The notes under the pieces were generated by a model. The model was not told where the DNA came from, did not search any database, and worked only from the letters and a program-made list of their open reading frames with translations. Both the position numbers and the translations under genes were made by a program. Of a stretch of DNA of 64,000 nt, positions 1-64,000 are shown piece by piece. Positions within the stretch are counted from its first letter, which is position 1, and each line of letters opens with the position of its first letter. Source of the DNA: Microcaldota archaeon (GTDB lineage Archaea; Micrarchaeota; Micrarchaeia; Micrarchaeales; Micrarchaeaceae); the NCBI GenBank assembly GCA_021818545.1, contig JAKATX010000013.1:1-64000 (forward strand), given 5' to 3'.

Positions 1-765
1 GCGAAACTGTCGAACACTATAGCGGCAAATTCCAATACCGTCATATACCTTGGATTCGCCGCTACATCGAACAACCTGCTCAACAGTTCGGGCACGGCAG
101 GCATAGGCGAGGCCCCGCAGTTCGCCGGTGAGCCGTCTTATGGAGCGTACGACGACGGCGCCAGCGTCTTCAGCTTCTATGACAACTTCGCAGGAACTTC
201 ATTGAGCAGCAAGTGGAACAGTTATGGCAGCAGTTCTTATTCCGTAAATAATGGGATTAAAATTAATACCGGAAATGAGAATGGCATAGTTGAGAAGGTG
301 TCTTCTGTTTCAGACCCACAAATAATGGACTATTATGGCTGGAACGACCAACCATCTTCCTCAGGTAGCAATAGGTACTTTTATAATTCCCAGTCTAACT
401 CCAATGGAGGGACTAACAGTGGGGCTGATGACTATCTTTGGAACCAGCAAAACTCGGGAGTGACAGAGACATTTGACTTGTGGCAGTCACCGAACTCTTA
501 CCCACAGATAACCGCATCAAGTACGACACTGACGGGACAGACGCCGCACGTTTACACAATAACCGTGTCACTTAGCGGTGCAGCGGTGAGCCTTTACAGA
601 GATTATACGAGTTTTGGTAGCAGCGCATCAGTTGCAACTACGTATACATCTGGGTATTTTGGGATTGGATTAGCCGGAAGTGGCGGCACAGGGCAATTTG
701 TACAATGGTTTCGCACACGCGCATATCCTCCTGATGGCGTGATGCCTAGTGTAACTTTAGCGTAG
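1..765 (+). CDS. C-terminal part of a DUF2341-like surface protein (5' end outside window)
   Basis: The frame is open from base 1 to the TAG at 763-765, so only the last 254 residues are present. The sequence is rich in Ser, Asn, Gly and Thr, as in secreted archaeal surface proteins. A segment beginning FYDNFAGTSLSSKW and the closing stretch WFRTRAYPPDGVMPSV resemble the concanavalin-like half that follows DUF2341 domains. I infer an extracellular, possibly glycosylated binding or adhesion protein. A TTG lies inside the frame near 202 but is not a likely start, because the frame is coding-like upstream of it. No transmembrane segment is visible in the part seen. Confidence 0.6.
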   Translation, partial: AKLSNTIAANSNTVIYLGFAATSNNLLNSSGTAGIGEAPQFAGEPSYGAYDDGASVFSFYDNFAGTSLSSKWNSYGSSSYSVNNGIKINTGNENGIVEKVSSVSDPQIMDYYGWNDQPSSSGSNRYFYNSQSNSNGGTNSGADDYLWNQQNSGVTETFDLWQSPNSYPQITASSTTLTGQTPHVYTITVSLSGAAVSLYRDYTSFGSSASVATTYTSGYFGIGLAGSGGTGQFVQWFRTRAYPPDGVMPSVTLA

Positions 766-900
766 TAGTAAGCAAAATTAAGGGAAGAAACAAACCATGC
801 TTGTGTCTTTATATTATGCAAAAAGGCTTTGGAGCGAACGGCTTGATAGGTTAGGAGCAGTGCTTGACGATGAGAAACATACACGCTAAACGATAATTGA

Positions 901-1393
901 ATGGCACAGACAAACGATACGCGTAGGGAACTGGATATTACTAGGACATTTGATGCTTCGCTTGACATTGTATGGAGAGCATGGACGGATTCTAAGCTGG
1001 TCGCCAAGTGGTGGGGGCCAAGAGGCGTTACCAACCCTGTATGCGAAGTTGACGCGATGCCTGGCGGCAAGATAAACATAGTTATGCTAGCTGGCAAAGA
1101 GCTTGGACCTGCTGAGGGCATGAAATGGCCGATGATCGGCGTGTTCAAGGAAGTTACGCCACAAAGGCAAGCTTGTGATAGCTGCCGGTGCAGCAGACGA
1201 GGTGAATGATATATTTCTGGAAACTGAAGTCACAGTAAGTTTTGAGAAGTCCGAGGAGAAGACCAAGATTGACATACATATAGCAGTGATGAAGATTAAC
1301 GATATGAACAGGGCAATGCCGGCGCTCGAGGGAATGTAGATGGGATGGAACCAGCAGATAGACAAACTTGGGGAGTTCCTTGCCGCCCAGTGA
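901..1393 (+). pseudogene. Broken AHSA1/SRPBCC-domain protein gene
   Basis: The first 88 codons read as an AHSA1-type START-fold protein (ITRTFDASLDIVWRAW, then KWWGPRGVTNPV). At about 1163-1167, in CACAAAGG, the homologous reading moves to the next frame and continues GKLVIAAGAADEV through TVSFEKSEEKTKIDIH. It then meets a TAG at 1337-1339, where family members have an acidic residue before MGWNQQIDKLGEFL. The final TGA is at 1391-1393. One extra A plus one nonsense change explains everything. The intact family consists of small ligand-binding or stress proteins of about 150 residues. A sequencing error could explain the frameshift but not easily both lesions. Confidence 0.75.
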
Positions 1394-1462
1394 ACGGACT
1401 GTGGATTTATGCAGGCATAAACAAAAAGTCACTATGAGATAGAACACCTGAGCTTTATGCAT

Positions 1463-1472
1463 TGCTTATAAA
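1463..1472 (+). promoter_or_regulatory. TATA box before FKBP gene
   Basis: GCTTATAAAT lies about 40 bp before the ATG at 1506. Transcription would start near 1493-1496, giving a short leader that contains a GTGA element just before the start codon. Confidence 0.45.
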
Positions 1473-1505
1473 TTTGATCCCAATAATACTTCGTGAAGTG
1501 AGCGG

Positions 1506-2099
1506 ATGGAAATTTCAAAAAATGACGCAGGCAAGGATGCAAAGGCAGATGGCACAAAAGGCAAGAAGGCCAAGGAGAAGTCCAAAATGACGCCAAAGGT
1601 GGTTATTGCGGTAGTAGTACTGGCTGCAATAGTGATTGTGACATATTTTGCGATTGGAAATGCCCTTGGGCAAACCGTGCAAAATGGTGACACTGTCCAA
1701 GTCAATTATACTGGGATGTTTACCAATGGCACCATATTCAGCTCCAACATAGGCGTGCAAAACAGCACTCCGCTACAGTTTAAGGTAGGGGCAAATCAGG
1801 TCATACAAGGATTCGACCAGGCAGTCATAGGCATGAGGGTAGGCCAAGAGAAGAACATCACCATACCGGTAAACGAAGCGTACGGGCCAGTTAATCCTGC
1901 ATTGTTCATAGATATTCCAACAAACACTTTGGAAACAGAACTCAATGCCACGCCAACTATCGGCATGTCTATACAGGACAGCAATGGCGCGCATGGCATT
2001 ATTACTGCAGTAAATTCAACACACACAACTATTGATTTCAATTCGCCGCTTGCTGGCAAGACATTGGTCTTCAAGATAGTTGTGGTAAGCATAACGTAG
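1506..2099 (+). CDS. Membrane-anchored FKBP-type peptidyl-prolyl isomerase
   Basis: This 197-residue protein has a lysine-rich N terminus (residues 1-30), one transmembrane helix (about 31-54) and an FKBP domain from about residue 60. The domain opens with GDTVQVNYTG, continues with a QGFDQAVIGMRVGQEKNI core and AYGPVNPALF, and carries an inserted segment like the IF domain of SlyD-type archaeal FKBPs. It should catalyse proline isomerisation and act as a folding helper on the outer face of the membrane. The orientation is inferred from the lysine-rich side staying inside. The start is the ATG following a GTGA element. Confidence 0.85.
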   Translation: MEISKNDAGKDAKADGTKGKKAKEKSKMTPKVVIAVVVLAAIVIVTYFAIGNALGQTVQNGDTVQVNYTGMFTNGTIFSSNIGVQNSTPLQFKVGANQVIQGFDQAVIGMRVGQEKNITIPVNEAYGPVNPALFIDIPTNTLETELNATPTIGMSIQDSNGAHGIITAVNSTHTTIDFNSPLAGKTLVFKIVVVSIT

Positions 2100-2112
2100 C
2101 GCAGATCGCAAT

Positions 2113-2122
2113 GCTTATTATA
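2113..2122 (+). promoter_or_regulatory. TATA box for the secreted protein gene at 2148
   Basis: TTATTATAAAATC is centred about 29 bp before the ATG at 2148, so the transcript is probably leaderless or nearly so. Confidence 0.45.
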
Positions 2123-2147
2123 AAATCTAGGCATCCAAGTGCAGAGT

Positions 2148-2834
2148 ATGAATAAGGCTATACTGATAGGGTTTGTTGGCATGGCTATCGTAGCTATCGC
2201 AGTATATGCATCAAATGTAGGCGCTTTGAATGCAGGGGCCAAAAACGTCACTTTTAGCAATGGCTTAAGCCTTATTATAGCCATAAACGCTACGCATCTA
2301 AGCCAAAATCAGAGCATATATGTCGATTTACGGCTTAACAATACGACAGAGCATGCAATAAACCTTAGTTCTAGTAACGCATGGCCCAACGTAGATGGGT
2401 TGGATTTGCCGCTCTCCGACGCCGCTGAATTCTGCTCGGGAACGATGCAACGGTATGCCATCAAGTTATCGCTTTTTAGGGGCTATTACACATTTAGGAA
2501 CATAAGCTCGGCGACTGGTTCATTGCGTTTGTATCCCGCGTTTGAAAGGCACTTTATATTGCCTACTTGCCCAATTATGGAATCATACAGTGTGCCGATT
2601 GGCTACTCGTTTATGCCGCTGGGTGACATGGCCGTTGTGCATGCCAACAGAGTCTCATACGGTGACGGCGTAAACACTACTATATATTTCAATGAGACCA
2701 TCAATTACAATATAACTGCGATTGGTTACATGTTATCTAATGGTACCGTGGCCAGCTTCGGTCCGGGCACCTACACGCTCGTTGGGGCAGACCAGTGGGG
2801 CAGCGTGGCGATTGTGCATTTTGAAGTGGTATGA
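2148..2834 (+). CDS. Secreted or membrane-anchored protein of unknown function
   Basis: The frame can be opened at a GTG at 2139. I prefer the ATG at 2148 because it puts a hydrophobic segment (KAILIGFVGMAIVAIAVYA) right at the N terminus and sits about 29 bp from a TATA box. The remainder, about 200 residues, is beta-rich and holds many N-x-S/T sequons, as expected of an exported archaeal glycoprotein. Two Cys near the middle could form a disulphide. No family is recognised. It is convergent with thrC, with only 9 bp between stop codons. Confidence 0.6.
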   Translation: MNKAILIGFVGMAIVAIAVYASNVGALNAGAKNVTFSNGLSLIIAINATHLSQNQSIYVDLRLNNTTEHAINLSSSNAWPNVDGLDLPLSDAAEFCSGTMQRYAIKLSLFRGYYTFRNISSATGSLRLYPAFERHFILPTCPIMESYSVPIGYSFMPLGDMAVVHANRVSYGDGVNTTIYFNETINYNITAIGYMLSNGTVASFGPGTYTLVGADQWGSVAIVHFEVV

Positions 2835-2843
2835 GACTGACGC

Positions 2844-4109
2844 TCATGATTCCAGCGCTTTCTTTATCTTATCGATGTCCCCATCTACTTCTATCGGAGG
2901 ATTCATAAATGCGGGCCTTATTTTCTTTAGTTCATTTGTGTGGTATCCCACAGTAGTGATTGGATCCTTTAGTATATTTCCAGTAAGTATGCACACTACA
3001 TTTTGTCCTTCTTTTATTACGCCGTTCTTCCTAAGCTTCTTGGCCCCTGCCAAAGACGCTGCTGAGGCCGGTTCGCAACCTATCCCGCTTGAGTCTATCA
3101 TGGCCTTTGCATCTAGTATCTGGTTGTCAGAAACTTTCTCTACCACTCCATTTGTCATCTTTATTGCCTTGATAGCCTTCTTCCAACTTACAGGGTTGCC
3201 TATTTTTATAGCACTGGCTATTGTATCAGGATTGTCAACCCTAACTAATTCATGCAATCCACTTTTCCATAGCTTGTAAAATGGAGCAGCGCCCTCGGAT
3301 TGTATGGCGGCTATCCTAGGCATTTTCTCTATTAACCCGAACTCTTTGAGCTCAGAAAGCGCTTTTCCCATTGCAGCGGTATTTCCTAGATTTCCAGCAG
3401 GCAGGACAATCCAGTCTGGGCTATCCCACTTCATCTGCTGTATGAGTTCAAATGTTATTGATTTCTGCCCTTCTATCCGCCATGGATTTACCGAATTCAA
3501 TATGTACATTTTAAGGCTAGATGCAGCTTCTTGTATAAGGCGCATCGAGTCATCGAAGTTGCCTTTTACTTGTACGACTTTAGCTCCGTAAGCAATTGTC
3601 TGTGCGAGTTTTCCGTAAGCTATCTCGCCGGACGGTATAAACACAACGGCCTTCAACCCAGCGAGCGCGGCATATGATGCGAGGGATGCAGATGTATTTC
3701 CAGTGGAAGCGCAGCAGACTATTTTCGCACCGATTCTGACAGCCTCTGAAACGCCCACAGTCATTCCCCTGTCCTTGAATGATCCTGTCGGATTTTCGCC
3801 TTCGTGCTTCATGTAAAGATTTTTTATCCCTGCATATTCCGATGTCTTTGTGTGGGAGTATAGCCTTGTGTTGCCCTCCCACCTTGACACTATGCACTTG
3901 TTTGGAATGGATTTGTGCACTAGTTCCTTGAATAACCATACTCCACTGTCATACGGAAAACCCCTTGCGGCAGCTCTTTTGTCCAGTTCGCGTACGGATA
4001 TATTGATATGATCCAAACGCACCTCTAGCAATCCGCCACATTCGCACTGCCATATATCCGCAGGGCGGTATTCGGCTCCGCAGTCTATGCATACGAGTGA
4101 GGTAGACAT
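2844..4109 (-). CDS. thrC: Threonine synthase
   Basis: A PLP enzyme of 421 residues that converts O-phosphohomoserine to threonine, the last step of the pathway. The PLP lysine is K112 in the GSFKDRG motif, and the phosphate-binding loop reads PAGNLGNTAAMG near residue 240. The N terminus has a zinc-ribbon-like Cys set (C7, C10, C22, C24), common in archaeal threonine synthases. It is the last gene of the ask-asd-hom-thrB-thrC operon, 4 bp after thrB. Length is typical. Confidence 0.93.
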   Translation of the reverse strand: MSTSLVCIDCGAEYRPADIWQCECGGLLEVRLDHINISVRELDKRAAARGFPYDSGVWLFKELVHKSIPNKCIVSRWEGNTRLYSHTKTSEYAGIKNLYMKHEGENPTGSFKDRGMTVGVSEAVRIGAKIVCCASTGNTSASLASYAALAGLKAVVFIPSGEIAYGKLAQTIAYGAKVVQVKGNFDDSMRLIQEAASSLKMYILNSVNPWRIEGQKSITFELIQQMKWDSPDWIVLPAGNLGNTAAMGKALSELKEFGLIEKMPRIAAIQSEGAAPFYKLWKSGLHELVRVDNPDTIASAIKIGNPVSWKKAIKAIKMTNGVVEKVSDNQILDAKAMIDSSGIGCEPASAASLAGAKKLRKNGVIKEGQNVVCILTGNILKDPITTVGYHTNELKKIRPAFMNPPIEVDGDIDKIKKALES

Positions 4110-4113
4110 TCGA

Positions 4114-5034
4114 TCAACCCAATGTTGTTGCGCCTGAATTGGATATGCTGCTTAATATTATTTCATGCTTTTCCTTGAATACCTGATCTATTTGTGCTAT
4201 CAGGTCATTCTTTGAATTGTTTGACCGGTCTCCGAGAATCAATACTGCTGGGCCGGCGCCGCTTGCCGCAACACCGTATCCGAGGCTGCTTGCAATCCTT
4301 TTTATTTCATCGAAATGCTTTAGTATGCCAGCCTTTGCCCTTGCGGGCTCTATAATCTTGTCGTCCATCGATTTTATAAGCATCTCTACGTTGCCATCAA
4401 GCATTGAACATATCAATGAGGATAGGCACTGGAGATTATCCTGTGATGAAATCCGGCTAACCATGTCAGGCAGCACACTTCTTGCAGCTTTTGTCGATAT
4501 TTTGCCCTCTTCTGGTGCTATTATTATAGCATCTAGTGTTTTTGGCGCATTTATTTTCTTTATTTTGATAGGGTTTCTTGAAAATACTATGGTGAAACCG
4601 CCAAATATGGCAGGCGTGACATTATCATAATGTGGCGTTCCAGCTGCGATTTGCTCCCCGAGCGCGGCGTATTTGACTATTGATTCGTCATCAAGTTTTA
4701 GATCGAACAGTTTGTCTATCGCATATGCGATTCCTGCTGCACTTGCTGCGCTGCTGCCCATGCCGCCCCCTGGCCTTATCTGCTTGTTTATCATTATGTC
4801 CAACGGCCCGAACCCGAAATCTTGCCTCATTTTGCTTACTACCGGACCGCATGTATTTTCTGACATGTTTTCGGGAACGCTGTATTTCCCGATTGACTTT
4901 ATCGTATCTGCTCCTGATACTGAAACTTCCATTTCATCAAAAGGACGCTCCAGAGCGATTCCACATATGTCAAAACCTGAACCAAGATTGGCCGACGTTG
5001 CAGGTACCTTGATCTTTATTTTATCCATGTCCAC
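4114..5034 (-). CDS. thrB: Homoserine kinase
   Basis: A GHMP-family kinase of 306 residues that phosphorylates homoserine with ATP. The opening VPATSANLGSGFD motif and the glycine-rich ATP loop RPGGGMGSSAASA (residues 87-99) are diagnostic, and the C-terminal GASGAGPAVL-type motif appears as AASGAGPAVLILG. The start overlaps the end of hom by 14 bp, pointing to translational coupling. Its product is the substrate of the adjacent thrC product. Confidence 0.93.
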   Translation of the reverse strand: MDMDKIKIKVPATSANLGSGFDICGIALERPFDEMEVSVSGADTIKSIGKYSVPENMSENTCGPVVSKMRQDFGFGPLDIMINKQIRPGGGMGSSAASAAGIAYAIDKLFDLKLDDESIVKYAALGEQIAAGTPHYDNVTPAIFGGFTIVFSRNPIKIKKINAPKTLDAIIIAPEEGKISTKAARSVLPDMVSRISSQDNLQCLSSLICSMLDGNVEMLIKSMDDKIIEPARAKAGILKHFDEIKRIASSLGYGVAASGAGPAVLILGDRSNNSKNDLIAQIDQVFKEKHEIILSSISNSGATTLG

Positions 5035-6085
5035 ACCTCCTAAGGCATTCCAGCGCCATTTTTAAGTTGCCAGCTACGCGACTTGCAGTGGCGTCCCCAC
5101 CGGCCCCTGGACCGGATAGGAATATACTGAATTCGCTGCCGTTTGCCTTGCCTTTTATCTCTATTGCGTTGTTTACGCCTTCTATTTTAGCGAATTGATC
5201 GTTCGAATCTAATATTGTTGGGGCTACTGAAGCAGTAATTCTGTCGCCTTTCCTTTCAATGCTGCATATGAGCTTAACACTCTTCCGATTTTTCTTGAGT
5301 TTCCTGATGTATTCGCTTTTTATCCCATCAATCCCGATGTGACCCTCCGATATGCCTTTCAAACGCACTTGGCCTACGCTTATTTTCCTGCCGAATAGCC
5401 TATAACATAAGCCAACTGCTTTAAGTGCGGAGTCGTGGCCCTTTATGTCATATTCGTAGTTGGCTTCGGCGTAGCCCATGCGCATCGCTTCGGACAACGC
5501 CCCATCGAATTGCTTCTCTTCTAATAGCCCTAGAATATAGTTGCTGGAACCGTTCAGTATGGCCCTGACACTGGATATCTTTATGTTCATTCCATTCATA
5601 ATCTCAAATACTGGTATGCCACCCATGACGCTAGGTCCATCCAGGAACAATGCACCATGTTTCTTTGCTGCATTCTCTATTTCCCTTAATGCGCTTACGG
5701 ATCTGAGATGATTTTTTGAAGATACAACCACATTTATCCCGTTCTCCAGAGCGCGGACAACTTCCTGGAAACCGGGCTCTCCTGTTTCTATATTAGTTGG
5801 GGTCAGATCGATGAGTATGTCAGGTGTTGCTATGTCAATCGCGCCTTTCATGTTTATGTTCCTGAATCCGGCAAATCCTGAGAGGTTTTTATATGTGGTT
5901 TTATGATCAAGCAGGCTTTTGGCTTTGATGCCATTCTTGTTTATTACTGCACCACTGCTATCTATCGCAGCAACGAGCAACATATCAATGTCTTTATCTG
6001 CGGCCCATCTTTCTAGCTGACCCCACATTTTAAGCAGACCCTTCCCAACGTTGCCCAGACCAGCGATTGCTATCTTAGATTTCAT
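5021..6085 (-). CDS. hom: Homoserine dehydrogenase
   Basis: A 354-residue NAD(P)-dependent enzyme reducing aspartate semialdehyde to homoserine. The N-terminal Rossmann loop is GLGNVGKGLL, and the catalytic domain contains LNGSSNYILGLLEE and AEANYEYDIKGHDSALK, with the key Asp and Lys of the family. The protein ends after the catalytic fold and has no C-terminal ACT domain, so allosteric threonine inhibition is not expected. It overlaps asd by 4 bp and thrB by 14 bp. Confidence 0.92.
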   Translation of the reverse strand: MKSKIAIAGLGNVGKGLLKMWGQLERWAADKDIDMLLVAAIDSSGAVINKNGIKAKSLLDHKTTYKNLSGFAGFRNINMKGAIDIATPDILIDLTPTNIETGEPGFQEVVRALENGINVVVSSKNHLRSVSALREIENAAKKHGALFLDGPSVMGGIPVFEIMNGMNIKISSVRAILNGSSNYILGLLEEKQFDGALSEAMRMGYAEANYEYDIKGHDSALKAVGLCYRLFGRKISVGQVRLKGISEGHIGIDGIKSEYIRKLKKNRKSVKLICSIERKGDRITASVAPTILDSNDQFAKIEGVNNAIEIKGKANGSEFSIFLSGPGAGGDATASRVAGNLKMALECLRRCGHG

Positions 6086-7104
6086 ATATAGCCCTTTGAA
6101 ACAAGTAATTCGGCGTCCAGTATGCCGACCCCTGCGGCACCGCGGACTAGATTGTCACCAACTACCTGATACGCGATACTCTTGCTATTCAAGCCTTTCC
6201 TTATCCTGCCTACTGTGACAGCCATGCCGCTAGCATCAAGGTGCGGCTGTGGCCTATCTTGCTCGCCTCTCACTATGATTGGATGCTTCAGCCCGGAAGG
6301 CAGGTTTGGCAGACCGACAAAATCCGTTAACTCGCGCCTGGCGCATTCTGGGTCTATCCTTTCCCCGAATTCTATATGGACGGATAGCGTATGCCCGTTG
6401 AGCACAGGCACCCTATTGCATGAGCCGAATATTTCCATGCTGCTCATTTTTATGCTGCTGCCCGTGAATTTGCCGAATATCTTCCTTTGCTCCATTTCCA
6501 ACTTTTCTTCCTCCCCCGGAATATATGGTAGGATATTCCCAATCGCTTCCAGCGATGCCAACCCTGGATGGCCGGCGCCGCTTAATGCCTGCATTGATGT
6601 GGCTATTATCCTCTTTATTTTGAATTTGTCAATTAACGGTTTTAGGGTGAGGGCTAGTATTATGGTAGTGCAGTTCGGATCGCACACAAGGCCGCCGCTT
6701 ATCGATTCCCTTTGCTTGTCCAGCATTACTATGTGCTCTGGGTTTACTTCAGGCACGATAAGAGGCACCTTCCTGTCCATGCGATTTGCGCTTGCCTTGC
6801 TTATTACAAGCTTCCCATCTTTCGCCAGCTTCCATTCCAAGGTCTTTGCGCTCTCCGATGGCAATGCTGAAAACACAACTTTGGAATCAATCCCATCGCC
6901 TAGCCCCTTGAGTTCTATGTCCTTTGCCTGACTTTTTATATCGGAAAAAACCGGCCTTGCCACCTCTGCAAATGGCTTTCCTTTTGATTTTTCTGATGCG
7001 ACTAGCTCGTTTATGCGGAAGTATGGGTGATTTTCCAGCAGCTCTATAAACTTCTGGCCGACTAGGCCGGTCGCACCTAGTATCGCTATGGGAATCTTTT
7101 TCAT
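6082..7104 (-). CDS. asd: Aspartate-semialdehyde dehydrogenase
   Basis: A 340-residue enzyme reducing aspartyl phosphate with NADPH. It opens with the nucleotide loop ILGATGLVGQKF, and the catalytic cysteine is C145 in DPNCTTIIL. A conserved SGAGHPGL stretch and a His in the HTLSVHIEF region also fit the archaeal/fungal branch of the family. It overlaps ask by 4 bp at the start and hom by 4 bp at the end, within the threonine operon. Confidence 0.93.
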   Translation of the reverse strand: MKKIPIAILGATGLVGQKFIELLENHPYFRINELVASEKSKGKPFAEVARPVFSDIKSQAKDIELKGLGDGIDSKVVFSALPSESAKTLEWKLAKDGKLVISKASANRMDRKVPLIVPEVNPEHIVMLDKQRESISGGLVCDPNCTTIILALTLKPLIDKFKIKRIIATSMQALSGAGHPGLASLEAIGNILPYIPGEEEKLEMEQRKIFGKFTGSSIKMSSMEIFGSCNRVPVLNGHTLSVHIEFGERIDPECARRELTDFVGLPNLPSGLKHPIIVRGEQDRPQPHLDASGMAVTVGRIRKGLNSKSIAYQVVGDNLVRGAAGVGILDAELLVSKGYI

Positions 7105-7871
7105 AGGCTTTCACTGGCATATATCACAGTACCGCTTTTATGAATGTTTTTGTCCTTATATGAAACGACGCGTGCTATTGTAGGAGCATTGAAGTAGGAT
7201 AATGCCTTCAATTGTATTATGGAGTAGGGCTTTTCGTATTTCCTTTGGCCATTGCTGCAAATGCGCATCAACTGGCCCAGAGACATCGAATCAACCTTCT
7301 TTCCATCTAGATACACGCCGTCCACATCGCTTACCTTTATTATTTCGTCAGCCGCTATGCACTTGGCTATCAGGAATGCGCTAAGGTCGCTGGAGCCCCT
7401 GCCCATGGTGCTTATCTCATTCTTCGCAGTCTTTCCCACAAAGCCAGGTATCACTATAACACGGCCGCCCCTTAACAATGGCACCAATTCTTTCCTGCAT
7501 ATCGCCCTTACCTTGTTTTCTAATGGGTTGGCATCGCCAAAATTTGAATCCGTTATTATTGGCCAAGATGGGCTCATAGGGTCGAAAAGTGTGTATTTTA
7601 TGCCGAGGTTTTCCAATTCAGCGGCAAGAAGCGACGCGCTTATTATTTCGCCGTAACTTAGAGCATGATCCCACGCTTTAGGATTGATTTTGCTGCCCAT
7701 ATCATTGAGTATGCCGATCAACGATGACGTCATATTGCCGGGTGCGGATACTACCACTATCATCTCGTTTGACTCTTGCTCCTTTGCTATCAATTTGGCG
7801 GCACGCCTTATCAGCTTGCCTGACGAAAGGCTCTTGCCGCCTATCTTAAGCACTATTCGCTTTTTTTGCAT
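7101..7871 (-). CDS. ask: Aspartokinase, catalytic domain only
   Basis: This amino-acid kinase begins the threonine pathway by phosphorylating aspartate. The first motif is VLKIGGKSL, followed by VVVSAPGNMTS and a GRGSSDLSAF motif near the middle. An upstream in-frame ATG exists at 7898, but the ATG at 7871 is chosen because a GGTG sits 8 nt before it. With 256 residues the protein has only the kinase fold. The regulatory ACT domains found in most aspartokinases are absent, so control by threonine would have to occur elsewhere; see the leader at 7966-8031. It is the first gene of the operon. Confidence 0.88.
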   Translation of the reverse strand: MQKKRIVLKIGGKSLSSGKLIRRAAKLIAKEQESNEMIVVVSAPGNMTSSLIGILNDMGSKINPKAWDHALSYGEIISASLLAAELENLGIKYTLFDPMSPSWPIITDSNFGDANPLENKVRAICRKELVPLLRGGRVIVIPGFVGKTAKNEISTMGRGSSDLSAFLIAKCIAADEIIKVSDVDGVYLDGKKVDSMSLGQLMRICSNGQRKYEKPYSIIQLKALSYFNAPTIARVVSYKDKNIHKSGTVIYASESL

Positions 7872-7921
7872 GTGATTTGCACCGCGTTTTTGAATCATGC
7901 GGATGCTAAGGTCTATGCTTG

Positions 7922-8021
7922 GCTAAATCTCAGAAAAACGAACAGAATTTTTTTATAACATTTTTCGGAGATCCAGCTAGCTAAGACTAGCATGTTGTAG
8001 CTGTTGTTTCTAAATCTCCGG
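7922..8021 (-). promoter_or_regulatory. Foldable leader RNA of the thr operon with two alternative pairings
   Basis: Read on the minus strand, CGGAGAT (8020-8014) can pair with ATCTCCG (7972-7966). Inside it, CAGCTA (8003-7998) pairs with TAGCTG (7979-7974), and GCTA (7991-7988) with TAGC (7983-7980) around loop GTCT. The 3' arm has a competing partner: GCTGGATCTC (7977-7968) can pair over 10 positions, including G-U pairs, with GAGATTTAGC (7931-7922), just after a run of five T. The two folds exclude each other, and the threonine codons lie in the 5' arm region. This is what an attenuator needs, although no classical hairpin plus long U-run is present. Confidence 0.5.
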
Positions 8022-8031
8022 CTAATGCCAT
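7987..8031 (-). CDS. Putative threonine-rich leader peptide of the thr operon
   Basis: A 14-codon reading frame, MALAGDLETTATTC, ends in TAG at 7987-7989. Four of 14 codons are Thr, all ACA, in two pairs. The ATG lies 26 bp downstream of a strong TATA box (8054-8061), so the transcript would begin at or next to the start codon, the usual leaderless arrangement in archaea. The frame overlaps a foldable RNA and lies 116 bp before ask. This resembles the logic of a bacterial thr attenuator, but no such system is assumed known here. The call is inference from position, codon content and structure. Confidence 0.5.
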   Translation of the reverse strand: MALAGDLETTATTC

Positions 8032-8053
8032 GGTCATATTATTGCCACATTGC

Positions 8054-8061
8054 TTTATAAA
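8054..8061 (-). promoter_or_regulatory. TATA box of the threonine operon leader
   Basis: TTTATAAA on the minus strand, preceded by a purine run (CAAAAAG) resembling a BRE, is centred 26 bp before the leader-peptide ATG at 8031. Confidence 0.6.
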
Positions 8062-8092
8062 CTTTTTGTAGAACATCTAAATCCAAATGGCT

Positions 8093-9028
8093 TTACTTGC
8101 CGTGCTTTTTCTCTGTATCCAAGAGCTTGACTGCCGCCGAATAGGGATCGACCCTGCCTTTTAGCATATTTGACATTGCATGCGGGTTTCTTGCCAAAAG
8201 CCCATCGACACGCCTTGATAGTAGTTCCTTTGCAATCCTGTTTACTTCCATACTGAAAGCCCGCTCTATGAAAGATTTCGTGTTTATAGATTTTTCATGC
8301 TTCTCTATCATGCCTGCGAGATCCTTTATGCCTTCCTTCTTCGTGCAACTGGTGTTTGCAATCATTTTTGATTGGGGCCCTGAAAGCGTTGATAAGTATG
8401 CAGTTATCGCCCTCTTCGCTTGGTAAGCACCCTCCAAGTCCGACTTGTTGATTACGAATATGTCAGCAATCTCCATAGTACCCGCCTTCATGGCTTGGAT
8501 CTCGTCCCCTAACCCTGGTGCAAGCACCAAAAGTATGGTAGATGCTATGTCCAGTATGTCAACATCCGCCTGTCCTGCCCCAACGGATTCTACTATAACT
8601 GTATCGAAGCCGGCGCACGATAGCGTTATAAGCGCGCTCATTATGGAAGCCGCAAGACCGCCCTTTGCGCCCCTTGTAGCTATGCTGCGCATGAATATGT
8701 TGGAAGAAGAAACAGTCTCTTCCATCCTTATCCTATTGCCGAGGAAAGAACCGCCGCTAAAAGGGCTTGATGCATCTATTGCAATTATCCCAAGTTTATT
8801 GCCGTGGGATGCGATTATTGGGGCGAGTTGGGCTATTAGGCTGCTCTTGCCGCACCCAGGCGGGCCGGTAATGCCTATTACGCGCGGTATCCTGTTTGGA
8901 TCGTATATGCCTTTTATCAGCTTGGAGAACGCCTCGGGCTCATCCTCTGCTATGCTGATGCAGCGGGCTATGCACCCTCGGTCACCTCGCTTTAGGCCAT
9001 CGGCTAGAGCCTTCATCTTTTTGTCCAC
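8093..9028 (-). CDS. meaB: MeaB/ArgK-type G-protein chaperone of methylmalonyl-CoA mutase
   Basis: A 311-residue GTPase. The P-loop is GPPGCGKSS (K61), followed by IDASSPFSGGSFLGNRIRM typical of the MeaB/ArgK group, the VESVGAGQADVDI switch and NKSD for guanine specificity. Family members load and protect the cobalamin cofactor of methylmalonyl-CoA mutase. Here the gene lies 4 bp after the B12-binding subunit gene, supporting that role over the older ArgK transport-kinase annotation. Its stop is 32 bp from the TATA box of the next operon. Confidence 0.9.
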   Translation of the reverse strand: MDKKMKALADGLKRGDRGCIARCISIAEDEPEAFSKLIKGIYDPNRIPRVIGITGPPGCGKSSLIAQLAPIIASHGNKLGIIAIDASSPFSGGSFLGNRIRMEETVSSSNIFMRSIATRGAKGGLAASIMSALITLSCAGFDTVIVESVGAGQADVDILDIASTILLVLAPGLGDEIQAMKAGTMEIADIFVINKSDLEGAYQAKRAITAYLSTLSGPQSKMIANTSCTKKEGIKDLAGMIEKHEKSINTKSFIERAFSMEVNRIAKELLSRRVDGLLARNPHAMSNMLKGRVDPYSAAVKLLDTEKKHGK

Positions 9029-9032
9029 GCTT

Positions 9033-9470
9033 TCACCATTTCTTGGATCTGGACTCGCGCGCCCTCTTCTTTATGTGGTCTATTATATCTGACATAGGAG
9101 TGCCCGGTCCATAGTTGCCGCTCACACCCATCTTCTCCAACATCGGCTTGTCCCCTGCTGGTATTATGCCGCCTCCAACCACCGCTATCCCTTCTGCATG
9201 GTTTTTCTTAAGCAACTCCATGACTTTCTTGAATATTGTCATATGTGAGCCATTGAGCAGACTTATGGCTATGACATCCACGTCCTCGTCTATTGCTATC
9301 CGCACCATCTCTTCCGGAGTCGGGAGCAAGCCCGGATATATGACCTCCATGCCTGCATCCCTGAAAGCTCTGGCTAACACATAGACGCCGCGATCATGCC
9401 CATCTATTGCCGGCTTCGCAAGAAGCACCCTTATAGGCCTAGATGATTTTTGGTTCCTTCCACTCGCCAT
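9033..9470 (-). CDS. mcmB: Methylmalonyl-CoA mutase, B12-binding small subunit
   Basis: A cobalamin-binding domain protein of 145 residues. The DGHDRG motif supplies the His that ligates cobalt, and SLLNGSHM and VGGGIIP are the other B12-fold signatures. The frame can be extended upstream to a TTG at 9485, but a GGAGG lies 7 nt before the ATG at 9470, so that start is preferred. The gene overlaps the end of the large subunit by 32 bp in another frame, suggesting coupled translation of the two subunits. Confidence 0.9.
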   Translation of the reverse strand: MASGRNQKSSRPIRVLLAKPAIDGHDRGVYVLARAFRDAGMEVIYPGLLPTPEEMVRIAIDEDVDVIAISLLNGSHMTIFKKVMELLKKNHAEGIAVVGGGIIPAGDKPMLEKMGVSGNYGPGTPMSDIIDHIKKRARESRSKKW

Positions 9471-11139
9471 AGACATCCCTCCCAACTTTGACTATCTCCC
9501 CTATTGTAGCGTAAGCGCTAACGGCATCCATCACATACGGCATTAGGTTCTCATTTTTAGATTCCATTGCCTTGCGCAGCCTTTTTAGGCTAGCCCTCAC
9601 TTTGGCCACATTCCTTGTCTTTTTAACTTGGGCCAGTCTGCGCCTCTGCGTGCGCTGCGCTGCCATGCTGATTTTTAGCGTATTTATAGGGCGTTCCTTT
9701 TCATCTCTGTACTTATTCACACCTACCATCACATCTTCGCCCCTTTCCAGCCTCATCTGCCGCTCATATGACGCATTGGCTATCTGGTCCTGCAGGTAGC
9801 CTTTCTTTATCGCTTCTAGTACGCCCCCCATCTCGTCTATCTTGTGGAAATATTCGTATGCATCGCGCTCCATCTTATCGGTGAGCGCCTCTAGGTAATA
9901 GGAGCCGCCTAGCGGGTCCACTATGTCATTCACACGCGTTTCCTCCGCTATTACCTGTTGTGTCCTAAGCGCCACTTTTGCTGCATCCTCTGTAGGGAGG
10001 GCAAGCGCCTCGTCATATGAGTTAGTGTGTATGCTCTGTGCACCACCGAGCACCGCGTAAAGCGCCTCAAGGGCGGTCCTCGAGATATTATTGAGCGGCT
10101 GCTGCCATGTTAAGGTATAACCGGATGTCTGGGCATGGAACCTCAATTTGAGGGACTTTGGATTAAGGGCGCCGTACTTTTCCTTTAACACGGTGGCCCA
10201 TATCCTCCTTGCTGCGCGGAACTTCGCTATCTCCTCGAACATTTCCATAGAGGAGTCGAAGAAGAACGATATCCTTGGGGCGAATTCATCAACCTTCAAG
10301 CCAGCACTTAAGCCCATCTCCACGTAATGAAAACCGTCAGCGAGCGTGAACGCCAACTCTTGCACTGCAGTGGAGCCTGCCTCCCTTATGTGATAACCAG
10401 ACACGCTTATGAAGTTCCACTTTGGCATCTTCTTCACTGAGTAAAGCATCATGTCCTTTATCATCCTCAGGTGCGCTTCCGGGGGATAGAACCATTCCTT
10501 CTGCGCGATATATTCCTTCAGTATGTCTGCTTGAAGCGTACCAGCCAGGGAGCTTGACTTTACGCCGCGCTTCTGAGCTGCGACTATGTACATAGCGAAT
10601 AGTATTATGGCAGGCGCGTTTATCGTCATTGACGTGCTTACGCTGCCCAACGGAATTCCATCGAACAGCACCTCCATATCCTTCAGGGAAGAAACGTTTA
10701 CGCCGCACTTGCCTATCTCGCCATCCGCGCGTGCATTGTCACAGTCTATGCCATATAGCGTAGGCTCGTCGAATGCTATGCTGAGTCCCGTCTCGCCATG
10801 CTTAAGTAGGTATTTCAATCTGGCGTTCGTGTCTTCAGGGGTGCCGAAGCCGGAGAACATCCTCATTGTCCATGGCTTACCGACGTACATGTTCGGGTAT
10901 ATGCCGCGTGTGAAAGGGTAGACACCAGGCATGGAGTCGTCTTTTTCTAAGGCATATTCACTTGTGTAGACTATCCTGCCCCTGCCATCTACATGCTTTG
11001 AACCTTCCCATGGCTCCAGTATTTTGTTTTCCCATCCCAAGTACCTTTTGCTCTCATGCTTTGTATCAGATTGGATAAGTTTGAGTTTTTTTGCCCAGAA
11101 AGAAACGCCGTTTGATTTGCTTTTGTGCTTTTCCATCAT
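9439..11139 (-). CDS. mcmA: Methylmalonyl-CoA mutase, large catalytic subunit
   Basis: Interconverts succinyl-CoA and (R)-methylmalonyl-CoA using adenosylcobalamin bound by the neighbouring small subunit. The signature region YPFTRGIYPNMYVGKPW followed by FGTPEDTNARLKYLL and GLSIAFDEPT is characteristic of the substrate-binding TIM barrel. A reading frame extends 25 codons further upstream, but that would overlap the CoxG-like gene. The tandem ATGs at 11139 and 11136 leave a 22-bp gap and are preferred. Length of about 566 residues fits archaeal split mutases. It operates with meaB downstream. Confidence 0.92.
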   Translation of the reverse strand: MMEKHKSKSNGVSFWAKKLKLIQSDTKHESKRYLGWENKILEPWEGSKHVDGRGRIVYTSEYALEKDDSMPGVYPFTRGIYPNMYVGKPWTMRMFSGFGTPEDTNARLKYLLKHGETGLSIAFDEPTLYGIDCDNARADGEIGKCGVNVSSLKDMEVLFDGIPLGSVSTSMTINAPAIILFAMYIVAAQKRGVKSSSLAGTLQADILKEYIAQKEWFYPPEAHLRMIKDMMLYSVKKMPKWNFISVSGYHIREAGSTAVQELAFTLADGFHYVEMGLSAGLKVDEFAPRISFFFDSSMEMFEEIAKFRAARRIWATVLKEKYGALNPKSLKLRFHAQTSGYTLTWQQPLNNISRTALEALYAVLGGAQSIHTNSYDEALALPTEDAAKVALRTQQVIAEETRVNDIVDPLGGSYYLEALTDKMERDAYEYFHKIDEMGGVLEAIKKGYLQDQIANASYERQMRLERGEDVMVGVNKYRDEKERPINTLKISMAAQRTQRRRLAQVKKTRNVAKVRASLKRLRKAMESKNENLMPYVMDAVSAYATIGEIVKVGRDVYGEWKEPKII

Positions 11140-11161
11140 ATCAAGAATAGTGATTGTAATT

Positions 11162-11671
11162 TTAGGTCGGGCTTTGCGGCTGCTGGGGTGCGGTGCCGCT
11201 ACCCTCCGCAGCACTGGGCTGCTTATTGGCGCCCTCTATATTAGATTTGAGATTGATTATTATCTGCTCTATCTTGGAATCGCTCACTTTCCTTATTATG
11301 CCAGCACCGACTCCGCTTATCAAGCCGCTCAATTCGAATGTAGATGACCAGATGGCGCTGGTGGTGCCCGGGGATTTCTCGGAAATGTCAAGAGCGAGTT
11401 TTATCTTTGCCGTGCTCCCTATGCCACGCCCATCTAGCTCATATGCTATGTGGTTACTCTGCTGATCCACTATCGCGCCTTTCATGTCGAATAAGCCGCG
11501 CACCATCCCTATGCCGACCTTTACCTTAAGATTGAAGTTCTTGCTGTCTATTTCAGCAAAACCCTCGCTGTCCGGTATACAGGACGCTACTTCGCGCGTA
11601 TTTGACAGGAAATTCATTGTAGCGGTTGGTTCCGCACTTATTTCGATATTGCCATCCAAGTCTATTTGCAT
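11162..11671 (-). CDS. CoxG-like SRPBCC-fold protein
   Basis: A protein of 169 residues from the ATG at 11671; an upstream GTG at 11680 is less likely. It reads as a CoxG/START-like hydrophobic-ligand-binding fold: ISAEPTATMNFLSN at the N terminus, then CIPDSEGF, KVKVGIGMVRGLFDMKG and a C-terminal helix region. The last 20 residues are Gln, Pro and Ser rich and probably disordered. It is the first gene of the methylmalonyl-CoA mutase operon, 22 bp before mcmA. CoxG proteins are best known beside CO-dehydrogenase-type genes, so this partner is unusual. The function here is unknown. Confidence 0.7.
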   Translation of the reverse strand: MQIDLDGNIEISAEPTATMNFLSNTREVASCIPDSEGFAEIDSKNFNLKVKVGIGMVRGLFDMKGAIVDQQSNHIAYELDGRGIGSTAKIKLALDISEKSPGTTSAIWSSTFELSGLISGVGAGIIRKVSDSKIEQIIINLKSNIEGANKQPSAAEGSGTAPQQPQSPT

Positions 11672-11857
11672 CGTACACACGCTGATAAATCAGATATTTG
11701 CGTCGGAATTGGCGTAAAGCGCGCCATAATCCGATTGACCAGATATATGAATGCTATGTTACATCATTGTGGGAATCTTTGCTAAATAATTATCTATTTT
11801 GGGCTTATAAATCAAGCGCGCATGATATCGGGGTACCGAGAATGCAAGCGAACCTGG

Positions 11858-14527
11858 TTATGCGGTGCTCGAGCCGTGAAACTTCTTCTTCAGTTCGGCC
11901 TGCGCAGCCGCCAGCCTCGCAACCGGAACCCTGAAAGGTGAGCAGCTTACGTAATCTAGGCCTGCGCTATTGAAGAACTCTATGGACTTTGGATCGCCGC
12001 CATGCTCGCCGCAGATGCCTACTTTTAGTTTTGGGTTTGCCTTCTTCCCCTCTGCAGTTGCAATGCTTATCAGTCTGCCTACGCCGTCCCAATCAAGAGT
12101 CTCGAATGGATTTGAGGCGATCACCTTTTTCTCTATGTAAAACGGTATGAACTTGGCTTCCACGTCATCCCTGCTGAATGCATATGTTGCCTGCGTGAGG
12201 TCGTTTGTACCGAAAGAGAAGAAGTTTGCGTATTTCGCCATGAAAGTTGCGGTAAGCGCAGCCCTCGGAGTTTCTATCATGGATCCTACCGAATAGTTTA
12301 TCTTCATTCCATTCTCTTTCATCATCCTCTCTGCTTCTGCATCAACTATGGCCTTTGCGTCCCTGAGTTCGTTGGCTTCCGCGACTTGGGATATCATTAT
12401 CTCTACTTGCGGAGCCTTCCCGGTTTCTTTCATTAGCTCAGCTGCCGCTTCGAATATTGCGCCGACCTGCATTTGATATATTTCGTTATACATCAAGGCA
12501 AGGCGCACCCCTCTTTGGCCCATCATAGGGTTGTATTCCTTAAGCTGCATCACCTTATTGAGTATGCGCTCTTTCTTCGCAAGCTCGCCATTATTCTTGC
12601 CCGTTATTCTCAACTCCACGACCTGCGGAAGTATTTCCTCAAGTTTAGGCAGGAACTCATGGAGAGGCAGGTCTATCAGCCTTATCGTCATTGGCATGTC
12701 ATTCATTATCCTGAACATCTCCTTGAAATCCCCCTTCTGCATCGGCTTCAACTTCTCTAGGAACGACTTTCGCTCCTCAAGGCTATCGGCCAGTATCATG
12801 TTCTGGATTATTTCCAGCCTTTCAGGCGCGTTGAACATTCTTTCTGTTCTTACAAGGCCTATGCCGTCGGCCATGTTTTCTACAGCCTTTGCAGCCATAG
12901 TCGGAGTATCCGCGTTGGCCCTTATCCCTAATCTTTTGAACTTGTCCGCCCACCCCAGCAGAGTTATTATGTCCGTGTTGAGCTTGGGCTCTACAAGCGG
13001 GACCTCGCCTGGATAAACAAGACCATTGCCACCGTCTACTGTTATGATTTCGCCGTATTTGATGTTCTTGCCTCCTGCGGTAAACTCCATTTTGTCGAAG
13101 TCTATCTTTATCGCTTCTGCACCAACTATGCAGGGCTTGCCCATTCCTCTAGTTACCACAGCTGCATGGCTTGTCATGCCGCCCCTACTAGTAAGGACCC
13201 CATCGGAAGCAGCTATTCCCGCTATATCCTCCGGCGTGGTTTCCGGCCTAACCAGTATTATCCTGTCGCCTTTTTGCTTTGCTTCCTGTGCCTCTTTTAC
13301 CGTGAATACGACTTTTCCGTATGCTGCTCCGGGGGAGGCAGGCAGACCTTTTGCTATGGACTCGCCATCGAATTTAGGGTCTATCTGCTTGTAAAGTAAG
13401 CGTTGCACCTGATCTGGTTCTACCCTCAATACGGCTTCCCCTGGTGTTATCAATTTCTCGTTCGCCATGTCTATGGCAATCTTAATCGCGGCTGCTGCAG
13501 TCCTCTTTCCATTCCTTGTCTGAAGCATGTAAAGTTTCCCACCCTCTACTGTGAACTCTATGTCCTGCATGTCCCTAAAGTGCGTCTCAAGTTTTCCGAA
13601 TATCTGCTCCAGTTGCTTGTATGCATCAGGCACGAGCTCGTTCATCTTGCTCACAGGGTATGGCGTCCTTATTCCGGCAACTACGTCTTCGCCCTGCGCC
13701 TTCATCAAGAACTCGCCATAAACCTTCTTTTCTCCTGTTGACGGATCCCTCGTGAACGCTACACCAGTGCCTGACTTATCGTCTAAATTTCCATAAACCA
13801 TCATTACTATGTTAACTGCAGTGCCCAACGAATCCTGTATTTTGTATATTTTCCTGTACTCTATGGCCCTGTTGTTCCACCATGAACTGAACACAGCACT
13901 TATTGCCATAAAAAGCTGTTCGGTAGGCTCCTGTGGCAGTTCACGGCCTGTCTCTTGCTTTATGAGCTCCTTATACCTCTTTACAACCTCGCACCACCCC
14001 GCAGCGTTGACATCTATGTCACTTTTTGCACTTGATTCCTCCTTGTATTTCTCAAGGACGTGGTCGAATTTCTCCCCTGGGACGCCCATGACTATCTTGC
14101 CGAATAGCTGTATAAACCTCCTGTAAGTATCATGAGCGAAACGTTCGTCGCCGGTCTTCTTTGATAGCACCTCGACTATATTGTCGTTTATTCCAAGATT
14201 AAGCACCGTATCCATCATGCCAGGCATTGACATTGGAGCCCCGGACCTAACTGAAACAAGCAGAGGGTTGTCTTTGTCGTTGAACTTTTTACCTACCAAA
14301 TTCTGTAGGACTTCAATTTTGGCTGATATATCAGCTTTCAATTCAGGCCATATGACTTTTCCCCTTTCAAAGAATTCGTTGCACATTCCGGTGGTTATAA
14401 CTATTCCTGCTGGCACAGGTAGCCCTAGCTTTGTCATCTCTGCAAGTCCATAACCTTTCCCACCAAGTTCCATCTTGGTCAGATTCTTATCCGCAGCTTC
14501 ATCGAAAAGGTACACTTCAGTCGTCAT
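11858..14527 (-). CDS. ppdK: Pyruvate, phosphate dikinase
   Basis: A three-domain enzyme of 889 residues interconverting pyruvate, ATP and Pi with PEP, AMP and PPi. The N-terminal ATP-grasp domain includes SVRSGAPMSMPGMMDT. The central phosphohistidine domain has LTSRGGMTSHAAVVTRG with the swivelling His. The C-terminal PEP/pyruvate barrel has GQRGVRL, SFGTNDLTQ, CGEHGGDP and the catalytic Cys in SCSPFRVP. Full length is typical. It probably supports gluconeogenic or PPi-linked glycolytic flux. An ATATTTAACA element about 25 bp before the ATG suggests a leaderless transcript. Confidence 0.95.
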   Translation of the reverse strand: MTTEVYLFDEAADKNLTKMELGGKGYGLAEMTKLGLPVPAGIVITTGMCNEFFERGKVIWPELKADISAKIEVLQNLVGKKFNDKDNPLLVSVRSGAPMSMPGMMDTVLNLGINDNIVEVLSKKTGDERFAHDTYRRFIQLFGKIVMGVPGEKFDHVLEKYKEESSAKSDIDVNAAGWCEVVKRYKELIKQETGRELPQEPTEQLFMAISAVFSSWWNNRAIEYRKIYKIQDSLGTAVNIVMMVYGNLDDKSGTGVAFTRDPSTGEKKVYGEFLMKAQGEDVVAGIRTPYPVSKMNELVPDAYKQLEQIFGKLETHFRDMQDIEFTVEGGKLYMLQTRNGKRTAAAAIKIAIDMANEKLITPGEAVLRVEPDQVQRLLYKQIDPKFDGESIAKGLPASPGAAYGKVVFTVKEAQEAKQKGDRIILVRPETTPEDIAGIAASDGVLTSRGGMTSHAAVVTRGMGKPCIVGAEAIKIDFDKMEFTAGGKNIKYGEIITVDGGNGLVYPGEVPLVEPKLNTDIITLLGWADKFKRLGIRANADTPTMAAKAVENMADGIGLVRTERMFNAPERLEIIQNMILADSLEERKSFLEKLKPMQKGDFKEMFRIMNDMPMTIRLIDLPLHEFLPKLEEILPQVVELRITGKNNGELAKKERILNKVMQLKEYNPMMGQRGVRLALMYNEIYQMQVGAIFEAAAELMKETGKAPQVEIMISQVAEANELRDAKAIVDAEAERMMKENGMKINYSVGSMIETPRAALTATFMAKYANFFSFGTNDLTQATYAFSRDDVEAKFIPFYIEKKVIASNPFETLDWDGVGRLISIATAEGKKANPKLKVGICGEHGGDPKSIEFFNSAGLDYVSCSPFRVPVARLAAAQAELKKKFHGSSTA

Positions 14528-14575
14528 TGAAACACTCTTTCATTTTGTTAAATATCATGCAAGTTAGATGGGCAG

Positions 14576-15148
14576 CTATCCCACATGCGTGTTGAAGGTG
14601 CCCACGTATGTCTGTTTCGGTGCACCGGAACAACTTGGCGAAGTGAAATTGAATGATGGCAAAAGGCCACAATAAGATGCGTTAACGTATATTTTTCCGT
14701 ATATTAAGGTGCCTGCTTGGGCTTGCATGGGAAGCGTTGCCTGACATATTATAGTGTTGCCAGGGTTATAAATCATTGATGGAGAAGTGCAGGGCAATGC
14801 TGATGAATTGGTCCCGTTTATATTATAGAACATCGTAGGATTTGTAATCGGGAACTGCTGTGCATTCTGCAATGAAACGGTTAGCACTGTGTTACCGGCT
14901 ATGCCGTTTGTTGTGGCAGCCATATCCGAACACGACACACCTATCGAGAAAATACATGACGACGGGGCTATTATATTCGGCGCTATGAGATAGAAGTAGA
15001 TAAGTGATATGGCAACCACACCTATTAGTATTGCCCACCCGTATGTAGCGAGATACTCCATGGCTATCTGCGCATGTTTGCCGCTTGGGTATGCTCGCGG
15101 AGCTTTGCGTGTTGCTTCTTTGAATCTGGTTGGCTTGGTTGTCATCAT
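14576..15148 (-). CDS. Type IV pilin-like protein with class III signal peptide
   Basis: A 190-residue protein with a positively charged leader (about 26 residues) followed by AQIAMEYLATYGWAIL, the archaeal class III signal motif Q-x-x-x-E-Y. Prepilin peptidase should cut just before it, leaving the hydrophobic helix that packs into a pilus core. The rest is a secreted, Asn/Thr/Ser-rich domain with several Cys and N-glycosylation sequons. Such single pilins are frequent in ARMAN-like genomes. No pilus assembly genes are adjacent. Confidence 0.75.
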   Translation of the reverse strand: MMTTKPTRFKEATRKAPRAYPSGKHAQIAMEYLATYGWAILIGVVAISLIYFYLIAPNIIAPSSCIFSIGVSCSDMAATTNGIAGNTVLTVSLQNAQQFPITNPTMFYNINGTNSSALPCTSPSMIYNPGNTIICQATLPMQAQAGTLIYGKIYVNASYCGLLPSFNFTSPSCSGAPKQTYVGTFNTHVG

Positions 15149-15204
15149 ATCGTTTTCTCAAAAACGCTTTAAATAATCCGCATGCTTGGTACCATGTGAC
15201 CGCG

Positions 15205-16008
15205 CTATTTCTTTACTGTTGTGCATACAACTGGCTTGCCCTGAAGTATGCTTTTCATTATGCCTGGCTTTGTGGCGTTGGCTATGTATCCAGTTGCCCT
15301 GGTCGTATTAATTATATCATACAAAAGCGATGCTTTTAATTTCATCCCGCCAGTCACATCAACTTTTTTCGTTGTTCCGACATTGGATAATACCTTGCTT
15401 ATGTTATTCATGTTTAGCTCCTTTATCAGGGACGCGCCCTCTTCCGACGGGCTTCTGTCGAAAACCCCATCTACGTCAGTCCCGAAAATCACTTTAGAAG
15501 GCTTGAAATAACATGAAAGGAATCGCAAAATCTCTTCTGTTGAGACGATGCAGACGCCCTGCTTCGAGTCTATCCCGACATCGCCATAAACGACAGGTAT
15601 GAAACCGTGCGCCATGGCCTCTTTTATTTGCATTGTAAAGCCGTATTTTATCTTGGAGGCTCTAGATACAGTGAAACTTGATGGCGAGAACGGAAACGCG
15701 GGCATACCTATTTCTGCAGCACATTTTATCACAATGGCGTTAAGTTCTCTTGCATCGCTAAGCGTAAGTATTGAGCCTTTCCTGCTGTCGCTTTTCACCA
15801 GCCCTTTTTGCACCTGATATCTGCTTGCAGTGATATGAGGGAAGGATCCGCCCCCATGCCCGATTATTACGTCCATTCCCGACTGTTTCTTCGCTTCGTA
15901 TATCTCACGGAGAAGCCTCTTTATAACGGCGGGTTTTGGCTTTTTTGGCACTGAGGTGTCCGTTATGACGCTGCCGCCCAGCTTTATCAGGCATAGCCCC
16001 TTTTGCAT
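15205..16008 (-). CDS. ipk: Isopentenyl phosphate kinase
   Basis: An amino-acid-kinase-fold enzyme of 267 residues that phosphorylates isopentenyl phosphate to IPP in the archaeal mevalonate route. The first loop is LIKLGGSVITD. The key His lies in GHGGGSFPH, which distinguishes this family from aspartokinases and uridylate kinases. VIFGTDVDGVFD and the VDVTGGMKLK motif near the C terminus complete the assignment. It feeds archaeal lipid synthesis. It is a single gene in the minus-strand series. Confidence 0.9.
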   Translation of the reverse strand: MQKGLCLIKLGGSVITDTSVPKKPKPAVIKRLLREIYEAKKQSGMDVIIGHGGGSFPHITASRYQVQKGLVKSDSRKGSILTLSDARELNAIVIKCAAEIGMPAFPFSPSSFTVSRASKIKYGFTMQIKEAMAHGFIPVVYGDVGIDSKQGVCIVSTEEILRFLSCYFKPSKVIFGTDVDGVFDRSPSEEGASLIKELNMNNISKVLSNVGTTKKVDVTGGMKLKASLLYDIINTTRATGYIANATKPGIMKSILQGKPVVCTTVKK

Positions 16009-16129
16009 GATAATCTAAGTTAATTAATTGTATTCCGCTTAATAAGACTTTTGCTCGTATTGGCATACCTGTTTGTGAGCAAGACGAAAGTATGCTCTCT
16101 CATATGATTTTGAAAGTTAAGCATTAGAT

Positions 16130-16243
16130 GCCAAACAGCAACATGATTTCCCGCCCAAAGGCAGTACACACATATCGTGAGCAGTCTTAGCTTCCGAGTT
16201 CGGAATGGGATCGGGCGTTACCCTGCTCCTATTACCGTTTGGC
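16130..16243 (-). rRNA. rrf: 5S ribosomal RNA
   Basis: The reverse complement begins GCCAAACGG and ends GTTTGGC, and these ends pair to form helix I. The interior holds the conserved CCCGATCCCATTCCGAACTCGG segment (beginning near 16216) and the TGGGCGGGAA region of the 3' half. Length is 114 nt. The gene stands alone with no 16S, 23S or tRNA beside it, consistent with unlinked rRNA genes as in some Thermoplasma-like and ARMAN genomes. A TATA box lies 25 bp before the predicted 5' end. Confidence 0.93.
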
Positions 16244-16263
16244 GATTTTATTAGGATGAGTAA

Positions 16264-16271
16264 ATTTATAA
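16264..16271 (-). promoter_or_regulatory. TATA box of the 5S rRNA gene
   Basis: CCTTATAAAT on the minus strand is centred 24-25 bp before the first base of the 5S rRNA (16243), exactly the archaeal spacing. Confidence 0.7.
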
Positions 16272-16369
16272 GGCTTGCTGAATCAATGCATTATTTGTCG
16301 CACCTCGCAATATGAACAATTACAGGGTAGATTTTTATATGAGCTGCGTCATTTTAATGTGGTGTAATC

Positions 16370-17455
16370 GTGGACATTGAAACGAAGCTTGCTGCTGTGC
16401 GCAGCTTCGCGCAGGAGATTGTGACCGAAGAGGAATTAAGGCAGGTCTTCGAGACAAATGATCACCCTGTCGCATATGACGGCTTCGAGCCATCTGGCAT
16501 AGCGCCAATACATTTCGGCCTATTGAGGGCGCGAAACCTCAAAAGGATGATGGATACAGGGGTCAAGTTCAAACTATTCTTGGCCGATTATTACGCTTTC
16601 ATAAACAACAAGTTGGAGGGCGATATAGACCATATACGCAAGACCGGAGAATACTTCATAGAGGTGTGGAAAGGCTGCGGCATAGATACAAGCAAAGTTG
16701 AGGTAGTATGGGCAAGCGACCTAATGAACAGCTTGGACTACTGGGACCGCTTTATAAAAGTCGGAAAGGCAACCACTCTGGATCGCATAAAGAGGGCAAC
16801 GACTATAATGGGCAGGAGGGAGGGGGAGAATCTTTCCGCAGCACAGCTTTTCTACCCTGCAATGCAGGTAACTGACGTGTTCAGGCTAGACATAGACATC
16901 TGCCAGATGGGCATCGAGCAGAGGAGGGCAAACGTTCTTGCTCGCGAGATAGCACACAAGGATAAATTGAAGGCGCCTGTCGCAATCCACCATCCATTGA
17001 TGCTGGGACTGCAGGGCATGCCAAATGGCGTCGATATAAAGAAGAACCCGGAAGCCGCCGCAGAGTACAAAATGTCCAAATCGAATCCCAAAAGCGCCAT
17101 ATACATGCACGATTCTTACGAGACGCTGAAGAAAAAGATAGGAGGAGCTTATTGCCCCGATCGGATGATAGATGGTAATCCGATGTTCAATTACCTGCAA
17201 CTAGTCATAGTAGATGATAAGGCGAAGCCGATTACAATAGAACGGCCGCAGAAATTCGGCGGACCCATAGAATTCTCGAATTATGAAGACATGGTTACAA
17301 ATTACATGGGAGGTAAACTGCATCCTGCTGATCTCAAATCGTATGTAGCTGGCGAGCTGGAGAAGCTCATAAGACCCGTAAGGGAGCACTTTGAGAAGGA
17401 CGCAAAAGCCGCAGAACTTTATAAGTCGGTAAGCAGTTACATGATAACGCGTTGA
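16370..17455 (+). CDS. tyrS: Tyrosyl-tRNA synthetase
   Basis: A class I aminoacyl-tRNA synthetase of 361 residues that charges tRNA-Tyr. The HIGH-like motif reads PIHFG. The tyrosine pocket region includes QMGIEQRRANVLAREI, and the KMSKS loop is present intact in EYKMSKSNPKS. The archaeal/eukaryotic-type layout lacks an S4 domain. The start is a GTG at 16370, chosen because GGTG at 16361-16364 gives a Shine-Dalgarno match with 5-nt spacing; an ATG at 16357 is out of frame and stops quickly. A TTTTTATAT box lies near 16332-16340. Confidence 0.95.
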   Translation: MDIETKLAAVRSFAQEIVTEEELRQVFETNDHPVAYDGFEPSGIAPIHFGLLRARNLKRMMDTGVKFKLFLADYYAFINNKLEGDIDHIRKTGEYFIEVWKGCGIDTSKVEVVWASDLMNSLDYWDRFIKVGKATTLDRIKRATTIMGRREGENLSAAQLFYPAMQVTDVFRLDIDICQMGIEQRRANVLAREIAHKDKLKAPVAIHHPLMLGLQGMPNGVDIKKNPEAAAEYKMSKSNPKSAIYMHDSYETLKKKIGGAYCPDRMIDGNPMFNYLQLVIVDDKAKPITIERPQKFGGPIEFSNYEDMVTNYMGGKLHPADLKSYVAGELEKLIRPVREHFEKDAKAAELYKSVSSYMITR

Positions 17456-17464
17456 TAACATTCA

Positions 17465-18028
17465 GTGTGGGCGATGCAAGTTTTTCCCAGGATAAGAAGT
17501 TGCGGCGGAGTCTATGGACCGCGGGAGGATTCGGATTTACTTGCCGATGCAGTTTCGAGATACGCATTCGGAAATATGCTAGATTTAGGGACAGGAACAG
17601 GGATTGCAGGCATAACTGCAGCAATGAATGGGTGTGCGGTCACTTTCGCTGATATAAATCCTGATGCAGTAGAGTGCGCTAAGGCCAACGCATCAGACAA
17701 TAAAGTGGAAGGCAAGTTTATAGTAAGCGACATGTTCTCCGGGATAGAGGGCATGTTTGATACCATAGCGTTCAATCCACCGTATCTTCCATCAGAACAG
17801 AGCGATGGAGCGAAGGGCGATATTGCGCTGGAAGGGGGCGGATCAGGCCGCAAACTAATAAACATTTTTCTTAGCGGATTCAAAGAGCATGTGACCAGCA
17901 ACTATGCGGTGCTGCTACTTGAAAGCTCTCTGAACGATTATGAAAGTGATGCAGACAGACTTGGCGCGGAGATAGTCGCCACTAAGCGCATGTTTTTTGA
18001 GGAATTAGCAGTGCTGCTTATAAGATAG
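17465..18028 (+). CDS. Mtq2/HemK2-type N5-glutamine methyltransferase
   Basis: A class I SAM-dependent methyltransferase of about 185 residues. It has YGPREDSDLLADA before the SAM loop LDLGTGTGIAGI, then DINPDAVECAK, and the NPPYLP motif that marks amide- or adenine-directed enzymes. The compact form matches archaeal Mtq2, which methylates the GGQ glutamine of release factor aRF1. The start is GTG 17465 or ATG 17474; neither changes the domain. It follows tyrS by 9 bp and probably shares its transcript, a translation-related pair. Confidence 0.8.
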   Translation: MWAMQVFPRIRSCGGVYGPREDSDLLADAVSRYAFGNMLDLGTGTGIAGITAAMNGCAVTFADINPDAVECAKANASDNKVEGKFIVSDMFSGIEGMFDTIAFNPPYLPSEQSDGAKGDIALEGGGSGRKLINIFLSGFKEHVTSNYAVLLLESSLNDYESDADRLGAEIVATKRMFFEELAVLLIR

Positions 18029-18033
18029 GGCGC

Positions 18034-20830
<2,797 letters not shown>

Positions 20831-21079
20831 ATGCATCAAGCGACATATATTTAGGAAGGTCAAAGTATAAAATTAGTTAACCCGGCATCTTTGTATTCCA
20901 GTTAAAAAGGTGCTGACTCCGAATCTTTATATTTGGCTCTTTCCCATCGTCACATCTTATTATGTTATTTAAATTTAATAATTGTTATGTTTCATGTCAT
21001 TATGGCGGGACCACACGGATTTATGAGATTTTGACAGATTGGATTGCTCTGTGTACGAAGAAGCATCGTTTGGTCGATA

Positions 21080-22381
21080 TTATGCGCTTCTTTGGCCCTT
21101 CGCGCCGCGTGATATTATCAATGCGGTACACAGTATCAAGACGCCGGCGGCTGAGAATGCAAACCAGTATCCGATATAATATGACAGGTAGCCTGCCAGC
21201 GGTGCGCCCACTAGCGCTCCGAAACCTACAAACCCGCTGTATACACTTAGTTTAGTGCTTCTTTTTTCAGTGCCTACGGCCTCGAAAACCATGGTGTTGA
21301 ACGTTGCATAGAAGAGGGCATATGCCATTCCTGCTGCTATAGCGTACAGCACCACGTTTAAGCCGAGAAGGTCTATTCCGGTAAGTAGGACGAATGATAT
21401 GGCAACAAGAATGTAGCCTAATCCCCTGAACACAAGTGACGTTGAGGCTACGGACGATTTCTGCCTTTTTGCCATTATCATGCCTGACTCGTAGAACATT
21501 ATAGCCTGCACTATGTTTCCTACGAGCAAGACTGCCAACACTTCTGAATTATTGAACCCTTGAGCCCTCAGACCGGCGGGGTATGCGGTATTGAATATTG
21601 TGGTACCTATGAAAAACACGAATGTGCCTGCGTATAGCAAGTTTATTTGGTCGCCATTCTTGAAGAATGACGGTTTAGCAGGCAAGAGGCTACGCACTCC
21701 TTTCTGCCTGAATGCCGTGCTCCTGCCCTTAAGAAACAAGATAGGGTTTGATTGAAGCCTGCTCTTGAATGCGAGAATGCTGTCCAGTATTGAGATTCTG
21801 GGGAATGTTGACTGCGGCTCCTGTATGAACGGCATGAATGCCAGTGCGATTATTGCAAATGGTGCAAGCATCAGTATTACGTAACTTGTAGGCAATATCC
21901 CGGAAAGGAATGATGTTAGGACATAACCGAATACGACGCCAACGGTAGAAAGCATCTGCAGCCTTGAGAAACCATTGCCCCATCTATCCTTCGGGTTCGT
22001 TTCCATTATGAGCATATTAAGCGGCATGCTGTTGGCTATCACAAGGAACGTTAGCATGCTGTATATGATTATTGCGCCCATCACGCTTTTTATCAGGAAA
22101 AGGCCGATAAGCGAAAGAAACAATCCAAGAAAAGACACTGCTATGAAAACCTTCCTTTTGTTGTAGGATTCTATCATCCTGCCCCAAAAGATGCTTGCGC
22201 ATATCCACATGGCATTCGATAAGGTCACCGCATAAGAAGCTGAAATTACGGTTCCGTGTAAGTCCAGTATGTATAGTATGATGAGGTTCGAGATCGGGCC
22301 GTATGCTATCTCGTAAGGCAGCATCATGTAGAGCCATTTCGAAGCGCGGTCGCGCGTATGCTTCAGCGGCATGTACAACAA
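21080..22381 (-). CDS. Major facilitator superfamily transporter
   Basis: A 433-residue protein with about 12 hydrophobic helices in two halves separated by a charged loop (residues 195-245). After the second helix comes GRMIESYNKRKVF, a close variant of the MFS motif A between helices 2 and 3. Substrate is unknown. No neighbouring pathway genes indicate one; the flanks are the oxidoreductase genes and fumarase. An alternative start a few codons downstream (MPLKHTRDR) is possible and does not affect the first helix. The 250 bp between its stop and the oxidoreductase start hold no clear gene. Confidence 0.75.
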   Translation of the reverse strand: MLYMPLKHTRDRASKWLYMMLPYEIAYGPISNLIILYILDLHGTVISASYAVTLSNAMWICASIFWGRMIESYNKRKVFIAVSFLGLFLSLIGLFLIKSVMGAIIIYSMLTFLVIANSMPLNMLIMETNPKDRWGNGFSRLQMLSTVGVVFGYVLTSFLSGILPTSYVILMLAPFAIIALAFMPFIQEPQSTFPRISILDSILAFKSRLQSNPILFLKGRSTAFRQKGVRSLLPAKPSFFKNGDQINLLYAGTFVFFIGTTIFNTAYPAGLRAQGFNNSEVLAVLLVGNIVQAIMFYESGMIMAKRQKSSVASTSLVFRGLGYILVAISFVLLTGIDLLGLNVVLYAIAAGMAYALFYATFNTMVFEAVGTEKRSTKLSVYSGFVGFGALVGAPLAGYLSYYIGYWFAFSAAGVLILCTALIISRGAKGQRSA

Positions 22382-22481
22382 CCTTTGGTCGCAAAACCCG
22401 ATTTATCTTCAAGGAAAACGTGCCTGATGCTAGGATGGCAGTGGTTTAATCGCCCGCTATTGGCAGCAGTGGCCCAATCGT

Positions 22482-23861
22482 TCATATCTGCTTGCTAGGG
22501 TCCAGTATCTGCTCGAGCTTTTCCTTAGGCAGCACTTTCATTTCAAGGCACACCTGCATAACGCTCTTGTCTTCTAGGTAGGCGGTCCTTGCTATATCCG
22601 CGGCTTTTGCATAGCCTATGTGGGGGCTCAGAGCAGTGGCCGTGGATATGTTCATCGTTACGTACTTTGATATAGCTACTCTGTTGGGTTTTATGCCAAC
22701 TATGCACCTTTTGGTGAAAGCCCGAGTTCCGTTTGACAGTATGCCTATCGCGAAGACAATATTGTAAGCAATGACAGGCATGAACACATTGAGTTCCAGC
22801 TGACCGCCCGCAGCTGCCGCTTCTACTGCATAGCAATTGCCCAATGCATGGAAGCACACCTGGTTAAGCATCTCGGCCATGCTGGGATTTATCTTGCCTG
22901 GCATTATTGACGAACCCGGCTGGACCGGTGGCAGGACTATTTCGGATATTGCAGTGCGTGGACCGGAACTTAGCAGCCGCATGTCATTGGCTATCTTGCC
23001 CAGTGTCACGGCGACTTCCCTGAGCCCGCCCGCTGCGCGCAGCTCGTCCAGTTGGTTCTGCATAGAGCCGAAGAGGTTGCCTGACTGCGTGAACTTGAAT
23101 CCCGTGGACTTGCGAAGCTCATCTATAGCGTACTTGGAGTAATCCTTGGGTGTGTTTATGCCTGTGCCAAGTGCGGTACCGCCAAGCGGTATCTCAAGAA
23201 GCGCATCGGATGACTGGGAAAGGTGGTGCATCACGGTGTCAATCGCCGTGGCATATCCGGAGAATTCCTGGCCAAGCGTCATCGGGACTGCATCCTGCAG
23301 GTGCGTCCTTCCTACTTTCACTATATCAGCGAACTCCTTGGATTTTGCGCCAAGTGCTGCCTTAAGCTCTTCAAGCGCTGGCAAGAGTTCCTTATGTATG
23401 CCTTCATACATGGCCATGTGCTCAACGCAATGGAAAGTGTCATTTGTGGACTGCGACATGTTAACGTGGTCATTTGGGTGTATAAGCTTGTAGTCGCCGC
23501 GCCTGCCCTTGAGAAGCTCGACTGCCCTATTCGCCACTACTTCATTTACGTTCATGTTCGTACTGGTACCTGCGCCAGCTTGGAATGCGTCCACTACGAA
23601 TTGGTCATCAAACTTGCCGGCAGCGACTTCATCGCAGGCATCGCATATGACAGGGCACAGTTTCTTGTCAAGCTTGCCTGCGCGCATGTTTGCCAAGGCC
23701 GCGGCCTTTTTCAGAATAGCGTAATTGCGTATTATGGCCTTTTGCAGGTGATGGCCGGATACCGGAAAGTTCTCGAACGCCCTCTGGGTCTCGGATCCAT
23801 AATAAGCATCCTTAGGGACCTTCACCTCTCCAAGCACATCTTTCTCTACCCTGAATTCCAT
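22482..23861 (-). CDS. fumC: Fumarate hydratase, class II
   Basis: Hydrates fumarate to malate. This 459-residue member of the aspartase/fumarase family has the signature GSSIMPGKINPSM, the active-site His-Pro region IHPNDHVNMSQSTND, and GRTHLQDAVPMTLGQ. Class II enzymes are oxygen-stable homotetramers without an iron-sulphur cluster. It is divergent from the succinate dehydrogenase operon that starts 145 bp away, and the two enzymes act in succession in the TCA cycle. Aspartate ammonia-lyase is the alternative, but the fumarase-like N terminus argues against it. Confidence 0.9.
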   Translation of the reverse strand: MEFRVEKDVLGEVKVPKDAYYGSETQRAFENFPVSGHHLQKAIIRNYAILKKAAALANMRAGKLDKKLCPVICDACDEVAAGKFDDQFVVDAFQAGAGTSTNMNVNEVVANRAVELLKGRRGDYKLIHPNDHVNMSQSTNDTFHCVEHMAMYEGIHKELLPALEELKAALGAKSKEFADIVKVGRTHLQDAVPMTLGQEFSGYATAIDTVMHHLSQSSDALLEIPLGGTALGTGINTPKDYSKYAIDELRKSTGFKFTQSGNLFGSMQNQLDELRAAGGLREVAVTLGKIANDMRLLSSGPRTAISEIVLPPVQPGSSIMPGKINPSMAEMLNQVCFHALGNCYAVEAAAAGGQLELNVFMPVIAYNIVFAIGILSNGTRAFTKRCIVGIKPNRVAISKYVTMNISTATALSPHIGYAKAADIARTAYLEDKSVMQVCLEMKVLPKEKLEQILDPSKQI

Positions 23862-24005
23862 AGATACACCAAATCGAAATTATATCTGAATTTGAATCAA
23901 AAGCTTTTAGACTTTAGCCCTTTAGGTTGGTGAGCGATAGGTGCAGCGACTTTGGCGCTTGCCAGTAGTTAGTATTTTAAACATATTTAGAGCAAATGAT
24001 AAATT

Positions 24006-25757
24006 ATGGAGTTCCTTGACTATGATATTGTTATACTGGGAAGTGGGTTAGCAGGAATGAGAGCCGCGCTCCAGGCAGCAAGGGCATCTGATGGAAAGGC
24101 AAGGATAGCCCTGATATCAAAACTGCACGCAATGCGAAGCCATTCCGTTTCGGCTGAAGGAGGCATATCCGGCGTCCTGTACCCTGGTGAGCACGGCGAC
24201 AGCGAGGACCTGCACGGATACGACACTGCAAAGGGAGGCGACTTCCTAGGCGATCAAGACGCAATAGAAATGCTTGTAAAGCACGCTCCGGAGGAGATAA
24301 AGCTCTTCGACCATTTGGGAGTGCCATGGAACAGGGACAAGGACGGGAAGATAGTTCTGCGTGCATTCGGTGGCATGAGCATACCAAGGACCGCTTTCGC
24401 GGAGGACAAGACGGGCTTCTTCATGCTTAGCGCGCTTTATGACAACTTGATAGAGTTTGACAACATTAAGATATTCCATGAGCACATGGCCACGAGCCTT
24501 ATACTGGACAGTCATCGCTTCGTTGGGATGACTGCGCTAGATATGGCAAGCGGTGAGATGAAGGCATTTGTCGGTAAGACAGGCATAATAGCTACGGGCG
24601 GATTTGCACGTACATTCGGCTTCACAACGACGGCATATTCAAGCACCGGTGATGGCGCTGCGCTCGCGTACAATGCAGGGCTTCCGCTCAAGGACCTTGA
24701 GTTCATCCAGTTCCATCCTACCGGGCTTATCCCTAGCGGGATACTTATAACTGAAGCGGCAAGGGGAGAGGGCGCTTACCTGATAAACTCAAAAGGCGAG
24801 AGATTCATGGAACGCTACGCTAAGAACAAGATGGAATTGGCACCGCGTGATATAGTGTCCCGCGCCATAGTAACCGAGATAGAGGAGGGCCGCGGCCTGT
24901 CCGAGAAGAGGTTCGGTGACATGAACTTCGTGCACCTGGACATGAGGCACCTGGGCGAATCAAAGCTGTCCGAGAGGCTACCCATGGTCAGGGAAATCGC
25001 GCTTAAGATGATTGGTGTTGATGCTGCCACAGAGCCGCTGCCGGTCGCACCGGTCGCACACTTCACGATGGGCGGCATACACACAAACATAAACGGCAAC
25101 GTGATGTTCAACGATAAAAGCGCAACGACAGGATTGTGGGCAGTAGGCGAGTGCGCATCCGTAAACGTGCACGGGGCGAACAGGTTAGGCAGCAACTCGC
25201 TTAGCCAGTGCGTCATATGGGGCAAGATGGCAGGCAATGCTGCGCTGCAGTCCATACGCGACTTGGGGCTCACGACCGAACTATCGCCCAAGCTTAAGAA
25301 GCGCATAGATGCGGAGGAAGGCAAGCTGCACAAGCTTCTCGAAAGCGATGGCAAGGAGAATCCATACGACATAAGGAAGGCCTTATGGCGCACCATGGAC
25401 TTGAAGGCCGGCCCGTATAGGAATGTCAAGTCGCTGAAACAGGCAAAAACCGAGATAGCCAAGCTCCGGAAGCAATTCAATGATATACATATAGATGACA
25501 AGAGCATGGTCTACAACGTTAACCTAAGGGACTCGATCGAGATAATGAACATGCTGGATTTAGCGGCAGTGGTCGTAGCAGGTGCCCTTGCAAGGAAGGA
25601 ATCTAGGGGCGCGCACGCTAGGAGGGACTTCACTAAAAGGGATGACAAGTCGTGGATGAAGCACACCATAGCGCGCAGGCAGGCGGACGGCAAGATAAAG
25701 CTCTCCTACACACCGGTAAAGATAACAAAGTGGAAGCCCGAGGAGAGGAAGTATTAG
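24006..25757 (+). CDS. sdhA: Succinate dehydrogenase/fumarate reductase, flavoprotein subunit
   Basis: A 583-residue FAD protein. The dinucleotide loop is VILGSGLAGMRAALQA. The His carrying covalent FAD lies in MRSHSVSAEGGISG. The substrate region has QFHPTGLIPSGILITEAARGEG, with HFTMGGIHTN and the catalytic Arg region farther on. It is first in the operon sdhA-C-D-B and would couple succinate oxidation to quinone reduction, feeding fumarate to the divergent fumC product. Codon use and length are normal. Confidence 0.95.
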   Translation: MEFLDYDIVILGSGLAGMRAALQAARASDGKARIALISKLHAMRSHSVSAEGGISGVLYPGEHGDSEDLHGYDTAKGGDFLGDQDAIEMLVKHAPEEIKLFDHLGVPWNRDKDGKIVLRAFGGMSIPRTAFAEDKTGFFMLSALYDNLIEFDNIKIFHEHMATSLILDSHRFVGMTALDMASGEMKAFVGKTGIIATGGFARTFGFTTTAYSSTGDGAALAYNAGLPLKDLEFIQFHPTGLIPSGILITEAARGEGAYLINSKGERFMERYAKNKMELAPRDIVSRAIVTEIEEGRGLSEKRFGDMNFVHLDMRHLGESKLSERLPMVREIALKMIGVDAATEPLPVAPVAHFTMGGIHTNINGNVMFNDKSATTGLWAVGECASVNVHGANRLGSNSLSQCVIWGKMAGNAALQSIRDLGLTTELSPKLKKRIDAEEGKLHKLLESDGKENPYDIRKALWRTMDLKAGPYRNVKSLKQAKTEIAKLRKQFNDIHIDDKSMVYNVNLRDSIEIMNMLDLAAVVVAGALARKESRGAHARRDFTKRDDKSWMKHTIARRQADGKIKLSYTPVKITKWKPEERKY

Positions 25758-25765
25758 GTAGTGCG

Positions 25766-26179
25766 ATGGAGAAGAAGCTTTACGACATGCGTGGAGGGCA
25801 GGGCCGGATACACAGGCTTGTCAACTTCGACATAGAGGGATTCGTGCATATGCTATTCTTCAGGGTGCTAATCTTCGCTTCGATTATATACGGTGTCCTC
25901 CTGTTGCTTTCATTCGTAACTTTTATACCGGCGACCCTCATCAAGCTCTTCACAGTGGTTGTTTGGATACTCATAACGCCCCAGTTCTTTGAAAGCGTGA
26001 AGATGATATCTATGATGGGCACAAGGGGGCTGTCTTACGGCCATTTCAGCCAGGAGCGCATCATACTTGACAAGGCGAAATACAAGGTACACACTCTGCC
26101 TTTTGACATCCTGCCCTACGCAGTGATGCTGCTATGGGTATCAGGCTTCGCAGTCATGCTGGTGTGGTGGAGCATATGA
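25766..26179 (+). CDS. sdhC: Succinate dehydrogenase membrane anchor subunit (SdhC-like)
   Basis: A 137-residue protein with a cytoplasmic head containing IHRLVNFDIEG and three hydrophobic stretches (about 30-50, 53-75 and 113-136). The frame extends farther upstream inside sdhA, but the ATG at 25766 is 8 bp after the sdhA stop and is the sensible start. The assignment rests on operon position between sdhA and sdhB and on topology; sequence identity to known SdhC proteins is not obvious. It would hold quinone and possibly heme. Confidence 0.7.
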   Translation: MEKKLYDMRGGQGRIHRLVNFDIEGFVHMLFFRVLIFASIIYGVLLLLSFVTFIPATLIKLFTVVVWILITPQFFESVKMISMMGTRGLSYGHFSQERIILDKAKYKVHTLPFDILPYAVMLLWVSGFAVMLVWWSI

Positions 26180-26388
26180 GCAAAGGATTTAGCATAGCGA
26201 GGTTCTTCTACGCAGCGATGGTAGGCCTGCCGGTATTCCTCTGGCTCATAGCCATGCTGTTGCTTGTGAATGCTTTCTTCCCATCCTATATTACGGCTTA
26301 CATAATAGACATATTTGCTTTTCTCCTAGGTTTGGCTTCATTGGTGTTCGGTGTCGTGGGATTCTGGGAGGTGTTTATGCATGAATGA
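26176..26388 (+). CDS. sdhD: Small succinate dehydrogenase membrane anchor (SdhD-like)
   Basis: A 70-residue protein with two transmembrane helices (about 8-30 and 38-63). It starts in an ATGA overlap with sdhC and overlaps sdhB by 8 bp, so translation of all three is probably coupled. The call is by position and topology; a longer frame beginning at 26134 would run through sdhC and is rejected. It is shorter than bacterial SdhD, which usually has three helices. Confidence 0.65.
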   Translation: MSKGFSIARFFYAAMVGLPVFLWLIAMLLLVNAFFPSYITAYIIDIFAFLLGLASLVFGVVGFWEVFMHE

Positions 26389-27139
26389 CTCTAATTACAC
26401 TAGAAAGATAAGGTTTGTGATAGAGGCTTACAGCCCGGAGACCGAGTCTTTTGTAAACTCCAGCAGGACTATAGAGGCCACAAACCTGACCACGGTGCTT
26501 GATGCCATCATAAAAGTGAACGAGACCGAGAAGCACAAGGTGGCTGCCAGGTACAGCTGCAGGATGGGAATATGCGGTTCATGCGCCATGGTCATAAACG
26601 GCAGGCCAAAGCTGGCATGCGAGACAAATATATTCAAAGAGCAGAGCAACACCATAACTGTGGGTCCGATGCAGGGGCACCCAATACTTAAAGGACTTGT
26701 CACTGATTTTGACGACTTCTTCTCGCACCACAAAAGCGTAAAGCCGTGGATAGTCAGGGAGGATCCGGCGGAGAAGTACAGCGTCGGGAAGGAATTCATG
26801 CAGACGGATGAGCAGCGAGACAAGTTCCTGCCGTTTGCGGAGTGCATAAAATGCGGATTGTGCGTAGATGCATGCCCGGTATCAAATATAAAGAAGGATT
26901 ACAAGGGGCCGCAGGCGCTTGCGCAGGCATATAGGTATTATGCGGATTCAAAGGACCAGGTAGGCGGAAGCAGGCTTGATTACCTGGACTCGATGGAAGG
27001 AGCGTGGGGATGCGAATTTTCAGGTTCCTGCTCCAAGGTATGCCCCAAGTCCGTCGATCCAGCATTCGCCATACAACTGCTAAAGGGGGAGATAGCCAAG
27101 AGGCGCCTGAAGGAAGCCTTGGGGCGAAAGGAGGATTAG
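26381..27139 (+). CDS. sdhB: Succinate dehydrogenase, iron-sulphur subunit
   Basis: A 252-residue protein passing electrons from FAD to the membrane. The N-terminal domain ligates a 2Fe-2S centre through YSCRMGICGSC and a later Cys in KLACETN. The C-terminal ferredoxin domain has CIKCGLCVDACPVS and then CEFSGSCSKVCP, giving the 4Fe-4S and 3Fe-4S sets. The start is the ATG at 26381, inside the end of sdhD. It is the last gene of the operon. Confidence 0.95.
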   Translation: MNDSNYTRKIRFVIEAYSPETESFVNSSRTIEATNLTTVLDAIIKVNETEKHKVAARYSCRMGICGSCAMVINGRPKLACETNIFKEQSNTITVGPMQGHPILKGLVTDFDDFFSHHKSVKPWIVREDPAEKYSVGKEFMQTDEQRDKFLPFAECIKCGLCVDACPVSNIKKDYKGPQALAQAYRYYADSKDQVGGSRLDYLDSMEGAWGCEFSGSCSKVCPKSVDPAFAIQLLKGEIAKRRLKEALGRKED

Positions 27140-27218
27140 CAAAGAATGCGCTAACCTGCTGAAACGCCTAGATTTTGTATTCGAAACATAGTTAAAGCCT
27201 AAACAATGTTGAATCACC

Positions 27219-28097
27219 ATGATAATCATAGGCGGACCCGCCTCGAATGGATTGGAAGACAGCATAGCCAAAGCGCTGAACGAGAAATCCGCCAAGGTGG
27301 TGGACAAGCTTTTCCCGGACGGCGAATCGTATATAAAGATGCCTGATGAAATTGACGGAGAAGATGTTGTTCTTGTGCAATCTACCTACAGCCCACAGGA
27401 CAAGCACATTATGGAGCTGCTGCTGATGGCCGACACTGCTAGGGACTTGAATGCCAATAGCATAACCGCGGTGGTGCCGTACATGGCGTATATGAGGCAG
27501 GACCGTAGATTCACGAATGGCGAGGCAGTAAGTGCCCAGGCTATGCTGCGTTTCATGAATGCAGCAGGCATAACCTCTCTGGTCGTAGTCCAACCGCACA
27601 AGAGCACGCCATTCACTGCTTTCCATGGAAATGTCAGCCTTGTCGATCCAATACCATTACAGGCAAAAGCAGTATCCAAGATAATAAGCGATCCTGTGGT
27701 GCTGGCTCCGGACAAAGGTGGCATAAACAGGGCTGAGGAACTGGCAGGCATGCTGAAGTGCAAATTCTCACACATAGACAAGGTTAGGGATAGCGTTACT
27801 TGGGAAGTCAAGGTCGAGGCTCCGCTCGTAGGCTCATTTGAGGGCAAGGATGTCGTCATAGTGGATGATATAATAAGCACGGGAGGGACAATAGCCCAGG
27901 CAGCACGCGAGGTGCTGTCCAGGGGCGCCGAGAAGGTTATAGCAGTAGCGACACACTTGGTAATGGCCAATGGCGCTAGGGACAGACTCAAAGGTGCAGG
28001 AGTATCTGAAATATTTGGCATCAACACGGTTCCGTATCAAGATGCAAAGATACTTGATATAGGCAGCCAGATAGCGGCATCACTTACAAAGATTTGA
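27219..28097 (+). CDS. prs: Ribose-phosphate pyrophosphokinase
   Basis: Makes PRPP from ribose 5-phosphate and ATP for nucleotide, His and Trp synthesis. The 292-residue protein has FPDGESYIKMPDEIDGEDV near the N terminus, the Mg/ATP segment YMAYMRQDRRFTNGEAVS, and the PRPP loop VIVDDIISTGGTI. Its length matches archaeal short PRPP synthetases lacking some bacterial allosteric extensions. It converges with the methyltransferase gene, and the two overlap by 14 bp at their 3' ends. Confidence 0.93.
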   Translation: MIIIGGPASNGLEDSIAKALNEKSAKVVDKLFPDGESYIKMPDEIDGEDVVLVQSTYSPQDKHIMELLLMADTARDLNANSITAVVPYMAYMRQDRRFTNGEAVSAQAMLRFMNAAGITSLVVVQPHKSTPFTAFHGNVSLVDPIPLQAKAVSKIISDPVVLAPDKGGINRAEELAGMLKCKFSHIDKVRDSVTWEVKVEAPLVGSFEGKDVVIVDDIISTGGTIAQAAREVLSRGAEKVIAVATHLVMANGARDRLKGAGVSEIFGINTVPYQDAKILDIGSQIAASLTKI

Positions 28098-28701
28098 CCG
28101 CAAATATGCACAGCTGGCCGTAGGAATCCAAGTGCACGTCTTTTATATCGAATTCCTTGAATGCGCTGCGCAATGTGCTGGCAGTGAAATAATGGTGCAA
28201 CAGTCCTTTTTCACCGCCATCCAACGGCACGTATGTATATTTGGATGTGAAACGGTGCTTGCTGCCGGCCAGGGCGCGTCTGCTCTGCACTGATATGAAT
28301 AACATGCCGCCTTTTTTCAGCACCCTTCCTATTTCTCCTACAATCTTCTTAATGCCGTTAATTGTGTTATGATCTATGACTTGTATCGATATCATGGCAT
28401 CGAAGAAGCCACTTCGAAAAGGTATCCCGTCAGACATGTCGTGCACGGAAACATGGGCTTTTAGGCCCTTGGCGTTAAGGCGCTGCTTTGTATAGCGTAT
28501 GCCTGTCGCGGACATGTCGAAACCGTAGACATCAAACCCTTTCCTTGACAGATAGATCATGTGCCTACCGCTGCCACAGCCCAGATCCAGTACCTTTTCT
28601 GCGCCGGCGCGCTTGAATGCAGCGGCCACTTTTGGCATGTCCTCATGTATGCCATACCATGTTATCCCTTCTGACTTGAATATGTCTTCCCAGTTGCCCA
28701 T
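28084..28701 (-). CDS. SAM-dependent methyltransferase, class I
   Basis: A 205-residue protein with the SAM loop VLDLGCGSGRHMIYL (near residue 38), the acidic residue in VYGFDMSATGI, and a motif IV region DAMISIQVIDH. It resembles small ubiquinone/tellurite-resistance-type methyltransferases of unassigned substrate. The ATG at 28701 is preferred over the GTG at 28710. Its 3' end overlaps prs by 14 bp. Without a conserved partner, the substrate cannot be named. Confidence 0.75.
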   Translation of the reverse strand: MGNWEDIFKSEGITWYGIHEDMPKVAAAFKRAGAEKVLDLGCGSGRHMIYLSRKGFDVYGFDMSATGIRYTKQRLNAKGLKAHVSVHDMSDGIPFRSGFFDAMISIQVIDHNTINGIKKIVGEIGRVLKKGGMLFISVQSRRALAGSKHRFTSKYTYVPLDGGEKGLLHHYFTASTLRSAFKEFDIKDVHLDSYGQLCIFAVKSL

Positions 28702-28778
28702 CCGAATCACGATTACTGATTTGATTATGCTACGATGCTAAGCTGTTGCCAATTTAATTGGAGAATAAGCATTGGCAA

Positions 28779-29396
28779 TTACTTCCTAAGCATCTTTGGC
28801 AGCAGCAGCTCCCTGACATCGACCCAAGTCTGGGCGACCACTATCTTATTATGGCTGTTCAGTATGACTTGCTCATCAATCTCGCTCCATGGCTGCTTTA
28901 TCACTATAACGTTCTTGTCAAGCACGGCCACCTGCTTGGCTACTGCGAAGTAATCATCAACGTATATGTCTGCGCCCTCGTTCTGCTTGTCTGCCTGATG
29001 CTTTACATGCACAAACTTATCATATGTTATATTGTTTATCCTTAGCCAGTCCTTTATCTGATCGTCTGTGCCTACCGCCGCAGTAACAACGTGTATCTCG
29101 TAATCTTTGTGCACTTCTCTTAGTATCGCAGGTATGCTATTATCTACGAGGCCTATGTGCTTGTAGTTGTCCCATATCTCCTTAAGTATGCCTATGAATT
29201 CCGCCCTTGTCATAGAAGGCACTAGGTCTTCTACATGATATTTGGTCAACTGTTCGACTGTCAGATGTGCATCTGGATAGCGATCATTTACTATTTTCAC
29301 TATCTGGGTTGCAAGGTCTGCTATGGTGCCATCTACGTCCAAGGCTATGACTTTTTTTGCCTGCTGGGCCTCTATCGGCACGTCCTTTGTGACCAT
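28779..29396 (-). CDS. HAD-fold 5'-nucleotidase-like phosphatase
   Basis: A 205-residue HAD phosphatase. Motif I is ALDVDGTIAD, motif II sits in HVVTAAVGT, and the acidic motif IV reads IYVDDYF. The layout matches the deoxyribonucleotidase (NT5C) group, where a small helical cap between motifs I and II binds a nucleotide. It may recycle deoxynucleoside monophosphates; phosphoglycolate phosphatase is an alternative. It is divergent from the coiled-coil protein gene at 29569. Confidence 0.65.
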   Translation of the reverse strand: MVTKDVPIEAQQAKKVIALDVDGTIADLATQIVKIVNDRYPDAHLTVEQLTKYHVEDLVPSMTRAEFIGILKEIWDNYKHIGLVDNSIPAILREVHKDYEIHVVTAAVGTDDQIKDWLRINNITYDKFVHVKHQADKQNEGADIYVDDYFAVAKQVAVLDKNVIVIKQPWSEIDEQVILNSHNKIVVAQTWVDVRELLLPKMLRK

Positions 29397-29568
29397 TTGA
29401 ATCCAATATTTAATTTATGGGGATAGGTACATAATGGTTCCCTAATGCCAATTTTACCGTTTTTATGGAACTTTTGTATATTGTATACGCTGAGCAAAAT
29501 TTAAGCCGGGACTCGTATGATAACCATTATATACTTATTCCGATTAATGAGATTTTATAGTGATTTAC

Positions 29569-29991
29569 ATGGAAGCAACAATTAACAGGGCCACTAAGAA
29601 GTCGGGAGTCAAGGAAGAAGAAGCCAGCGATATGATCAAGGAGGATTCTGATGCCTTAAAAAATGCTGTCCGCAAAGAGCGGGAGGAGCTTAAGGCATTT
29701 GCAAAGGAAGAGGAGGAGAAGGCTAAGGCAATGAACAGCGTTAGCTGGACAGTGCTTGGATGCGGAGGAGTAGGATTTTTACTAATCTCAGCGGCATTCC
29801 CACCAGCTGCAATAGTCGCCGTGCCATGCGGCATAGGATTAATCGGTGCGTATGCCATATCGAACCATTGGGCACATGTGCACATGGAGCGCGCGAAAGA
29901 TTATACGAGAAGGGCTAAGGAAAAGAAAGCTTTTGGGTCATCCTCAGATTCGATTGATTGGGAGGGCGCTGACTTAACACAGGATGCCTGA
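29569..29991 (+). CDS. Coiled-coil membrane protein of unknown function
   Basis: A 140-residue protein: residues 1-55 are a highly charged Glu/Lys helix likely to form a coiled coil, followed by two hydrophobic segments (about 57-77 and 79-100) and a charged tail. A GTG exists at 29560; the ATG at 29569 is preferred. A TTATATAC element near 29527-29534 and an ATTTTATAG near 29551 are candidate TATA boxes. No family is recognised. The hairpin of two helices with both ends inside suggests a membrane-tethered coiled coil. Confidence 0.55.
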   Translation: MEATINRATKKSGVKEEEASDMIKEDSDALKNAVRKEREELKAFAKEEEEKAKAMNSVSWTVLGCGGVGFLLISAAFPPAAIVAVPCGIGLIGAYAISNHWAHVHMERAKDYTRRAKEKKAFGSSSDSIDWEGADLTQDA

Positions 29992-30045
29992 GCGGCTTTC
30001 GCTTCCTGGCCGGGGCATTTATTTCACGCCATAAAGAGCAGTATA

Positions 30046-30603
30046 TCACGTATCGCGCTTTGGCCTCTTGGCCCCAAAATCCGTATACATGAACACTTCA
30101 TCGAAATACCTTTTGCCTCTTTTTATTGCGCGCGGCATTCTGCCGTATTCCACAAAACCCATTTTCTTATATAACGCCATTGCACGTTCGTTGCCCGCAA
30201 AAAGGCCCAACCTCACTATCTCAAATTTAGCTCTTGCTTCCTTTAGCGCAGCACCAATCAAGGCAGTGCCTATCCCGCTGCCCCTATAGCCGTCCATTAT
30301 CGCTATACCGAGCAAACCGACATGGTCCATCTCAGAATCCGGTCTGCTTGTCGATATGTCGCATAGCCCGACCACCTTACCGCCCGCTTCTGCAACTTTT
30401 GCTATCTTGCTGCCATTCAGGAAGCCCTTATACGCCCCCGTAAACCAGTCAATCTCGCTTTCGTATGTGGGCTTCTTCCTGAATAACGTTAAGCCCAATT
30501 CCTTGTTGCCATGTCTGAGCTCATCGTAGTAGCCGTAGTACAGCTTTATGAGTTTGGGGCCGTCATCAAATTTCAGGCCTCTTACTCTAAATTTAATATC
30601 CAT
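30046..30603 (-). CDS. GNAT-family N-acetyltransferase
   Basis: A 185-residue acetyltransferase of the GNAT fold. The acetyl-CoA loop is clear: DGYRGSGIGTALIGAAL (R/Q-x-x-G-x-G/A), and the C-terminal NERAMALYKKMGFVEYG matches the family, as in RimI-like enzymes. Substrate unknown. It is 19 bp upstream of the start-side neighbour rdgB's stop and likely co-transcribed with it. Confidence 0.8.
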   Translation of the reverse strand: MDIKFRVRGLKFDDGPKLIKLYYGYYDELRHGNKELGLTLFRKKPTYESEIDWFTGAYKGFLNGSKIAKVAEAGGKVVGLCDISTSRPDSEMDHVGLLGIAIMDGYRGSGIGTALIGAALKEARAKFEIVRLGLFAGNERAMALYKKMGFVEYGRMPRAIKRGKRYFDEVFMYTDFGAKRPKRDT

Positions 30604-30622
30604 TTACCCACTCGCGATGCAG

Positions 30623-31189
30623 TCAATCGCCATTATTCTCATTCATGTATTTCTTCAACTTGTTTAATGCGATGCTGCGCATTGAGATCTCGTTTTTTAT
30701 GCTGCCCGCCAGCTCTGCAAAGCTTTTCTCATATCCTGCAGGTATGAATATTGGGTCCCAGCCGAAACCGCTCCTGCCCTTTATCTCTTTTGCTATGGTG
30801 CCATCTACGCTTCCAGAGAAGATGTGAACAGTATGCCCGTCGTAAAATGCGATTGTGGTCTTAGCCGTGGCGCCCCTGTCAACAGCAGACCTCATCATAT
30901 CAAGAAAGCCGCCAAGGCCGGCGCTCTTTATTAGCAATTTGACTAGAGCCCCGGGAAAGCCGCCCCATGAATGCACAAAAAGTCCGGTATCCTCCACTAG
31001 CACAGGCTTCTTCAGTATCCTATACGCCTGCATTGCCTTCTCTCTTACTACATCCTCAACCTCTATAGCTTGCGGTTCCTGAAGTTCAAGGTCCACCTGC
31101 ACTACTTCAGTCTTAAGTATCTCTATGAATTCCCGTAATTTCTCCTTGTTTGATGTAGCGAATATTAGATGCTTCAAGAAAGCCACCAT
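30623..31189 (-). CDS. rdgB: XTP/dITP diphosphatase (RdgB/HAM1)
   Basis: Removes non-canonical purine triphosphates (ITP, dITP, XTP) from the pool. The 188-residue protein starts with the family motif FATSNKEKLREF. Other motifs are VLVEDTGLFVHSWGGFPGALV and GRSGFGWDPIFIP, plus the closing RSIALNKLKKY. All the usual catalytic and metal-binding residues seem present. It is followed by the GNAT gene and preceded, 25 bp away, by a membrane protein gene. Confidence 0.92.
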   Translation of the reverse strand: MVAFLKHLIFATSNKEKLREFIEILKTEVVQVDLELQEPQAIEVEDVVREKAMQAYRILKKPVLVEDTGLFVHSWGGFPGALVKLLIKSAGLGGFLDMMRSAVDRGATAKTTIAFYDGHTVHIFSGSVDGTIAKEIKGRSGFGWDPIFIPAGYEKSFAELAGSIKNEISMRSIALNKLKKYMNENNGD

Positions 31190-31214
31190 GTTGTATTTTG
31201 CATTGCCTATTGAC

Positions 31215-31685
31215 TCAGCCTTTGTACAGAAGCGCGATCAGCCCGCCAGTAACGCCCAGTGCCAATCCTATTATTATGCCGCCCCCTGAGAATATGCTGG
31301 CCAATGAGAACGCCAGCGCTATGCCGCCCATCTTATTTATCGTCTTGATACTGCCGGACCTCATTTTTATCCCGCAAATTGCGACTATTGCGCCGCATAT
31401 GATGCCAGTGCTGTATACCAAGTCAACGCCCTGAGCGCATTCGGCCATTGAAGACGTCATGTTCTGCGCCATATTTATGCCCGCGGTGGTGCATAATTGC
31501 GCCAGGATGGACGGGCTTGCAAGCGAATAGAATGCCATGCCCGCTATGCTGCCAAATAATATGAGCATACCTGCAACTATCGTGATTATTATTGCCAGCG
31601 TCGGCCTGTTTATTTGGGGTGCATCAGCAGTATTCTGAGCCGCTTTCAAGACTTTTTTAGTATGTTTAGCCATCGAATCATCCAA
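31215..31685 (-). CDS. Small four-helix membrane protein, unknown function
   Basis: A 156-residue protein with a charged N terminus and about four hydrophobic segments (29-53, 87-104, 118-133 and 136-152). The closing pair, with SGGGIIIGLALGVTGGLIAL, resembles small tetraspan proteins that are often multiplied in ARMAN-type genomes, and it loosely echoes the membrane half of the protein at 41649. The start could be ATG 31685 or ATG 31673. Two Cys fall in the loop between helices. No function can be assigned. Confidence 0.5.
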   Translation of the reverse strand: MDDSMAKHTKKVLKAAQNTADAPQINRPTLAIIITIVAGMLILFGSIAGMAFYSLASPSILAQLCTTAGINMAQNMTSSMAECAQGVDLVYSTGIICGAIVAICGIKMRSGSIKTINKMGGIALAFSLASIFSGGGIIIGLALGVTGGLIALLYKG

Positions 31686-31698
31686 AGCTCGATATACA

Positions 31699-32856
31699 TC
31701 ATGCGATGCTGTAATTTATAATGGGGCCGGGAAGGCTATCTACGTAAGTAGGTTGGACTTGATTGCTTATTGACGTCTCGTTTATGTCGAATCCGAAGCC
31801 CAGTTCTGAAGTCATGTTGGTGATATGCATGTTTATTGTCATGTTTAATGGGATATGATGCGAATATGATAAGCACATGCTCATTTCTCCGGATGCTTTT
31901 GTTGAATTCATATTAGGCGATGCAGGCTGTTGAAGCCCTTGTAAATTCCATCCGCTAGTCAAAGTGCTCATAATATTCCGTAGGTTGGCGGAGAACTTAT
32001 TATCAAGAAAAGCGCAGGGACTGCCGTTGTATGAAGCTTCAGAAACATTGCTGCTGGTCTCGTTTAATGAATACAAAAACGTATCCAGGTAGCTTGAGTT
32101 CAGTACAGGCAGCGGATTTTGCGCTTGGCCTAGAATCTTATATTGCGTGCCATTGGACATATTAACCGTGTTGCCGGGGCTAGTCTCTTTACACCAAGTA
32201 TTGTTTGACAGGCTAGGTAAGTGCATTCCTGAAAAACACGTGTATGAGTCTCCGCTTAACCTAAAAATGCTTATAGAAGCGCTGGAATTCGACATGAATG
32301 AGCCTTGGCTTAACCCAAACAACGTGGATACTAAACGGCCGTAAAGATCGACCCTCGAATCATTGCCATATTTGGAGAACTTTGCATTGAAAGGGAGTTG
32401 GTATGTTAGGTTTGTAAAGGCTGCATCAAACGAGATTGAAAATGTACCGTTGTATGTGACCTGGATAGGATTTGTTGCATTAAGGCTGTTGCTTATCATA
32501 GCCAATATGGCAGGAGCATCAGTCTTATTCATTGTTATCGCGTTGGAGAACGCTTGCTCCTGCGCATTAAGTTCAGCAGCAGAGGTTGGGTATTGTTGGC
32601 TGAAGGGCTGGCTATTATTTCCTAATGCAGATATCAAGAAGTACAAAATTATTGCAAATGCTATTACTGCAGTTATCACCAGCGGGATTTTAGACCCTGG
32701 AAGCGCTTTTGCTTTTTTGGTACCGGAATCAGGAGGCGTACTTGGTGCAGCATCAATCTCAATGCCGTAAGGATCTTCTGCCTCGGTCTGCAGGTTACCT
32801 ATGGCTATTTTTTTGGGCATTTTTATCATTGCTTGAATCGGACTTAAATCAGGCAT
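31699..32856 (-). CDS. Membrane-anchored exported protein, unknown function
   Basis: A 385-residue protein with a cytoplasmic tail, one transmembrane helix (about 55-77) and a large outer domain with more than fifteen N-x-S/T sequons, suggesting a heavily N-glycosylated surface protein. Cys residues are scattered (for example in YTCFSG, TWCKET and SPCAFLD) and could form disulphides. The start could be ATG 32856 or one of two internal ATGs ten to thirteen codons later. It lies between gyrA and the tetraspan gene on the same strand. Not recognised. Confidence 0.6.
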   Translation of the reverse strand: MPDLSPIQAMIKMPKKIAIGNLQTEAEDPYGIEIDAAPSTPPDSGTKKAKALPGSKIPLVITAVIAFAIILYFLISALGNNSQPFSQQYPTSAAELNAQEQAFSNAITMNKTDAPAILAMISNSLNATNPIQVTYNGTFSISFDAAFTNLTYQLPFNAKFSKYGNDSRVDLYGRLVSTLFGLSQGSFMSNSSASISIFRLSGDSYTCFSGMHLPSLSNNTWCKETSPGNTVNMSNGTQYKILGQAQNPLPVLNSSYLDTFLYSLNETSSNVSEASYNGSPCAFLDNKFSANLRNIMSTLTSGWNLQGLQQPASPNMNSTKASGEMSMCLSYSHHIPLNMTINMHITNMTSELGFGFDINETSISNQVQPTYVDSLPGPIINYSIA

Positions 32857-32873
32857 AGCACTTTGGATTATGC

Positions 32874-35309
32874 CTAGGGAACAGGCTGCTGCATGGTCTC
32901 CTGCTCCGATAGTACCCCTGCATCAACCACTCTCGTAGCTGCGTCAAGCCTCATCATGTGCACTCCGCTTGCGCTCCTGCCGGTTATCCTTATTGATGAC
33001 ACAGGGAACATTATTGATACACCGTTTGAATTCATCAGTATAATGTTATCCTTCTCTGACGCCTTGACCGCCTTTATCACTTTTCCTGTTTTATCTTTTA
33101 GCTTGACGTTTATGACGCCTTTGCCGCCCCTATTTTGGAGGCGGTACTCATCAACAGTTGTGGCTTTACCGAAGCCTCTTTCTGTTATGGAGACTATCAA
33201 GTCCAACGTCTTGGCAGCGAGTATGTTGACTACTTCGTCTCCCTGCGCCAGCTTTATGCCTCGAACCCCGATGGCATTCCTGCCCATCGGTCTAAGTCGA
33301 TTCTCTCCGAACCTTAGCGCCTTCCCGGCCCTTGTTGCTATCAAGAGGTCTGATGATCCATCAGTGAGTATAACGTCGGACAGTTCGTCGCCGGGCAACA
33401 ATGGTATGGCACGTACGCCGTTTGAACGCGGATTCGAGAACTTATCGGCAAGCACCTTCTTTATCTTGCCTTTCTTGGTTATGAAAATCATGTGATTCTT
33501 TGAGAAATTGCGCGTATTGACTATTACAGATACGCCTTCGCCCTCCTGCAGCTTGACAAGATTGACTATTGCCTTGCCGCCAGCATACCTCTGCGCCTCT
33601 GGCACTAGATATGCTTTAAGCCAGTATAGCCTGCCAAGGGTAGAAATTACAAGTAGGTAGTCCTTTAACCTGCAAGAGACAAGCGTCTTTGGATAGTCGT
33701 TCTCCTTTAGGCCAACTGTTATTATTCCCTTCCCACCTCTGGACTGAAGTTTGTACACATCAAGAGGCATCCTCTTGACGTAGTTGTTCCTTGTCAGTAT
33801 CACTGTAGTCTCATCGTCGCTTATCAGGTCCTCTTGTTGTATCAACTCTATGTCTTCGCCTTGCTCTATGCGCGTCCTGCGCGGGCGGCCGTATTTCTCC
33901 TTTAGATATTTCATGTCATCTTTTATCAGCGCATATATCTTCTCTTCGTTTGAGAGTATATCGTTGTAACCTGATATGTCCTGCAGCAACTGTGATTTTT
34001 CATTGTTGAGCGACCCTGCTTCTAGACTGGTTAGCTTGCTAAGCTTCATGTCCAGTATTGCGTTGGCTTGCTTCTCAGATACCTTGTAATTGAAAATCAG
34101 TTGGGCGCGGGCTTCCTTTGAATCTGCGCTCTTCTTTATAGTGTCTATGACGCTCTCTATGTTGTTCATTGCGACCAAGAGCCCTTCGACTATGTGTAGC
34201 CTGTCTGATGCAACTGTGAGGTCGTATTTTACCCTGTTCCTTATAACAGAAACCCTGTGATCCACGAAGACTTTTATGAAATCCTTGAGGTTTAACGTAA
34301 CTAACCTATTGCCTATCACTGCTATGTTTGTTATATGGAGGGTTTCCTGCAATTGCGTATGGACGTACAGCATGTTAAGTACTTGATCCGTATTTGCGCC
34401 GGACTTTAAGTCCACCGCTATCCTTATGCCCTCCTTGCTGCTTTCATCCCTAAGATCTGCCACATCCGTTATCTTTTTCTCCTTTACCAAATGCGCAATC
34501 TTCTCAACCAGTAACGCCTTGTTTAGGGTGTATGGTATTTCTGTTATTATTATGGACTCGCGATTGTTGTGCTTCTCTATCGTGATCGCGCCCCTTATTG
34601 TAACAGAACCGCGTCCAGTTACGTAGGAGTTGACCAGGTTGCCATTGCGGAATATTATGCCGCCAGTCGGGAAATCGGGCCCTTTTATGTGCTGCAGCAA
34701 ATCCTCTATGGTTATATCCTTGTTGTCTATGTAAGCCATGATTGCATCCGCCACCTCGTTAAGGTTGTGCGGCATTATGCTTGTTGCGACGCCAACTGCT
34801 ATGCCTGCTGCGCCATTAAGTAGTAGGTTGGGCGCTTTCGCTGGCAACACGATGGGCTCCTCTTCAGTGTTATCAAAATTCGGTACGAAATTGACTGGCT
34901 TCTTCTCTATGTCAGAAAGCATCTCCTCTGCCAACTTGTTTAGCCTTACTTCAGTGTATCTCTGCGCAGCTGGCGGATCCCCGTCTATGGATCCCATGTT
35001 TCCCTGGCCCTGCACAAGTGTGTGATTCATTGAAAAATCCTGAGCCATCCGCACAAGTGTCTCATATGCGGCTATGTCGCCGTGAGGGTGATACTTTCCT
35101 ATGGTGTCTCCCACTATCCTTGCGCTTTTCTTGGTTGGTTGATCGCTGGCATTCCCCAACTTGTACATTGAATAAAGTATCCTTCTTTGGGCAGGTTTCA
35201 AACCGTCCCTCGCATCAGGCAGAGCCCTGCCTATGATTACGCTCATCGCGTAGTCCAAATAGCTGGACTGCATCTCATTTTCTATAGGCGCTTCTATTAC
35301 CTGGCTCAT
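32874..35309 (-). CDS. gyrA: DNA gyrase, subunit A
   Basis: Breaks and rejoins DNA for negative supercoiling together with GyrB. The catalytic tyrosine is Y118 in [10 protein letters not shown]. The protein opens with [21 protein letters not shown]-type sequence (residues 16-36). The C-terminal half forms the beta-pinwheel that wraps DNA and contains QSRGGKG and QNRGGKG, variants of the GyrA box, which separates gyrase from topoisomerase IV. Length is 811 residues. It starts 13 bp after the gyrB stop, in one operon. Confidence 0.94.
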
Positions 35310-35321
35310 AAAAATTACCGC

Positions 35322-37238
35322 TCATACGTCCAAGAATGAGACCTCGCTGGCGTGCTCCTCAAGGAAGTGCCTTCTCTTTTCCACATCTACCCCCATCAAC
35401 ACGGTGAATATCGCATTAGCCAGCTCCAAATCCTTTATTGACACCTGTTTGATTACGCGATTGTTGGGGTCCATCGTGGTCTCCCACAATTGTTCAGGAT
35501 TCATCTCGCCCAAACCCTTGTACCTTTGGACAGCGCCCTTTCCGTCGTACCCTTGCATTACAGTATTAAGCTCTTGGTCTGAATATGCATACTTGACCTC
35601 GCGACCCTTCGTTATCTTGTAGAGCGGCGGTTGGGCTATGTATATGTGGCCGCGCTGGACGAGAGGCAACATGTACCTGTAGAAGAAGGTGAGCAGTAGC
35701 GTCCTTATGTGGCTGCCGTCTACGTCTGCATCCGTCAGCAGTATTATCTTGTTGTACCGCAGCTTGTCGGGCTTGAATGTCTCCTTTATGCCCGTCCCGA
35801 AAGCGGTAACCATGGTATGCAGTTCTGCGTTATTGAATATCTTTTCATCGGACGCCTTCTCTACATTAAGTATCTTGCCCTTGAGCGGCAATATGGCTTG
35901 GTAGAATCTGTCTCTCCCCTGCTTGCTTGAGCCTGCTGCGCTTTCTCCCTCTACTATGAATATCTCTGCTTTCTCGGGATCGCTCTCAGTGCAGTCAGCC
36001 AGTTTGCCTGGCAGCACAGCACCTTCAAACATGTTTTTCTTCCTTGCCAGCTCTCGCGCTTTTCTGGCCGACTCTCGCGCCTCTGCTGCTGCGGCGACTT
36101 TGCTTATTATCTTTGCCGCCTCCTGAGGATTCTCTTCCAGGTATGTTGATATTGCAGCATATGAGATGCTGTCCACCAGTGTCTTTATCGTGCTGTTTCC
36201 GAGTTTTTCCTTTGTCTGGCCCTCGAATTCTGGATTCTGCATCATTATCGATATTATTCCAACAAGGCCCTCCCTTGTGTCATCGCCCTCTATCGCAGCC
36301 TGAGGCTTCGTGGCGCGCTTGGGGTTCTTCTGTATATAATTTGTTATGGCGCGTGTGAGCGCGGTGTGGAACCCTATGACGTGCATGCCGCCATCCGATG
36401 TCCTGATGTTGTTCACGAACGAAAGAAGCTCCTCGCTGTAGCTGTTTATGTACTGGAATACCACATCGATTTTAACGTTGTTCTGCGACTTTGATAGTAT
36501 CACGGACTTTGAGACTTCCTGTTTGTCTCCGCGCAGGTAGCTTATGAAGTCGTCAAGACCACTTTGCGATACGAATGTATCCGCCTTTTCCGGCGACTCC
36601 CTTGCATCAATGAGCGTTATCTTTATCTTAGGATTCAGGAACGCGAGATCCCTAACACGCTCCTGAAGCACTATTGTATCAAAGCTATTGACTGAGAATA
36701 TCTCCTTGTCTGGCTTGAATTTTATAGATGTACCAGTCTCGTTTTCGCTCGCCGAACCTATCTCCTCCAACGCTGAAGTCGATGTACCGCGGCCAAACCT
36801 CTGCCTGTAAGTTTTTCCGCCTTTCTTTACGATTACTTCAGTATATTCGGATAGGGAGTTAACAACCGTTAGGCCTACGCCGTGCAATCCACCGGATACT
36901 TGATATATCTTGTTATCGAACTTGGCTCCCGAGTGCAATGACGTCATTATCACTTCGAGTGCAGGCTTACCGACCTTGGGTATTATATCTATAGGTATGC
37001 CCCTGCCATCGTCGCTCACTTCTGCTACGTCCTGTTCGTCCTCCTTGGAAAGCCTTATCTTGATGTTTTTGCAATAGCCCGCGATGGCTTCGTCTATTGC
37101 GTTGTCCAACACCTCGTAAAGCAGGTGTATGAATCCCTGGCTACCAGTAGATCCTATGTACATAGCAGGGCGCTTCCTAACTCCTTGCGGGCCAGAAAGG
37201 ACTATTATGTCCTTTCCGGTATAATCATTTTCAGCCAT
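35322..37238 (-). CDS. gyrB: DNA gyrase, subunit B
   Basis: The ATPase partner of gyrase, 638 residues. The GHKL ATP site is seen in EVLDNAIDEA, DDGRGIPIDI and VSGGLHGVGLTVVN. The TOPRIM domain has EGESAAGSSKQGRDR and the Mg-binding DADVDGSHIRTLLLTF. The C-terminal motif QRYKGLGEMNPEQLWETT is typical. The frame runs 8 codons farther upstream; ATG 37238 (MAENDYTG) is the best start. Gyrase in an archaeon is usually regarded as an ancient bacterial acquisition. Confidence 0.94.
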   Translation of the reverse strand: MAENDYTGKDIIVLSGPQGVRKRPAMYIGSTGSQGFIHLLYEVLDNAIDEAIAGYCKNIKIRLSKEDEQDVAEVSDDGRGIPIDIIPKVGKPALEVIMTSLHSGAKFDNKIYQVSGGLHGVGLTVVNSLSEYTEVIVKKGGKTYRQRFGRGTSTSALEEIGSASENETGTSIKFKPDKEIFSVNSFDTIVLQERVRDLAFLNPKIKITLIDARESPEKADTFVSQSGLDDFISYLRGDKQEVSKSVILSKSQNNVKIDVVFQYINSYSEELLSFVNNIRTSDGGMHVIGFHTALTRAITNYIQKNPKRATKPQAAIEGDDTREGLVGIISIMMQNPEFEGQTKEKLGNSTIKTLVDSISYAAISTYLEENPQEAAKIISKVAAAAEARESARKARELARKKNMFEGAVLPGKLADCTESDPEKAEIFIVEGESAAGSSKQGRDRFYQAILPLKGKILNVEKASDEKIFNNAELHTMVTAFGTGIKETFKPDKLRYNKIILLTDADVDGSHIRTLLLTFFYRYMLPLVQRGHIYIAQPPLYKITKGREVKYAYSDQELNTVMQGYDGKGAVQRYKGLGEMNPEQLWETTMDPNNRVIKQVSIKDLELANAIFTVLMGVDVEKRRHFLEEHASEVSFLDV

Positions 37239-37474
37239 GAAAATCATTGATAAGTAGCACAAATAATTGGCGTTTTAAGCTTAAATACCTTTTCAGGGCT
37301 TATTTGAAGTTTTATCGACGACAGCCTGAGAATTAAGCGCTACTTTAAAATAAAGCATACGTCGCACATAAAAAATGAATGAAATTTGTAGCTGTAATGT
37401 CTTGCATGGATCTTAGAGCAAGCACTACATTTTGCATATCACAATGTAAAAAAGTAAAAAAAATAGACTGGAAA

Positions 37475-38362
37475 TCAGACAATATTCTTGTGCTTACGCA
37501 CGGCCTTAGACTGATTCCCTTTGCGCAACATTTCAGACTCCGAGTTAGGGGTTTCCAATGTCGGATGTGGCTTTTCGGGAACTGCAGGAAGGAGCTTTTT
37601 ATCCTTGGCAGGCGTTGGAAGAGGCGCTGCATTTTGGGCAAAATCCTTTTGTGGTGCGACTGTCTTCTTCAGCATCTCTCCAGCCTGCTTCATATCATCA
37701 TCACTGACATTTCTGATTCCGTTCTTATCCATCACTATCATTCTCAATGGCTCGCCTACGTATGCATTGTGGGCTATGTAATAGCGTTCCAATAGATACG
37801 CAACTCCTTTTGCATCGTTCTCTGTCATCTGTGCAGGATCGGCCACATGTTCATCAATTATGAAATTGAGGACCTGCTGTGGTGAGCCATCCACTCCGGT
37901 TGCAGTGGGCCTTTGATAAGCAACCCTGTTGAAATAAACGTTTGGAAGGTCGCCTACGTCTGCCATTGGGGAGCCGCCCGGACTACTATATGGCTGGTGA
38001 CCGGTAAATACCATCGCCTCCATAGTCTTCATTGTGCCATCGTTCTGCTTAACGGCTATCAATAACTCTGCAAACAAGTCCGTATGCCCTAGACCGCTTT
38101 CCTTGAGAGCAAGTGTAATTAGTTCTTTCTGGATTTCGGCCTTGACGTCCTTTCCCTGTTCTAAATCGCTGGCATACTTTTGAACTACGACTTTGGCAAG
38201 CTCTATTAAGGAAGCGGCGCCGGCCTGTGCACTGACCACGCCATTTGATAGTTTTGTGAGTTTTTCTGTGACGATTGTGTCTCCTGTAGATTCAATTGTG
38301 CCCCTGCTGTCTGCCACCATTACAATGCCGCCCTTATATGGTATGGATGCAATCACAGTCAC
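37475..38362 (-). CDS. Standalone proteasome-fold (Ntn) hydrolase
   Basis: The protein starts MTVIASIPYKGG. Once Met is removed, Thr1, Asp17 (in VADSR) and Lys33 (in VTEK) fall exactly where the catalytic residues of proteasome beta subunits and HslV lie, and GVVSAQAGAASL follows like the conserved glycine loop. There is no propeptide. Residues 1-215 form the Ntn-like domain; the last 80 are Pro/Ala/Lys rich and probably disordered. Start: GTG 38362; nearby ATGs are out of frame. A TATA box lies 30 bp upstream. It is not part of a visible alpha/beta proteasome pair. It may be a peptidase of its own, and activity is inferred. Confidence 0.6.
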   Translation of the reverse strand: MTVIASIPYKGGIVMVADSRGTIESTGDTIVTEKLTKLSNGVVSAQAGAASLIELAKVVVQKYASDLEQGKDVKAEIQKELITLALKESGLGHTDLFAELLIAVKQNDGTMKTMEAMVFTGHQPYSSPGGSPMADVGDLPNVYFNRVAYQRPTATGVDGSPQQVLNFIIDEHVADPAQMTENDAKGVAYLLERYYIAHNAYVGEPLRMIVMDKNGIRNVSDDDMKQAGEMLKKTVAPQKDFAQNAAPLPTPAKDKKLLPAVPEKPHPTLETPNSESEMLRKGNQSKAVRKHKNIV

Positions 38363-38391
38363 ATTATCATCTCTTTACAATAGTGCTTACC

Positions 38392-38400
38392 GTTATATAA
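38392..38400 (-). promoter_or_regulatory. TATA box for the proteasome-like gene
   Basis: CTTATATAA on the minus strand is centred about 34 bp before the GTG at 38362, giving a leader of only a few nucleotides. Confidence 0.5.
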
Positions 38401-38495
38401 GTATTTAAATGTAATCTACGGCATTTTTATTAAGTTTAAGATGATAATACGACGACAATTGCTTTTATTTCGTATTTTTGCGCCCTGGCGTCGCG

Positions 38496-38804
38496 TTATG
38501 CTTTAGTCTTAGACTCTAGTATTTCGCCAAAAGAACTGCAAAAATGATTAACTGCGTGATCCAACGCCTTCTTCCCGCTAGGTGTAAGTCTATAATAAAC
38601 AGATTTCCCATTTTTGCTGCCGAATATTAGCTTCTTGCTGCTGAGCCCCTTAAGAGCGGGATATATCGTGCCTGCCTTGGGCTTCTCCCCGCGCCTTTTC
38701 TCTATCTCTCCAGCTAGTTCCTCCCCATTCATTACCTTCTTTGAGAGCAACCAGAGTATCTGGAATGAGAGCATGCCCCTCATATCACAGCCGTAATCCT
38801 CCAT
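38496..38804 (-). CDS. PadR-family transcriptional regulator
   Basis: A 102-residue winged-helix protein. The PadR pattern is present: MRGMLSFQILWLLSKK, then GEELAGEIEKRRGEKPKAGTIYPAL and LTPSGKKALDHA. Longer readings to 38939 run across the promoter and are rejected. It is divergent from a small coiled-coil gene, with a 98-bp intergenic region holding an inverted repeat (38823-38880) that would suit autoregulation. PadR proteins usually repress a linked stress or efflux gene in response to a small ligand. Confidence 0.85.
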   Translation of the reverse strand: MEDYGCDMRGMLSFQILWLLSKKVMNGEELAGEIEKRRGEKPKAGTIYPALKGLSSKKLIFGSKNGKSVYYRLTPSGKKALDHAVNHFCSSFGEILESKTKA

Positions 38805-38822
38805 GTGAACACTGTAAATAAA

Positions 38823-38880
38823 TATAGGACATACTATATATTTAAATATTTTGACTAAAATATATATATGGCGTCCTATA
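38823..38880. promoter_or_regulatory. Divergent promoter region with inverted-repeat operator
   Basis: TATAGGAC (38823-38830) and GTCCTATA (38873-38880) are perfect inverted repeats 42 bp apart. Between them lies an AT-only stretch containing the palindrome ATATTTAAATAT and TATATATATA, which can serve as TATA boxes for both the PadR gene and the divergent 38902 gene. I infer a PadR operator. Confidence 0.5.
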
Positions 38881-38901
38881 TATGGATGCAGGTTGAAAAC
38901 T

Positions 38902-39042
38902 ATGTGCGGAGAATACGAACATGGGAGGGGCTTCTTCACGAAGCAGGAAAAGATAGAGATGCTGGAGGACTATAAGGAAAAGCTTGAGCACGAAGCAAAG
39001 GGCGTAGAAGAAGCCATAAAGGAACTCAAGAAGAACAACTGA
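38902..39042 (+). CDS. Small coiled-coil protein divergent from PadR
   Basis: A 46-residue protein, MCGEYEHGRGFFTKQEK followed by a single charged helix ending KELKKNN. A frame from 38851 exists, but the ATG at 38902 is preferred because of a GGTTGA element 7 nt before it. Small proteins with a Cys/Gly N terminus and a coiled coil are often divergent from PadR regulators in archaea and may sense or bind metal or protein partners. The exact function is unknown. Confidence 0.55.
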   Translation: MCGEYEHGRGFFTKQEKIEMLEDYKEKLEHEAKGVEEAIKELKKNN

Positions 39043-39126
39043 ATGCTTTCTTTTACTTTTTTCTTTATTGTTTCTTTATTATAAACGGCAAAAGCCATAG
39101 CTCAGATTAATGTATTGAAATCGCTG

Positions 39127-39954
39127 TTAGCGTTTCCTGCATACAATCATCATGTGCTGGCTTATTCCGATGCTGCTTGGATGGTTTATAGTCTTGTAGT
39201 GCGCTTTCATCCATATATTGAAGCGTCTTGGATTCCGTCTTAGCTTACCAAGCTCTGCATCAGAGTATGATGCAAATCCCTCAAGCGCAAAGATCCCCAT
39301 TATATTTACATCTTTATCTTCAAACAAATGCTCAAGTTCCTCTGGTTTGAAGCCATGGAACGCGGTGAAACCATAACCACCAGGGTAGTCACCAGTTTCA
39401 AGGTAATCGTTGAAGTAGCTGGCTTCAAGTTCATTTTGGAAGCGCCTAACGAACCCAATCATTGACGACATGCTATTCATCACCGATACCAATATCGGCG
39501 CGCCATGTTTCGCCACCCTTATAAGCTCCTCTGCTGCTTTCTCCCTTTTAGCGCGGCTCATCACATGGGATAAGGGGCCGCCCAGGCATATTACCGCATC
39601 AAAAGAGTTAGACTTGAAAATTGAAAGGTCATTTAGTGACCCTTCAGCTGTCAGTTTAAGCTTATTTTGAAGGTGCTCCCTCTTTGCCTTCCGCACTGCA
39701 AAATCCAGATTTGCCTTGGTAAAATCAAATAAGGTGATTTCATAACCAGACTTCGCCAGAGTAAACGCGTATCTGCCGGGCCCTCCACCAGCATCCAGTA
39801 TTAGCCCTCTCTTCGGCAAGTATCTCTTTAGCAGATGCATTGTCGTATCGAATTCAAGTTTTGGCAGTGCTGCGCTCTTAAGACGGCGCCATTCTTTGGC
39901 AACGTTTTCTGTATAGTAAGCTTTTATCTTGCGCCTAAATTCCTTTTCTGGCAT
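39127..39954 (-). CDS. SAM-dependent methyltransferase
   Basis: A 275-residue class I methyltransferase. The SAM loop is LILDAGGGPGRYAF (near residue 52), with LFDFTKANLDFA providing the ribose-binding acidic residue and DAVICLGGPLSHV as motif IV. The layout is like the small-molecule group that includes UbiE-like enzymes. The N-terminal helix (KAYYTENVAKEWRRL) resembles the substrate-gating helix seen in glycine or sarcosine-type methyltransferases. No substrate can be given. Confidence 0.78.
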   Translation of the reverse strand: MPEKEFRRKIKAYYTENVAKEWRRLKSAALPKLEFDTTMHLLKRYLPKRGLILDAGGGPGRYAFTLAKSGYEITLFDFTKANLDFAVRKAKREHLQNKLKLTAEGSLNDLSIFKSNSFDAVICLGGPLSHVMSRAKREKAAEELIRVAKHGAPILVSVMNSMSSMIGFVRRFQNELEASYFNDYLETGDYPGGYGFTAFHGFKPEELEHLFEDKDVNIMGIFALEGFASYSDAELGKLRRNPRRFNIWMKAHYKTINHPSSIGISQHMMIVCRKR

Positions 39955-39990
39955 AAAATCACTTTATGAAATAATGGTTAAGCATAGCAT

Positions 39991-40953
39991 TTAGGTCTTG
40001 TAGTCTCCCACAACTCGCATATCGACGCTCTTTGTGGGATAGCTGTGCACGAGTCCCGTCTTAGCCCCGTAAGCGCCGACCACACCGCTGGAGTTATAGC
40101 ATGCCAAGTTTATGCAATCTTCTATTGCAGCCCCCTCCATTAGCCCCGTAACAAACCCTGAAGCGTAAGCATCGCCTGTGCCTACCGTATTAATCGCCTT
40201 GGAATGAAATGTTCCTACCCTGTATATGCGCCCTTTATTGGCAACAAGTGAACCATTGACACCCATCGTTATTATGGCCGTACCTCTTGTCGCTTTTGCA
40301 AGAGCGATAACGTTCTTCCTTTGGTTAGCCATGCCGATGAACCTCTCGGCCTCGTAATTATTCATAATTATAAGGTCTACCTGCTTCAGCACATCGCGCA
40401 TGCCTTTTAAGCCTACATTTAACTCTGTATATCCCAGAAGCAGCGCAACTTTAATTTTCATGGCATCGCAGTGGCGCATCACCCTTGGCAGCATGCTATA
40501 ACTGGATCCCGAGAGCGGGCTTATGTACATCCACTTTGATTTGAAGTCAAGCTTCAACTCCCTCCCGTGTATAGTATTTGCCATACCACGCAGTGACAGT
40601 ATTATCATATGGCCGTTGCTTGAGACTAATATCTCGCTGAATGGCGTTTCCCCTTGTGCACGTATGATGTACTTTGTTGAAACTGCCATCCTTCTAAGCT
40701 CCTTCAGTATGAAGTCGCCGTTATAATCGTTACCTATTTTAGCTATTATGGCAGTACGCTTATTGAAGTTTGAGAAAGTAGCTGCGGCATTCGTGGCACC
40801 CCCTCCAGTAAACTCAAGCTCGTTGGTTATCTCTATTTTCCTATCCATCGGTATCTCAAGAAAATGACTATCTTTTCTGGCCCTTAGCGCACTACTCTTA
40901 GCGAATAGGAAGATGTCCTTAGTCGCCGATCCCATAGTGACTACATCAAACAT
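39991..40953 (-). CDS. PfkB-family carbohydrate or nucleoside kinase
   Basis: A ribokinase-fold protein of 320 residues. The PfkB signatures are GGGATNAAATF near residue 50 and NTVGTGDAYASGFVTGLMEG near 265, where the Asp of GTGD is the catalytic base. IIMNNYEAERFI matches the conserved N-x-x-E metal site. Family members phosphorylate ribose, adenosine, fructose 6-phosphate or similar. The specificity is not apparent, and neighbours do not help. Confidence 0.85.
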   Translation of the reverse strand: MFDVVTMGSATKDIFLFAKSSALRARKDSHFLEIPMDRKIEITNELEFTGGGATNAAATFSNFNKRTAIIAKIGNDYNGDFILKELRRMAVSTKYIIRAQGETPFSEILVSSNGHMIILSLRGMANTIHGRELKLDFKSKWMYISPLSGSSYSMLPRVMRHCDAMKIKVALLLGYTELNVGLKGMRDVLKQVDLIIMNNYEAERFIGMANQRKNVIALAKATRGTAIITMGVNGSLVANKGRIYRVGTFHSKAINTVGTGDAYASGFVTGLMEGAAIEDCINLACYNSSGVVGAYGAKTGLVHSYPTKSVDMRVVGDYKT

Positions 40954-40998
40954 AATTCGTTATTGTCGCAAAACAAATAAAAATCAGCGCATGCCATC

Positions 40999-41436
40999 CT
41001 ATTTTAGGCGTATCATTATCCCGCTTGCTTGCTCTATTGATTTTACCACGCACTTTTCCTCTGCAAAGAACTCGCAGCTTGCACAATTGAAGTTCTTGCA
41101 CCTTGGATTCATACCGTACCATTCAGTGCCCAGTTTCTTTATGGTATTTATTGCGCCCACCAGGACCCTTCCGTGATCCGTTATCGTGTACGCAGTGTGC
41201 TTTATGTTGCCATTTGATGTCTCTGATTTGTATACTAAGGACGCGTCCTTCAGCTCCTTCAAGCTTAAGCTAAGATTGCGCTGAGTTGCGCCGCGCACGG
41301 AATTGCTAATTGAATTGAAGGACAGCCCCACCCTGGAGTAATAAAGTTCTTCCAATATTGGGATAGACCACTTCTTGCCAATTATGTGCAGTAAATCCAT
41401 AGTAGGACATACTGTATAGCCTTGTCGTATCGGCAT
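40999..41436 (-). CDS. HxlR-family regulator with cysteine-rich tail
   Basis: A 145-residue winged-helix protein. CPTMDLLHIIGKKWSIPIL at the N terminus and RNLSLSLKELKDASLV match HxlR regulators, including the Cys (C11) that senses oxidants or electrophiles in several members. The last 40 residues hold four more Cys (CKNFNCASC, then C about eight residues on) that ordinary HxlR proteins lack; they could bind zinc or an iron-sulphur cluster. It sits between the PfkB gene and a membrane-bound HTH protein on the same strand. Confidence 0.82.
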   Translation of the reverse strand: MPIRQGYTVCPTMDLLHIIGKKWSIPILEELYYSRVGLSFNSISNSVRGATQRNLSLSLKELKDASLVYKSETSNGNIKHTAYTITDHGRVLVGAINTIKKLGTEWYGMNPRCKNFNCASCEFFAEEKCVVKSIEQASGIMIRLK

Positions 41437-41648
41437 ACAATTACACCTTATTTTTATCCATATGTTGTTTTATCATGCGCTTTGCATGACATAGAGTCTG
41501 CCGCGCACAGAACCTTTTAGGCACTGCACGCGTACAATCTCTGTTTTACCATACGATGAAACAGGATATTAGGATAAGTATGAAACTAGTTTCAATCATT
41601 TGATCGCTTCGCATGCAATTTGGCAACCGATTTTAGAGATAATGACAG

Positions 41649-42383
41649 TCATGGTTGCTTAACGCCGCCCGATTCGCCTTGTACGCCCTCCTTAAGTATT
41701 ACGATGTTTGTCATGCCGCGGCGGCGGCGTTCTATGATGCCTAGCCCCTCCATCCTGTCCAATAACCTGCTCACCTTGACTTTGGAGAAGCTGCTCTTTT
41801 CTACCAATTCTGCCTGGAATATCGATCCATTAGCCTGCACAACAATATTGTATAGGATATGCTCTTCGGATTTTAGCCGCGGCATAGGGCCTCTTGCTTT
41901 AACTGTGGGAACCTTCCTGCCGGAATTGCTGGGATTTCCCTGAGAGAGTAACTGCAGCTTCTTTCCTGCGGATATGTAGTATGCAAAAGCTGCATCCAAT
42001 GCGCCTGCGAATGCCAATGCAAAGCCCACCAAGAAGCCACCGCCATCGAGCAGGCTTATTATTGAGAATATGAGGACGATTATTGATAGCAACTGTATCC
42101 TGTCTAGCGTACGCATGCTGATGAAAAGTGATGATAATATTAGGGATATGCCACTAACTACACCTATTATACCATTGTAGATATCTGGAGCGCCCACCAG
42201 TTTGACTGCTAATGCACCATTAGATAATGCAAGCGCCGAGGGAAGGCCCATGATGCTTAGGATGCCGCCAATTAATATGAATGCGCCGCCGACCAGAACG
42301 AATCTGGATGTTGTTGTAAGCTTTGCAATCCTGATTATAACACCAATATGAGTTGCAAGTGTATGCAATAATTGCAACTGCAA
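41649..42383 (-). CDS. Membrane protein with C-terminal winged helix
   Basis: A 244-residue protein: four hydrophobic segments between about residues 29 and 138, then a winged helix at 165-235 (HILYNIVVQANGSIFQAELV, then KVSRLLDRMEGLGIIERR). The second part is like MarR/IclR-type DNA-binding domains found at the C terminus of archaeal membrane-bound regulators. It could sense a membrane signal and bind DNA directly, but no target is evident. It ends 14 bp short of hemB's stop on the other side, on the same strand as the heme operon. Confidence 0.65.
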   Translation of the reverse strand: MQLQLLHTLATHIGVIIRIAKLTTTSRFVLVGGAFILIGGILSIMGLPSALALSNGALAVKLVGAPDIYNGIIGVVSGISLILSSLFISMRTLDRIQLLSIIVLIFSIISLLDGGGFLVGFALAFAGALDAAFAYYISAGKKLQLLSQGNPSNSGRKVPTVKARGPMPRLKSEEHILYNIVVQANGSIFQAELVEKSSFSKVKVSRLLDRMEGLGIIERRRRGMTNIVILKEGVQGESGGVKQP

Positions 42384-42397
42384 TGTATAAATTAGTT

Positions 42398-43387
42398 TTA
42401 CCTCTGGTCGATGAATGTGCGGGCAGCTTCTGCTGCATGGTATGTTATTATTATGTCTGCGCCTGCCCGCTTTATTGACAGCAGCAACTCCTGCATTGCT
42501 TCATTCTCGTTCACAAACCCCATGCTACCTGCCGCCTTTAACATGGAATACTCCCCGCTTACGCTATAGGCAGCTAGCGGGACATCAAATCGACGCCTGG
42601 CTTCTGATATCACATCGAGATAGGCAAGAGCCGGCTTTACCATTATTATGTCTGCGCCTTCCTGAATGTCCAGTGCTATTTCTCTCATCGCCTCACGCCT
42701 GTTTGGAGGACTCATTTGGTATCCTTTGCGATCGCCGAACGATGGTGCCGATCCAGCTGCATACCTGAATGGACCATAGAATGATGATGCATATTTTGCA
42801 GAATAACCCATTATCGCGGTGTGCTCATTTCCTGATGTGTCTAACATTTCCCTTATTGCGCGTACTTGATGATCCATCATCGCGCTTGGGGCAACTATGT
42901 CCGCTCCGGCCTGTGCATATGCAACAGCGGCCTTGCTAAGGAGCGGTAGGGTGCTGTCATTGTCTACTGCCCCATCTTTTATCATGCCGCAGTGGCCGTG
43001 ACTGGTGTATTCGCACAGGCAGACATCGGCTATTATGGCTGTTGAGCTAACCGAATCCCTTATTGCACTTATTGCCTTTGGTACTACGCCTTCACTGTCA
43101 TAGGCGCCTGAACCTGTTTCGTCCTTGACTGCAGGTATGCCAAAAAGTAGTATGGCTTCTATGCCCACATCTGCTAGCCATGCAACGTAATCACCTACGG
43201 TATCCACGGAGTACCTGTTTATTCCTGGCATCGACGTTATTGGTTCCACTATGCCATGTCCAGGGCGTACGAATATTGGAGCTACCAGCTGCCCGGGATT
43301 TACGAGTGTCTCGCGGACCAGTTTCCTTATGCGCGGGTATGACCTTAGCCTCCTAGGTCTTTGCTTATCCAAAGTTTCTGCGTTCAT
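42398..43387 (-). CDS. hemB: Porphobilinogen synthase
   Basis: Condenses two 5-aminolevulinate molecules. In the 329-residue protein the Schiff-base lysine is K251 in IIMVKPALAY, and K198 lies in GYSAKYASSFYGPFR. The Cys triad C123, C125 and C133 (DVCLCEYTSHGHC) indicates a zinc-dependent enzyme. It is the last gene of the heme operon, 18 bp after hemL. Confidence 0.95.
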   Translation of the reverse strand: MNAETLDKQRPRRLRSYPRIRKLVRETLVNPGQLVAPIFVRPGHGIVEPITSMPGINRYSVDTVGDYVAWLADVGIEAILLFGIPAVKDETGSGAYDSEGVVPKAISAIRDSVSSTAIIADVCLCEYTSHGHCGMIKDGAVDNDSTLPLLSKAAVAYAQAGADIVAPSAMMDHQVRAIREMLDTSGNEHTAIMGYSAKYASSFYGPFRYAAGSAPSFGDRKGYQMSPPNRREAMREIALDIQEGADIIMVKPALAYLDVISEARRRFDVPLAAYSVSGEYSMLKAAGSMGFVNENEAMQELLLSIKRAGADIIITYHAAEAARTFIDQR

Positions 43388-43405
43388 GTTATCTCCAATG
43401 GTGCG

Positions 43406-44719
43406 TTAAGCGTGATGTCGCTGCATGGAAGCGGCGTGGCATACGCGCATAGCATCGTATGCATGTTCTATGCTTGCGTCTATATCAGCCATGTGATGGG
43501 ATGTAGAAACGAAAAATGACTCGAATTGCGATGGGGGCAGGTACGTGCCATTGGCCAACATGCGCCAGAAGAAATCTTTGAATGATGACGTATCGGATAT
43601 CTTTGAGGTGGCGAAATCGCTGACTTCGTAGCGGTTGAAGAATACGCTCATCATTGAGCCAACCCTGTTAGTCGCGACAGGAACTTCGCTGTCCTCAGCC
43701 GCATCGCGCAAACCGCTCTCAAGCCTTGACGCTAGCCGTTCAAGGAGCACGTATGTATTGGGATGAAGCGATGATAGCGTTGCTACGCCGCCAGCCATAG
43801 CTGCTGGATTGCCCGCAAGCGTGCCTGCCTGATAAACCGGTCCTGACGGCGCTACCATATCCATTATTTCCCTAGAACCACCATAAGCGCCAACTGGGAA
43901 GCCGCCGCCGATTATTTTGCCTAGGCACGTAATGTCTGGTTTTATGTGGTAAAGCTTCTGGGCCCCGCCCATTGACACTCTGAAACCAGTTATTACCTCA
44001 TCGAATACCAATATCGAACCATTATTGGTGCACAGCCTCCTTATGGAATCTAGAAAGCCCCGTGACGGCGGCACTACCCCCATGTTTCCTGCAACAGGTT
44101 CGACTATCACTGCAGCTATGTCTTTGCCATGTTTTGCAAATGCAGATTCAAGCGCATGGACATCGTTGTACGGTATTGATATCATCTCGCTGGCAAAAGA
44201 GGCAGGAACACCTGGCGAAGAAGCTATGCCAAGCGTTGCAAGACCAGAACCGGATCCTGATAAGAACGAATCCGCATGCCCATGGTAACAACCTTCGAAT
44301 TTTATTACTTTTGAACGCTTTGTATAAGCCCTTGCTAGCCTTATGGCCGACATCGTGGCTTCGGTGCCGGAGTTTACGAACCTTATCTTATCTATGGATC
44401 TTATGCAGCTGCATATCATGCTTGCCAATTTTACCTCAGATTCTGTAGGCGCACCGAAGCTTGAGCCGTCCTTCACTGCTTTATAAACGCTCCTGGTCAC
44501 AACATTTCTGGCATGCCCGAGTATCAAAGCGCCCCAAGAGCAAACATAGTCTGTAAAACGGTTGCCATCCGCATCCCATATGTGCTGGCCCTTTCCCTTT
44601 GCGATGAACAGTGGGGAACCGCCCACGGGGCCGAACGCCCTTACTGGACTGCTCACACCACCAGGCATTACCTTGTTTGCACTCGCGTATAGCCGTTTAG
44701 ACTTATTATAGCCGTTCAT
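43406..44719 (-). CDS. hemL: Glutamate-1-semialdehyde 2,1-aminomutase
   Basis: A PLP enzyme of 437 residues making 5-aminolevulinate from glutamate 1-semialdehyde. Family marks are VMPGGVSSPVRAF at the N terminus, SGTEATMSAIRLAR, FEGCYHGHAD, and the PLP-lysine segment CLGKIIGGGFPVGAYGG. It acts right after the HemA product and needs no cofactor input. It overlaps the radical SAM gene by 4 bp and precedes hemB. Confidence 0.94.
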   Translation of the reverse strand: MNGYNKSKRLYASANKVMPGGVSSPVRAFGPVGGSPLFIAKGKGQHIWDADGNRFTDYVCSWGALILGHARNVVTRSVYKAVKDGSSFGAPTESEVKLASMICSCIRSIDKIRFVNSGTEATMSAIRLARAYTKRSKVIKFEGCYHGHADSFLSGSGSGLATLGIASSPGVPASFASEMISIPYNDVHALESAFAKHGKDIAAVIVEPVAGNMGVVPPSRGFLDSIRRLCTNNGSILVFDEVITGFRVSMGGAQKLYHIKPDITCLGKIIGGGFPVGAYGGSREIMDMVAPSGPVYQAGTLAGNPAAMAGGVATLSSLHPNTYVLLERLASRLESGLRDAAEDSEVPVATNRVGSMMSVFFNRYEVSDFATSKISDTSSFKDFFWRMLANGTYLPPSQFESFFVSTSHHMADIDASIEHAYDAMRVCHAASMQRHHA

Positions 44720-45873
44720 TTATCATCACATTGCTGTCCGTATAGGGAGTGCAGGTCGCTATATGCGTAGGCACAAGCGGTATCGGAGCCCAATGGATCG
44801 GAGGATGAAGCGAATGATCTTGCCCTACTTCCACCGCACGTCTGTTTATACACACATGCACCACAAGACCCATTTATGGACCTGTTCCTTATTCCTTTCA
44901 ACGTTTCATTCTCCCTGTAAACTTCAACGATGTTGCCTGACCTTGAATCGCCCAGTTTTAACGGAAGGAAGCCTCCTGGATATATGGATCCGTCGTGAGC
45001 CACGAAAAGGATGCCATCGCCGTCCAGTGTGCCCATGCTGGCTATTGAGGACGGCCAATGAGCCCTATAGCCCAGTGCAGACAGTTCATCGCGCAGGCCA
45101 GTATAAACATCATCGTGGTACATCCCGGCAGACCTTCGCATCGCAGCTACGCGCCTTATGAATGGTGCTTCTACGGTCCGCACTGTCATACCGCACATCG
45201 AAGAATCGTACAGGAAGTTGCACACGCCCTCGCTCTCCTGTGGGGTTATCTCCTCGACCTCCGAACCACGGCCAACTTTTATTAGGAAGAACACCTCCCA
45301 CGTCTTTACGCCCATTGATTTTATTAGGTGGAATATGCTTGCCATCTCGCGGATGTTGCTCTTCATTACCGTGGTGTTGACCTGTATTGCAAGCCCTATT
45401 GCGTTTGCTTCCCTTATTACCCGCATCGTATTATCGAACGTTCCTGCCACGTTACGAATCCTGTCGTGAGTTTCACTGCATGCACCATCCAGGCTCACTG
45501 ATATCGATGTTGCACCTGCGTCGCGAAGTCTTGTTAGCTTTTCTGAGTCCAGCGATGGTGAAACCGCGGGCGACACGGCGAATTTCACACCCTTATCCAT
45601 GGCATGGCCCATTAGCTGGAATATGTCGCTGCGGACCATTGGGTCTCCGCCGGTCAGTATTAGAACCGGAGCGGGGGTGCCGAATCCTGCCACAGAGTCT
45701 ATTAGCGCATAGCCTTCCTGCGTGTTCAGCTCCCCGGGCAATGGGTCATGTATAGCAGAAGCCCTGCAGTGCTTGCATGCCAGCGGGCATGCTTTCGTAG
45801 TCTCCCAAAATACCAATACAGGCTTATTGGCAAAACGCGGCGCGTTGTTGGTGTGTTCTGTTCTTTGCATCAT
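44716..45873 (-). CDS. Radical SAM/SPASM protein within the heme operon
   Basis: A 385-residue radical SAM enzyme. The 4Fe-4S cysteines are C29, C33 and C36 in ACPLACKHC. LTGGDPMVRSD is the SAM-binding GGE-like strand, and the C terminus carries a SPASM-like set (CGACVYKQTC, then a further Cys) for auxiliary clusters. The overall form is like AhbD-type heme synthases and the related TIGR04053-like group. It overlaps hemL by 4 bp and follows hemG by 4 bp, so it belongs to the heme pathway. No coproporphyrinogen oxidase (HemF/HemN/HemZ) is in the operon, and this protein is the obvious candidate for the missing propionate decarboxylation. The exact substrate is inference. Confidence 0.7.
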   Translation of the reverse strand: MMQRTEHTNNAPRFANKPVLVFWETTKACPLACKHCRASAIHDPLPGELNTQEGYALIDSVAGFGTPAPVLILTGGDPMVRSDIFQLMGHAMDKGVKFAVSPAVSPSLDSEKLTRLRDAGATSISVSLDGACSETHDRIRNVAGTFDNTMRVIREANAIGLAIQVNTTVMKSNIREMASIFHLIKSMGVKTWEVFFLIKVGRGSEVEEITPQESEGVCNFLYDSSMCGMTVRTVEAPFIRRVAAMRRSAGMYHDDVYTGLRDELSALGYRAHWPSSIASMGTLDGDGILFVAHDGSIYPGGFLPLKLGDSRSGNIVEVYRENETLKGIRNRSINGSCGACVYKQTCGGSRARSFASSSDPLGSDTACAYAYSDLHSLYGQQCDDK

Positions 45874-45877
45874 GAAA

Positions 45878-47326
45878 TCACGCTGACTTACAAATATAAT
45901 CTACAACATCCGCAGCGGCTTTGGATGCATTAGACACGCAGTTTGGCACGCCTACGCCATTTATCCATGCACCTGTAACGAAGATACCTTTGTGTCCCTT
46001 CAGCTTGGACATTATGTAGTCTACGCGTTGGGAATGGCCTATTGTGTATTGCGGCATGCCCATGGGCCACTTATGCACTCTTGACATTATGGGCTTGCCT
46101 ATTATGCCAATTAGGGTGCACAGTGAATCGTTTGCCATCTCTATTATTGCTTGGTCATCCATAGTCACAGTGTCGTTATAGTATGCGTCATTGAAATAGC
46201 ATCGCGCAAGAAGTGTACGCGAAGGCGCACGTGATGACCATTTGAGCGAGCTCCATGTTATTGCGCCAAGGCGCATTCCCTCTATCTTTGGTACTAGTAC
46301 TCCAGAGCCCTTAGGGTACGATATTATGTCTGAATTTTTATAAGCAAGCGACACTGTTACTACTGTCCTGTATTGTATAGAATTGAGAATCTTTGCCAAA
46401 CGCTCATCTGAGCCGGATATCATTTTGGCTGATGAATAAGCAGGAGTAGCCATGATGACTACGTCGGCGCTCATCGTCTCACCATTGAACATATTTATGA
46501 GATGCTTGCCATTGTGCGCACCCATGGGCACCACACTATTTACGCCCCTATGCGTAAGTATGTTGACAGAGCCCAGCGCCTTGACTAAGGCGTTTGGAAG
46601 GTCGCCCATCCCACCATCTAATGACATTAACGGCGGGCGGCGATGCGAATTGGAAACGGTGCCCGCAGTACGATTACTATGCTTCTTACCACTTAGTAGG
46701 ATGCTGCGGAAATTGTCCTCAAATTCGGCCAGGTATGGGAAGGCGCACCTTATACTTGTATGTTCGGGATTGCCAGCATGGATGCCAGAAAGCAGCGGCT
46801 CCGCAAGCCTTTCGTATACTTCCTTGCCGAATCTGCGCTTGACAAAACTTGCAACGGATTCGTCGGCAATCGAGCCACGAGGCAAGAGCACTTCCAATGC
46901 AGCACGGCTTTTGCCTACTGGCGTCAATAAATCACTAAGAACCATGGACATTATTGAATTTGGCAGCATCATTGCGAGCCCATCGGGCAGGTTCCGCATT
47001 TGCTTGCCAATTAGTACGCTGGCCTTGCTTGCAGACAGTTCCGGGGCCACAAGATGCTTGTCTATGCCGAGATCCTTGCACAATTCCATGAAAATTTCGT
47101 TAGATGTAGCTACTGAATCAGGACCTTTCTCCACCATGAAATCGCCGGCTATCTCTGTAGAGATCTTGCCCCCGATGCGATGACCCTGTTCTAAGATGGT
47201 GATATTAACTGTTGGATGACCGCAATGCGCGGCCAAGTACTTTTTTATGAAGTAGGCTGATGATAGGCCAGATATGCCACCGCCGATTATTACTACTTCC
47301 TTTGACACCAAATCAACACCCTCCAT
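45878..47326 (-). CDS. hemY: Protoporphyrinogen/coproporphyrinogen oxidase, FAD-dependent
   Basis: A 482-residue flavoprotein of the PPO family. The FAD loop is IIGGGISGLSSAYF, followed by RIGGKISTE and the VEKGPDSVATSNE stretch characteristic of HemY/CgoX. The C-terminal FVTGAWINGVGVPNCV is the second FAD-binding segment. The enzyme removes six electrons from protoporphyrinogen IX, or from coproporphyrinogen III in the Gram-positive type. Sequence alone does not decide which, and that matters for the pathway. The start overlaps hemA by 14 bp. Confidence 0.88.
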   Translation of the reverse strand: MEGVDLVSKEVVIIGGGISGLSSAYFIKKYLAAHCGHPTVNITILEQGHRIGGKISTEIAGDFMVEKGPDSVATSNEIFMELCKDLGIDKHLVAPELSASKASVLIGKQMRNLPDGLAMMLPNSIMSMVLSDLLTPVGKSRAALEVLLPRGSIADESVASFVKRRFGKEVYERLAEPLLSGIHAGNPEHTSIRCAFPYLAEFEDNFRSILLSGKKHSNRTAGTVSNSHRRPPLMSLDGGMGDLPNALVKALGSVNILTHRGVNSVVPMGAHNGKHLINMFNGETMSADVVIMATPAYSSAKMISGSDERLAKILNSIQYRTVVTVSLAYKNSDIISYPKGSGVLVPKIEGMRLGAITWSSLKWSSRAPSRTLLARCYFNDAYYNDTVTMDDQAIIEMANDSLCTLIGIIGKPIMSRVHKWPMGMPQYTIGHSQRVDYIMSKLKGHKGIFVTGAWINGVGVPNCVSNASKAAADVVDYICKSA

Positions 47327-48497
47327 CCTCGCCGAATATCTCCCTTAGGGTTTCTATCTTTGTAACGTCGCCTTCCTTTATTATCCTCTTGATGTTCTGT
47401 ACAGGGCTGCTAAGTATTGCGTTTGATATCGACTTCGCCATCATGTCAACCGTGGCCCTGTGCTCATGACCTATGAGCTTTAACGCCTTGCCGCACTGCG
47501 CCGTGCCTGCTACTTCGGCTTTTTTGTACAACGATGCTATTATTTCGTCTGCCTCCATCGAGTTGAGGTGCCTGACCATGGCGTCAGAGGAACTGCTTAT
47601 TATCCGCGATGCTATCCTATTATCTTCAGAGCTAAGCTTTGCGTTAATATGAGCGTAGTTCTTGATGCCCATCAAGTCGATGTATGTAGAATTGCCATTG
47701 GAGCTTACGTTCCTCGGGTTGCCGAGGTCTATTATAAGAAGCGGCTTTCCTGCGGAAGTTATCTTAAATATTGGTTCCGGAGACGACACTGCGGTTATTA
47801 TGGCATCGAAATTAGATGGGTTGAAATCCGCCAGATTGACTGTGTCTGTGCCATGTCCATTGGACAGCGCGTTCAACTTAGCAGCGCTCCTACCACATAA
47901 TGTTATACGCAGACCCGCATCTGAAAGCTCCTTCAGCACACGGCTGGCCATATGGCCTGTACCAACTATGCACACGCTGCCTATGCCTTTTGTATGCATT
48001 ATTATCCCTGAAGCAGCCTTTGGTATTGAGAATGCACTTGTTGACAACGACGTGCTCGTGCGCACCTTCTTTGCAGCAGATAGCGCTTTCATGAAGACGT
48101 AGTTGAGCATCTTTGACGCAGTGCCTGATGCCTGCGCCTCGGCTAGCGAATCCTTGACCTGCTTCTGGATCTCCTGCTCCCCTAGTATCATTGACTCTAG
48201 GCCTGCGCACACGCGCATTAGGTGCGTTATGGAGTCTTGGCCTTCCAATAGGTATGCGCTGGTGGTTTGCATGTCAGAGGCGATTGATGCGAGGCAGAGC
48301 TTTGCGTTTTGGATTTCTGATACTGCGACGTATATCTCCATGCGATTGCATGTTTTCAGTATAACATACTCGTGTATGCCAGATTCCTCAATCTTTTGCG
48401 CAAAGAACGCCTTATCGTGGGACGCCCACTTGCCAAGATGCGTCAGGTCCATCGTCTTGTAAGTCGCGTGTAAGCTAATTATGTACATGGAGATCAT
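47313..48497 (-). CDS. hemA: Glutamyl-tRNA reductase
   Basis: First committed step of heme synthesis: NADPH-dependent reduction of glutamyl-tRNA. The catalytic Cys is C50 in LKTCNRMEIYV; GEQEIQKQVKDSLAEA and the Rossmann motif IVGTGHMASRV follow. The start is the ATG at 48497, which overlaps the hemD stop as ATGA; longer frames to 48524 run into hemD. Length of about 394 residues is standard. Downstream it overlaps hemY. Confidence 0.94.
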   Translation of the reverse strand: MISMYIISLHATYKTMDLTHLGKWASHDKAFFAQKIEESGIHEYVILKTCNRMEIYVAVSEIQNAKLCLASIASDMQTTSAYLLEGQDSITHLMRVCAGLESMILGEQEIQKQVKDSLAEAQASGTASKMLNYVFMKALSAAKKVRTSTSLSTSAFSIPKAASGIIMHTKGIGSVCIVGTGHMASRVLKELSDAGLRITLCGRSAAKLNALSNGHGTDTVNLADFNPSNFDAIITAVSSPEPIFKITSAGKPLLIIDLGNPRNVSSNGNSTYIDLMGIKNYAHINAKLSSEDNRIASRIISSSSDAMVRHLNSMEADEIIASLYKKAEVAGTAQCGKALKLIGHEHRATVDMMAKSISNAILSSPVQNIKRIIKEGDVTKIETLREIFGEDGGC

Positions 48498-49348
48498 TTT
48501 GAAGTGGGATTCGCTATATCGCAATGCGAATCCGATATAGTTGGGCGATCCGCGCCTAGCCTTGCATCAAGAGCTATCACCAGGTCATCGAAAGTGCACT
48601 TGTCAGGCACAACTTCAGCAGCCATACCCATAGATGCCATGGCGCGGGCAGTGGAGTCACCTATCGCAGCAAGAAGCACTCCGGACAGGAGTGATGCCTG
48701 CCTCTGGCTGAACGGCGTTATTCCGAGCATTTCCATCATGCCCTCCGCTTCCAGACCGCTGCCGAATATTATTGCATCTATGGATCTTGAAGAAAGTGCT
48801 CCGTAGAATGCGCGTGAGGCTGCAGCATCCATCATGGTTCTTGTTTCATAAGTGCCTATTTCTATGACATCAGAGGCCCCTGCGGATAGAAGGGCGGTGG
48901 CCATGCTATTCTTTGCTGATGCGTTACGTATGACAACGATGCGCTTGCCGTTAATCGCCGAATGCTCCAGTGAATCCACAATTCCTGCATAACCTGGCCG
49001 TGCCGCGATGATGGATGGCTTGATGCCGTTGGATTCTAGGAATTCAGATGTCTTCTTGCCTACTGATATTACAGGAACTGACTTTAACTGCTCCACTATG
49101 TCCAAGCCGGAAGCAGCAGCAACAAGATATGTAAAAGCATTGCGGCTGAGAAATGCTACGTAATCAACAGCGCCTGAAGACAGATCATTGTATAGCTTCG
49201 CCACTGCTTCTCTGCACTCCGACATGCGCATGAATATAGTAGGGATGTAGTATGGGCGTCCGCCCATCCTAACTATTGCCGAAATCACGCCATGTGCCGA
49301 ATCTTCAGGCATTGCAACTGCGATAGTCTTGCCACTCATCATAATCAT
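48494..49348 (-). CDS. hemD: Uroporphyrinogen-III synthase
   Basis: A 284-residue protein from the ATG at 49348, which forms an ATGA overlap with the hemC stop. HemD sequences are poorly conserved, but the two-domain repeat is visible (FLSRNAFTYL around 80-90 and an equivalent IDAIIFGSGLEAEGMM region), and operon position between hemC and hemA is decisive. It closes and inverts ring D of hydroxymethylbilane. Confidence 0.82.
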   Translation of the reverse strand: MIMMSGKTIAVAMPEDSAHGVISAIVRMGGRPYYIPTIFMRMSECREAVAKLYNDLSSGAVDYVAFLSRNAFTYLVAAASGLDIVEQLKSVPVISVGKKTSEFLESNGIKPSIIAARPGYAGIVDSLEHSAINGKRIVVIRNASAKNSMATALLSAGASDVIEIGTYETRTMMDAAASRAFYGALSSRSIDAIIFGSGLEAEGMMEMLGITPFSQRQASLLSGVLLAAIGDSTARAMASMGMAAEVVPDKCTFDDLVIALDARLGADRPTISDSHCDIANPTSK

Positions 49349-50271
49349 GCACCCGCCGAGGCTTGCCATTCCCTGAGCATGGACTCTGCACCAGCAGAAA
49401 GCATCTCCCAACCAAGGCTTTTCGCTATGCTTTCGGCCGTTGAGACACCGCCCATTGCAGAGCGCTTTATCGACTTACCCTGCTTTGAGAACGCTACGCA
49501 TGAAATCTCTATCGTGTCTCCGGATACGCTAGCAATTGCACCAACAGGGACCTTGCAACCGCCTCCGATTACCGATATTGCTGTGCGCTCCGCCAGCGCT
49601 TCTGTCATTGATACTTGGTTGTTTATCCTTCTAAGAGCATCGAGCGCATTCGAATTATCCTTCCTTGTAATCAAGGCTATGGCGCCCTGACCCGCAGCAG
49701 GCATGAAATCCGATGTGTTTAGCGTCTCTGCTATCCTGTCTTGCAAACCCATCCTCTCCAGCGCGGCAGAGGCCACTATGATGGCGTCATACTCTCCTCC
49801 GTCCAATTTGGATAGCCTCGTGTCTACGTTGCCGCGGATGTCTTTCAGTATGGCATCGCGCTTATGCGACTGGAGCTCCGCGCGCCTTAGCACACTTCCG
49901 GTGCCTATCACCGCGCCTGCGGGAAGTTCATTGAGCTTTAATGATCCCTTGGATACTATCGCATCGCTGCGGGAGGCCCTTTCCGGAACTGCTGCTATTA
50001 CAAGGCCTTCCGGTAGGAGCGTAGGCACGTCCTTCATGCTATGAACCGCGAAGTCGGCCTGACCATTTAGGACTGCGGCGTCCAGTTCCTTCTCGAATGC
50101 CCCATCACCAGCCATCTCATGTATTGGCGTGCTTTGGTCGCGGTCGCCAGACGTCTTTATTATCCTTTGTTCTAATTCAAGGTCTGGCATTGAAGAGGCT
50201 AGCGTCTTTACAACCATGGAGCATTGTATCAATGCAAGCTTGCTCCCCCTTGTACCTGCTATTAGCTTCAA
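49345..50271 (-). CDS. hemC: Hydroxymethylbilane synthase
   Basis: Also called porphobilinogen deaminase, 308 residues. The dipyrromethane cofactor binds C239 in VIGGGCKVPVG. The N-terminal GTRGSKLALIQ and the HSMKDVPT and RGNVDTRL motifs are standard, with D-containing loops for catalysis. It starts 4 bp after the hemH stop and overlaps hemD by 4 bp. Confidence 0.95.
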   Translation of the reverse strand: MKLIAGTRGSKLALIQCSMVVKTLASSMPDLELEQRIIKTSGDRDQSTPIHEMAGDGAFEKELDAAVLNGQADFAVHSMKDVPTLLPEGLVIAAVPERASRSDAIVSKGSLKLNELPAGAVIGTGSVLRRAELQSHKRDAILKDIRGNVDTRLSKLDGGEYDAIIVASAALERMGLQDRIAETLNTSDFMPAAGQGAIALITRKDNSNALDALRRINNQVSMTEALAERTAISVIGGGCKVPVGAIASVSGDTIEISCVAFSKQGKSIKRSAMGGVSTAESIAKSLGWEMLSAGAESMLREWQASAGA

Positions 50272-50275
50272 GCGA

Positions 50276-51220
50276 TCAACCTTTCCTAGTTACTCTTTCC
50301 TTGACCATCGATGCGAGAGCTTCTATAAGAAGCTCGGAATCGTTTGGCAATGCCACTCTTGACACTGACATTCCTGTGCTGTTGAAACCGGCTACGCATT
50401 CTATGTCTATGTCGTATAATGTCTCCAGGTTCTCGGTAACGAATCCTATCGGTGCTATAACGACTTTCTTGTGCTTCCCTTCGCCTGCCATGGCCTTTAG
50501 CTCCTCTACTATGCTGGGTCCAAGCCACCCAGCCCCGGAGGCGCTCTGGAAAGCATACGACCAGTCCTTGAGACCCAAGCCTGAAGCTATTGCATTACAT
50601 GTCTCTATGAACTGGTCCTTGTATGGGTCGCCGTGGTCCACGGTTACGCTCGGAAGGCTGTGTGCAGTGAATATTATGTGTGCTCCGCCACCTGCATCTT
50701 GATGCTGCATTGCTGCCGCTATTGCGCCCTCCCAGAATTTTATAAGATGCTTGTTTGTGTTCCAGCCCTTCACAAATGACACTGCTGGTGCTGCCTTAAG
50801 CCCTGCTAAGCACCCGTCTAGAACCTTCCTGTAGCCCTCCGTGCCCATAGTGGAGTAATACGGGGCCATCGGTATGGCAGTTATCTCAGATATGCCATCG
50901 CGCTCCATTCTGGATACCGCGTCTGCTATACTGGGCTTCCAGTGCAGCATGCCGGTGTACACCCTGGCCTCTATCCCGTAATGCCTTAAATGCGACGACA
51001 GCGAGCGGGCCTGACGCTCCGTTATCTCGTTGAATGGGGACTTCCCCCCAATGGCGCCGTACCTCATTTCCAACCTTTCCGTCTCCTCCTTCGTAGGGAT
51101 GGCGGAAGCGCCTGGCCGCGAGTGCAGCGCTTTTATGTTGCGCAGGTACTGCCCGACATCCCCTATTGATTCGGGTGAACCATAACCCATTAGTAGCACT
51201 CCGTTTGTCATATCAATCAC
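50276..51220 (-). CDS. hemH: Ferrochelatase
   Basis: Inserts Fe2+ into a porphyrin. The 314-residue protein opens LLMGYGSPES, has MLHWKPSIADAV and a metal-site His in IIFTAHSLPSVTV, with the acidic residue near YDIDIECVAGFN. Whether the substrate is protoporphyrin IX (HemH) or coproporphyrin III (CpfC) cannot be told by eye. It overlaps hemE by 4 bp. Confidence 0.92.
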   Translation of the reverse strand: MIDMTNGVLLMGYGSPESIGDVGQYLRNIKALHSRPGASAIPTKEETERLEMRYGAIGGKSPFNEITERQARSLSSHLRHYGIEARVYTGMLHWKPSIADAVSRMERDGISEITAIPMAPYYSTMGTEGYRKVLDGCLAGLKAAPAVSFVKGWNTNKHLIKFWEGAIAAAMQHQDAGGGAHIIFTAHSLPSVTVDHGDPYKDQFIETCNAIASGLGLKDWSYAFQSASGAGWLGPSIVEELKAMAGEGKHKKVVIAPIGFVTENLETLYDIDIECVAGFNSTGMSVSRVALPNDSELLIEALASMVKERVTRKG

Positions 51221-52248
51221 AGCGCGGTCCTTTCATGGACCAGCTTCACCAATCTTTCTGCATTCTGAACAGGGGTCGTAGGCAACATCCCGTGGCCCAA
51301 ATTGAATATGTGGCCCGGCCTGCCTGCTGTCTGCTCCATTATGGCATTGGCACGCTTTTCCAGGGTACCGAAGTCGCACAACATTAGCGACGGGTCTAGG
51401 TTTCCTTGTATTGCCCTGCATCCTATGCCGGACCATGCATCATCAATGTCCACGCGCCAGTCCACACTTATGACATCGGCGCCAAGTTCTGACAGAAGAC
51501 CGAACATGCCGGATGTACAAGTGCTGAAGTATATCGACGGCACACCTGCTTCCGATATCCTCCTGAATATCCTTTTCATGTACGGCATGACGAACTCCTC
51601 GTAATCTGCTGGGCATAGGTTGCCGGCCCAGCTATCGAATATTTGTATTGCGCTGGCGCCGCTGGACGCCTGAGCTATCGAGTATGCAGATACCATGTCT
51701 GCAAGCTTTTCCATGAGGGAGTGCCATGGCTCGGCGTTTGAGTGCATGAACCCTTTTATCATATGAAGATCCCTGCTCAGCGTGCCCTCTATCATGTAGC
51801 TTGCCAGAGTGAACGGTGCGCCTGAGAACCCTATGATTGGTACGCGGTTTTGAAGGGATGCGGCAGATCTCCTTATCGCCTCCATCACATATCCCGTATC
51901 GGAGAGCGGATTTATCTTCTTGAGGGCGTCGACCCCGTGCGCATCTTTTATCGGGTATTTTATTGCCGGACCTCCCGATCCAATGTCAAACTCTACGCCC
52001 ATTGCTTCCAATGGCGTCATTAGATCCGCGAATATTATGGCGGCATCTACCCCTATGAGCTCTACTGGCATAGTCGTTATTGCAGAGCTTATGGCAGGAT
52101 CCTTGTACATCTCCATGATGCTGTGGTGCTTCCTTAGCTCCATGTACCCAGGCAGATACCTGCCGGCCTGCCGCATGAACCATATCGGGGTGTATTCTGC
52201 TTCGTGGCCCCTGCATGCGAGAATGAACGCATTGTTTTTATCGACCAT
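51217..52248 (-). CDS. hemE: Uroporphyrinogen decarboxylase
   Basis: Removes four acetate carboxyls to give coproporphyrinogen III. The family motif PIWFMRQAGRYLPGYMELR is complete; GFSGAPFTLASYMIEG and the Asp in LMTPLEAMG follow. The frame reaches a GTG at 52296, but ATG 52248 (MVDKNNAFILACRG) agrees better with the family N terminus. It is the first gene of the nine-gene heme operon. I see no confident TATA box upstream. Confidence 0.94.
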   Translation of the reverse strand: MVDKNNAFILACRGHEAEYTPIWFMRQAGRYLPGYMELRKHHSIMEMYKDPAISSAITTMPVELIGVDAAIIFADLMTPLEAMGVEFDIGSGGPAIKYPIKDAHGVDALKKINPLSDTGYVMEAIRRSAASLQNRVPIIGFSGAPFTLASYMIEGTLSRDLHMIKGFMHSNAEPWHSLMEKLADMVSAYSIAQASSGASAIQIFDSWAGNLCPADYEEFVMPYMKRIFRRISEAGVPSIYFSTCTSGMFGLLSELGADVISVDWRVDIDDAWSGIGCRAIQGNLDPSLMLCDFGTLEKRANAIMEQTAGRPGHIFNLGHGMLPTTPVQNAERLVKLVHERTAL

Positions 52249-52711
52249 GACATCATGAGCCAGCGCACGCGCGGATGCCCCATGCTTGATCGGCACAGAA
52301 CATCATGATAGTGCTAGATGTGTGGCAAATCATCTCTGTAATTTAGTTGCTATTTAGGTGGGCCAGTATAAAATTTGATAGTTGCAAGTTCTTTGTTGAT
52401 ATAGACGTACTTTGGATGTATTGGACCTAAGTTCAGTAACACGTTGATACTGGCCCGGCGGGCTTTGGACCCACGACCTCAGCAGGCGAATTCGCCAGAA
52501 TTCGATGTATATTCCTAGTCATATTAGCAACCCCGATTAAGCGCATTTGCTTGCAAATGAATCCCGAATTTATATAGGCAACGGGTGCGGTTTGTCTGAA
52601 TTCGTACCCGGTTGAAAACGTAGATAACTATTAATACATAACGGCAATCGTTAGTGTTGTAAGAAGATTCATGAGATTGAAGCGCACAGTGCATCAAGAT
52701 CCATAGGTCAT
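52249..52711. other. Intergenic region before the accessory block
   Basis: Between hemE and the TRAM gene there is no convincing gene. It contains the tRNA-like fragment at 52452-52480, a TTTTATAC element near 52361-52371 on the minus strand that might serve the heme operon, a GAATTC repeat around 52489-52503, and several short AT-rich stretches. Confidence 0.5.
52452..52480. other. tRNA-like fragment
   Basis: GCGGGCTTTGGACCC (52458-52472) is identical to the anticodon arm in the 85-bp repeats at 53972 and 62629. On the minus strand the same region reads as a T-arm and acceptor end (GTGGG, 7-nt loop, CCCGC, CGGGCC). Neither reading has a matching 5' half nearby, so it is a remnant or coincidence and not a functional tRNA that I can support. 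Confidence 0.25.
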
Positions 52712-52746
52712 TTTAAATACCTTTAAGAAGCACATTATTTGGAGTG
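52712..52746 (+). promoter_or_regulatory. TATA box and Shine-Dalgarno of the TRAM gene
   Basis: TTTAAATA (52712-52719) lies 25 bp before a predicted start of transcription at about 52741. GGAGTG (52741-52746) lies 6 nt before the ATG at 52753 and decides this start over the GTG at 52744. Confidence 0.6.
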
Positions 52747-52752
52747 AATAAA

Positions 52753-52974
52753 ATGTCTCAAGGACCCGATATTACTGGTGCACCAGTAAATGTGGGCGAT
52801 GTGATAGAGGTTACCATAGACAAAGTTCTGAATGAGCATAAAGGAAGGGCGACAATAGATGATTTTTACTTTATTTATATTGAGGGTGAAAATCTAAAGG
52901 TGGGACAAAAGCTCAAAGTTTTTATACGTGAGCTTTGGGGCGGTTTTGCAAAGGCGTACGTGCATAGCCGATAA
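52753..52974 (+). CDS. TRAM-domain RNA-binding protein
   Basis: A 73-residue protein made up of a single TRAM domain: VNVGDVIEVTIDKV, GRATIDDFYFIYIEG, LKVGQKLKVFI, ending AKAYVHSR. Single TRAM proteins are abundant archaeal RNA chaperones, some cold-induced, binding structured RNA. A TATA box and a GGAGTG signal are well placed. The following zincin gene begins 19 bp later and may be co-transcribed. Confidence 0.85.
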   Translation: MSQGPDITGAPVNVGDVIEVTIDKVLNEHKGRATIDDFYFIYIEGENLKVGQKLKVFIRELWGGFAKAYVHSR

Positions 52975-52993
52975 TGCAGTGAGAGCGAATATT

Positions 52994-53944
52994 ATGGTAG
53001 AGATACGAATTAAAACAGATGGCGAGGAAGATAGCTGTGCTAGCTTAGGCTCGAACATGGCTGATGTGCTAGGCAGCACCGCATCTCGTGCCAAAGAAAA
53101 AGTGCGGCATGCAGAATTTCAGTTCTATGTGAACGGACGCCAAAAAGCTTTATTTGATACAGTGAACGCTGCTTATAAAGAAGTCTGCAAAGAGTTGAAT
53201 AAAAGTATCGATGCGGAAGACTTGAAAATAAATAAGCCAGACTTTACGGATGATTACAAAGCATCCTCGCCAGCAACCCAAGCTGAATACCATCCGGATT
53301 CACACGCAATTGAATTTTACAAGCCATCATATAAGGTATTTGTGGAGATATTGGAAGCAGAAGACGCATCAGATAAAGCGAGGAACTGCTATGACCTGGA
53401 TGTGATAATAGGTCACGAATTGGGTCATGCGCTATTAGATGAGTCATATTTCAATAAAGATGAGACTAGATACGACAAGAGGAAATCCGAAAGCCTTGCA
53501 GAGTTAATAGGACATTACAGCGCACAAATCTTAAAAGGAGAACATGCTACAAATAAGATTCTTGCAGATAAAATTTTGCAAAATTTAAGAGAGGATTTGG
53601 AGAACGTGATAGATTTCTGTGATGAGGTATCTAGCAATTTGAGTCGCGCAGTAAAGCAGTATGGCAGTGAGGAATTGGAAGTGCTACTGCTGGAAAATAG
53701 AAAAACAATGCAGTTTTATGTGGAGCCAGAGCTAGGTGTTGTGGAAGCGTTACGCGCAAATAATGATATGCAGCTACCAAATTTCATAAAGATACTGCTC
53801 GCTGATCCAGTCAAACTTGGTGACGGCGCCCAAAAGCACATAGTTGAAGAGAGAACGCTGCATGGGGACGACATCCTGAGCAAGTGTAATTCTCTCGCAA
53901 AATATGCATATGCAATCCGACAGGAAGCAATCTCGCTCGGCTAG
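52994..53944 (+). CDS. Zincin-type metalloprotease, cytoplasmic
   Basis: A 316-residue protein with the zinc motif HELGHALLDE (H141, E142, H145) and a downstream KSESLAELIGHY helix whose Glu (E166 or E170) probably supplies the third ligand, so a gluzincin-like arrangement. No signal peptide or transmembrane segment is seen. The frame opens at 52928 inside the TRAM gene; ATG 52994 avoids overlap. Such soluble HExxH proteins occur in mobile regions and toxin-like systems; the target is unknown. It lies immediately outside the left repeat of the element. Confidence 0.65.
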   Translation: MVEIRIKTDGEEDSCASLGSNMADVLGSTASRAKEKVRHAEFQFYVNGRQKALFDTVNAAYKEVCKELNKSIDAEDLKINKPDFTDDYKASSPATQAEYHPDSHAIEFYKPSYKVFVEILEAEDASDKARNCYDLDVIIGHELGHALLDESYFNKDETRYDKRKSESLAELIGHYSAQILKGEHATNKILADKILQNLREDLENVIDFCDEVSSNLSRAVKQYGSEELEVLLLENRKTMQFYVEPELGVVEALRANNDMQLPNFIKILLADPVKLGDGAQKHIVEERTLHGDDILSKCNSLAKYAYAIRQEAISLG

Positions 53945-53971
53945 ATAAAATCTCTGCTGATAAGCTGTAAT

Positions 53972-54056
53972 AGCCAGAAACGAGGGAAGCTAGGCCAAGG
54001 ATAGCGGGCTTTGGACCCGCGAACATCGGTTCGAATCCGGTCGGGGCTAAGTTCAT
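53972..54056 (+). repeat. Left att-like direct repeat carrying tRNA-Gln 3' sequence
   Basis: Contains GCGGG-CTTTGGA-CCCGC, an anticodon arm with TTG anticodon (Gln), followed by a T-arm (ATCGG, TTCGAAT, CCGGT) and the acceptor strand CGGGGCT plus A. The 5' half (an AGCCCCG strand and proper D-arm) is absent upstream, so this is an attachment-site fragment and not a working tRNA. Confidence 0.75.
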
Positions 54057-54076
54057 TTTGTCGTCGCAAAATGAAC
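54051..54076 (+). other. Perfect hairpin at the inner edge of the left repeat
   Basis: GTTCATTTTG (54051-54060) and CAAAATGAAC (54067-54076) pair over 10 bp around a 6-nt loop. It spans the boundary between the att repeat and the integrase body and would be in the integrase mRNA of the circular form. Confidence 0.6.
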
Positions 54077-54384
54077 GGTTCGAATCTGTAGCAAAGGAAA
54101 GGAAATTTAGCAAACATCGGTTCGAATCAAGCAAGAAAACCGAGCTGGAAAAAGTCAAGAAGGAGCTAAAAGAACTCTTGCCGAAACTCGGCAAGAAGGA
54201 CATCAAAGTCCTTAGATCCGTAATCTACCAACATTGGCAGAAGAGGTTCCGAAAGAACCACCCGCCAAAGTATGGTAGCATCAACAAGGGGTTCGACGAT
54301 CAGGAGTTCCAGAAGTTCTTCAAGGCGATAGACAACGACAGGTTCCGCCTATTGTTTTTGTACCAGGCGCATCTATGAGAACTA

Positions 54385-54603
54385 AGAGAGAAAATACGGC
54401 CACGCGAAGTGGTCGTATCTCTCCATCGGTTTGTAATAAATCATATACCACCTGTTTTTATATTCCTTTCCTACATACTCTTTGCAGTTCGCGGCTATCG
54501 ACATACATCTATCCGTGCTCTAAGCACAATATGGTAGTCGTTTAGGCCCCCATTCAGCTTGTCGGGTTCGAGACCCATGCGCTTAGTCGGGGTGCCGCTG
54601 CCA
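54385..54603 (-). ncRNA. Candidate bridge/seeker RNA region of the insertion sequence
   Basis: About 220 nt downstream of the transposase stop hold no reading frame but fold locally: ATACGGCCAC/GTGGTCGTAT (54394-54418, 10 pairs with one G-T), GTGCT/AGCAC (near 54515-54527) and GGG/CCC around TTCGAGA. IS1111-group elements are known to encode guide RNAs in this 3' region. CCATTCAGCTTG (54550-54561) is repeated exactly at the element's other junction (55672-55683), and ATGCGC occurs nearby as in the complement of the left target. These are consistent with guide segments. Strand taken as that of the transposase. Confidence 0.45.
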
Positions 54604-55618
54604 CTACTCACTAACTTGGGTTCTACCGTCATAGAATCCTTCATTGTTGGTGAGCATAAACCACATGATATACAGCATCTTGTGTGCAAGTGCTGTTACT
54701 GCAATATTCAATTTTTTCTTCTTCGCCATTTTCAGGAAAAACATTTTCAATTTGCCTCCAGCTTTCTTCTTTAATACGCCCTGCGCACATTGAATCAACG
54801 CAGTCCTTAATATTTTGGAACTCTGCTTGACCAGTCTACCGCGCCTATCAGACTCTCCAGACTGAATGACTTTGGGCACTAAACCTGCATATTTGCATAA
54901 CGCCTTTGGATTTTCAAATCTTTTTATGTCAACTATCTCCGACATTATAACAGGCGCGGTTATATCCCCTACTCCAGGCATCGTTTTCAATAGTCTTATC
55001 TCATTTCTGTAAAGACTATCCGGAATCAGATGATCTGCATTCTTTATTTGAAGATTTGCAGCGGCAATCAATTCAAGGCAATCATCTATTTCACTGATTC
55101 TAAGATGCTTTAACCATGTAATGCCTTTCTTCGTAAATATGTCATCGAATTCTAGGATGCTTTATGTTTTCTTCCCTAAGTTTTGCATGAATCTGATTCT
55201 TGAGTTCCGTAGATATAGTTACCATCGACTGCCTATGTCTAATTTTACTCCTATAATCTCTTGCATCTTTTCGAGGTACGTAAGACTCGTTTATCATTCC
55301 TGCTTTCAAAAGTTCTGCCAGCCTCTTCGAATCCAATTTGTCCGTCTTTTTCCCTGACGAATTCAACTTCGTTTGCATGGGATTGGCGACTTTGACTACG
55401 TTGCATCTCTCCACAAGATAATCGTACAGGCCGTGCCAGATACCACATGCCTCCATCACAACGTTTAGACATTCCTTCGGTATACCGCCAAAGAACCTTT
55501 CTACAGCTGCTTCCTCGCAAGGAAGTTTTGCTTCCTTGATTATGTTCTTTTCCTCGTCTATCATGGTGGCGTATGTCCACTTTGTGCCTAAGTCCAGACC
55601 TACATAGTATTGTTTCAT
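54604..55618 (-). pseudogene. IS110-family transposase (DEDD), frameshifted
   Basis: The first half (from ATG 55618) reads YYVGLDLGTKWTYA with the first catalytic Asp, VVMEACG with the Glu, and KKTDKLDSKRLAELL with the Asp pair. The frame then ends at a TGA near 55142, while the homologous reading continues in another frame (FDDIFTKKGITWL) through GVGDITAPVIMSEI and CKYAGLVPKVIQSGES, the C-terminal serine-containing half. One base indel near 55150 accounts for the break. If real, the copy is inactive. The second half ends at 54604. Confidence 0.85.
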
Positions 55619-56250
55619 TTCAACACCGATTAACATTATCAACCGATGCCGATTAAGGAATAGTTCTCATACCATTCAGCTTGGGCTAAGGATAGGCGAA
55701 GCTGTCCGCATAAACATAAAGGACATAGACTTAGAGAAAAGGGAACTGACGCTCAGGACAGAGAAAGCGAAGACCGTTGATGTGCTCCTAATACCTACGC
55801 CGCTCTTCCAAAAGACGTTGGATTTCATAAAAGCCAATGCGAGCAGGATAGAGCAGGCGCAGGGCTATCTGTTCTTTAAGGAACCTGACAGGTGCAAGAG
55901 GTCTGAGCCGTACTTTGACACCAATTACGCGAGGAACGCATTTTGCAGGTACGTTAGGCTGGCAGGGCTGGACAGCGTATATGCCGAAAGCGACGAGCCG
56001 GGTGGCAAGCCTGGCCGGAGGCTGCACAGGCTGACAACGCACAGCCTGAGGCACTACGCGATTACCAGCTTCGCCAAGCACACGAATGGCAATGTCTTCC
56101 TGACAAGCAAGTTCGCGCGTCACGGCAACCCTAGCAACACAATGACCTACATAAACACGAACAAGCAGGAGCTTTACCAGCAGATAGATGGGGCTTTCGG
56201 GCTTAGTCAAGTGGCAAACCTGAAAGCTAGGATAGAAAGGAAACCTTGAG

Positions 56251-56604
56251 CTATCTTTTCCTGTAATGGAATATCCTGTCGTATTGCTCGTGGTCCATTA
56301 TATCAAGCACAAGGACAACAGTTTCATCTTCAGTTACCCCATTCTTTAGCGTGTATGTGAATCTCCAGAAGCCAGGTATCTCAACCCTGAAAAGATTAGT
56401 TGCATTGTATTTTATCCTGTATTCAAGCGGTATCCTATCTTTCTCTACGGAATCTCCGTAGTGTACATCATACTTGACCATCTCTATCTTTTTATAAAAT
56501 CCATTAACCAGGGTCCTTTCCTGCTTCCTCTTCGTTGCAAATGATTCGAGCTCTTTCAAAGTGTTCTCCGCATCTGGAGATAGGACTACTTTTACTACTT
56601 TCAT
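56251..56604 (-). CDS. RelE/ParE-superfamily toxin
   Basis: A 117-residue basic protein. VVLSPDAENTLKELE at the start, the central KIEMVKYDVHYGD, then LFRVEIPGFWRFTYTL and LVLDIMDHEQYDRIF at the end follow the RelE-type fold used by archaeal mRNA-cleaving toxins. It overlaps its presumed antitoxin by 4 bp, with antitoxin first, the usual order. Its stop is 1 bp from the integrase stop (convergent). Confidence 0.75.
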   Translation of the reverse strand: MKVVKVVLSPDAENTLKELESFATKRKQERTLVNGFYKKIEMVKYDVHYGDSVEKDRIPLEYRIKYNATNLFRVEIPGFWRFTYTLKNGVTEDETVVLVLDIMDHEQYDRIFHYRKR

Positions 56605-56879
56605 AGCTGCCGACCAGTAGTAATGAGCCTTCTTACTGTTGGGTCAGTATCATATATCCAAGTTATCCCATTTAGAGTTACGGCTATTTTATTGCTGCTT
56701 TCAAGGTATTCTAGAATCCGCATTAGCGTGTTGTGGTTTACCTGCTTGGGAAGGGCGCGCTTTATCTCAGGTATAGTAATGATGGAGCCCTTCGAATTCT
56801 TTATCACATTCTCTACCATCAGCACCGTGTTCAGGGTGGGCGAGTGTTCAACCCGCGCGGCCATTACAGTTTTTGCCAT
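56601..56879 (-). CDS. Winged-helix antitoxin partner of the RelE-like toxin
   Basis: A 92-residue protein beginning MAKTVMAARVEHSPTL, followed by a winged helix (KGSIITIPEIKRALPKQVNHNTLMRIL in two pieces: helix-turn near residues 33-60, wing ITWIYD). The reading can start at 56888, but ATG 56879 is better. Directly upstream lies an AT-rich region with repeated TAACTAATA boxes suited to autoregulation. Antitoxin role is inferred from gene order and overlap. Confidence 0.65.
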   Translation of the reverse strand: MAKTVMAARVEHSPTLNTVLMVENVIKNSKGSIITIPEIKRALPKQVNHNTLMRILEYLESSNKIAVTLNGITWIYDTDPTVRRLITTGRQL

Positions 56880-56898
56880 ATTAATCACATATAGTTAT

Positions 56899-56928
56899 TA
56901 ACTAATAATGAATATATACTAACTAATA
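56899..56928 (-). promoter_or_regulatory. Promoter and putative operator of the toxin-antitoxin pair
   Basis: TAACTAATA occurs at 56899-56907 and 56920-56928, 21 bp apart (two helical turns), within an AT-only stretch that also has TATATATA (56926-56934). These could be binding sites for the antitoxin. Confidence 0.4.
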
Positions 56929-57000
56929 TATATAGATTGCTTCCCATCGCCTATCCGGCAAAACTCATGTAAATTAAGCTTATCAAAATTATGGTTTTGA

Positions 57001-57048
57001 CTTCATCTGATCCAGAAACTTCGTCTGGCTTTGATCAATCAGATGAAG
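57001..57048. other. Long nested hairpin
   Basis: An 11-bp perfect stem (57001-57011 with 57038-57048) encloses a second 5-bp stem CCAGA/TCTGG (57012-57016 with 57024-57028). It lies upstream of the toxin-antitoxin promoter region and might mark an end of the IS110 element or a terminator-like structure. Confidence 0.5.
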
Positions 57049-57430
57049 TTGGGCTTCGACGTAAAAATTTAAAGGCACAAAATTTGTCGTCGAGCAACTT
57101 TACCTTGATAATATAGCGCAATCAGATAAAGAAACAGATGAAGTTGCAGTTATCAAAAACATGGAACCCAGCTTGGAACGAATCTGGGACTTGGAACGCT
57201 TACACCGAATCGTTCCAAGAAGGGCTTACGACGGCAAGGCCAAAAAGGCCGATTTTCTGTCGTCGTGCGTCTACTATGCTAATTCTTCCTACATCGCACT
57301 TTGGCCGCAGTGCCAGAACAATATGACGCGTTAATTCCATTTATCACCTGCACATTTTTATTCTTTCACATCAAATTTCCTTTAAACTACTATTCGCAGT
57401 CAAATGCTGCATTCAGACTTCCATGGTAGG

Positions 57431-57497
57431 CGGAAGGGTGCGTTAGACTCGCCAACGTCCTTTTAGGGTACAAGCCTGACGTCAACGTCACCCTCCG
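57431..57497 (-). ncRNA. Candidate guide-RNA stem-loop at the 3' end of the second IS110 element
   Basis: CGGAAGGGTGCGTT (57431-57444) pairs with AACGTCACCCTCCG (57484-57497) with one bulge on each side. The 40-nt interior holds the repeat GACGTT and GACGTC. The element begins 3 bp after the transposase stop. IS110-family elements carry a structured non-coding RNA at one end, and this is where it would be expected for the IS1111-like arrangement. Inference only. Confidence 0.35.
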
Positions 57498-57500
57498 TCC

Positions 57501-58460
57501 TCATTCATAGATCCGATATACCTCGTTTCTCTTGAGCATGAAATAAATCACCTGCAATAATCTCCTTGCGGCTGCTACCTTTGCCTTATTGTGGCCAGCG
57601 CGCAGTTTTATCCTGTAATATGCGCGTGTTACAAATGAGTGTGGGCACTTCTTAAGGTGAATTTGTACGCACTCGATGAGTATTGTTTTGAGGAATACGT
57701 TCCCCCTAGTTATGTGGCCCCTGAACTCCCTATCCCCTGACTGCCTCGTCCTAGGGACAAGACCCGCATAGGAGAATAAACCCGACTCGTTCTTGAACCT
57801 TGAAACGTCGCCTATCTCAGATGCGATAGAGAGTGCTCCGAATTTACCTACGCCGGGTATCGTGTCGATCAATTTTGCGTATTGATTTGCCTGGACCTCA
57901 TGCGCTATCTGTTTGTCAGTAGCGTATATGATGTCGTTTAGGGATTCTAACTCCTGCAATAATGTGTCCAGAATCGGATATTTCTTCAACTTTGGCAGCT
58001 CCCAATGGTTGAATTTCTTGAATTCAACTCCAAGGAGATACGATTGGTACCTTATCCTATTCTTGGCCCTGGTTCTCTGTTTCACTAGGAAGTCCCTGTT
58101 CCTGCAAAGGTCCCTCGCATCCCTTACTTCTCTGGGCGGCAACCACGATTCTGGTAGATAGTCTCTCTTGAACAAGTCCATCAGTACATGCGCATCGTTT
58201 CTGTCTGTCTTCTTCGTAGATTCAGCTATGATCCTTACTTTTGCCGGATTGGCAACAGTGATGTCGTAACCATCTAAGATATTTGCGACTCTGTTTGTAG
58301 TGCTGCAAGCCTCAACGACTATTTTCGGATCCTTCACATTGCCGAAGAAAGTAGAGAACCCGTCCTTTGTGGTCTCTACGTACCCCTCCTTTACAACTTT
58401 GCCGTCCTCTTCCATTACTACGTAACTCTTATGTTTTCCCAAATCTATGGCTATATTCAT
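57501..58460 (-). CDS. IS110-family transposase (intact)
   Basis: A 319-residue DEDD recombinase. N-terminal RuvC-like half: AIDLGKHKSYVVMEEDG (first Asp, D6), IVVEACSTTNRVA (Glu), STKKTDRNDAHVLMDLF (Asp pair). C-terminal half: TIPGVGKFGALSIASEIG and FSYAGLVPRTRQSGD, where a conserved Ser acts as the second nucleophile. It is only distantly similar to the frameshifted copy at 54604. The boundaries of the element cannot be fixed; an 11-bp inverted pair lies just upstream at 58478-58512. Confidence 0.88.
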   Translation of the reverse strand: MNIAIDLGKHKSYVVMEEDGKVVKEGYVETTKDGFSTFFGNVKDPKIVVEACSTTNRVANILDGYDITVANPAKVRIIAESTKKTDRNDAHVLMDLFKRDYLPESWLPPREVRDARDLCRNRDFLVKQRTRAKNRIRYQSYLLGVEFKKFNHWELPKLKKYPILDTLLQELESLNDIIYATDKQIAHEVQANQYAKLIDTIPGVGKFGALSIASEIGDVSRFKNESGLFSYAGLVPRTRQSGDREFRGHITRGNVFLKTILIECVQIHLKKCPHSFVTRAYYRIKLRAGHNKAKVAAARRLLQVIYFMLKRNEVYRIYE

Positions 58461-58477
58461 GTTACCACCAACATAAC

Positions 58478-58512
58478 TAACGCCGCAATATTATCTGACT
58501 TTTGCGGCGTTA
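58478..58512. repeat. Inverted repeat upstream of the IS110 transposase
   Basis: TAACGCCGCAA (58478-58488) and TTGCGGCGTTA (58502-58512) form a perfect 11-bp stem around 13 nt, flanked by ACATAAC (58471-58477) and GTTATGT (58509-58515). It may be part of the left end of the element. Confidence 0.55.
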
Positions 58513-58608
58513 TGTCAGTCGGAAGAATTAGGCATGTCCGACTCGCCATTATGAAATACTCAGTTTGCACCAAGAAATCGTTCCAAGACGCCCTGCGCTC
58601 GCCCCTAA

Positions 58609-58848
58609 GCCACCTGCGGTGGCGCTCGGCGGGCTGCGGGCGGCTTGCTTGGCTGGAAGGCTGACCTTGTCCCCACCAAGGTCAGCTGCTTGAGCTAGCT
58701 GGGCGCCTTTGATGGCAAAGGCTAGCCCAGCTCATAGGTTCCTTTAAAGCTCATGGGAGCCGACTGCCTAGATGGCTAGGCTTGCAGCGCGTTGGCGCGA
58801 TAGCCCACGTGAATCCGAAGGATGAACGTGCTGGCGTAGCTAAAGGAA
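58609..58848. ncRNA. GC-rich multi-hairpin region, candidate structured RNA
   Basis: Seven local hairpins occur in 240 bp: GCCACC/GGTGGC (58609-58623); GCTGACCTTG/CAAGGTCAGC (58660-58686); AGCTGGGC-GCCTTTG/CAAAGGC-TA-GCCCAGCT (58697-58732); GCTC/GAGC (58749-58760); GCCTAG/CTAGGC (58766-58781); CGCG/CGCG (58788-58799); CACGT...ACGTG with an inner ATCC/GGAT and tandem G-A pairs (58806-58830). The last four are enclosed by TTCCTTTA/TAAAGGAA (58739-58746 with 58841-58848). Four loops are ATGG or TTGG. No long reading frame fits. It lies between the transposase and the nuclease gene in otherwise AT-rich DNA. It is not a family I recognise, and the strand is unknown. Confidence 0.55.
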
Positions 58849-58950
58849 TACTGATTACCTTTATAGAAAGAAAAATAAGCCTTAACACACACAAACAAAT
58901 GTATCATACTTAATTCGATAATCATGTGAAACTGATTTAGCGGAGTTCAA

Positions 58951-59886
58951 ATGCGCTACAGCAAAATTCTATTAATTCCTGGTGAAGGGTGGGTAGTAAC
59001 GCCACTGCATGGTATGAATCACACCGAAACGATAACTTACAACTATGTGGCTAAAAATGGTTGGGTTGCAATTAAGTTAAATCCAAATAGTAAACTGAAC
59101 GCTGAACATAGAACACAAATAGCTAATTTGAATATACCAATCTCAATAATAAAGCCCGGCATACCAGATTTTATATGCTGGAAGAATGGGAAAATTATAT
59201 TTATTGAAGTCAAAGGCGGGCAATTAGGGCTTTCACAAGTCCAGATAGATTGGGCTGAGGCTTTTAGCGACATATATAGCATATTAGTGCTTAGAGTCAA
59301 GCTTGATGAGAAGGAGTACCTTAAGAAAAATGGGCTGTTTTCTATAGAAGGTGCGATAATAGATCGCAATACTAGCAATGTAGAAACTTTGGATAATTTA
59401 CAAGACGAAAAACATATTAGTAAGGTACCAAATTTAATATGGGGCCCAGACGATCTTGCAGCTGCAATTCCAGCTACTCAAAATATAAATCCAGAAAAGG
59501 CAGAAGAGTGGGTGTATTATCATCTAATCGCAATGGAGTATGCTGATGCAGTTATGGAAGATGCTAAATCTAAATTAAACCAATTATTAAGCATTAAAAA
59601 CAAGAACCCTGAGAAGTATAAAGAGGCGTATATTCTGCTGCGGAATGCGATTGAAAAATACCAGAGGCTACTCATATCGCAAAGAGAGAAGGCTAAGACC
59701 AGGATAGCAAATACTATATCTGAAAAACGGAAAAATTATATACTCAAAAAACGCCTTAAAGAAAATAGAAGTCTTGGAAATATTTATCTTAAAAATGAAG
59801 AAAATGGGGAAAATTTTGAAATCCAATTTAAGACAGGCCTAGAGATCTTAAATGATGCGAAGGATCCACAATCAAAAGAGGAATAA
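58951..59886 (+). CDS. VRR-NUC-like PD-(D/E)xK nuclease with long helical tail
   Basis: A 311-residue protein. Residues 1-125 contain a restriction-type nuclease core: PD (72-73), then FIEVKGG with E86 and K88, and LSQVQIDWAEAF, the arrangement of VRR-NUC and Holliday-junction-resolvase-like nucleases that act on structured or phage DNA. From about residue 165 the rest is a charged, probably coiled helix. The start ATG has GGAG 6 nt upstream. Base composition is clearly more AT-rich than the chromosome, a sign of transfer. It leads a gene block with 59888 only 1 bp downstream. A role in element maintenance or defence is inference. Confidence 0.65.
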   Translation: MRYSKILLIPGEGWVVTPLHGMNHTETITYNYVAKNGWVAIKLNPNSKLNAEHRTQIANLNIPISIIKPGIPDFICWKNGKIIFIEVKGGQLGLSQVQIDWAEAFSDIYSILVLRVKLDEKEYLKKNGLFSIEGAIIDRNTSNVETLDNLQDEKHISKVPNLIWGPDDLAAAIPATQNINPEKAEEWVYYHLIAMEYADAVMEDAKSKLNQLLSIKNKNPEKYKEAYILLRNAIEKYQRLLISQREKAKTRIANTISEKRKNYILKKRLKENRSLGNIYLKNEENGENFEIQFKTGLEILNDAKDPQSKEE

Positions 59887-59887
59887 A

Positions 59888-60478
59888 ATGATTGGGCTGT
59901 ACGATTTAAAAGAAGCAACAAAGAAATTTGAGAAAGTAGAGGGCAGAGCTAGTTTTTATGAGAGAGCGTTAAGCATTGCTAAAGAACATCCGGTTGAGGC
60001 AGCTATAATTATTTTGGCAACATGGAATGTGAACAGATTTAGAATGAAATTCAATAATCCAGATAACTTAATAAAACTAGAATATGCTATAAAAGAGTCT
60101 GAAGTATCATTTAAACTGCTTGAAAAATATGATATTCAGACAATAGATTTTAAGTCTGAAGCGGGCGTCATAAAAGAAATCTATAGGTCTTTATCTAGCA
60201 TTCCAGGGGTGGAGCATACGGGAGGTTCGAAAGTAATGAGCCTCATGCAACCTAAATTGTTTGTGATGTGGGATAGCTACATAAGAAAACATTATGGAAT
60301 TCTGAAGGATGATCCTGCGGCTTACGTTCAATTTTTAGTAGATATGCAGAATGAAGTTAAAGATGTGGGCTGGGAACATGAATCAAAAACATTAGCTAAA
60401 GTGATTGATGAATACAATTATGTTAATTATACATTACCAGAGCTTGAAAAGAAAAGGCATGAAAGAACTAAAACTTAG
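59888..60478 (+). CDS. Unassigned protein, possibly helix-hairpin-helix/glycosylase-like
   Basis: A 196-residue protein starting at the ATG 1 bp after the nuclease stop; a longer frame from 59852 overlaps that gene. It is mostly helical. The stretch HTGGSKVMSLMQPKLFVMWD resembles segments of HhH-containing or DUF6308-like proteins, where a Gly-x-Ser-Lys loop precedes conserved Pro and Asp. The similarity is slight and unverified. Direct coupling to the nuclease gene suggests that the two products act together. AT-rich like the rest of the block. Confidence 0.5.
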   Translation: MIGLYDLKEATKKFEKVEGRASFYERALSIAKEHPVEAAIIILATWNVNRFRMKFNNPDNLIKLEYAIKESEVSFKLLEKYDIQTIDFKSEAGVIKEIYRSLSSIPGVEHTGGSKVMSLMQPKLFVMWDSYIRKHYGILKDDPAAYVQFLVDMQNEVKDVGWEHESKTLAKVIDEYNYVNYTLPELEKKRHERTKT

Positions 60479-60695
60479 GTATACTTGGTCCAAATTTTTC
60501 CGCGAATCTGAACCATGCTTGCTTGCGAAAAGTTACAGTTCAGAAAGAAAGGTTTGTTTGGGTTTGTCGTAAAGTGCACAAAATATAAATATCCAAACGT
60601 CATAATACTAAGTAGACAGTAAATTAGAGCTCTGTAAAAGGTTTTTAGACCTTCGCTTAACATATTAAAATGGAAATGGATTAGGGCGTGTGCGT
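60479..60695. other. Gap with candidate promoter in the accessory block
   Basis: 217 bp without a gene. ATATTAAAA (60662-60670) lies 25-30 bp before the ATG at 60696, and AAATATAAATAT (near 60590) is another possible TATA box, so the following two genes may have their own transcript. Confidence 0.4.
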
Positions 60696-61016
60696 ATGTC
60701 CGATAATATAAAAACTGGCGGGAATGAGCGCAAGCTTTTCTCTGAACTAGATAACCAGAATATAGTTTGGATTGTTAATAAGATTGAGCGGAATCAAGTG
60801 CTCTCTCAAATCGGGTATGAAATAAAAGATAATATCATAGTAGACAATGTAACAAAGAAGCCGATAGCATCTGAAGTTGATAAAAGCCGCATTGACATAA
60901 ATAAAGACGATCGGTTTATCTTGGTTGGTAATTCACACCACTTCGTTAGAAACGTAAGGGAGTATATAGAATACTTGTCTGATACTGGCAAATTAGAAGT
61001 TGAAGAGAAGGATTAA
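60696..61016 (+). CDS. Unassigned small soluble protein
   Basis: A 106-residue acidic protein from the ATG at 60696; a GTG six bases upstream is possible. It has no transmembrane segment, no Cys and no motif I recognise. A helical middle and a HHFVRNVREYIEYL segment near the end are the only clear features. It lies 13 bp before the next gene on the same strand, probably as an operon. AT-rich codons match its neighbours. Confidence 0.5.
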   Translation: MSDNIKTGGNERKLFSELDNQNIVWIVNKIERNQVLSQIGYEIKDNIIVDNVTKKPIASEVDKSRIDINKDDRFILVGNSHHFVRNVREYIEYLSDTGKLEVEEKD

Positions 61017-61029
61017 GTAGGTTATTATC

Positions 61030-62058
61030 TTGGTCCATATCCCAGGGTTTTACCAAAATATCAAACGTGTACTAGATAATATAGGATATCTTAACGAAGT
61101 CCAGAACATTTTTAAAAGAGATTCGAGTAGAGAAATTTATATACCAGAAGATAAATCCGAGCAAGAAAAACTGCGGCAAATGGTGAAAGATGATATATAC
61201 TCTTATTTCGAAATATTAACTAATGCAAGAAGAAGCAAGCTCAAAAGCGCGATAAGCCTAAAACACTACGATATTGTAAATCGTTTCCTAGGTTCGTTTA
61301 CATTCTTTTTTCTTCCTACGGAAAATAAATATGGAGTTGGTAGAAAGAAAATTGCAGCGCAACATCTAATAAAAAGGCTTGGGGATGAAAAAGATAAGCC
61401 TACAGCGCATCCAGTAAGCCTCTCAGAATATAAATCAGGTGTAGAAGCTAACGACGTGGGTCCTGTTTACCTAAAAAAAGAACTTAAGAAAAGAATGAAA
61501 GTTAGTGCTACTTATAAAAATTTGATTGCTGTTGCGTTAGAAATTGAAGCGTTTTATTTAAGCGGTAAAATAGATGAAGCGGAAGACGTAAAATGGCAAA
61601 TATTGCATGAAGGCGATAATATTGAGAGTTCAAAAGCCAAAATTAAATTTATTGATTTGTGGATAAGCGGTTACGTTAAACACCTACTTTTACGTTTGCC
61701 AGCAGATCAAATAACACAACAGAATGTAGACACGGAAATAGAGAATTTAATAAAAAGTGCCAAATACGTTATTTTTATCAGTGATAGTACTAATATTAAT
61801 GATTCATTTAATGAAATAAAGAAAGGGATTGCAGAAGATACCCCATATATTGCAATTCACAGTTTGGGATCAGCTACATATAACGCCATACAACTCTTGG
61901 GACTCGCAGAGGTCGAATTTAAAGGTAAAGGTTACACTAAACCTACTCCAGTAATAAAACCAGGCCGCGAGGTAACAGTAATATGGTATAAAGGTCCAGA
62001 AGGGCTAAAAGCATATAAATTATTAAAGGAGCTTGAACAAGATGTTAAACGCGAGTAG
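61030..62058 (+). CDS. Unassigned protein, TTG start
   Basis: A 342-residue soluble protein; the only start near the open frame is TTG 61030, 13 bp after the previous gene. The first 200 residues are helical and Lys rich. Around 235-290, KYVIFISDSTNINDSF followed by AEDTPYIAIHSLGSATYNAIQLLG looks like alternating strands and helices of a Rossmann-like fold, which might bind a nucleotide or ADP-ribose, but there is no defining motif. It is the fourth gene of the nuclease block and converges with a membrane protein gene, overlapping it by 14 bp. Confidence 0.5.
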   Translation: MVHIPGFYQNIKRVLDNIGYLNEVQNIFKRDSSREIYIPEDKSEQEKLRQMVKDDIYSYFEILTNARRSKLKSAISLKHYDIVNRFLGSFTFFFLPTENKYGVGRKKIAAQHLIKRLGDEKDKPTAHPVSLSEYKSGVEANDVGPVYLKKELKKRMKVSATYKNLIAVALEIEAFYLSGKIDEAEDVKWQILHEGDNIESSKAKIKFIDLWISGYVKHLLLRLPADQITQQNVDTEIENLIKSAKYVIFISDSTNINDSFNEIKKGIAEDTPYIAIHSLGSATYNAIQLLGLAEVEFKGKGYTKPTPVIKPGREVTVIWYKGPEGLKAYKLLKELEQDVKRE

Positions 62059-62395
62059 AAACTTTACGTATAAGCCTATCTATTAACATGCCTTTAATGC
62101 CCAAAATACCAGCGACGAGCAGGAGTGCTAAACCTATCAAAAGAGACACGGTTCCTGGCAGTAGCAAGTAATTTGCAGATATTTGTAGTGAAGACTGACT
62201 TAATTGTATTATCCCAAAAGCTAATATAACAAAAGCAGTGCCAGTTGAAGTTATATTACTGATTTTATTACCTTTTGTTTCTTTTATGTGATAATGTCTT
62301 TCACTAGCGCTATACTCCCTTAGCTGTGAATTTATATTCGCCAGTTCATTTCGAATCGATTCTAATAATTCCTTGTCATCTTTAGTCGCCATCAT
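62045..62395 (-). CDS. Small membrane protein with coiled-coil head
   Basis: A 116-residue protein: an N-terminal charged helix (KDDKELLESIRNELANI) likely to form a coiled coil, then two transmembrane helices (about 52-70 and 79-99) and a short basic tail. It is convergent with the gene ending at 62058. Small two-helix membrane proteins beside nuclease or sensor genes are common in defence and abortive-infection systems as effectors. That analogy is inference only. No known family. Confidence 0.5.
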   Translation of the reverse strand: MMATKDDKELLESIRNELANINSQLREYSASERHYHIKETKGNKISNITSTGTAFVILAFGIIQLSQSSLQISANYLLLPGTVSLLIGLALLLVAGILGIKGMLIDRLIRKVSTRV

Positions 62396-62542
62396 ATCAC
62401 ATAAAACATTCTTACTAAAGGTTTTTGATACGCTAGGTATCTCAATATCAATCCATTACTTTGACAAAGCCTATAATATAGATAAGCTAAAAATAAAAAA
62501 TCTTACAACTGTTCGGATCTAGCCGTGTCCGAACGATATGTG

Positions 62543-62551
62543 CTTATAAAG
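62543..62551 (+). promoter_or_regulatory. TATA box of the integrase start segment
   Basis: CTTATAAAG lies 78 bp before the ATG at 62625, so a transcript would start near 62572 with a leader of about 50 nt ending in GTGAGAAA before the ATG. Confidence 0.45.
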
Positions 62552-62624
62552 CTTAGCCACGCTAAAGATGTGTTCGATTCCGAGCTTTTTTGGCTTGGGA
62601 TTTTATTGTTTTTGTCGTGAGAAA

Positions 62625-62786
62625 ATGGAGCTAGAAACGAGTGAAGCTAGGCCAAGGACAGCGGGCTTTGGACCCGCGAACATCGGTTCGAATCCGGTCG
62701 GGGCTAAGTTCATCAAAGTAATTTCAATAAGTCGCTGGTCCCGAATATCCTTATTCCTCTCTTACCTTTATAATCGGAGTCGTTAG
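62625..62786 (+). pseudogene. Integrase N-terminal segment split from its body
   Basis: ATG 62625 opens MELETSEARPRTAGFGPANI and continues through the repeat as GSNPVGAKFI. The same frame in the left repeat leads straight into the integrase body at 54057. In the integrated state this segment runs on as a short nonsense tail to 62786 over the vapC gene. In the circular form it would supply promoter, start codon and the first 30 residues of the integrase. This is the layout of SSV-type split integrases. Confidence 0.7.
62629..62713 (+). repeat. Right att-like direct repeat
   Basis: Second copy of the 85-bp repeat, differing from the left copy at three positions (C/T, G/T and T/C, all in the part before the anticodon arm). 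The tRNA-derived half is identical in both. Its last base coincides with the first base of the vapC stop codon on the other strand. Confidence 0.75.
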
Positions 62787-63120
62787 TCCATATGCCATCG
62801 CATTTGAATGCTAAGTAACAGGCAACATATGGGGCATCTTTAATATCCTCTTTCATCAATTCCTTTGCATTCTTAAGCTCAGCCTCATAATCCTCTATAG
62901 GTATTGTTTGTATCTCTTGAAATACAAAAGTAACAAGCAGATTCAGAGTGTCTTCCTCCATGCCGGATTTTTGCCTTACGTATTCCAAGTATTTGGATGT
63001 CTCTTCCTTTACGAAATCTGGTGCTAAGAACTTGAAGTTTCCACTAAGCAATATTTCCCGTGCTTTGCTGTTCTTAATAAGAGCCGCAATGATAACATTC
63101 GCATCTACAATAAGGATCAT
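62713..63120 (-). CDS. vapC: VapC-type PIN-domain toxin
   Basis: A 135-residue PIN ribonuclease: VDANVIIAALI gives the first Asp, the Glu in EETSKYLEYV, DIKDAPYVACYLAF the central Asp and WTNDSDY the last acidic pair. Predicted to cleave RNA, often tRNA, unless bound by the antitoxin. It overlaps the upstream antitoxin gene by 4 bp. Its stop abuts the right att repeat, so it belongs to the flank and not to the element. Confidence 0.85.
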   Translation of the reverse strand: MILIVDANVIIAALIKNSKAREILLSGNFKFLAPDFVKEETSKYLEYVRQKSGMEEDTLNLLVTFVFQEIQTIPIEDYEAELKNAKELMKEDIKDAPYVACYLAFKCDGIWTNDSDYKGKRGIRIFGTSDLLKLL

Positions 63121-63341
63121 AGCAACCCATGCCTTCTTGCCACTGCTTCATTTATCTTTCTGCCTATCTCCACTGCATCCTTTTCAGTAAGTTTGCTCTT
63201 CGAAGTTAGTTTATCCATGAGTTCCAATACCTTAGCCTTATCCCAAAGAGCCTCTCTAGCAACTGCACTCCACTTTATATCCTTGTGCTTCTTCATAACA
63301 ACCATTAGCTCGTTCGGTATGGCGAGCGTCATATTAGTCAT
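63117..63341 (-). CDS. vapB: VapB-type antitoxin
   Basis: A 74-residue protein from ATG 63341: an N-terminal MTLAIPNELMVVMKKHKDIKW ribbon-helix-helix-like DNA-binding part (in two pieces, residues 4-30) and a helical tail for toxin wrapping. An upstream in-frame start at 63371 is less likely. It precedes vapC with a 4-bp overlap, the normal VapBC order. Confidence 0.78.
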   Translation of the reverse strand: MTNMTLAIPNELMVVMKKHKDIKWSAVAREALWDKAKVLELMDKLTSKSKLTEKDAVEIGRKINEAVARRHGLL

Positions 63342-63424
63342 TCCATCATCTAAGTATATTATGTAGAACAAGTATAAATACTTATTTATCAGCGAAAGAA
63401 CTGTTTGATTCTGAGCCGTATCCT

Positions 63425-64000
63425 TTATGTTTCTGAATGCATTGTAAGGCTCTTGCCTGCTGCAAGCTGCTTTATCGCCTCTATTTTCTGCTTATCAAAT
63501 GCGAAGTCTATGCTCTTGTATAGCTCTTCGTTGTCCTTCGCTATGTACCTCATTGTAGTCGCCCTGCGCGGCCTCTATCTCTTTTGCGTGGCAATTGATG
63601 AACTCCACGATCCCCGTGAATAAGTCCAACGGTATTATCAGCGAATCCATCCTGTGCGACTTCTCGCTCTGTATGATCAGCTCGCGCTTGTCGAAGTCAA
63701 TGTTGCCCAGGTGCAACTGGCAGACTTCACCGATGCGTAAGCCTAGATAAGCCTGGTACTCGAAGAGAAGGTGAAACTTCGCTTCTGCACGTTCCGTAGG
63801 AACTGCTGCAACTCAATCTCTGTGAAGCCCTTGTTCATCGAGCCGTACTTCGGCTCTCTCTTGAACTTGAAGCGCGTGTAGCGCGCCTTCGTGAATACGG
63901 TGGTGACCTGCTCCAACTGATGCTTGGAAGCGGTCTTGCCGACTTGCGCGGCAAGTTGAAGGAAGCTCTGGAAATCCAACCCCGAACCCTGGTTCCCATC
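63425..64000 (-). pseudogene. Decayed tyrosine integrase (5' end beyond window)
   Basis: Read from the right edge: a frame through REPKYGSMNKGFTEIELQQF, a frameshift near 63765, then FEYQAYLGLRIGEVCQLHLG with the first catalytic Arg, then ends of box I. After about 63570 the sequence jumps to MRYIAKDNEELYKSIDFAF, which corresponds to the catalytic Tyr region, so the HxxR part is deleted. It stops at 63425. Its closest visible relative is the integrase at 54057, in opposite orientation. It is a second, older integration event at this site. Confidence 0.75.

Follow-up and report, generated by a model that had tools for sequence, protein, structure and literature searches.

The window, a stretch of 64,000 nucleotides from a Micrarchaeota archaeon (genome G000), carries on its minus strand a thr operon in the order ask-asd-hom-thrB-thrC, preceded by a short leader open reading frame (ORF), a TATA box, and three RNA segments with the predicted ability to pair in two exclusive ways (Table 1). 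The aspartokinase encoded by the first gene is a kinase domain only, and with Pfam at E values up to 1 no ACT domain was matched in it or in the homoserine dehydrogenase, which agrees with an earlier note on this DNA that had described both enzymes as lacking such domains.

Table 1. Features of the leader region and thr operon in the window
Feature	Position	Strand	Remark
TATA box TTTATAAA	8054..8061	-	first base 30 nt before leader ATG
Leader ORF MALAGDLETTATTC plus stop	7987..8031	-	14 codons in 6/6 genomes
Putative control codons ACA ACA GCT ACA ACA (codons 9-13)	7993..8007	-	
Segment 1 (8030-8024 and 8020-8010), codons 1-3 and 4-8, 5' arm of predicted hairpin 1:2	8010..8030	-	
Segment 2 (GCTGGATCTCCGAAAAATGTTA), common to both exclusive pairings	7956..7977	-	
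Segment 3, 3' arm of predicted hairpin 2:3, with U-tract (five U, 7938-7934) and GAGATTTAGC	7922..7940	-	
ask, ACT-less aspartate kinase	7104..7871	-	start 7871 from alignment; 7898 also possible
asd, aspartate-semialdehyde dehydrogenase	6082..7104	-	
hom, homoserine dehydrogenase without ACT domain	5021..6085	-	
thrB, homoserine kinase	4114..5034	-	
thrC, threonine synthase	2844..4109	-	

The leader ORF reads ATG GCA TTA GCC GGA GAT TTA GAA ACA ACA GCT ACA ACA TGC TAG, with the stop at 7989-7987. The earlier note had placed here a TATA box, a 14-codon frame beginning about 26 bp behind it, and four ACA threonine codons in two pairs, and all of these were recovered: the box is a perfect archaeal one, the ATG lies 26.5 bp from its center, and the threonine codons do stand as two pairs. 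At this spacing the transcript of the leader ORF is probably leaderless or nearly so. A second in-frame ATG at 8037, two codons upstream, would add one threonine codon (ACC).

Threonine content was compared with chance in dinucleotide shuffles of a 220-nt region, counting ORFs of 8 to 30 codons, and none of 5,000 shuffles gave an ORF with as many threonines as the leader taken from the upstream ATG (5 Thr). The same test applied to the leader of a relative from the same genus (G001, see below) gave 17 of 5,000. Moreover, among 247 short ORFs that begin 22 to 40 nt behind a TATA-like box with at least 7/8 matching positions, in the set of loci used for this count, leaders included, only one other ORF has at least four threonines in at most 16 codons besides the leaders of G000 (counted with two starts) and G001.

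Genes for MeaB, a B12-binding protein, and methylmalonyl-CoA mutase lie directly upstream of the leader (8093-11214, minus strand). MeaB/mutase-like genes also occur near the leader in two of the related genomes described below (G002 and G003), and they are out of view in G001, whose contig stops about 1.7 kb upstream. Elsewhere in the window, a 5S rRNA gene (16130-16242, minus strand) is the sole Rfam match at gathering score, and ARAGORN found no tRNA genes in the window.

Related leaders and their threonine codons

At a threshold of 1e-20 the window aspartokinase matches three of the 164 genomes of its order (its own, G001, and G050) and five of the 301 genomes of the phylum, the extra two (G254 and G227) having full-length enzymes that are only 34-36% identical to it. 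G001, Candidatus Micrarchaeota YP2.bin58, belongs to the same genus; its aspartokinase is 62% identical to that of the window, and its operon contains the same five genes behind a different upstream gene, with a 14-codon leader, MAFVRATGTTATTR, that has the same TTATT run as the window. In G050 (YP3.bin123, same order) the operon is ask-asd only, no thrB was matched at a cut-off of 1e-15 in a genome estimated to be 93% complete, and the 14-codon leader, MALYRDLEAMQDKL, has no threonine.

A covariance model, R1, was built from these three leaders and run against the 164 genomes of the order using Infernal with stricter filters. The alignments A1, A4, A5, and A6 misplace part of the G001 sequence after the stop, and R1 was built from A6. 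Besides the three source leaders, which it recovered, R1 gave three new strong matches, each directly before thr genes. In G002 (E 1.2e-17) the leader MGLSGDLGATATTC is followed by what remains of ask, a short N-terminal relic, and then by asd-hom-thrB-thrC; in G003 (E 9.9e-14) the leader MALVGGLSTTATTR, in which codon 13 is ACG instead of ACA, precedes an operon without ask, asd-hom-thrB-thrC; and in G068 (E 4.3e-5), which belongs to another family, the leader MKFEGNFATAYTAC stands directly before thrB-thrC on a 5.7-kb contig, within which ask is not in view. Because R1 is blind to genes, the finding that all three new strong matches precede threonine genes provides independent support; R1 also scores primary sequence, so that threonine codons in its matches are partly expected, which does not hold for the gene context. 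A further match in G031 (E 0.0077) was rejected since it falls inside a gene that we take to be KaiC-like.

The earlier note had proposed that alignment with relatives should reveal a conserved frame, threonine codons, and stems. The frame is kept in all five relatives and has a fixed length of 14 codons in all six genomes, while the stretch from the stop to segment 2 varies in length. A TATA-like box lies 29 to 32 nt before the ATG in every leader, matching 8/8 positions in G000, G002, and G003, 7/8 in G050 and G068, and 6/8 in G001. Threonine codons are conserved in four of the five relatives; the expectation failed in the fifth, G050, where the operon lacks thr genes. Where the operon includes thrB and thrC, as in five genomes, the leader contains 2 to 5 threonine codons (4 in G000, 5 in G001, 3 in G002, 4 in G003, and 2 in G068), and the leader before ask-asd alone contains none. 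Their positions recur as well, at codons 9, 10, 12, and 13 in G000, G001 (which also has one at codon 7), and G003, at 10, 12, and 13 in G002, and at 9 and 12 in G068, where the two codons taken by themselves do not reach significance (P 0.12).

ACA accounts for 16 of the 18 threonine codons in the leaders, compared with 240 of 729 in the 41 window ORFs of at least 200 amino acids (binomial P 1.4e-6, a value that ignores the relatedness of the leaders, which are not independent). The residues other than threonine vary: when every genome is compared with every other, 124 of the differing codon pairs are nonsynonymous and 23 synonymous. This variability would fit a peptide that is made only to be counted, and the sequences give no evidence of selection on the peptide. 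An argument from synonymous changes between G000 and G050, which both read MAL--DLE, was dropped because the positions concerned are also paired in hairpin 1:2. Computation establishes the anatomy of these leaders, their conservation, and their association with threonine genes. In the five thr operons the predicted short ORF contains codons for the amino acid that the operon makes.

The gene context in G002 and G003 also bears on the reason for having such a leader. The earlier note had suggested that the leader offsets missing allosteric control, and the absence of ACT domains from the window enzymes stands; as the whole reason, missing allostery of the aspartokinase falls short, because G002 and G003 keep the leader with ask decayed or gone and another aspartokinase nearby. 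ACT domains were found in the second aspartokinase of G002, the sole copy examined. In G002 the leader has outlived the gene it preceded. The relic there occupies positions 14413-14676 of L169, between leader and asd, and the ACT-domain aspartokinase lies about 7 kb off, beside an apparent transposase gene (4816-5709, identified by eye). A divergent gene stands beside the leader both in G002 (L169, 14833-15894) and in G003 (L170, 12894-13991), and it reads to us like threonine aldolase.

Two predicted alternative pairings of the leader RNA

The earlier note had described two mutually exclusive pairings of an ATCTCC segment, and its coordinates and pairings proved correct: CGGAGAT (8020-8014) and GAGATTTAGC (7931-7922) can each pair with that segment. 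The first pairing is wider than it had been described, comprising 18 pairs and including the start-codon region, and the alternative partner contains the U-tract. Hairpin 1:2, as predicted, joins leader nucleotides 2-8 and 12-22 to the segment after the stop. Its plan of 7 bp, a 3x3 loop, and 11 bp is found in G000 and G050 and in a close variant in G001 and G003, and the nascent fold in G002 and G068 has essentially the inner part only. The alternative, 2:3, joins segment 2 to the stretch that holds the U-tract. Among the relatives, 1:2 is kept in all five at least in part, as the earlier note would have it, and 2:3 in four, the exception being G068; a few of the compensatory changes that it had also called for are present.

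On a six-sequence MAFFT alignment, 87.5% of the cells of 1:2 can pair, against at most 49.5% when the pairing is slid out of register, and the corresponding figures for 2:3 are 81.4% and at most 59.2%. Three pairs of 1:2 are changed on both sides, and 2:3 slid by +1 has six pairs with changes on both sides versus three in the real register; with six sequences the observed values were reached by 20 to 136 of 500 shuffles for 1:2 and by 10 to 79 of 500 for 2:3, and the shuffle controls of pair counts were only modestly exceeded. As for stability, the z scores of the 1:2 fold are -4.17 in G000, -2.72 in G001, -4.85 in G050, -2.89 in G002, -4.09 in G003, and -1.60 in G068, and those of 2:3, which is not unusually stable in G001 or G050, are -4.77, -0.72, +0.10, -5.00, -1.80, and -1.97 in the same order. 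For G000, none of 200 shuffles was as stable in either fold.

A ribosome waiting at codon 9 was mimicked by hiding nucleotides 1-37, a footprint length assumed from bacterial ribosomes. In this masked fold segment 2 pairs with every base of a run of four or five U in G000, G001, G002, G003, and G050. A second run of four U in G003 is mostly unpaired, and in G001 2:3 forms on a longer stretch and is absent on one that ends just after segment 3. In G068 the longest U-runs have three U and are almost unpaired, so that hiding of a U-tract is unsupported there. When nucleotide 83 onward was folded alone, as in the 1:2 state, no base of these U-runs was paired in G001, G002, or G050, and pairing was partial in G000 (3 of 5) and G003 (2 of 4).

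The free minimum-energy fold is 2:3 and not 1:2 in G000 and G002, and it is also not 1:2 in G068. In G000, 2:3 wins even when a ribosome occupies the stop codon, and 1:2 would therefore need to win by forming first. Prediction and comparison together thus give two exclusive pairings, one of which could be blocked by a ribosome on the ORF, with 2:3 unsupported in G068.

A putative ribosome-mediated switch and its alternatives

We consider it likely that the leader works as a ribosome-mediated attenuator and controls the thr operon in a single lineage of Micrarchaeota. The frame, threonine codons, and pairings kept in relatives support the translation-linked reading that the earlier note had offered; from them we infer a leaderless start, translation, stalling, termination as the output, and the sign of the response. 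When threonine is sufficient, the ribosome would finish the leader ORF and leave, 1:2 would form as the RNA emerges, and the U-tract would remain single-stranded, so that RNA polymerase would be terminated at the open tract before ask, probably with FttA/aCPSF1. When charged tRNA-Thr, mainly the ACA reader, runs short, the ribosome would halt at codons 9-13 and cover segment 1, whereupon 2:3 would form and hide the U-tract, and the operon would be transcribed. The sign of the switch follows from the consideration that a shortage must open the operon. It is open U-tracts that the archaeal terminator reads: the parts of the two papers covered here describe aCPSF1 as binding terminator U-tracts through its KH domains (PMC8716108) and the FttA terminator as having U-rich nascent RNA optimally at -30 to -36 (PMC11616081).

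The same sensing of threonine might act on translation of the operon mRNA, on its stability, or on the coupling of ribosome and polymerase, rather than on termination at the U-tract. Segment 2 is complementary to a run of four or five U in five of the six leaders, and in G000, G001, and G050 the leader stops 98 to 158 nt short of the start chosen for the first gene, which leaves room for a terminator; both points argue against a different output, which we regard as unlikely while giving it real weight, since 1:2 covers the 5' end from nucleotide 2 and could keep a leaderless message from being translated, the longest run of U has only 3 to 5 bases, and the run in G068 is not hidden. In addition, control of coupling by FttA is itself only a proposal in the covered part of PMC11616081.

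Explanations that dispense with the sensing of threonine by a ribosome fare worse. A threonine riboswitch or a protein-binding RNA acting without translation, with the ORF as an incidental feature, would account for a 1:2 hairpin that is stable and conserved and for the stretch ACAACAGCYACAACA, which is conserved as DNA in G000 and G001. Such an RNA is nonetheless improbable given the 14-codon ORF with its ATG at leaderless distance in all six genomes, the retention of threonine through a change from ACA to ACG in G003, two threonine codons in matching positions in G068 despite its divergence, the absence of threonine where thr genes are missing, and the lack of a match between the leaders and any Rfam family. 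It is very improbable that the ORF arose by chance in an ordinary intergenic region with the ask promoter at a second TATA-like stretch: that stretch, which reads TTATAAAAA in the window (about 7958-7950) and has TTTTATATA or TTATAATC as its counterpart in G002 and G003, overlaps segment 2 and is not TATA-like in G001, G050, or G068, and chance already fails as an account of the whole pattern because ORF, pairings, and gene context are conserved. Finally, translation of the ORF is plausible and might yield a functional micropeptide acting in trans, a reading that we think hardly credible, as the residues other than threonine vary widely between genomes.

The proposed attenuator resembles known bacterial systems in several respects. 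Threonine sensing through stalled ribosomes is a trick best known from bacteria, where ribosome-mediated attenuators control amino acid operons, as in E. coli thrL, trpL, hisL, and pheL. Like these, the leaders described here have a short ORF with cognate codons directly before a biosynthetic operon, exclusive pairings of which one overlaps the ORF, and a U-tract before the first gene. Unlike these, they occur in archaea, place their ATG behind a TATA box at the spacing of a leaderless transcript, and match no Rfam family. Moreover, whereas the bacterial arrangement is a GC hairpin followed by U, here the putative on-state pairing would hide the U-tract in a stem and the other would leave it open. 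T-box leaders likewise sense tRNA charging for amino acid genes and differ in binding tRNA directly without an ORF. A threonine leader peptide before thr genes is also the content of the Rfam threonine operon leader, presumably Thr_leader (RF00506), and neither it nor a T-box, a riboswitch, or any other Rfam family was matched in the leaders (window at gathering score, six leader loci at E up to 1); the sole weak match in the six loci was to a lncRNA model (E 0.25) elsewhere in L163.

Termination at U-tracts by FttA/aCPSF1, the machinery proposed for the off state, is described as a general terminator in the covered parts of PMC8716108 and PMC11616081, and among the literature matches listed none concerned its use under leader-peptide control. 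According to the part covered of PMC8448881, attenuation and antitermination were not known in archaea as of 2021, and the string "attenuat" is absent from the covered text of PMC8116511, which deals with coupling in archaea. Titles and abstracts among the matches listed contained no archaeal leader-peptide attenuator, within open-licence PMC, which leaves most subscription papers and all bioRxiv preprints outside. If the proposed switch is real, amino acid supply would be read via a stalled ribosome in a domain with eukaryote-like transcription machinery, tight coupling of transcription and translation in DPANN archaea would be implied, and the leader would offer a compact reporter for whether nascent RNA structure controls FttA.

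Distribution and candidate leaders of other kinds

Of 80 chosen genomes (72 with an aspartokinase match and 8 others), 10 have a thrB match above the cut-off and 7 others a weaker one. Five of the 10 have the leader (G000, G001, G002, G003, and G068), and R1 at E values up to 1 found none in the thrB loci of the other five (G043, G260, G276, G277, and G279, where the locus ends at a contig edge); the device therefore looks like one lineage's solution and not a Micrarchaeota-wide rule. Upstream of thrB in G043, G276, and G277, the 230 to 400 nt inspected hold no short ORF with more than two threonines, and in G260 the start of thrB and the ORF before it are at most 2 nt apart. Within the window genome, the segment 2 motif with up to three mismatches occurs only at the site itself and in one match with two mismatches, antisense to a transporter-like gene.

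No convincing cognate leader was seen in the 47 of 55 loci with full-length aspartokinases (TIGR00657) that were parsed, those of G002 and G003 being left out of this set. Relatives of the window aspartokinase were absent from viral contigs; in genome contigs none was found by single sequence and four by alignment, comprising two already known by name and two distant loci, in which ask follows an apparent shikimate kinase gene and no leader was found.

Archaeal aspartate semialdehyde feeds aromatic synthesis, so phenylalanine and tyrosine residues would be cognate in a leader before genes of that pathway. Short ORFs rich in Phe and Tyr (and Trp), with U-runs after the stop, occur at L026 and L004 (G254), L158 (G043), and L005 (G227): MRNAKVCISGNSFFFSFSYY in G254 precedes ask-asd-aroA'-aroB' together with other aromatic genes, among them those for prephenate dehydratase and an aminotransferase and one that resembles prephenate dehydrogenase; MEIAKASLRSCRSASYFSSFSYGSY in G043 precedes aroA'-aroB'; and MLNLPNIAWRFFYTWFSCSYC in G227 precedes ask. 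The TATA-like box lies 43, 39, and 32 nt before the ATG in G254, G043, and G227, respectively, only the last being at leaderless distance. These ORFs were chosen after being seen, and their observed aromatic counts were reached in 44, 250, and 14 of 5,000 shuffles, in the same order. Shuffles matched the local similarity between them 2 times in 1,000 for G254 and G043, 42 times for G254 and G227, and 226 times for G227 and G043. Thirteen of the 247 TATA-linked ORFs, besides those of G227 and G043, have an equal Phe/Tyr content (at least 5 and 20%), the folds of the candidates do not repeat the thr plan, and no leader was seen by eye at the aroA'-aroB' loci of G227, G262, and G259. This evidence is weaker than that for the thr leaders, and it suggests Phe/Tyr leaders before aromatic genes as possible attenuators and as a lead to follow.

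Our broadest proposal is that the thr leader is the first archaeal ribosome-mediated attenuator, in which stalling on a leaderless peptide would sequester a U-tract read by FttA, and that it is one of a wider Micrarchaeota set including Phe/Tyr(/Trp) leaders before ask, asd, or aromatic genes (G254, G043, and G227). We advance it tentatively, as the chances seem to us to lie somewhat against it in this full form.

Leaders for histidine and tryptophan were sought at 30 of 42 HisG places and 30 of 41 TrpE-family places, within 1.5 kb upstream of the domain match, and no ORF there reached the cut-off of three His or Trp codons and 12%; an ORF of 35 codons with four His at L040 just missed it. That ORF (G216) and one at L032 (G187) are alike, both lying upstream of HisG, starting with M[IL]TTKL, sharing SRHL, and having 4 and 2 His, respectively. 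Similar short ORFs of the form MN[GN]DWR[RK][IV]EPD, with one Trp, are found about 650 bp before the TrpE match at L063, L069, and L083 (G191, G194, and G188). In addition, the 18-mer CCGCATCTCTGGCAGATG recurs in two genomes, at L014 and L017 in G050 and at L016, L019, L020, and L021 in G004, and five of these six places are no farther than about 1.1 kb from the end of a contig; it perhaps belongs to a mobile or multicopy element.
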